A stretch of DNA of 64,000 nt from Branchiostoma floridae (lineage: Eukaryota; Chordata; Leptocardii; Amphioxiformes; Branchiostomatidae), in the NCBI RefSeq assembly GCF_000003815.2, contig NC_049997.1:15705373-15769372 (forward strand). Reading direction: 5' to 3'. A program made the translations under genes and the position numbers. The notes under the pieces are model-generated. The model made no database searches and had not been told where the DNA came from. It saw only the letters and a program-made list of their open reading frames with translations. Numbering within the stretch: the first letter of the stretch is position 1; each line of letters begins with the position of its first letter. Positions 1-64,000 of this stretch are shown one piece after another.

Positions 1-63
1 CTCCCTACCCTAGGAATCCAGACAGTACGGGTAGCTAGCGAGATTTCTTCGCGAGTTTTGTTC

Positions 64-203
64 GGGGAGCCATGGCAGCCTGCCCGCCGTACTCACATTA
101 GCGCTCCGGGGAGTTTCAGCCCGAAGGAGTAGGACCTAATCGGGCTTAAACTCCCCGGGGCGCTAATAGGAGCTCGGCGGGCATGACTGTCTTGGGCTAC
201 CGA
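64..203. repeat. GC-rich foldback element
   Basis: Two long inverted arms face each other around a short loop near 126-136. The left arm runs through a CTCCGGGGAGTTT core and the right through AAACTCCCCGGGG. The arms extend outward through TTAGCG/CGCTAA and TGCCCGCCG/CGGCGGGCA. This looks like a non-autonomous foldback transposon (MITE-like). The exact ends and target duplication cannot be set because the window begins close by. Confidence 0.6.
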
Positions 204-1377
204 TAAACTGTCCAAGCTGCCCGACCCCGGATGGCTCCCAGGGTAACAGCTCCCCGAAGAAGGTCGGCAATAGGCCAGCAGCCTGAAATTCTTCGTATTC
301 TAGCTCAAGTCTGCTCTTCTGATCACATCTCAGACGAATATGACTTAAATTTGATCAGTACTAATAATAACAACCACAGACATTACATAACTTTATTGCA
401 CAACAATTGTACGAGGTACAAAGTATGGCATCTACGTAACTACAGTGCTATAACTTAGCTTAAGGCTTATCTAACTAATACAGGAGTTGTATTATGGGAT
501 AAGTTTCTTACAATCATTGGAGGCTTTTACAATCATTTGGGGAATTTCTAATGTCAAAACCTTCTTTGATATATTTTCCTATATCTGCCATGCAGGGATT
601 GTCACATGTCATTATGTATCTGAATTTGCACTTCAGGTTCATTTGGATAAATCCTTGTGTACAAAATGACAGCCTTCTGTATAGAGAATTGCGTACCACA
701 GATGGGCTAATGCTTATGACTGTAACTCCCAACCATGATCTGGAGAAGATAAGGTTTGGTTGGCTAAATCTTGAGAGGGTTGAGAAGGGGATCCTAGAAG
801 AAAAGAAACTGGTAGTTGCAGACACGTTCACTAGGCCTTGTCTGGTTTGTCGGTTAAACGTTTACTTGAGGTCACATTCCTACTCAGATGTCCTGAGGCA
901 AAATAGTTATTAAGGCCCACCCCATCGCTTTTAACAAGGGAAAGGGTCAAAGGTCACCAGAATTGGAGGCGGACATGTTTAGCTACCGTCAAAAACGGGT
1001 TGAAAGTTTAAGTTGTATTTAATTGGACTTAATTTCGCCTTCAACTTTTTTTTATATTCTGTTTAGAACTAGACATGCTATTGTTATAATGAAAAAAAAT
1101 CAGACATTGAGTCAAGAAAATGTGGTTGATAATACGGTAAAACGAATTCCAATTTAAGTGGAATGGTGTGGCGTAATTGTATTTGGCCAAGAACGCAAAG
1201 ACAAAATAGAGGGTAAAACCTCAATTCAAGTCTACTTTCTTCGTGATACCTTTTGTAGCTTGATAAAACATTGCCAAAACATGGGTTCCTCTGGTAGAGG
1301 AATAATTTCTACGTTCTTCACAACTGTCTTTAATCTTCATGTACGCTTAACAAATTTATTTCTTAATTTCTTAACAG
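204..1377. other. Upstream or intronic DNA with a possible duplicate exon
   Basis: No convincing coding exon is seen. Around 1200-1231 a stretch matches the first accepted exon of the next gene: it encodes DKIEGKTSIQ against DKIEGKSPIR, and is preceded by AG. It is probably a duplicated exon or the remnant of one. Upstream exons of the downstream gene may lie here or beyond the window edge. Confidence 0.4.
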
Positions 1378-4300
1378 ACAAAATAGAGGGCAAGTCTCCA
1401 ATAAGAGTACCTGAAAAGGAGACGATAACGTTGGAACCAGGTGAGTTAAATTAAAGATATCCTTTACGCCACTCTTTGTGATAAAATGCTGTCAAACCAT
1501 GTACCACGTCAAAAAAGTCTAGTCTGTTATTTCGACCTGCTTTCCACTACTTCTAGACAAATGAAAACATTTTTGAATCAATAGTATGTGACAGATTTTA
1601 GGCTGAATTTGCATTTTTAATGGAAGAAAAGAAAGCTAAATTCAACAATAGAAAGTCGTCATTGTAAACAGTTTCAAGTCGTCTTAACTTTTAAGTCTAC
1701 TTGTGTGTTTTTTTTTGCACGCAGAAAGAATAACTTCTGTGACAGAAGAGAGTCATTCGCAACCGATTCAACCTACAAAAGGTTTGTAGTAATCAATACT
1801 GGTGTAGCTATTATAACTTTTGCTATAAAATACGTAATGTAATCAAGTATTGTTTGAATGTTTATTGGTTGTTTGGATGGTTGGTCGATGGTTGTTTTTA
1901 TGTATGATAATTGTTCGTTTGTTTGTTTGGTTGTTTGTTTAGTTGTTTGGTTATTTGGGAGGTTGGTTGGTTTATAGTTCGTTAGTCGGTTGGTCGGTCA
2001 GTTGGCTAATTATATGGTTGGTTGGAATTAGTTAGTTTGATGGTTGATTGCTTGACAGGAAGTTGGGTAGTAAAGAATGGTAACTCATTCTAATGGTCAA
2101 AATAGTACTTTCCTGTAACTTAAATAATTGAGTATCTAACTGTCTATTTCTTTCTTTTATCAGCAAACCTAGATGGTGTACGGTACCTCAAAGAAGCACC
2201 GAAACCCAAGCTGGCAATTTCCATACCGACACATGATACTAGTCCACGCCCAGTTCAGAAGTTCGAACAGCAGGGCGACGAACATTCTACTACCTTCATC
2301 ATAGTGAAAAAGAAGTCCAAAATACGTAAGGAGAAAAAACGTTCAAAATCAGAACCAAGGAAGTCGAGGGTTACAATTTCTACTTCTGGCGAAACAAGCC
2401 CCTTTGAACAGCACTCACAAGTGACAACTCACTTCACCCCATTGCAACGGTCAGAAACCATCCATTCAAGCGCCCCCATGCGTAGTTACACCAACACTGC
2501 ACCCCAGAAAATGTTTTCGGGCCAACTGCAAACAAGACCCAGCAAAAAGTCCCCAGAAACGTCTACACGCAGAACACAATCCCGAAGGTCAGAAACCTAC
2601 AGTTCAAGCGCCCCCACGCGTGACTACAGCAGTACTGCACCTCAAAATAATGTTATTCCTAACCAAGAGACATCAAGACCTAGAGAGGAACCTCCACGAG
2701 TGACCAAAGCCTACACGCCATTACAGCGGTCAGAAACTATTCATTCGAGCGCCCCCTCGCGTAGCAACACCAGTACTGCACCTCCACAGCTACCCATTGC
2801 TCCACCGAGAACAAAACAAACCAGACACAGCCGGTTTCTTGAACACAGAGGAAGACCTCGTGAGCGTAAGGTCGACGGTATCAAAAACTACAAACGGATT
2901 TCCACACAACCCAGGAGGAAACCAGTGGAAGAAATCACCGACTGGACCAAGGTAACAGTCCATCCACCAGAGAAGAAGAACCAACGAAGGAAAGAGATAC
3001 CAAGAAGCCAGAGTTCCATCGTCCGTATTGTGCCTAGTACTCCTCTTAGTACAGAGGAAGGCGACTTTTTATATTGGGAGAGACCATCGCACGAAAGAGG
3101 TCCAGTCATTCCTGTATTACTCAAACCCCAAAGCAGTTACCAAGACGACAGCTCTGTAGAGCAAAAGGAAGAGATTTCCGAGATACACAGAAGCCCAAAG
3201 AGCATTCAACAAAATGGCGGCGCGGAAGCTACAACAACGAAGCAAACAAAAGCAAGGGAGACAACCCCACCTGTCCCACCGAGACGCAAACGAAGAAAGT
3301 CGAACCGTCGAGCGTCCCCGATGTATCTCAACAACGAGTACGATTCAAGCGACGAATATACCCGAAGACCCGACGAGTACACCCGACGTCGTTCATACCG
3401 AGGCATCGTGTTAGATCGGGAGACAGACCGTGTCGACGAAGACCCGTTGCAAGTCAGAACGTCTACAAGAATGAGAAGAGCACGGAGCCTACCAGAGGTA
3501 TCAGTTGCCCGCGATGTTGAAGAGGAGAACAGACAAAACTTGAACACAGAAGCGGTACAGGAGTCGCACCGGTACGATAACCTCCTATTGGTCGGCGGCA
3601 CTCGTCGAATGCTCGGGCAGCAACGCCGAACCCAGCCGGAAATGTACGAAGATCAGACGATTGACAACAAACTGAACGTGAATCAAGAACAACTACGGGA
3701 AGAAAGATTCGCAGAATCACGCCATTCTGATGGAGATATCATCCAAGAAACGAGAGACGAATATTCTTCAAGTCCTCTCCAACTTCACTACGCCGACATC
3801 TTGAAAGAGGAGTTGATCATATACTACCCGCTCGACGAATTCGAAACTGATTCTAACTACTCGGCGAGTTTAAACGGCGAGACTGCATGGGCTACTGAGG
3901 ATACAGCTTTCGTGGCTCCATCCGAGGAACCAGTATTTCATACCGCCGATATTCTGAGGGAAGAAATGGTCGTATACGTGCCAGAGGAAGAGCTTGTAGA
4001 AAATGAGGAAGTTCAGAGAAGTCCAAATTCGCGATATGACAATGGAATTCCACATATAAATGCTGGACATGTATTTGAAGAGTATATTCATAATCACACC
4101 AGATCAGAAGAATCTCTTGATCGGTTAACTGGATCGTACGTATCTTCTGTAAACGTTGGAAATGAGTCGGAACCGCGTGCAAGTCACAGAGGACCGTTAG
4201 AAACAGATTACGTCAAAATGTCACGGAAAAACTCGCGAGAATCAGCGAGTGACGAGACCCAGAATGCAGCAGGCACTCACGTCGGCCTTTTCACTGATTA

Positions 4301-4613
4301 TGTCAAAATGTCTCGGAAAAACTCGCGAGAATCAATGAATGACGAGACCCAAGATGCAGCAGGTACTCAAGTCGGCTTTTTCACCCGAGTTCCAAGAAAG
4401 GATCGAGAGGGCGGCAACGCTGAATCGGACGACGTTTTTGAAGAGGCCAGGTTTAGGCGACTGGGTTTGCAGAAGAAGGCTGCAAGTGTTAATCGCGAAG
4501 ATAGCTTGAGGAAGAAGACGGTGTCGTTTTCTGAACAGCCCATAGTCATCCCGTCAGATGACAACCAAGAGAGTGAAGTAGCGGAGTACTATGTTGACGC
4601 AATGCTGTGGTAA
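1378..4613 (+). CDS. Docking-motif-rich signalling protein, 3' part (partial)
   Basis: I do not recognise the family. Three phase-consistent exons are seen: 1378-1440, 1725-1781 and the long terminal exon 2164-4613 (stop TAA). Each starts after AG and the first two end before GT. The frame is open through all joins, giving about 856 residues; the 5' end is missing. No membrane segment is visible. The protein is polar and disordered-looking. It has three RSETxxSSAP-type repeats (2449-2780), a class II SH3 site PPVPPR near 3270, YLNN near 3324 and YDNL near 3570 (Grb2-type YxN), LHYADI near 3784 and IIYYPL near 3813 (ITIM-like), and two YVKM sites near 4209 and 4299 (PI3-kinase p85-type YxxM) inside a duplicated DYVKMSRKNSRES block. 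I infer a cytoplasmic adaptor or receptor tail. Motif matches alone do not prove phosphorylation. Confidence 0.7.
1850..2065. repeat. TTGG/TTGTT low-complexity tract
   Basis: The intron before the terminal exon holds a degenerate run of TTGG and TTGTTT units, with many GGTTGGTTGG strings. It is a simple repeat with no coding potential. Confidence 0.7.
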
Positions 4614-5426
4614 ATAACAGCAACAAAATGAAACAACAAACAACAACAGCAGCCAGTACCATGCAAGCATGGGGATAAAAAAATGGGACACTGACCGCAC
4701 ATATCATAAAAACATTGATTTGCCCATTATATGCATTGTAAGTCCATATGTCAATGAAGATTAGACAGCAAGGCTGTGGCATCGTTTTCGTAATGGCCTA
4801 AAAATCAGAAGTGCTGGATTTGAATTCTGATATACTTAGATAAACCCTCCTCGGCTAAACAAATGGATCATGATCTATAAATAGTAAAGTAAATTAAAGT
4901 AATACACAGAATATGATAATGTGCAATAAAGACAATCAAATAACTAACGGTCTGAATTGATAAAAGGTAATAAAAGTAATGCATGGTGCATATTAACAAT
5001 GCAATAAGGAGAAATAATGGTATAAATTTATGTAATAATGAACAACATATATTATGTAGTTATTTCACTTGGTGTAGGTAATTCATCAGTATATTTACAC
5101 TTCAGTACAGAGATTGTCAAGTTCTTAAAGGAGGAGCAATATTATTGTACATAGTAACACATACAAATTTTCAAATACTTCTAGCCCATCATTTAGTGAT
5201 ACAGATCCGGATCTTTAACTAACTTACTGATGAAATGCGTAACTTTGTAACTTTTGAATGCTTACACATCAAGTCGAGATGAAAAAAAGGGCTATATCAT
5301 CGGACTGCATGGATTTGTGCTATCGGGCGCAAATATTCTGGTATGTTTATGGACAAGTAATGTAACCACATAATTACACTACACGATCAAACGCCTACAA
5401 AATGTCGTAAGGTCATGTTTATTCGC
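4614..5426. other. 3' UTR and AT-rich intergenic DNA
   Basis: The DNA after the stop codon is AT-rich. An AATAAA polyadenylation signal lies at 4925-4930, about 310 bases past the stop, and fits the upstream gene. Nothing else is recognised. Confidence 0.5.
4925..4930 (+). terminator. Candidate polyadenylation signal
   Basis: A canonical AATAAA is followed by AT-rich sequence, on the same strand as and downstream of the gene ending at 4613. It was assigned by position only. Confidence 0.4.
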
Positions 5427-5896
5427 TTAGGCCACAGCAAGTAAATTTTATGGATGACATCAGCGCGCGCATTAATTTTCGCCTGATTTCAGAAAACAAA
5501 ACAAGATTTTTTTTCTTCTGCAGGGATGGTCAACATGACGATAAAGTACCAAAATAAGCAAATACATTGTGTTGTAGCCTAATAATTGTACTTGTAGAAG
5601 TGACACTCGCGAGGTACCCAGGACTGTAGTTGTAGAAATGAAACTTATTGGATAGTTGTAAAAGTGACACCATTATGGAAGCTATGTGTGTGGTTACCAA
5701 CTCTGGAATGAATGCCTTGTTGGCTCTGATACCATGTTTTGTCCCTTTAATTCTATGATCACAACTTTATGGTGCCTATTTTTCAAAATGTAGCCATCTT
5801 GTTTTTTTTCACCCATCTTGTTTTTTTTCGCCCTATCGCACTATTTTTGCAGTCTGCAGAGGATGTCATCCATAAAATTTACTTGCTGTGGCCTTA
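5427..5896. mobile_element. MITE family A, complete copy
   Basis: Terminal inverted repeats of about 33 bp begin GGCCACAGCAAGTAAATTTT and end with its reverse complement before CCTTA. The 470 bp interior has no ORF. A second full copy is at 19318-19779 and a right end alone at 14275-14371, so this is a dispersed non-autonomous family. Confidence 0.8.
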
Positions 5897-6590
5897 TACG
5901 GATGTAGTGCTTTAATTCATCTCTGTAAAAGAACGCCGTACTGTAAATCGTACAAAGCAGCTGCAAAATGAGTAGAAGGAAATAAAACCATTGGAAAACG
6001 TATGCTAACGTTAATGTTGTACGAAGCCATAGAAAAAGATGTGAAAGAACAAAGATGAAGAATTTATTGTTTGGTACACCATGCCCTCCTTGAGTGTTAA
6101 CCCTATCCAGACCGGGCTTTTTGGGGATACCTGGGACCGGGGGGGGGGGGGGGGCTCTTTTGACCCCCCCTTCGTAATTTCAAAACGGCTTAAGTTACGA
6201 TCACCAAATTTGGAGGGGATGATGTACTACTCAAGTTTCATATATTCTGTAAGTTTTGTATCGTTATGAAGTAATATGACGTAATTATGACGTCATAATG
6301 TCATATTTTAGGCTAAAATCGTCTACATATGAAATTTCCGCTATACTTAAAGGAATTCAAGAAAACGATGACTATTAAGGTTATCGTATTGGTGTCTAAG
6401 TCTGCCAAAACTTTTGTTGCCAATGACGACGACACTGACGCCAATATGACGTAGATAGGGTTAAGGCATTTGTTTAACCTTCATGATCATTAGATTTCAT
6501 AATGAAGAAAAATTTCTTTTTTTTCGCACACTGGTAGTTGTGGGATTCCCGACGATGTCATCCATATAATAGAATTATCATGGCATTATT
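5890..6590. mobile_element. MITE family B copy, interrupted
   Basis: The interior (AAGCAGCTGCAAAATGAG and the following 120 bases) matches copies at 20872-21747 and 47600-47994. The right end reads ATGTCATCCATATAAT...CATGGC. It is split by another element at 6097-6463. The left boundary abuts family A at 5896 and is approximate. Confidence 0.55.
6097..6463. mobile_element. Nested element with TTAACCCTATC ends
   Basis: It begins TTAACCCTATCCAG and ends GATAGGGTTAA, so the termini are inverted. It holds a poly-G run near 6139 and CCCCCCC soon after. It interrupts the family B copy, so it is the younger insertion. Confidence 0.65.
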
Positions 6591-6877
6591 GAAGTATGTA
6601 GAATATGCGTTGTGGCTATGTAAGTTCTATTAAAACAGTTTCATTGCTAGCACAATGATCTAAAAATGACAAAAAAACAACATACAGTAATCCTATAGGC
6701 TTTGCCTATGGGTTATTCAGAACTGTCCAAATACTGTAAGAGCGATCAAACATCAAAGTCTATGCAGGTCATATAGGTAAACATTGTAAAATTACGAAGA
6801 AAATTCCTTCATAGACCTTCAAACTAATGTTATGGAAACATATCACATGATTGTGAGGAGACAAAAAAGTCAATACA

Positions 6878-7073
6878 TACTGTAAATGCAGAATCGTTCG
6901 CGATAGTTTTAAGTTCGCGGTTTTTTGCGGTGGCCACTTCACCGCGAACTTAAAACCACCGCGAACATTTATCCACTGTATTATGTGGCTACAGCCTAAG
7001 GCGCTACCGCGAACTACATTTTCCCGCTACCGCAAAATTAACTTCCTGCGAAAACAAATGCATTTACAGTGTA
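6878..7073. mobile_element. MITE family C, copy 1
   Basis: The ends are TACTGTAAATGCAGAA and ATGCATTTACAGTGTA. The interior has nested inverted CGCGAACTTAAAACCACCGC segments. The same structure is seen at 31288-31441 and 59221-59545, which supports a mobile family. Confidence 0.8.
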
Positions 7074-7492
7074 TGCACCAGGTCCAGGTAATATAAACAT
7101 TGACAGTCAGCTAACCATGCACAGAGATCCCGGATATGTTAAAAAGAACAACACGTCAGTTGTCTGAGGGGCCGATCACTAGTTCATCCAAAAGAAGAAG
7201 TGTTACAGCTGCACTACATTATACAACAGCAATTGCATTCCATAGATTCTCAAGCTTTTAACGAGTTAAGATATTGCGTTTGTGCCAGTTTGCACCTGTA
7301 GACTATGAAGTAAGCGATGTTTGTATAGTCTTGATATGTGTATAGCGGTTGGTCCCGTTCATACAGGGTATAAACACGTACGCACCATATACATTTAGTC
7401 ATAACCACCTGACTATTCCCTTAGACGGGTACCTGACTATCTCTCCAAAACATTTTTGAAGTCAAAGAAGACGAACGAATCTGCCTCAAAAA

Positions 7493-9355
7493 ATGAGGAG
7501 CGTTGTAGCTTTTGCAGCGGTTGTGCTGTTGGTACAATTTCTGGTACCGACCTCTGCTTTGTTTTTCCGTCATCGCCGTGAGCTCCCTGACCGCTTCGGC
7601 AAGATATTCCAGCGGGTGAAGAAAGATATCCACCGCCCCGTGGAGAAGAAGAGTCTCGCTGACCCCTTCGAGGAATTTCTGACGCCGAAAAGAAGGAGCT
7701 TCCGCAGCCTGTTCGACACGCGCGTGAAGAGAGATCTCCACCCGACCACGAATAATCTTCCCTCCGACCCCTTCGCCGAATTTGTCAAGCGGAAGGAAAG
7801 AAGCTTGGGTGGCTTGTTTGACGGCTTGTTCGACGTTACCGATTTCATTAACAAGGTTGTGGAGGAAGAGAAAGAGATGCTGGAGGCGGAGCAGGAAATG
7901 ATGGAGAACGGAGACTTTGAAGTAGTCGAGAACACTTCTCGCGAGGAAGACGTCGGCAGTGGCGAGAAGGTCATCGTACACGAAGAGGTACTCCAAGACA
8001 AGAAAACCGGCATGTCCGTCGTAATAGATGAAATCAGTATGGATGGGGAGGAATATGGAGACCTATTCTCGTCCGAAGAGTCGTCTGACTGCGACGAAAA
8101 GGTAAAAATATTTCTATTACCCCCCTCACATTAGGCGCGATTCGATCGGACGACAAGTCTGCGAGCTCTAATCTACGAGGAGGCATGACCCTGATGCCGA
8201 CGAATAACTGGCAGAGTTCCCCCTTCCCGACAGAGTCATGCTTCGACGAGCAGCATTTCTGGCGGGGGAGTGGTTAGCTGTCATCCTGTTTACAGAATTG
8301 ATGGGTTGTGCTAGGGCTACACCTAGTAANNNNNNNNNNNNNNNNNNNNNNNNNNNNNNNNNNNNNNNNNNNNNNNNNNNNNNNNNNNNNNNNNNNNNNN
8401 NNNNNNNNNNNNNNNNNNNNNNNNNNNNNNNNNNNNNNNNNNNNNNNNNNNNNNNNNNNNNNNNNNNNNNNNNNNNNNNNNNNNNNNNNNNNNNNNNNNN
8501 NNNNNNNNNNNNNNNNNNNNNNNNNNNNNNNNNNNNNNNNNNNNNNNNNNNNNNNNNNNNNNNNNNNNNNNNNNNNNNNNNNNNNNNNNNNNNNNNNNNN
8601 NNNNNNNNNNNNNNNNNNNNNNNNNNNNNNNNNNNNNNNNNNNNNNNNNNNNNNNNNNNNNNNNNNNNNNNNNNNNNNNNNNNNNNNNNNNNNNNNNNNN
8701 NNNNNNNNNNNNNNNNNNNNNNNNNNNNNNNNNNNNNNNNNNNNNNNNNNNNNNNNNNNNNNNNNNNNNNNNNNNNNNNNNNNNNNNNNNNNNNNNNNNN
8801 NNNNNAGTACTAGATGCGTGTGTTTGTTTGTATGTACATGTATGGCATTGTACGTGCGTGCATTTGTGTCTTAAGTATACATCTGGAGAACAAGCATGTT
8901 CCAATAGTACAATGACACGTAAATTCATATAGCAGTACATATGGCAGTATTAAGAATTATATCATGTACACTATGAAGGCGTTGACTGTGGTTTGTAATT
9001 GGAAAATATATTGTAATTCTGTATCAAAGTCTGGTACAATATAACGCCTTTGTTAATGAAAACATGCATGTGTAACAGGATGTCACATGACTATATGTCG
9101 ATACCTTCTGTTGTCAAAATATATAATACAAGTTAGGGGCCTTAACCTTTGACCTAGCTCACGCTATGCATTCGCATTGCAAATTGTGAATGTGCGTGTG
9201 TATGTGTGCGTGCATATATGTCTGTGTGTTTGTGTGTGTGTGTGTCTTGCCTTCAAAATGTATTTTTTTTTATTTCTTTTCGTGTGTATGTATGCGTCTG
9301 TAGTTGTGTGTGTGTTTGTGAGAGTGTGTGTGTGTGCCAATGTTTATGCGCACCC

Positions 9356-9390
<35 letters not shown>

Positions 9391-10098
9391 CGCGCAACAC
9401 AACGTACCTATTCTTTTATACTATGAATCTAGTACATGATATTATACAGTTACCTACCTACCTAGTTTGTGCAGAACATTTATATACATGTAGTTAACCT
9501 ATAGAAAATTTTCCTCCAGAAGCCACCCAAAGAGATCACGAAGAGGGACGTCAGCGGAGCCGAAGAATACAAGATGGCGGACGACGACGGTGTCCTTGAG
9601 CAGTTCAACGACTGGGTAAAGGAAATTCTTGGAATGTCCGACCCGATGTTTGGACACGACACCGAAGATTACCCGGAAATGGCCGACGACAGCGCGGAGG
9701 AGCCCGACGATGATCCGGAAATGACCGATGAGATCCCGAACACTTCCGAAGCCGAACCCGAAGATGACGGCTTTATGGAATTCCTTGCCGAAATAAATGA
9801 GCTGGTGAGAGATGAAGTCTTCGGCTCCGATGAATCTGAGGAATCCGATGAAATGGAAATCCCGAACATTCCCGAAGTCACCGAAGCCGACGATAATCCG
9901 GAAATTACCGATGATATCCCGAACACTCCTGATGCGACCGAAGCCGAAGACGACGGCTTTAAGGAATTCCTTGCCGATCTAAAGGAGCTGATAAGAGAGG
10001 AAGTCTTCTCCAACGACGATTCTGAGGAATCCGATGAAACCATCGAGGAAGATTTCCCTGACGACACCCTTAAGTTCGAGCCTTTTCGTGAAGATTAG
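7493..10098 (+). CDS. Secreted acidic repeat protein
   Basis: The family is not recognised. Exon 1 is 7493-8101 (ATG, donor AAG|GTAAAA) and the terminal exon is 9520-10098 (acceptor TTTTCCTCCAG, phase 0, stop TAG). Together they give about 395 residues if no exon hides in the gap at 8330-8805. The first 23 residues form a signal peptide (hydrophobic [11 protein letters not shown]). The N-terminal part is basic, with RHRR, VKR and KR sites that could be cleaved by furin-type enzymes and repeated DPF(E/A)EF blocks. The C-terminal exon is very acidic and has two copies of a block around DDGFxEFLA and SEESDE. A TATAAA-like string lies near 7368 and AATAAA at 10418-10423. A role as an ion-binding or matrix protein is only a guess. 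Confidence 0.75.
8131..8233. repeat. Partial foldback element (half copy)
   Basis: The segment with GAGGAGGCATGACCCTGATG and GGCAGAGTT matches one arm and the loop of the hairpin element at 26530-26717. It is a diverged partial copy in the intron of the acidic protein gene. Confidence 0.5.
8330..8805. other. Assembly gap (N run)
   Basis: A run of N in the intron of the acidic protein gene. An internal exon there cannot be excluded. Confidence 0.98.
9180..9395. repeat. (TG)n microsatellite
   Basis: An interrupted TG/GTGT tract ends in alternating CGCGCG at 9382-9393. It lies about 125 bases before the acceptor of the terminal exon of the acidic protein gene. Long ORFs reported across it are repeat artefacts. 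Confidence 0.9.
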
Positions 10099-10716
10099 TT
10101 AAAAGCCATACAGTCCACTAAGCCCGTAATAACGTAACGTGGCAAGAAAGCGATAATGCAAAAGAAAAATGGCTAAAATTTTGTTAAATTGCAATTCGCC
10201 GTAGTAATTGCGTCCCTTGCTTACAGCGCTTAGCTTATGACCTAAAGGATTATGCTCACAATATGCAAGGATGTTAAAATCCTGCTACTAATATTAACTA
10301 CATATCTAGTAAATGGAATCAGTATAGGCCAATATCATGTGCAATACACAGACACCGCTATATTGCAATATAAGTAGTTAACTGGAACTTTGGAAAATAC
10401 GATTGCTAATATAATGTAATAAATATGATAAGCATATCATGTGCAATACATAGTGAGAACAATTCAACGTAGGTAAATTTGAAATGGCTAAGGCTAGTCA
10501 ATATGATATAATACTAGTAGAAGCTTAAGAATCTCAGCATACGAACTGTCTTTGCTTATATTTAGTGCTGCATCTTAAATTCAGATCTGGCAATCTGAAA
10601 TATGATGAAATGTCACTAGAAAGGATATCTATTGCAATAAAGAACGCTTCTGTAGAATGCATTATTTGTCTGTCTGAAGTCTTTCAAATATATAGCTGTA
10701 TCATTTTTTATAACAG

Positions 10717-11026
10717 GTCTGGTACTCATGTGCCTACAAGAGAGATCCTTGTGGGCAACAAATTCAAGATGGCGGACGGAAACAGTGTCCTTGAGAAGTT
10801 CAACAAGTGGTTCAAGGACGTTCTTGGCATGACCGACCTGACGAATGGAAATGAGGACAAGTGCTCGGAGACCGACAACAACCCGAATATAAACGACGGC
10901 ATCCCTGACTCCACCGAAACCGCACACGATGAGAACGATGACGACTTTGATTTTGAGCTCGAGGACTTTAGCTATAAACGCGCACAAATTACAGAGCTTT
11001 CAAGTGAAAATGAGATCCTACACTGA
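10717..11026 (+). CDS. Duplicated terminal exon of the acidic protein gene
   Basis: After an acceptor-like TTTTTTATAACAG, an open frame runs to TGA at 11024-11026. Its core reads MADGNSVLEKFNKWFKDVLG, against [20 protein letters not shown] in the terminal exon at 9520-10098. A DDD-rich acidic tail follows. The similarity starts just upstream of the shared Met and fades after about 45 residues. It may be an alternative last exon of the upstream gene or the end of a decayed tandem paralogue. From the first base the phase is 1 (G then TCT), whereas the upstream donor is phase 0, so direct splicing would need another acceptor. Confidence 0.5.
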
Positions 11027-12490
11027 ACAAAAAGATGAGATGAATTATTTTACCACACTCTCAATGGTACAAAATCATAGCCCAAAATTAAAATTGTAGA
11101 GTACTAGCTTTACGTTTACCACTCCGAGTATGGAAGTACTGTGATGATATATATATTCAACATCACGTGCATTACGCTCAAAATTCATACTTACTTCTAT
11201 GTCCTAGAAGTTTTTTTGTCTTTTTTTCCAGACTTCTTCATAGATACACTAGTTCTAAGAAATAAGTAATAAAATGAACTATTACTATATATAGGAAGTT
11301 GAAAAAGAAATATTGAACAATACTCTAAAAATAATCCTGAAATATTTAGTTGTATTTGAATGACATCATTCCTAAATATAATTGGAGACATATACCAGTC
11401 GTATATTTGTTCAATAATAGTATATCTGTAATGTATACCTGATAAATCGCATCAAGGCGTAACATACTAACTGACGACCACAGGCTACATATCCGGACAG
11501 ATGTATTTTGATTACTCATACCAAGAAGGCCCCCTTTTATTTTTCAATAAGTGCGATGGGTTCTTTAACGTGTTCGAAATGTAACTCTCCTCAAACACGG
11601 GACTTCATTTCAACGTCCTATCTGAGGTACGTCGGTAACCAAAGCTAGATACTAATATTCACCTGAGCGAAGTGAGTAAATAAGAGTACAGTGGCTTTCC
11701 CAAGGTCACAAATGTCGGGAGTACTTGACTCGAACAACAGGGTACTCAAACTCGAGACTCACAGCCTGTCATTTCTTTGGTCGGCGCTAGGAGTGTCACA
11801 GTGAAAAATAACACTGACAAGCTATGGGCGAGCAGATAAATGTGAAAATTCATAATAAAAAAATCTTATGTTAAATAGTTCATCATAATGATTTGGTTTA
11901 ATGATTGAATTGTGCATCCATTGGTTAGCGTAATGCATTGTGGGTAACATGTCAAAGTTGAAGGCCCCCTGAGACAAAAACAAAACATCTCAGAGTCTGT
12001 ACATTTACCAAACATGGTATATACGAAAGAACTCCTAACAATTTAGAGGCCATCATGTGTGACATATCAATAGAGTAGGGAACCGGATGTAACCAACCGG
12101 AAGGAAGAAATAGAGATCATCTTTCGAGCTGAGAAAGACTGTGGAAGTAACGCCTCCACAGAATAAACAAAAACACATTGGGTCAATGACCGCTGAAAGC
12201 AACAACTCAAATGTAAACATCGTATCATATTTCACATTTCAAGGTCAAGTCGAGTCAAAACGTGTATTGTTTACTCAAATACAAAAATACTCTTCGGGGG
12301 TACTTCGAATGAGAGCACCGGATATGCCACGTCATACAAACTCGTGGTTTCGATAATGACGTAGCTACTTCCTGTGTGATCTCTATATATTGCGCAGCGT
12401 AAACGCTGGTAAATCATAAGAACATCTTACGGGGTCCATGCTACATCCGTATTGAAAGGCCTTTGTGTGCTTTTACCTCGTGCTTAAATC
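11027..12490. other. Intergenic DNA with SINE-like remnant
   Basis: AT-rich DNA. Between about 11540 and 11800 the minus strand carries TAGGACGTTGAAATG and CACGTTAAAGAACCC, which match the body of the SINE at 48441-48926. This is a diverged antisense copy. Nothing else is recognised until the promoter region of the next gene. Confidence 0.5.
12383..12389 (+). promoter_or_regulatory. TATA-box candidate
   Basis: TATATAT lies about 105 bases before the ATG of the cysteine-rich secreted protein. Its position fits a core promoter with a short 5' UTR. No transcript evidence. Confidence 0.4.
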
Positions 12491-13871
12491 ATGAAGTTCT
12501 TCGTAACGGCTACAGTTGTGTTTTCTTTGTGCATGTCAACACTGGCATTTTCTCCATGGGAGCGAGGAAGTCGCCATGGTTGGATGGGAGAGATTCAAAT
12601 GTTTCTCATTTTTTTTCTAGTTCCGACAAAATTTGCTTTCTGTGCACTGCATTAGTTTAGAGCCCTAGAGGGAGACATTCTCGACTGGACGACGAAAGTA
12701 GGTCTGTCTAAAAATTTGAAATGTCTTCGTAAAAATAAAACGTTGCTTTAAACAAATGGAGAAAGGGTTTCAAACTATTTACATTGGTGAAAGAAGAATT
12801 CATATTTCTTTCAAAGTTTAGATATTAAGCGTTGCGATGTTGAAGTCTTTCTGTTATGTACCCGCCAAAAAGGAAAATACTGATAAGACAAAACAATCAA
12901 CAAAAAGTAGGCAAAAAACGTGCATGCATGTTCCGTGTGTGATAGTGATATCGGATCATAATATTGATAATGATGATGATAATGTATTAGTTTTATTTGT
13001 ACAGGTTTGCTACCTCGCAGGCGTCCTCTTCCACGTCAAAGAGGTAAGATTTGATTTTTTTTCTTCAAGAAAATAGGCAAACAACGAGCTAGGGGGAACT
13101 AGATTATATATATTAAGTAATATACAAAGCCATACAATGTACTGGTCGGCGAGCAACGTTACAACGTAAGAAATATTGCTGAAATGCAAGCTCTCTTACA
13201 GTACGTGTATGATAATTTGATATGCATATGAACATATTCCCTAATTGTGTATATCAAACCCCTAACAACAGCTTGAAAGGATGCAACATTTTAAAAAAAT
13301 TGTTTATTTTTCCCAGAATGCCCCGACGGCATGCCCATGGTACAGTGCATGCTGGATCCGTGTGACGTAGCCACCTGTCCCGGCAACCCCCGCGCGAGGT
13401 GTGAGCATAACTTCTGTGGCGGATGTAACGCAGTGTTCTACGACAAGACCGGAGCGATGGCGGATTGTAACGGCGATGGTTTGTGTATTTTCACGTCATG
13501 TTAAACTCAAAAAGCAATTGTTATCTTCCATTGTCTGTATACTTTTTTCTTAATACTGTTCAATTTTTGCAAATGGTCGGCTTGGGCAAGAACTTGCAAA
13601 TGAAATTCAACATCATGAAACGTATGAAGCAATCACAGCAAATTAAAGATATTGATGAAAAAAAGTAGAATATAATTACATTCAGTGTGTGTGTTTCTAG
13701 GCGTCTCCCCCTCCCTTTCTCTCATGTAAAAATACAAATAAAGCTGTTTTGCTGTTGTTTAGGTGTGTGTGTGTGTGTCTCGGTACGTTTCGGTGTCTCG
13801 CTTTCGCCCTCCCCCTCCATCTCTCTCTCTCTTTTCCCCTCTCTCTTTCTCTCTTTCTCTCTCTCTCTGTG

Positions 13872-13911
<40 letters not shown>

Positions 13912-14658
13912 CCTGTCTCTCTCTCTCCCTGTCTCTCTCTCTCTGTCTCTCTTTCTCTCTCTCTCGCTTTCTCTTTCTCTTTCTCTTTCTCTCTCCCTTT
14001 CTCTTTTGGGTTGGGAATACAATGAATGAGGTCGTTTTTTGGCTCCTAGATGCGTAACCTTCTTCATAATGTGAAACCTAGGCTGCCCGGATGACAAGCC
14101 CATGGCCCGATGCATGATGGACCCGTGTGACGTCACGTCCTGCTCAGCCAATCCTGACGCCACCTGTGTGGCTGACTACTGTGGAGGGTGTAATGCAAAC
14201 TTCTTCGACAGATCCGGCGAACCAGCCTGTAAGGAACATTTTACTGTTGTCTTTCTTCTTCCTCTCCTTTCATCTGTCCATCCCTTCCTTTTTTTATCTT
14301 CGCCAAGAAGGTTGTAAAAAAATTAATGCGCGCGCTGATATCATCCATAAAATTTACTTGCTGTAGCCTTAGTACAACATATAAATCGTGTAAACAGGAT
14401 GACTGGTAACCAGTAGCCAGACCGAAATGATACTACTCTGCGAAACAAGAGGTCTCACTTTTCGTCGCCATTTTGACAGGTTGTGGCGGTGAAGGGCAGT
14501 CATGTGACACCGGGCGGCCAATAGGGAGGCAGGACGACTGTACCTGTCAGAGAGGCTTGGTGTGTTTTCCAAACGAGGGGTCTTTTACCAAAGGGACGTG
14601 CCAAACTGAGGAGTGGGTGGAAGAAAACGGAGGGCTACCACCTCAACCTATCGGTTAA
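12491..14658 (+). CDS. Small secreted cysteine-rich protein
   Basis: Five exons are seen: 12491-12578, 13005-13043, 13317-13478, 14082-14228 and 14480-14658 (stop TAA). All four introns are phase 1 and the product is about 204 residues. It begins with a signal peptide (MKFFVTATVVFSLCMSTLAF). A short arginine-rich exon (LPRRRPLPRQR) follows that could hold a proprotein cleavage site. Exons 3 and 4 each encode a module with identical spacing C-x8-C-x4-C-x4-C-x7-C-x4-C-x2-C and the shared strings LDPC/MDPC, DV and CGGC. The last exon carries a different compact cysteine cluster (CGGEGQSC...CTCQRGLVC). The modules resemble cysteine-rich repeats of invertebrate extracellular proteins, but I cannot name the family. 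The exon 1 donor (CATG|GTTGGA) is weak but gives the right phase. Possible AATAAA at 15523-15528. Confidence 0.8.
13800..14006. repeat. (TC)n polypyrimidine tract
   Basis: About 200 bases of CT/TC with few interruptions, ending about 75 bases before exon 4 of the cysteine-rich gene. Several overlapping serine/leucine ORFs are artefacts of it. Confidence 0.95.
14275..14371. mobile_element. MITE family A, right end only
   Basis: CATCCATAAAATTTACTTGC followed by TGTAGCCTTA matches the right terminus of the copies at 5427-5896 and 19318-19779. The left part is missing. It lies in the last intron of the cysteine-rich gene. Confidence 0.65.
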
Positions 14659-16954
14659 GCTATGCATTGTGTATTATGCAGTCTTCCGTGTACTTATGGT
14701 CTCATAGATGAATTTTTTTCTTCCCATAGACTTTTATGTCATAATACGTGTTTTACATGGACGTGTTCATAATGAAGCTACAGCTAGTGTCAGCATATTT
14801 TTCATTCTATGTTTAGCATATTTACCCCATATCGTAGGAAAAAATTGCCAACGCCAAATAGACATACGTTCTTTGTTTATAGCAAGTCAAGTCAAAGTTT
14901 ATTGCGAAACAATTGCAACGGGTACTTACAAACTACAATTGGTCAATCCACACAAAAGGCATTTTTTTAGCTGTTACTGTACAACCGCACCACTCAGAAC
15001 CCAGGACTGTGTACCTCCGACTTAGCGCGTGGCTGCCAAACTTTACCTGCTAATTTTTCAGATGCAAACAAGCTTTCACCGACCTAACTTTTGAGATCAG
15101 TTTGCCTGTTTGAAAGAGAATTCCTCACAGCTAAACACAAGCTTCGTGCAGCCGTTTATTAATCTTTTTAGCTTGGACTTATAATCTACATTGTCATTGT
15201 CCTTGCGTAGTGTCATAGTCTACATGGACCGTCTGACAGAATATATTTTAGGAGTAATACATCAATGAGACTTTAAATTACAGAGATAGTACAACACTTA
15301 TCATAGCTGCTACAGTTTTCAATCGTCCATCTACTATTTGCAATTGTACTCCGTCACTGAAGGGAAATTCTTCTGCCACGTTCCGCACATCTAATTTGTC
15401 GTGAGCATGGCAAAGACGAAAATAGGCCACCTACTTTAGTACGCCCCCTTTCGTACCTGAACTGTAGTGCAGGCAGTTAACTTTAGTTGAACCGCAAAGG
15501 TATGTAGCAATCATGGAATCAAAATAAAGAATTTATACAAAAATCATGCCATCGTTTCAAATGTTGGTGCTTTTGTTTCGTATTTTTTCTTCAGCTCTTC
15601 TTTTCCACAACACTGTGCAAAAGGCCTATGACCTTTTAAGTTAAGCCTTTTGTGTTATGTGTTTTATGCATGGTTGCACCACATAATGACAGCTTTCAGT
15701 GAGTTGTACAACCAGATGTCTGTGGTGTGGTGTAAGTCATACTTTGCTAAGCTTACATTCCCGAATTATATGCAAATAGTCAGTTGTACACTCTTTTACA
15801 CAGTAAGGTCTCACTGTCGCCTCTTGTAGCGTAACGGTTAGAGTAATCAAACTACGTTGTTTACTTTGGTAAAGGCACTATATAAACAAATGACAGAAAA
15901 AAATGTAAATAACATCAGAAACCTAACTTAAGTCCACCATACTGCTGTTGTTCCTTATTCTATTACATTGTATCGTGCATATTTTTGATACGTTCGTACA
16001 GCTTTTGATAGAGATAACGAGATAATAACCAACTGTACCACTCTTGTTATTATATCTTTTTGTGATACAAGCACCAAGAATGGCCATGGATGGATGTAGT
16101 GAAGGTCACATACTGTTAGGAACATACCATATACTTAGCGGGGGGAGTCAATGTTTCTATGGCGAATCTGTTCTGCTCCATATTAGTACAAAGCTGGTAC
16201 TGCTAGTATCTTTTTATTGTGTGAAATATGTACCACCGTATAAAAGGGCAATGCATTTGGATAGTATACATCATAAAAAGACCATTTATTCCCCCCTGAA
16301 CAAATAAATTGTTCGAACTACGCCATTTTCCTTCAGAAAAAAGTAGTTGAACTTGTTCTGTGTGCGGGGTCTTGTTTTTTCTTCTTCTTTAATCAAGAAA
16401 TATGTCTTATAACGGCCCTTTAAGGAAGAAGGCGAGGACATCATGTGAGATACAGGTACGGTGCTTTCTTAATTTTTGTAGCCTCCACCAGGCCTTGTCA
16501 AAGGGGTTCGTGGATATGGACAGTAGAATTTGGCAAAAATATGGGTGGGGGTAATTTGCCAAGAGTGTCAGTTCATGGGAGGGTAACATTTCAACAAATC
16601 TTACTCTTTTGGAGCCAAACTTCCCAGGCAAAACATTTTCCCCATAGTTAGGGTACTTAATCTGGTACAATCAATGTTACGTACACTGTAGTCTAAGCAT
16701 ATAAACATGTAGGTTCGGCTTTTTGGTAATGAAGAAAATGTAGGATTGTATAGCTACAGTCGGTTATTACAGACACATAATTGATATAAATTTTCATAAT
16801 GATAATAATAATCAAAGGCTTGAGTGGTAGATGTCAGAAAAGACACTGCAGTCAGGAGACGACGACGACGTCCAACCTCAACATCTGCTTGGAGACTACA
16901 TTTGTACTTGATATTTTATTCAAGTCAAACACAGACACACACACGTGTACACAG

Positions 16955-17023
<69 letters not shown>

Positions 17024-17308
17024 AACACTCAGACAAACGCACGCACACATATATGTACACACAGCACATACCCACGTATTTTTCCAGCGACCCGTGAAGC
17101 CTGGTAGAGGCTAGAGATACCAGCCGAACCACTACCACCCACCTGTTTTACCCAGAGTGCATTGCGGTAAACTTGCCGAAACGTCATATACTAGCACTGC
17201 ACTCTCACACGTAAATGCCAATGCCACCGCTGCGAAACGTAGTGTGTTTTAAAACTAAATTAGTTTGATTTATTTGATCGGTTGTCTCCACACGTACAGA
17301 GGCTAAAC
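14659..17308. other. Intergenic DNA between cysteine-rich gene and CMAS A
   Basis: No convincing gene is seen. It holds a candidate AATAAA at 15523-15528 and a tRNA A-box-like string (TAGCGTAACGGTTAGAGT) near 15828. A possible short CMAS A leader exon starts ATGCCAATGCCACCG at 17214, before a weak GTAGTG donor. The rest is featureless. Confidence 0.4.
16925..17050. repeat. (CA)n microsatellite
   Basis: A long CACA tract with a few interruptions, ending in CGCACGCACACATATATG. It lies about 260 bases upstream of the first CMAS A exon. Confidence 0.9.
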
Positions 17309-28674
<11,366 letters not shown>

Positions 28675-28724
28675 AGTGCTTATGTGACTAAAATACAACA
28701 GTTCCTTATTTCTGAACTAGGTAG

Positions 28725-29062
28725 TATAGTTTAACTGTAATATCCAACACAAAAATTGGACTCACCCAAATTTTCGACTGAACAGCATCAGTCTTTGTCA
28801 AGGAATGAACAATATCCACTGCTGTCGTGTCGTGAACAATACACTGCTGTCGTGACGTCACGTTATGCAGATAGAACACGTGACTCAGTAAGTAGTGAAT
28901 CAAAGGTTGCATGAAGTCTGTTGCGCCCACCGTCTCTGTTAATGGATGGTTGTAAAGCTGTGAGGTGCTGTTCAGTCGCAAAATTTGGGGGAGTCCAATT
29001 TATGTGTTAGAAATTTCTTTTAAACTAGATAATGACTTCTAGCAACACAGATGAACTTTTCA
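28725..29062. mobile_element. Foldback repeat family P, copy 1
   Basis: It begins TAACTGTAATATCCAACAC...TTTTCGACTGAACAG and ends with the inverted CTGTTCAGTCGC...GTGTTAG, then CAACACAGATGAACTT. Shared segments recur at 39160-39395, 61140-61380 and 63540-63860. The 61.1 kb copy adjoins a GIY-YIG coding remnant, so these may be parts of a Penelope-like family. It starts about 50 bases after the CMAS A stop. Confidence 0.6.
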
Positions 29063-30304
29063 GTTAAGTTCCTGATTACAAGTAACCATTCAAACGTTTG
29101 GTGAGTGATCGATGTTATTAAACATTGGATCTTACAAATCATACTTGTAGATACGTAGATGATGGTTAGACGTCCAGGTAATAAGATATGCCAAAAATCA
29201 GTTACTCAAGCAACTGGATTATGATTTTGGAAACGGTTTTGAAACAACATCCATTTCAAGTTGCTTGAGTAATTCATATTTGGGATACTTTAAGTTCTAT
29301 ACTATACCCATTGCATACGGCTGCAAGTTTTTTTCTGCTGTTTTCATACTGTTTTCTGCTTTTAAAAATAACGTAGTAAGTTTTAAAGTCACCATACCAA
29401 GCAATGTATTGTGTAAGCGTAAGACGCATTTTATCTCTTCAGTAATATGATATAATACATGCAGTATAATTGCAGTAATTCTATACTATTAAATCTCGGA
29501 GGAAAAGGTAACGTTAGAACACTGCAAGTACATTTTATGTATCGTTTGCAGACTCTACAAGATTTTTAACTTAAAATATACACCACAAACGTAGCAATAA
29601 GAATTGAAGTGACCAAATATTGTATCATAGCCAACAGCTGTAACAGTACAAAGTGACAGTAGTGCGATAGACTGGCGTCATTTACAAATTGACGTGGCTA
29701 CCAAACTTTTACTATAGAACTAGTTTCACTTCTTGAACTAAGGTCATGGTTTAATTAGTGTCATGGAGTGAAGCATATATCCATGAACAAGATCTAGAAT
29801 TTATTGAAGTTATTGCGCTTATATAATCATATTCTATAGAATTATTGTCGATACACAATAAAGCTACGTAAGTTCCTTTACATTATTTGTATTTAATTCA
29901 AGGGGTTTGTGTACTCCACTTTACATATATAATATCTAATAGACTAAGTGCAGTCTACCATGCAGTTTTAGATATCTATATTGAATACAGCTTCTTTCCA
30001 AAACATCAGATTGTCTTTAAACACTAGTGTTGGTGGTTTTCATGTTTGTAGTTACCAAAAAATGCAAATTGCCATACAATGAAGTATATGTAGCGTTTTG
30101 AAACATTACAATCTATTTGAATATTACAATCAACGTTTAGAATTCAGTTCTAGAAATAAAATCTACTATGAGATAGTGAAATATGATGAAATCTATATTC
30201 TTAAGGACAAAATCTATACTAATTAAGCTCAAAGCTACACGTATTCTTAAAACATAGCTACACCAGTTCACACGCATCTAAGCAATCTATTTCAAAGACC
30301 TTGT
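29063..30304. other. AT-rich DNA, nothing recognised
   Basis: No exon-like ORF, repeat or RNA gene was recognised. A CAATAAAG string near 29860 could be a polyadenylation signal but has no assigned gene. Confidence 0.4.
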
Positions 30305-30800
30305 TATTGGTCGTATCTGTTCAGTATATTGTACAACGGATTCTGACACAAGTTAAAGGAAAACAGCAAATTTATCTTTGTGAAACCAAGGAGGTTTGTG
30401 AAATAGTTCCACGTGGTACCTGTGACCGCAGGAATTACTTTTTTCAAATGACGTAATCGACAGATCACATGGGAAATATGCGTATTCATCCGCGGTGCAA
30501 CCCCAATGGATATTGACGACACGTTTATAACAAGTGATGAATCCTGAACTTTTAAGGTCGCAGAACACAGTATCCATTCGCGCCAGGGGGTCTATGACGC
30601 AGTACATAAAGTAGTTCGGCCAGAATTCTTGAAGACTTGGTAGAAAACCGTATGTAAGACGCCTCAAAGTGTAAACTATGCTGTTTGGTGTAGGAATATG
30701 ACGATGAGATTGTATGATTTGGTTTGTGAAGGTTTTCCAGTTCGTGAAAGGGGCGCCTTTAGGCCGAACGTGCTGCAGCTCATTTAACCTCCGCAGAGCG
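30305..30800 (-). CDS. Unrecognised ORF, possible exon or gene remnant
   Basis: The minus strand is open for roughly 160 codons. It starts with an NAALRRLNELQHVRPKGAPF-like segment near 30800 and ends with stop TAA just before 30353. The composition is protein-like: NWKTFTNQIIQSHRHIPTPN, then FLPSLQEFWPNYFMY, DPLARMDTVFCDLK and CGHRYHVELFHKPPWF. No initiator Met is obvious, and the upstream acceptor would be weak (CTCTGCGGAG). An open segment ending at a GTAAGA donor near 30935 could be a preceding exon. I do not recognise the family. Confidence 0.4.
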
Positions 30801-31287
30801 GCGTTTCAAATAGGACATGAGAATTCAATACACAAATAGATTTGTTTTTGTTTTTTAAACATATTTTGTAGTCATTCCTTCAAATCAAACACATTCGTGT
30901 TTTTTTTATATATCTCTAGTGCACGGTAGTATATTCTTACCACGTTGTCAAAGCCAGTCACCCTGTGGCCCTTATCTATAGAAATCCCCGTGGGCAGAAA
31001 ACTGTGTTCTGCTACCTTTGAAGATCTTGTTTTTATGATGCGTAGACAACTTTATCCCCGGATTGTTCCTGAGTTCCCATGCTGTGTTGAAGCATGATCT
31101 AGAAAATAAAACAACAAAATGCATTATTAGAATAAGAACTATTGCTGTTAAAATTCTTACATAAATTTTTTTTCGTGCTAACGTTCAAACTCTATGTCTA
31201 ATATTTTCATAAACAGTTTCTTAGGTCGGTATAGCATAGGGTTTAATAATTATTCGTACGCAACCAGCGAAGTCTCATTCGGCTACA

Positions 31288-31441
31288 TACTGTAAATGCA
31301 GAAACTTTCGCGGTGGTTTAATGTTCGCGGTTTTTGCAGACATTTTCCATGGTGCTGTCGCGAACTTAAAACCACCGCGAAAAGTCATTTTTTCCAGCTA
31401 CCGCCAAATTGAATCCCCGCGAACTTAAATGCATTTACAGC
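31288..31441. mobile_element. MITE family C, copy 2
   Basis: TACTGTAAATGCAGAA...AATGCATTTACAG, with inner inverted GCGGTGGTTTAATGTTCGCG and CGCGAACTTAAAACCACCGC. Same family as 6878 and 59221. Confidence 0.85.
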
Positions 31442-31493
31442 ACAGCAAGAAGAAGTATCTCTCTTGTCAGGAGCTTTTAAAAAGATGTGGGAT

Positions 31494-31840
31494 AGGCATC
31501 GAAACGTAAAGCCGATGTTAGGTTGTCCAGCTGCTAGGCATCGAAACGTAAAGCAGGTGTTAGGTTGTCCAGCTGCTAGGCATCGAAACGTAAAACAGGT
31601 GTTAGGTTGTCCAGCTGCTAGGCATCGAAACGTAAAGCAGGTGTTAGGTTGTCCAGCTGCTAGGCATCGAAACGTAAAGCAGGTGTTAGGTTGTCCAGCT
31701 GCTAGGCATCGAAATGTAAAGCAGGTGTTAGGTTGTCCAGCTGCTAGGCATCGAAACGTAAAGCAGGTGTTAGGTTGTCCAGCTGCTAGGCATCGAAACG
31801 TAAGCAGCTGTTAGGTCGCCCAGCAGGTGCTAGGTGCCCT
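31494..31840. repeat. 42-bp minisatellite, eight units
   Basis: Unit AGGCATCGAAACGTAAAGCA followed by GGTGTTAGGTTGTCCAGCTGCT, nearly perfect. The period is a multiple of three, so it creates a spurious HRNVKQVLGCPAAR repeat ORF. There is no gene context around it. Confidence 0.92.
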
Positions 31841-32423
31841 GCAGAGCGCTTGGTGTGTTATTTAACAAATTTACCTTATAGGTGGTTTAGTATCTCTGAA
31901 TTCCTGAAGCCCCAAAAGTCGACTTGTCTTTCGAATATCTAGTAGAGATGGCGGCGTGAAAAGCTTCGCCAAGAAAGTTATGTTTTCGGCAGTCTTCGTG
32001 CATGCATGTGTCGTCTGTCAACACGATAACTCGAGAATACCTGCCAGTGGATGGATGGTCTTGATACTCGGAATGTTGTTAGGTTTGGACCTTGAAATGG
32101 TTCGATTTTGGTACGTCTAGCGGCTTTCTCTGGTACTGCATTGGAATTTTCATCTTTGATATCTCGTGGTTGGTACATGTTTCGGTCTTTAGTCGATAGA
32201 TAGCTCTTGTGCTCGGAAAGAAGTGGCGGTACATGGATACTCTAACAGCTTTCTTTGTGAGCGTTTTAGTTGTAGTCTTCGACATAGGATAATTTAATCG
32301 CTCAACGCCACATTTGACGGCATGACAATACATTTGTCTTCAAGTATTTTGTGTCCTGAGGTACTTTGGTATATTTAAGGTATGGTAATGTTACACATCT
32401 GACTGTGTGGAATATGTAACATC

Positions 32424-32590
32424 TACTGACCGAAAAAATCAGTAATGAAGAACTGCATAGAAAAACGAACACGAGACGGTTGTCTAATGAAATTGCCATC
32501 AGAAGACTAACATGGTTGGGCCATGTTCTGCGGATGTCGGGTAACTGTATCCCCAAAGTTGCTCTACAATGGGCCCTAAATGTATACTAG
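32424..32590 (+). mobile_element. LINE reverse transcriptase C-terminal remnant
   Basis: The plus strand reads LTEKISNEELHRKT, then RRLTWLGHVLRMSGN and IPKVALQWAL before TAG. This closely follows the R(R/K)xxWLGHVLRM...IPKxAL signature of endonuclease-reverse transcriptase ORFs. It has no Met and is 5'-truncated. Confidence 0.8.
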
Positions 32591-33664
32591 TAACCAAAAA
32601 CGACACCACAGATATCTATGCATCATGCTAATAGTTTTATTTGCTATTCCATCATAGAGATAAATTGATATATAGAGTAGACAGATCATATTTCTTTAGG
32701 TCAACTTTAAATTAAATTTACAAACGTTCGTCTGATGACATTACGCAAAGATGCTTTCTAGCACAAGTCCAGATTATGATATTTTCTTCGTCTAGCAAAC
32801 TATCCACACAGACGCGAAAGTATGCAATGATGTAATTGACACACGTAATACTTTGCAATCTTGTTGTCACGTAAATAGGAACATTAAGTCATGGTCATAA
32901 CACTTTCTTCTTGTTGTACACATATCTACTGTCTGACTCCCACCATCAAAAAGATATAGAAACTGGTTCCATTGTAAAACACTGAATACGAATAATAATA
33001 TCATAATCGTTGAGGCAATAGTTGTTTGTTTAATTTCCATACTCTTAACCAAACACTAAGTGCTAAGCAAAAAAAAAAACACGTTAACAACAGCATGTAC
33101 TATTTCAATATAGTGGTTTCGTGTTTTTTTTTTATTACAATCATCAAAGTTACATTTTATTAAGGTGATGCAAGAAAGATTTTAATTCTAAAGGCTTGCC
33201 TTGAAAATAGATACACCTCTTCAAAGATGGGGCTTCTATTGACTTCCTCATTAATGTATTATGGAATTTGTACACAGATAAGTCTTCTAATCAGGTCCCA
33301 CAATATATTTCACCTTCTACCATATACATAAGACATCCATGGCACACCAACTAGGATCATAACTGCTAGCTTAAGAATTTAGGGACACCAGTTACCATTC
33401 TTTATTGAAGCACACCATTAGGGCTTTGCATAACATTACCCGGACCTTCATCTGCATTCAATTCAACGTTGTAGATATCAATTTTACTGCAAATAAGCCA
33501 CTTCAAAGTTGTAAGTGCGCATGTACATCGTAATTAAAGGTCAACGTATATGGCGCTGAAACTGAACTTTGACTTTTCACCTTATACCACAATGCACCTC
33601 GAATGCACATGCGCACTGTTAACTTGCCAAGACCAATATGCCATATAAGATGAATGGATGTAGA

Positions 33665-33820
33665 TTATATAGATGGGACGTCGCTTCCTACGGACTGGCT
33701 TTGAGAAAGGCTTCTTGTACGAGATTTCTTGGCCATGCCCTCTGACCGCTTCCTCTGGAAGTCGTCCCAGGTCTGCTCTGCTACGTCAACGTAGGCCGCC
33801 ATGTTGCCTTTCTCCAGAAC
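33665..33820 (-). CDS. Orphan CMAS-like terminal exon
   Basis: After a CACACAG acceptor, a phase-0 open frame of 51 codons begins VLEKGNMAAYVDVAEQTWDD and ends at TAA (33665-33667). It aligns with the last exon of CMAS B (ILKEQGMKTYQLLADRTTDD) and occupies the same strand, 2.3 kb further downstream. It continues with a basic, serine-rich tail (KKSRTRSLSQSQS). It could be an alternative last exon of CMAS B, since the phase matches, or the only surviving exon of a third copy. Confidence 0.55.
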   Translation of the reverse strand, partial: VLEKGNMAAYVDVAEQTWDDFQRKRSEGMAKKSRTRSLSQSQSVGSDVPSI

Positions 33821-36107
33821 CTGTGTGATGGTGGCATAGAACGGTCAATGTTACCCAGAATGCAATACAACTGCACAGCAGGAAAAAGAGGTGACGAGGC
33901 AGCTCCCAGCATTCAATGCATGACAGACAAGAAGCTGAGAAAAGTGTTTTGTTACTTTTATACGGAAAATTCGCGAAAGCAATAGCAAGAAGAAGAAAAA
34001 AATACATGCTCCGAGCAAGATGATAAGACAACGCAAACTCTTTGTGAAGCGGATACGCCATTTAAACTTAAAAAAAGCAAAAAGTGAGGAAGGCGCCTTT
34101 TCCTACGCAGAGACATCCAACGGCGCCAACAAATCGCCTCTTGCCTGTACTCTGCTATCTCAATCGTCACCATCGGTTCCTGACCGCCCTGCTCATAAAT
34201 ATTTATGACCACTCCTTATATATGCGAGACCCCTTTTGAAAACTGAAAGGCCTATTCTCTGATTGGCTGACAGCTGGTTTGTGGCGACACCCACAGGAAT
34301 TGATGGTGACGGTTGAAATAGCAGTGTACAGACAAGAGGCAGTTTGCTAGCGCCGTTGGATGTCTCTGCGTATGAGAGTGAGAAGACGTTGATCAGAAAA
34401 GCCACGACACATGCAAGTTGCTATGGCTCTACATAACAGTGTGAGCGGAAACTAACCGTGAGGGGGACAACCGGGGCTAATTGATTCATTCAAGTGCTGT
34501 CAGTGCTCATCGCATCTTCTACGCGTATTTTCAGACACTTGTATTCCCCCCCATAAAATCGTTCAACAAAATGAATGCAAATTTGCAACAGTGTTTTTGC
34601 CGGTGCGTCAGCACCGGCTTTGAGACAGGAGAAGCGGGTGCATGGATCCATGGATGGATCGGTCGATTTAACCAAACCCCTCTAATAGCCCTTCTATACG
34701 CCCTAAACCCCTCTAATAGCCCTTCTATACTCCCGAGCGGACTACAGCACGGTACCTATGGAGCAGTACCTATTAATTAGATCGTGGGTTCGAACCCCAC
34801 TTGCTAAGATTTTTTTTCTTTGTTAGACTAATGTCATGTAGTGTTTTTTTAATAGAAGAAAGACCAATTCAGTAATTCGATTTTTAAAAACTCTTTTTTT
34901 CGTGTGATTTTGTTTAACATCCAGGCTTTTTCCAAAATACGCACCGGCCAGCTTTTTTCAGAAGCTTTCTTGTTACCTCCGTGTCAACAGAGGCATTGCT
35001 TTATCTGATGTTGGTAGTTGGTGTTGATATGCGTTCGCGAGTATACGAATAGTGCAGAGTAGCAACCGTTGTATTAGGCTACAGTGGTGTAATAGGATAT
35101 TTGGGGAATTGAAAGAACGGTTTGGCTCCATGACCAGCGTAATGACATCGTGGTAACATGTAAAATATGAGTTTGACACCATGCATGGTCCCATTGTGCT
35201 TTGCGAGCTTGGTATTCATTTGCGCACCACCTAGCGATTTGCAAATAAACTACTCCCAAACAAAAACACAATTATATGTGAGTTACCTTTCGAATGCAAA
35301 ACGCTCCATGCATATACAGGGGCAAAGTTGGTTACATAGGGGACATTAAGATCGTTTCCATTTATATCGACAGTTTTTTCTATGGCTCACAATATTACAA
35401 TTATTTACAGATAGGTGTTTGCAATATCAAGTAAAGATAATTATCATTTTGCCATCTTTATTATCTCATCGTCACCAACTGGCCATTGCTTTAATATTCC
35501 AATCTGACTATATGGAATATGATATATCGTATATATATTCTTGTCCCTTCATGAAATTTGTAGGTAAATTCAAGTAGATCTGGAATTTGCACATTGTGCA
35601 AATACTAGTATGCAACTACATGAAAATGTGCAGTTAGAAGGTAAAAATAGAAATAAATAAAAGTGCCATATAATGATGAATATATTTGCCCATATCTTTG
35701 CACTTGTGGCTATTTTATAAATAGCTTGAACAGGTCAATATACTTGTGTTGAAAATAAGGTTCTTATAAACACAGCCTTATTTTCCCAAATATAAATTTC
35801 TCGCAGTACATTGAAAACTGATCGCACCTCCACTAGAAAGCGTGCAGAATTTGTGACAGAAAGTTCTTATATCGTTAGAAAATCTATTATAGATAGAGTC
35901 AAATTTTAAAGATCTTTCAATAAGTATCAGCTACTTAGCTTGTGTCGTCGTAAGGAGTAAAGCTTTAAAGTTATTAGTTTAAGGAATGGTGATTTGAATA
36001 TTAAAATCTGTATTAGATGCGAACAGTAATGAATGAGTTCAAGAAATAGTCGCTAGGTGGCGTGCGTGATTGGTGACAGAAATTGAGTCTAACTGAATAC
36101 TAGTAGT
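33821..36107. other. Non-coding DNA with one foldback element
   Basis: Inverted arms at about 34102-34175 and 34298-34372 (AGAGACATCCAACGGCGCCAA / GCGCCGTTGGATGTCTCTGC) define a foldback element of about 275 bp. A tRNA T-arm-like GTGGGTTCGAACCCCAC lies at 34782-34798 without a matching acceptor stem. A direct repeat CCCCTCTAATAGCCCTTCTA occurs twice around 34677-34730. Nothing else is recognised. Confidence 0.55.
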
Positions 36108-51096
<14,989 letters not shown>

Positions 51097-51892
51097 CGAA
51101 GACGACCCGGAAAAACCGGCTGGACAAAAACAATCTGTAAAGGTGGTGGCGGGTGATAGTGAAGACGTGTCTTGTCATGCGCAGAAAGACAGGTGCAACA
51201 ATGGGAGGAGGGGTCAGAGGTGACGTCATAACAGCTGATACCACTGTCACAGGTGGGTGAATCCTCATAATTTGACGGTGTCTGTACTGATCTCCGAGCA
51301 GATACGAGGATCCGGTTCGTTGTTTTTGAAACACGTTTTTCGCGTGTTTTCGCAACATATTACCGTCAGGTTATGTTTTCGGTAGCGTGTAATATGTGTT
51401 TTTAATTGCGGAAGGACAGCATAACTATAAAAGACATGGATGGATTGTATTGATATTTGGTTGTCGGTAAGTATTGATTATGCCTTGATATAGTTAGATT
51501 TTTGGCTGCCTAGTGACTTGTTACGTTACTGCAGCAGAACTTCTTGTTTTGATTTCTCGAGTTCTTACAGCTGTAGTGGTGTAGATTGGCCCCCTAGCGA
51601 CTATTTTGAAACTACAGGATCTGGTTTAGTCTTCGACTCTGAAAGAAAATAACTCACTACTTTTGAATTCTACATTAGTATATTTTTTAAAAATATTTTT
51701 GGGAAATATATGGCATAAATTTCGCATATTTTACTGCTGCTTTGAACGATTTATTGTATGGTCTAAAGCCATTTTCTTTTGAAACAGCAAAAAAATTGAA
51801 GCGCATGTAAATGTCACACGTAAAATTCAATTAACATGGCCTAAACTACCAATAGCATTTAATAAAAGAAACGTGCATAAGAATTTTTCATG

Positions 51893-51898
51893 TTTATT
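51893..51898 (-). terminator. Candidate PRDM4 polyadenylation signal
   Basis: TTTATT on the plus strand reads AATAAA on the minus strand, about 1.55 kb past the PRDM4 stop and before the CMAS B first exon. Assigned by position only. Confidence 0.35.
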
Positions 51899-53448
51899 GA
51901 CAAAAAATAGAATTCTACAAAACATATCTGTACACTAATTGCGTGAATATTATTAATATTCAAAATGATTCACAAAAAGTTACTTGCATGTAATAAATAC
52001 TTAGAAGTCTATAAAACTAGAACTTAAGTACAATTATAGATAATTTACTATCCAGCTCAAATGTAAAAGCAATGGGCAATTTTGGGAAAACACTTTATCT
52101 TAATAAACATAAGTTAAGTGTATTTAAGTCAATTAAAGATTACCCCCTACCCAGTTTTTTTGCCGTGGAAATGCTTGAAATTTCAAAAATAATTCAGTAT
52201 CTACACTTTCATACAAATCATAATGTACTATAAATGACCAAATAAGTAAAAATGCACTGTGTATAGCTATGCATTATAATATCAAAAGTGATTTTTCCAC
52301 TTTCATTAGTATGTGCAATATGTATAATTACATGATAATATTATTGTGTTCTGTTGCAGTAATGGATAAAAATAAACATATTGGAAGAAAAATTCTTCAA
52401 AGAAATAATTCCTTTGAGGAAAAATGAAACATTCAAGTCTACATAAATTTTATGCAAAAAACAAGAATGTTATTATTGAAATTGTAGTTTGGCATATACT
52501 AGCATTGGATCACAATTGTTAAAAAAACAAACAGAAGCTCCAATATGGTGCTTTGATATTAAGGCATAACCCTTAGCTATGTGCCCTGATTAATATTAAT
52601 AATTGTCATTCTCTATAATATCAGTCAAAACTTTCATTCCTACACTTAGACAAGTCAGTTCCAACACTCAAATCTTTTATTCGTTACAACGAATAATGAT
52701 ATGCGGCCTTAGACACTTGAATAGATTTGCTCTTGAGGAACAATTAAGTACAGTGCATTTTACTCCAAAGTTCCCACAGTTTAGTTTCTGTACCTTGTTT
52801 GGCATTGACAAATTTTAAGCAACAATTGCTGTATTTAAACTGTATCAAGCCAATTGAAGTAAAATGTTTTTTTCTTGCTACAAAATAAGAAAAATTCCTT
52901 TAAAAGCCCCTTACACATAGCCTGGGTACCATCCGGATAGTAGTTCGCTCCTATGTTAGCTTCTGCTATCCGTCTGGAGACGTGCGCATTCAAACCGTCT
53001 GGTGCTAACATCAGTTAATAAGCGAATCAAGGAATAGGTTCTAGAGCGCTCGTTCGATGAGGTCCTCCCGCAGACGGAAAGCTTGTCCGTTGTTGGAACG
53101 CCTGTTCGGACGATCGCTTGAAACCATTCCATAATTCGCTCATATGTGGGGACCAATCAGCGCCTGCTTCCAGAATTTGGACGATTCCAGACGTTTAGAT
53201 GGTCCGCGTTCCCAGACGGAAACACAGAGAAGCGACTGTATATAGTAAATAATGAACGCCAGAGCGAACTACTTTCCGGATGGTACCCAGGCTTACCCAA
53301 CTTACACAATTATAACCTTCAAATGTAGTACTTTTTACCACTCATCAAGCAGACTTATTCATGACTAACTACCAACCATGGTCTAGAGAAGGCCGGGAGG
53401 TCATAGTCGACTATGTGCGAATAAGGTTTAAACTATTGGTGGCAATTG
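51899..53448. other. Probable PRDM4 3' UTR and flank
   Basis: AT-rich DNA downstream of the PRDM4 stop. It contains the foldback element at 52920-53292. No ORF of note is present. Confidence 0.35.
52920..53292. mobile_element. Foldback element with GCCTGGGTACC ends
   Basis: The left end GCCTGGGTACCATCCGGATA, followed by GTAGTTCGCTC, mirrors the right end GAGCGAACTAC...TCCGGATGGTACCCAGGC. About 373 bp. Probably lies in the PRDM4 3' UTR. Confidence 0.85.
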
Positions 53449-56400
53449 CTATCTTTGTTGTTGAACTTCGACCTCTGACACTGGTGTGACCTGTTGACCT
53501 TGAATGATGACCTGGGGCATGAGGCCGCCGGTCGTGTTCACAATGTTCGGTACGATGGGAACAGGCATTACAATCCCTCCATTGTTGTTCCCATTGCATA
53601 TCAAGTCATTGCTGTCTACCATTTGAACTCCATGTTGTTCAGCGCCCCCTAACAGATCAGTCGGGAACTGCAGTGCTGATGCACGAGTCTTAGTGTTTTG
53701 TCTCCTTTGCTGCTTCTTGGAGGTTTTACCACGGGTGACATCAACGTTTTGAGTCGGTCCCCCATTAGGGGCCATCTCGGAAATGACTACGCGGACAACG
53801 TCCGTATTCTGCTGTGCGTTTCGTCCTTTGCACGCTTTCTTGTGCCTGTTAAGGTGGTATTTCGTAAAGAACGCTTTGTTACAACGGTCGCAGGGGAAGT
53901 TGCGTTCGCCCGTGTGGGACTTCATGTGTTTTTTTAGGTGCTGCAGACGCCAGAAGATCTTGCCACATTCCTCACACTTGACCTCGCGGTCTCTCGTGTG
54001 CATGTACATGTGCTGCTTGACGTCAGACTGTCGCGAGAACATCTTGTCACAAAACTGGCACTTCATCTGAAAATAAGATATAAAAGGATTTTATATAGTA
54101 CGGAACAAGTATCTGAAATTCCTTGCTTATTTCCATTCAATACCAACCTTAACACATCAAGGCCATTTTCACTAGATGGCAATTGTGCTGCGGCCTTGCT
54201 GTGACCAAACATGGGTTTGTGTTTTCCCTGAAATCATACTTGAAATATCATGGAAAATGCAAAAGACTGAAAGGCAACAAAACACACAAACCTTAAAGAT
54301 TTGTTTTATATCTACAAAATTTCAGGTGTGATCTGTCAAATTTCAGGTTCAGGCATGGTCACAACAAGGTCTCCAACCAAGTACTTATTTCATTGGTTAG
54401 CTGTGAAATCTAAAAGTGAAGGGCAGTCATATGAATGGCTATATTATAGATACAGATACAGAAACAGGTAAAATTAGATCCATGGAAATGTAATTTTCTC
54501 ATGCTCACCTTCTTCTCACCAGTATGAGTGACCATGTGTGACAGTAGGTGAGCCTTTTGCCGGAACGTCTTGTTACACACAGAACAGGCATGCTTCTTCA
54601 CTCCTGGAAAAAAAACATGGTGAATGTAGCTGTTACTTAAACATTTAAGTAAAAGTCTTTCTAATGGTTTATGGTACGTGTATAAAGGGGCACTCATCAA
54701 TTTTATATCCCTTGACTTATACACAGATACATGTACGATAGTACAATGCTCTCACTAGAATTTTTTTTCAGCGTAAAAGCATCTTAGTGCAGCAAAGCCA
54801 CATGGTAACCAATGCATGTGTAAGCATTGTGGGGGGTCTGGGGGAATCCTACCCCTAAAAATTATTTTTTTAATGCAAAAAATCATTTATGATGAAAAAA
54901 GCATCTATACACATACAAACATGACTAGAAAATGCATGCATTGGGTAGGGTCTGCATGGGTTTAGTGTGTCCCATATTGCTTCAAAAACACATGCTTATA
55001 AAAAGTGAAATTCTGCAAAAGTCAGCTGAGTATGCATTCATCAATACATCGTCTACTAGCATTGAAAAATAACACACGAGACTTCCTTCTGGAATTAAGT
55101 ACCCCCTTAAGAAGTTAGGAAGACTTGTCTTACCTGTGTGTATTGTGAGATGAGTTCTTAAGTTGCTGGGATCTGTAAAGGTTTTCTCACAGTAGTTACA
55201 CTTGTGAGGTTTCACTTTGGTGTGCACCATTATATGTACCTGTGGAGAAGAATAAAAACTTAGTCTAGTAACTTGAAATCGACATTATTTAATACTAGTA
55301 CAACATACATTAATGACAGTTAGATATTCAGATAGAACATAGCATAATTAATACAAATTAAATGAATACAGAAACTGAATAAATCCTCTAAAGAGCAAGA
55401 TATTTTTCCTATGAAAGGTTAAGTGAATCCTATCTGAAAAAGATGTAACTGAGACTATTCAGAAAGTTTAATATATCATTATTTTAAGTCCATTATATTA
55501 GGGAAATTTCCCTAGCTCTGTACAATGAACTGATTCACAGGACCACAACTTCTTGGTTAAGAACTGAATGAACTACACACTTCTACCGAAAATACTCCAG
55601 ACAGAAGCTCTGAGAAAGGTGTCTGATAGACACCAAAACGTAAGCAAGTAAGTTCAACATGGTTGTGTACAAGAATTCTGTTATATCCTTAGATTCTAAC
55701 ACACTACTGTTACAAAATTACACAAAATTACCATATTGCGGCAAAAAAGTTTGGGAACATGTACACCCAACAATTTTCCTTTACCTGAAGTTTGCTTGAA
55801 GAGGTAAAGGCACGCTCACACAGGTCACACTTCCACTTGCGACCGGTCATGTCCGGGTGAGCGTACTTGGTGTGTCGGCCCAGAGCACCGAGGTCCGCAA
55901 ACTGGCGCTCACAGCTGCAGCACTTGTAAGACTGCTCTGGCTTGCTTGTAACGCCTGGGTAACAATAAGACAAAAAAAATGCCATCTTGTATTACAAAGC
56001 TTGAAAGTTCATTGTGTTGGTAAAAAAAAATCATCCTAATTTTTTATGTAATTTCCAACACAAAGAAAACCAGCATTATGATCTAATGCTTAATATCTAT
56101 ATTAGTGATACAAAGTTTTTTAATCTACATTTCTAAGTTTTCTATTAGCATTTGAGAAAAAAAGTATGGAAGTTTGGGACTAGTCCACTACCAGCTCTTC
56201 TATCTTGAAAGTGGTACCTTTGGCTTTAAGTCACATCTGAGAAGATATACACAACTGGGGCTAAAGGTGGGCTCAATTTCAACTGAGTGAGAAAATTGAG
56301 TGAAAAATTTCTTTGCCAATATGCGGGGATGCAAATTGGATGCAAACTGAACTTAAGCCTACATTCCTACCGGTAAGTTTTGCATAGTTCCCAGCGACCC

Positions 56401-59400
56401 CCATGAGAAGTTCGTCCCCCTCGGCTATGTTCTTCCTGGAAGTGAAGAAGATGTAACCACCCCCTTCCCCCCCCCCCCCACACACACCAGGTTCTGTTTT
56501 CCTACCTGTTAGTTTTGCATAGTTCCCAGCAAACCACATGAGAAGTTCTTCCCCCTCTGCTATGTCCTTACAGGAAGTGAAGAAGATGTCCCCCCCCCCC
56601 CACACACACACACCTTATTCTGTTTTCCTACCTGTTAGTTTTGCATAGTTCCCAGCAAACCACATGAGAAGTTCGTCCCCCTCGGCTATGTCCTTACAGG
56701 AAGTGAAGAAGATGTCCCCCCCACACTGGTGTGCCACCAGGTTCTGTTCCAGCGACGTTCGCGCACGTTTCACGAACATCATCCAGTTGGCCTCGTTCTC
56801 ATCTCTCGCATCAATAAAATGACTGGAGCGCTCGTCTCTAAAAATCTGGAAAGAGCAATAAATAAAAAATCATTTAAAAAACTAAATCAACTGGATTGCT
56901 TCTTTCTCAAAATCTGAAATGTGTGTATTACAATTTCATTTGTTAAACGGTCATTGTAGTCAAAATTAAGTTGAAATCAAGTACAATTTCAATGTTTTTG
57001 TTAAACTTTGTAGGCAAGTATTCCTATAGTTGCATTGTTGAAAATTATTACAAAATCATCATTCTTACAACTGTTTTAGTTTGTTACAAACATTGTCATG
57101 ACATTCTTTTATTCTACTTAAATTGTTTTAATACATTGTTGCCATATCATAACCCAATAACGTAACACAATAATTGAGTATTCTACAATTATGCATCTAA
57201 GTTTGCTTTTACACTTAGTAACAGTTTTCTAGATTTTGGAGAAAATAAGTACAAAAAAAAAATAGCTAATAGAATTGTAATTATTTTCAGTTCTACATGC
57301 ATGTAAAACGACAATTGCTCACCTCCCACATATTGGTCCAGTCAGACTCACTCTCCACATCTGACTTCTTCACAATCTTACCCTGAAGAGGACCAAACTG
57401 GGTTCTGGCTTGGATGGCTGTTCTAGTAAATACCCCTGAAAAAGGTTTGAACAGTTGAGAACAAATTCAAACTTATACAATAATCCAAAAGAACACACAA
57501 AATCTCTAAGTTTGGTCACTAACTATTGCAAAATTTAATAAGGTCATTAGAGCAAGCAACACCCTGGGGAGTTTAATGCAATGTTTTAAATAATGAATCC
57601 CTTCCTTTGATTTGTTACTTATATTCTGAATAAAAGGAATTGTTTTTAGACTAAAATTATGTATGTGGCTCTGAATGGTTATATTTACATGTTTGTGAAA
57701 GCAAAACCTGTATTATTTTTTCCTTGGGACACAACAGGGTTGTAGCCAGCCTGAAATCATTTTCAGTCCCCTTGATTTTGAATGGGAATCCTATCGAGCA
57801 CCGAAGGCATGGCGTGACATTGCGCGTCATTTCTAGGGGGTCTGGGTCCCAGAAAATTTTTAAATCAAGACTCTCTGAAACACTATGTCCAGCATTTGAG
57901 GTGCAAATTTTGCTTGTAGACTAAGATGTTCAATGGCATCTGTTTTGGTGAAGAAGAACACATGGGTTTCAGTTTTTTTTATATCTTTACATATCAATTT
58001 TTGTCTGTCCCAGGGGACGGAATGGGGAAAACTTTTTTCAGTCCCCAGCTGCAAAATTCCTTCAAAGGACTGAAGGACAGGTGCTGGCTACAACCCTGGG
58101 ACATAATCTTAGTTTGAAAATGAAAAAAAAAATGGACATGCAAATCCGAGAAGCAACAAATAAAATTGGCATGGCTTTACCTGTTCCTGAAGTAGTGATA
58201 TTAGAAGGTTGAAGAGCCAGGTCCCTGGGTAGAGTCATTCTGGCATGGGACTCTATAGGTGTGTCCTGTACCATGTTAGGTACTCCATGGAGGGTACATA
58301 CAGTAGGGTAGGCCTTCTCACAACTTACACACCCTGGGCGTAGGAAAACAAGAAAATTTAGTTTTATCTAAATGCACAATTTACATTACTGCATACAAAT
58401 AATTACTATGTAACAGTACAATATAGAAGTGACATAAATATACATGTAGATACAAATGCAATACCTTTCAACATGTATTATGTATTAAAAGCTCACAGTG
58501 AGTTTTAAAGAATTATATAATTACAGGACATTGTGCATGTATTTTTTTTTTCCTTTTTTTTTTTTTACTCAATGGTCACCACGTAACAAGGCCATGAAGG
58601 CCACTCAACAAGGTTACAGGTTACATGATTGGAACTGTAACAGCAACTCTTTGCCCTAGGTCAGAAACATAATGATGTATGCAATAAAGGAAAAGTTAAA
58701 ATTTTGCTAGTAGGTAACATCTTTTAAACTATTCCACCCTGTGAGGGTAGAAGCTGATTGTAAAAAAATATGATTTTGGAAATGGTCAGATGCTTTAGAC
58801 AAATATATTTTAGTCAGTGTCACAGAGGAAAGCTGGTAAGGTTTTATACCTTACCTATGATCATCAAATGAGATGACGACAAATTCTAATAGTCTAATAG
58901 GAAAAAGTGGAGATGGGCGCTGCCCTATGCACCACCTGGTACAGAAATGAAATTTGAACTTACAGAAGTCTGTTTTGATTGGTTCGTTCAGTTCTTCCTC
59001 CAACTGCCTGGCGACTGCCTCGAGCGATCGTTCCCCGCTACCCACGGGAACGTGGTTCTGAATGGTTGGCTGGAGAAGTGATTCCAGTACACTGCACGTC
59101 GTGACCGTCAGGTTGTTTGAGTTTGGGAAAACGGAGATACTCGACATCGGGACTGTTGTCACATTCACGGTAGATGTGTTCCCTCCCTGGAAAAATTCAA
59201 ACAGATTCAATTTTATTGTTTACTGTAAATGCAGAAATATACGCAGAAGCTTTATGTTTTCACAATGGCCACATCTCCGCGAACTTAAAACCTCCGCACT
59301 GTTAAATTAATTTAGTTGGGAAAATGAAAATTGTCTTTCCTGGTTTAGGTTGCTTTTTTGTAAGTCCACCTTGTATTGTTGTGTCTTTTTTTAAAAATGA

Positions 59401-61561
59401 ATAAAGGTTATGTTTAAAAAAAAAAAAAAAAAAACTTAAAACCTCCATCGTAGTTTTTTACTAAAATCTATGGCTCTACAGCGAGCACTCCATTTTCCCG
59501 CTACCGCAGAAGGAAATTCCTGCGAACTTAAATACATTCACAGTACTGCTGCTGCATGTAAGAAGTTCCTAATATAGTATGATGATTTTAGCAGCAAGGT
59601 TGGCAGTAGGCTTAACTGCACTGACCTTATTGAACATTTTCAAAAGCGGAAACATTTTTGCTGCCTTGCAAAGATGAACATAAACATTGACATGTGGCTC
59701 TCCTATCTTGGAATGGAAGTGGTAACTGTGGCTTAATCAAATATGATTGCTCTACCTAAACTGCAACCTATGGTACAAACCTGCAGAATGTTTTGTTGGT
59801 TGACAACATGAGTGTTGATGGGAGGGAGGGCTGCTGTGCTGGTTGTTAGTGTGGTTGTTGCAGCGATGAGGGTGAGACTGGTCGTCAGTAAGTCTGAAGG
59901 GTTGACAGAAGACAGCAGTGATGATGGAAGGGTCTCTGACACAACTGGTAACTGAAGAGTCCCTGCAAGGCAGAAATGGACAAATTCGTGAGTGGATCAA
60001 ACCATTCTGGCCAAAAATGGAGTAGGTAATTTCCCGAGCAGCCTCGTAATCCCTGCTTCACCTATTGAGTCCGTGAAGTCAAGCTTGCCTATTAAGCTAA
60101 TTATGTTTCTGACTAATAAGGAGAAGAGATGCTGCTACAGTTATCGCTATGGGCGCCGCTCTTCATCTTCGTGATGGTAACATCAGGCCCAACGAAGTTG
60201 AGAGAGGTTTTTCCCACTATTTTCATTACTTGGTACATCCCTATTAGGCACTACAAACATTGGCTTAAGATGGATCAAATAATTATAAATGGCATATATA
60301 TCATTCATATATTCTTGAATAGAGAGACTCTTTAGAGAGACTATACACTTATTTCCACTGATGTTTTGTTGACAATTTGTCACCTTCTTCAGGGCAATTC
60401 TGACTGGTTCACATTGTACTGCAGCATAGGTGTCGCTGCTTTCAGATGCAATGATCCTAAATTTATCCCGAAATCCTACTCCAAGACCCAGAAAATTAAA
60501 CTGGGCATGGGATGGTTTCAGCAAGGTATGATTATCAAATATAATCACCAGACGACATTTGTCGGAGAGAAGTGATGTCCAGTGTGAGACTCTTGTCCAG
60601 CCCCACCGGCGTGTTCTGGACACTGGTCAGGTTGTTGACCATCGGCCTCTCCAGAGGGAACAACATGGGGATGGTGGTGGTCAGTCCTGAGCTCAGAGTG
60701 ACCGGGATGTTGGCTATGGACACAGGAATTCCTGAAGAAGAGATCACATGATAGGTAAATTTTATTTATCTAATAGTAGTACATACTTAATTTTTGACAT
60801 TCTTCTTTCTTGGGGTTATGATGAACTTATCAATTTCAGGAAGTCTATGGCACACACCGCCTTTGTTCAGGGATAGTTGTAAAGCTCTGATGTAGATGGC
60901 TTCTAAAATCCCTCTAGCAAGAAAGTCTGGCTCTACAAGTAAGTCCAAGATTTTAACTTTGTCCAGTGAGACCGAATGACTCGGTGATTCTATATGTATA
61001 TGTTGGGAAACTTCTGAGGTTGTTGAACTCTGGAGTTTGTGCTCAAGGAACCTGGTCTTGAGTGATCTTTCAGTCTCCCCAATGTAGGTTTCCTTATATA
61101 TATAATTATAATTACAAGGGCCTCCAAACAGAGACAATGGCATGGGCACCATAGACTTCTTGCAACTTATGATTATGATCCACTGCTCACTGAGTTCTAT
61201 CTGCATCACGTGATGTTTATGGCAGTAGCCAGGATTGTTCATTCCTTGACAAAACTGCTGCAGTTCAGTCGAAAATGTGCATGTGGGTGAGTCAAATTTT
61301 TGTGTTGGAAATTACAGTTAACTAGTGCAAGATTGACTTCTACTAGTATTTATACCAACACAGATGAACTTTCAATTTAAGTTAACATGATGTTTAAAGA
61401 AATCATTCGTAATAAAACAACAAATACTACAAATCAACTAGCTTACCTGTTCCAGATGGTGCCTGAGGAATTGTGGGAAGGGTCACATGACTGGTGCCGA
61501 TGACGTTGCTGGCAGAGTTGCCAAGATGTTCCAAATTGATGGTGGACAGGGAGTCATTCAT
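53449..61561 (-). CDS. PRDM4: PR/SET-domain zinc finger protein PRDM4
   Basis: Eleven coding exons on the minus strand: 61447-61561 (its acceptor extends the exon to 61588), 60549-60731, 59781-59962, 58964-59186, 58181-58333, 57323-57435, 56632-56845, 55785-55954, 55134-55239, 54509-54603 and 53449-54066. Phases all agree and give about 723 residues (human 801). The N-terminal third is Ser/Thr-rich. A zinc knuckle C-x2-C-x7-C-x2-H (WCVSCEKAYPTVC) lies near 234, followed by DTPIESHARMTLP, which matches PRDM4. The PR/SET domain is near 285-393 (RTQFGPLQG, NWMMFVKRAR, EQNLVAHQ, DELLMWFAGNYA). Seven C2H2-type fingers follow; the last is C2HC (KYHLNRHKKACKG). Finger strings DPSNLRTH, QKAHLLSHMV and KYHLNRH match PRDM4 specifically. 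Known PRDM4 is a nuclear regulator linked to PRMT5 and p75NTR. The tail is Gln-rich (EVEVQQQR). Confidence 0.92.
56371..56632. repeat. Two extra copies of the PR-domain exon 3' end
   Basis: Just downstream of the PRDM4 exon 56632-56845, its last ~90 bases plus the donor are repeated twice, with pseudo-donors at about 56505 and 56370. The copies read IFFTSCKDIAEGEELLMWFA and IFFTSRKNIAEGDELLMGVA. Each starts at a GTGTG...GGGGGGG run that matches the CAGTGTGGGGGGGAC inside the real exon. No good acceptor precedes them. Confidence 0.85.
58542..58672 (-). mobile_element. SINE 3' end, antisense
   Basis: A poly(T) run, then CTCAATGGTCACCACGTAAC, AAGGCC and AACTGTAACAGCAACTCTTT, is the inverse of the tail of the SINE at 48441-48926. 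5'-truncated, in a PRDM4 intron. Confidence 0.85.
59221..59545. mobile_element. MITE family C, copy 3, with insertion
   Basis: TACTGTAAATGCAGAA at the left and AAATACATTCACAGTA at the right, with interior CTCCGCGAACTTAAAACCTC. Interrupted at 59296-59432 by a poly(A)-tailed sequence. In a PRDM4 intron. Confidence 0.8.
59296..59432 (+). mobile_element. Poly(A)-tailed retro-insertion
   Basis: About 137 bases end in AATAAAGGTTATGTTT plus a run of about 20 A. They are flanked on both sides by AACTTAAAACCTCC, a 14-base target duplication. This is the hallmark of LINE-driven retrotransposition. The source transcript is unknown. Confidence 0.75.
59986..60141 (+). mobile_element. SINE internal fragment
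   Basis: GTGGATCAAACCATTCTGGC, TAATTTCCCGAGCAGCC, CCTGCTTCACCTATTGAGTC and GCTGCTACAGTT match the body of the SINE at 48441. Head and tail are missing. Confidence 0.75.
60787..61130 (-). mobile_element. GIY-YIG endonuclease remnant of a Penelope-like element
   Basis: The minus frame contains YKETYIGETERSLKTRFLEH, then a helix-rich stretch and RGILEAIYIRALQLSLNKGG. This is the GIY-YIG fold pattern (YIGET, R-x3-H, Glu in the EAIYI helix) of the C-terminal domain of Penelope-like retroelements. The reverse transcriptase part is absent. It sits in the first PRDM4 intron, beside family P sequence (61140-61380). Confidence 0.75.
61140..61380. mobile_element. Foldback repeat family P, copy 3
   Basis: It shares ATGATCCACTGCTCACTGAG, CATTCCTTGACAAAACTGCT, CAGTTCAGTCGAAAATGTGC and the end CAACACAGATGAACTT with 28725-29062 and 39160-39395. 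Its proximity to the GIY-YIG remnant links the family to Penelope-like elements. Confidence 0.6.
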
Positions 61562-61589
61562 GGTGCATCGTTTGTGTCAACACTCGGGC

Positions 61590-62087
61590 TAAAAACAAAC
61601 AACAACAATGTAAGAGTTGATGGTGGACAGGGAGTCATTCATGGTGCATCGTTTGTGTCAACACTCGGGCTATAAACAACAACAACAATGTAAGAGTTGA
61701 TGGTGGACAGGGAGTCATTCATGATGGTGCATCGTTTGTGTCAACACTCGGGCTATAAACAACAACAACAATGTAAGAGTTGATGGTGGACAGGGAGTCA
61801 TTCATGGTGCATCGTTTGTGTCAACACTCAGGCTGTAAACAACAACAACAATGTAAGAGTTGATGGTGGACAGGGAGTCATTCATGGTGCATCGTTTGTG
61901 TCAACACTTGGGCAATAAACAACAACAATGTAAGAGTTGATGGTGGACAGGGAGTCATTTATGGTGCATCGTTTGTGTCAACACTCAGGCTGTAAACAAC
62001 AACAACAATGTAAGAGTTGATGGTGGACAGGGAGTCATTCATGGTGCATCGTTTGTGTCAACACTCGGTCATAAACAGCAACAACAA
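61590..62087. repeat. Tandem array of the PRDM4 start-exon segment
   Basis: Units of about 77-83 bp (TGATGGTGGACAGGGAGTCA...GTGTCAACACTCGGGCT, then AACAACAACAATGTAAGAGT) run into the gap at 62088, six or more beyond the genic copy. On the minus strand each unit carries an acceptor-like TTTATAG, then CCCGAGTGTTGACACAAACG, an ATG and MNDSLSTIN codons. It then leaves the exon sequence before the donor. Confidence 0.9.
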
Positions 62088-62388
62088 NNNNNNNNNNNNN
62101 NNNNNNNNNNNNNNNNNNNNNNNNNNNNNNNNNNNNNNNNNNNNNNNNNNNNNNNNNNNNNNNNNNNNNNNNNNNNNNNNNNNNNNNNNNNNNNNNNNNN
62201 NNNNNNNNNNNNNNNNNNNNNNNNNNNNNNNNNNNNNNNNNNNNNNNNNNNNNNNNNNNNNNNNNNNNNNNNNNNNNNNNNNNNNNNNNNNNNNNNNNNN
62301 NNNNNNNNNNNNNNNNNNNNNNNNNNNNNNNNNNNNNNNNNNNNNNNNNNNNNNNNNNNNNNNNNNNNNNNNNNNNNNNNNNNNNNNN
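62088..62388. other. Assembly gap (N run)
   Basis: A run of N starting inside the tandem array, so the copy number cannot be read. Confidence 0.98.
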
Positions 62389-64000
62389 TCAAATACGGGC
62401 TCCAAATCTCCCATGTCTAGCCGAATTCGAACCTGCTTCCACAATGTTCCATCTGACGTAATTCGAACCGAACCCGTGTTCTATTTGGGGTCATCTGCGG
62501 CCGTTGCCGGTAAAACACTGCTGGCTAGCCTTTTTTGCCAACCTCATTGAATTAGCCAAAAAAGATAGTTTTTCCCCAATATAAACAAATTTCTGGACAG
62601 TACATTTATGCTATCACTTTGTTTGGGACATGTAATATTTAACAAAACTACTGACGTTTGTATTGGTGACCTTGAATATTATAAGTGTTGTTTACACCGG
62701 TATCAATTTCATCCTCCCGCTATCCGTGCGTCATGACATGCGTGCAAACATCGTTTAAGATCGCGACCAAGAAGAGTCCAAATTAAGTCATTGACGGCTC
62801 AAAATAACCGCAATGGTTTTCCCGAGATTTTTGTTTTTGGGATTTTTAGAAAATGCCTTCGATTTTGAATTATTGGTAATTAAGTGCGAAAAATGCAATT
62901 TTTTGGCATATTTTCGACTGTAACTTTGCTTGAAATCAAAAATTAAAAAATCCCCAAAACAGAAAGTTTTCTTTTCCTCATAGATTACGAAAAATATAAA
63001 AATTAAGAATTTCCGATGACACATGCGGCCCATCTTATCAAGAGTTTGGTCAAAGTAAAGGCCTTCCTGAAAACAGTAAATGATCGTCTCTTTTAGCAAC
63101 ATCGAAACAAAACAGCTATTCGAATTCAAAAGACAAGATTCAAAGTATGTAAAATTGCTAATTTAATGTTATTTGGAAACATTTTCCTTGTCAAAACATT
63201 TTGTTTATTTTCAAATAATTTACGGGTAGCCAAAAGTAGGCTTTCAGTAACCCGATATTCTGTCGAACGCGCATATCAACGGGAAAGAATACCCTAGCAA
63301 CCGACCGCCGTGTTTCTATATGATTGCAACTTAGATCAAGGAGGTTGATAAGAGCTTTTTTTGACTCAACAGTATGTTTTTACTGCTTGACAACTTTTCT
63401 GTGTTCACCATTTCCCAGCGGTGAACCAGGTGACTCTCCTGGGCAGGGTAGGGCAGGACCCTCAGCTCCGGGGAGGGCTCGGGAACCGCTCTGTAACTGT
63501 CTTCAGTATGGCAACCAATGAGAGATGGCAAGGGGAGGAAGGTTGGTTTTAAAGTTCAACCTTTGTAAATTTGCATTGATATTGAAGTTTTTCAACTGAC
63601 ATACAACACAAAATTTGCTCACGTCAAATTTTCAGTTGCACATCCGTCAACCTTCTTCAGGAGTGATGATTCAATTACTCTGAGCACGTGACTTGAAGGC
63701 ACCAGAATCATAGATGCCTGGCAGGTGGTATCGACTCCCATCTCTGTAAAGTGTCGGCTGGTGTGCTGTATGGTTTGCGTTGTATGACAGTTGAAAAACT
63801 TCAATATGAAATATATCAACACAGATGAGCTTTCATGCTAAAATTTGAATTGATGTTGGATGAAGCCAATAGTGGGATTAGTGTCAAGCTGTCTGTACAT
63901 ATGTCTGTTTGTCTGTTGGTTTTTTTTTCTTTATGCCAATCATGATCATGACTGACAGGAAGTAGAGATCAGAGTTGTTAGAGTGTCAGGAAGTAGGCAG
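62389..64000. other. PRDM4 5' flank; no gene recognised
   Basis: AT-rich, apart from a GC-rich patch at about 63410-63500 that could be a PRDM4 promoter or non-coding first exon. At 63540-63860 lies a family P-like repeat: GTCAACCTTCTTCAGGAGTG, inverted TTGAAAAACTTCAATAT/ATATTGAAGTTTTTCAA ends, and CAACACAGATGAGCTTTC. Confidence 0.4.

Follow-up and report, generated by a model that had tools for sequence, protein, structure and literature searches.

Tandem repeats that copy exon/intron boundaries have been described in amphioxus under the term 'mirages', with earlier cases known from Adh and other loci (PMC3087553; this source, PMC3902484 and PMC7269912 are cited throughout for the portions drawn on here). 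Many, but not all, of the published mirage repeats carry the AG/GT signals, and RT-PCR results were read as regular splicing with which the mirages did not interfere, while the authors allow that mirage signals could act as cryptic sites. Furthermore, published mirages vary between haplotypes as well as somatically, and the idea was put forward that such arrays seed new introns (PMC3087553). PGBD5 was described as carrying two arrays of this kind, troponin C being cited as a further case (PMC3902484).

The PRDM4-like gene studied here, located in a stretch of 64,000 nucleotides from Branchiostoma floridae (C19, 15705373–15769372; hereafter, the window), features two comparable arrays, one at its start exon and one at its SET-domain exon E7. 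The Adh mirages (Canestro et al. 2002, as cited in PMC3087553) are likewise tandem repeats over exon–intron boundaries, length and somatic instability having been described for them; their units are quoted as 10–72 bp, compared to approximately 80 bp for the PRDM4 start-exon unit. In BflGb6, the acceptor side is repeated, namely the 3′ end of the intron and the 5′ part of exon 2, as in the PRDM4 start-exon array, with 6 and 3 units in two haplotypes and splice signals in many, but not all, of them (PMC3087553). In BflGb9, the exon 2 end that borders the following intron is duplicated (157 bp), a donor-side case like the PRDM4 E7 array; accordingly, the BflGb6 and BflGb9 geometries both occur in one gene, PRDM4. 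The globin units copy the edges of exon 2 (150–160 bp in BflGb6; PMC3087553), whereas the PRDM4 start-exon unit is approximately 80 bp long and includes the initiator ATG. PGBD5 resembles PRDM4 in that two arrays (60 and 108 bp) overlap splice sites in one lancelet gene; they were judged to be real and to leave splicing undisturbed, their copy number differing between two sequence versions. The PGBD5 arrays overlap exons 3 and 4, and a start codon such as that of the PRDM4 unit does not figure in the portion of PMC3902484 drawn on here.

By geometry and decay, the PRDM4 arrays appear best filed with the published mirages. Two features stand out: the start-exon unit contains the initiator codon, and a single gene carries one array at an acceptor edge and another at a donor edge. 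An initiator codon within the repeat unit was not found in the mirage descriptions taken from PMC3087553 and PMC3902484. In the titles and abstract beginnings of the open-licence literature, no report of a PRDM4 mirage was found, and no open-licence paper was found that ties an amphioxus minisatellite to a start codon and an intron.

The PRDM4-like Gene

Eleven coding exons joined at GT/AG signals yield a single open frame of 723 aa. The gene features referred to below are as follows:

53449–61561, minus strand: PRDM4-like coding region with 11 coding exons (spliced model, PDB and Pfam matches)
61447–61588, minus strand: first coding exon E1, with the putative acceptor TTTTTAG/ as read from the sequence, ATG at 61561–61559 and donor CAG/GTAAGC
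56632–56845, minus strand: genuine exon E7, end of the PR/SET domain, with donor CAG/GTAGGA

Comparison with solved structures covered the first 395 residues of the predicted protein. For residues 250–393, the best match was PRDM4 (3db5, E 3.6e-28), followed by PRDM9 (E 3.5e-25), and residues 233–261 matched the PRDM4 zinc knuckle (2l9z, E 2.9e-4). A Pfam scan of the full protein detected a PR domain (134.3 bits, model PRDM2_PR), SET and C2H2 fingers; the Zn_ribbon_PRDM4 model reached 19.9 bits, which is under its curated cut-off of 25.8. The 723-aa model thus possesses the PRDM4 domain set, consisting of the PR/SET domain, a PRDM4-type zinc knuckle and C2H2 fingers. Its designation as PRDM4-like, already proposed in the original prediction, is supported by the best match to 3db5, the PR domain and the C2H2 fingers.

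The intron between E1 and E2 contains an ORF of 174 aa (60787–61311, minus strand) without a Pfam match. A stretch within it presumably resembles the GIY-YIG nuclease of Penelope-like elements.

Architecture of the Start-Exon Array

The array upstream of the PRDM4 start and the gap next to it were delimited as follows:

61536–62087, minus strand: start-exon tandem array composed of 6 decoy units and the genuine copy (TRF, core matching and unit reading)
62088–62388, no strand: assembly gap of 301 N, at which the visible array ends

TRF reported the array with a period of 80 (6.9 copies, 91% matches, score 885) and, for the same positions, with a period of 157 (3.4 copies, 94% matches), the dimer achieving the higher score of 980. 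A 34-bp core of the unit was found six times in the window with up to three mismatches (five decoys and the genuine copy), compared to a chance expectation of 0.00 from 100 shuffles; the core search overlooks the unit with a 3-bp insertion. From the end of the gap to position 64000, no further core match was detected at up to three mismatches. Both the array and its termination in an assembly gap were found where they had been predicted.

Full decoy units are 77–83 bp long and show a constant order: CTCTTAC, a TTG/TTT tract, AG, a 27-nt leader and eight codons from the ATG plus two bases. The motif CTCTTAC is taken by us to resemble a branch point. The exon-like stretch is kept in every decoy up to ...CCACCATCAA, that is, eight codons (ATG included) and two bases. 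The outermost of the six decoys is truncated by the gap, and the genuine copy continues into the exon. Unit reading and the spliced model together support the earlier claim that the acceptor and start region of the first PRDM4 coding exon has been copied.

Decay and Variation among the Decoys

It had been claimed that each unit copies acceptor and ATG. This holds for three of the six decoys (U4–U6), in which both are present. The acceptor AG is intact in four decoys and missing from U1 and U3, and the start ATG is intact in five, U2 carrying ATA instead. Exons beginning at the decoy acceptors would start at 61669, 61752, 61832 and 61989. The loss of AG or ATG from half of the decoys is what would be expected if constraint did not act on every copy. 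Selection for the loss of AG was considered as well; with two of six decoys affected, the cases were too few to judge.

Furthermore, the units carry private variants, the AG having been lost in two ways, the ATG having changed to ATA and a CAT having been added. U2 and U4 have variants in common that are absent from the other units. The best TRF score at 157 and the variants common to U2 and U4 point to a turnover that may have proceeded in blocks of two units. Departures from the consensus amounted to 8 in 178 intron-like bases versus 6 events in 374 exon-like bases, the genuine copy being included, the counts being small and their significance untested. Neutral drift alone need not yield such a difference. 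The better-kept exon-like part would fit a neutral as well as a functional reading.

A Second Array at the SET-Domain Exon

The second array covers the other edge of an exon of the same gene:

56364–56722, minus strand: second PRDM4 array, comprising the end of SET-domain exon E7 and its donor (TRF, 2.8 copies of approximately 126 bp)

It is located in ungapped sequence and consists of three copies at 126- and 135-bp spacing, the last one being partial. Its tandem units span the exon/intron boundary at the donor side, and the extra copies sit on the intron side of the exon, like those of the start-exon array. The donor GTAGGA is kept in all three copies (the genuine one and both further ones). 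Reading through E7 beyond the genuine donor leads to an in-frame TAA soon after, within copy 1. This array was absent from the original prediction.

Survey for Other Boundary-Spanning Arrays

The survey sampled the same genome at 20 chosen fixed positions, 10 kb being taken at 5 Mb on each of contigs C1–C19 and additionally at 15 Mb on C1 (14,845 of the 200,000 bases being N). In total, 27 non-overlapping arrays with a period of at least 20 were detected. Pfam scans covered 12 of these, taking at least one overlapping ORF of each, though not in every case all of them; of the remainder, 7 were without a qualifying ORF and 8 (period 20–30) were left unscanned. Among the 12 scanned arrays, no mirage at a cellular Pfam exon was found, the sample being too small for a rate. 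Boundary-spanning arrays were thus not seen to be common in this small sample of 200 kb.

The sole Pfam match in the survey was a PNMA (gag-like) ORF, which comprises 270 aa (stretch L022, 5946–6755; E 1.1e-6) and features a 54-bp repeat near its start. Long minisatellites were observed in L017 (441–2694, 43 bp × 51.9) and L019 (7679–9422, 98 bp × 17.8). The window itself holds 14 arrays, including the two of PRDM4 and four others that were scanned likewise, eight being left out. A 42-bp repeat with 7.9 copies (31493–31824) is open in a 141-aa minus-strand frame, the QLQ and CxC2 Pfam hits of which look like chance on a repetitive peptide. A 28-bp minisatellite occupies 44352–44998 (22.9 copies, 94% matches by TRF), and the ORF flanking it (44088–44369, minus strand) had no Pfam match. 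A 186-bp repeat (9704–10039, 1.8 copies) lies within an acidic ORF of 197 aa, likewise without a Pfam match.

Origin of the Arrays

We consider it quite likely that the start-exon array is a mirage minisatellite spanning the junction of a leader intron with E1, with the outer copies drifting and the innermost acceptor being the one most likely used, and that the separate E7 array is of the same nature. Slippage and/or unequal exchange would have grown the array from a segment straddling the 3′ end of the leader intron and the start of E1. Selection would preserve the copy adjoining the remainder of E1 as the genuine acceptor and initiation site, and the remaining copies would drift in the non-coding flank. 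The spliceosome would most likely keep to the innermost acceptor, so that the decoys would leave with the intron or see rare use. A separate second array of like kind repeats the donor side of exon E7. The start-exon units straddle the putative boundary and accumulate on its non-coding side. As published for other mirages, the splice signal persists in many units of the start-exon array without being universal (AG in four of six decoys), the GT of the E7 array being kept in three of three copies. From this picture, we infer that a leader intron exists and that the genuine sites are used, and that both PRDM4 arrays are probably neutral, length-variable minisatellites flanking a constrained exon on its non-coding side; the cell most likely ignores the start-exon array. 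By analogy with the published mirages, it is plausible that the latter array is long and length-variable, as had been predicted.

Splice sites were scored in a crude, frequency-based manner, the acceptor scoring covering the genuine site and U2–U6. The genuine acceptor achieved 8.5, compared to 8.5 for U5 and U6, 9.7 for U2 and U4, and −2.1 for U3. Since the intact decoy acceptors (8.5–9.7) match the genuine one, the sequence alone does not explain their being ignored.

Two further features are relevant to the position of the array:

64001–66919: second gap, separating the array region from stronger donors
63421–63543 (about), plus strand: SSB-domain exon, divergent to PRDM4 (Pfam PF00436)

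There might be no leader intron, transcription beginning within the array or farther upstream, and the array would then be a promoter or an unspliced 5′ UTR with incidental AG motifs. The minus-strand donors in the visible part (62389–64000) are all weak, the best of them scoring 5.5 (63622), approximately as much as the weakest of the ten PRDM4 donors (5.6), and little room is left by the opposite-strand SSB-domain exon, which starts approximately 1.3 kb beyond the array. However, the gap adjoining the array sits exactly where a donor could be, and a leader exon may lie within it; higher-scoring donors (9.2 at 67594 and 8.4 at 68308) appear only past the second gap. Moreover, every element of a 3′ splice site (CTTAC, a T-rich tract and AG) is present in full units, and translation would presumably be crippled if an unspliced leader contained at least 17 upstream ATGs. 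Because only weak donors lie nearby and the stronger ones are past the second gap, the leader intron is proposed rather than observed, and the array may instead occupy a promoter or an unspliced 5′ UTR, a position that we regard as unlikely. A mitochondrial-SSB-like stretch was also noticed by eye at approximately 67584–67769 in window numbering.

Consequences of Decoy Use

The visible decoys contain 17 ATGs, opening ORFs of 4–28 codons, all of which close before the real PRDM4 start or overlap it, the last one ending on it. A further upstream ATG, at 61568 within E1, opens an ORF of four codons that overlaps the PRDM4 start. The array was also considered as the source of an N-terminal extension; this was rejected, because none of the 17 decoy ATGs opens into the PRDM4 frame. 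Since all decoy ORFs end without joining that frame, retained units would be expected to lower translation and to leave the protein unaltered.

Alternatively, the array could act as a length-variable brake: in some transcripts, splicing into decoys or starting in them would add two or three upstream ATGs per unit, less PRDM4 would be translated, and its dose would be tuned by array length. This would agree with the three decoys that keep both AG and ATG, with intact decoy acceptors that score equal to the genuine one, with the short ORFs of the 17 decoy ATGs and with the better-kept exon-like portion. However, AG or ATG is gone from the other three decoys, and amphioxus mirages with intact signals were reported not to disturb regular splicing, so we hold such a brake to be quite improbable. 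The original prediction had decoy acceptors and starts acting on the transcript. Such a role is putative. Mirages in the literature, among them many that retain AG/GT, reportedly do not interfere with regular splicing, and by that precedent, active decoys are unlikely. It is very doubtful that array length serves as a heritable and somatically variable dial in which decoy-acceptor use sets the number of upstream ORFs and thereby the amount of PRDM4.

An artefact of assembly or of two-haplotype merging as the source of the copy number is highly improbable, for although the array terminates in a gap and the B. floridae assembly, 94.5% of whose sequence is in 19 chromosomal scaffolds, rests on approximately tenfold Sanger reads with divergent haplotypes merged by HaploMerger2 (PMC7269912), the private variants described above indicate that the units are not mistaken duplicates of one, and the second array is located in ungapped sequence.

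Implications for Amphioxus Genes

The PRDM4-like gene extends the list of amphioxus mirages found here in the open-licence literature by one array at an acceptor/start edge and one at a donor edge. If the dial reading were true, a mirage containing the initiator would set PRDM4 protein output. Such loci represent natural tests of how the spliceosome chooses among near-identical neighbouring sites, and they also test the published idea that arrays seed new introns (PMC3087553).
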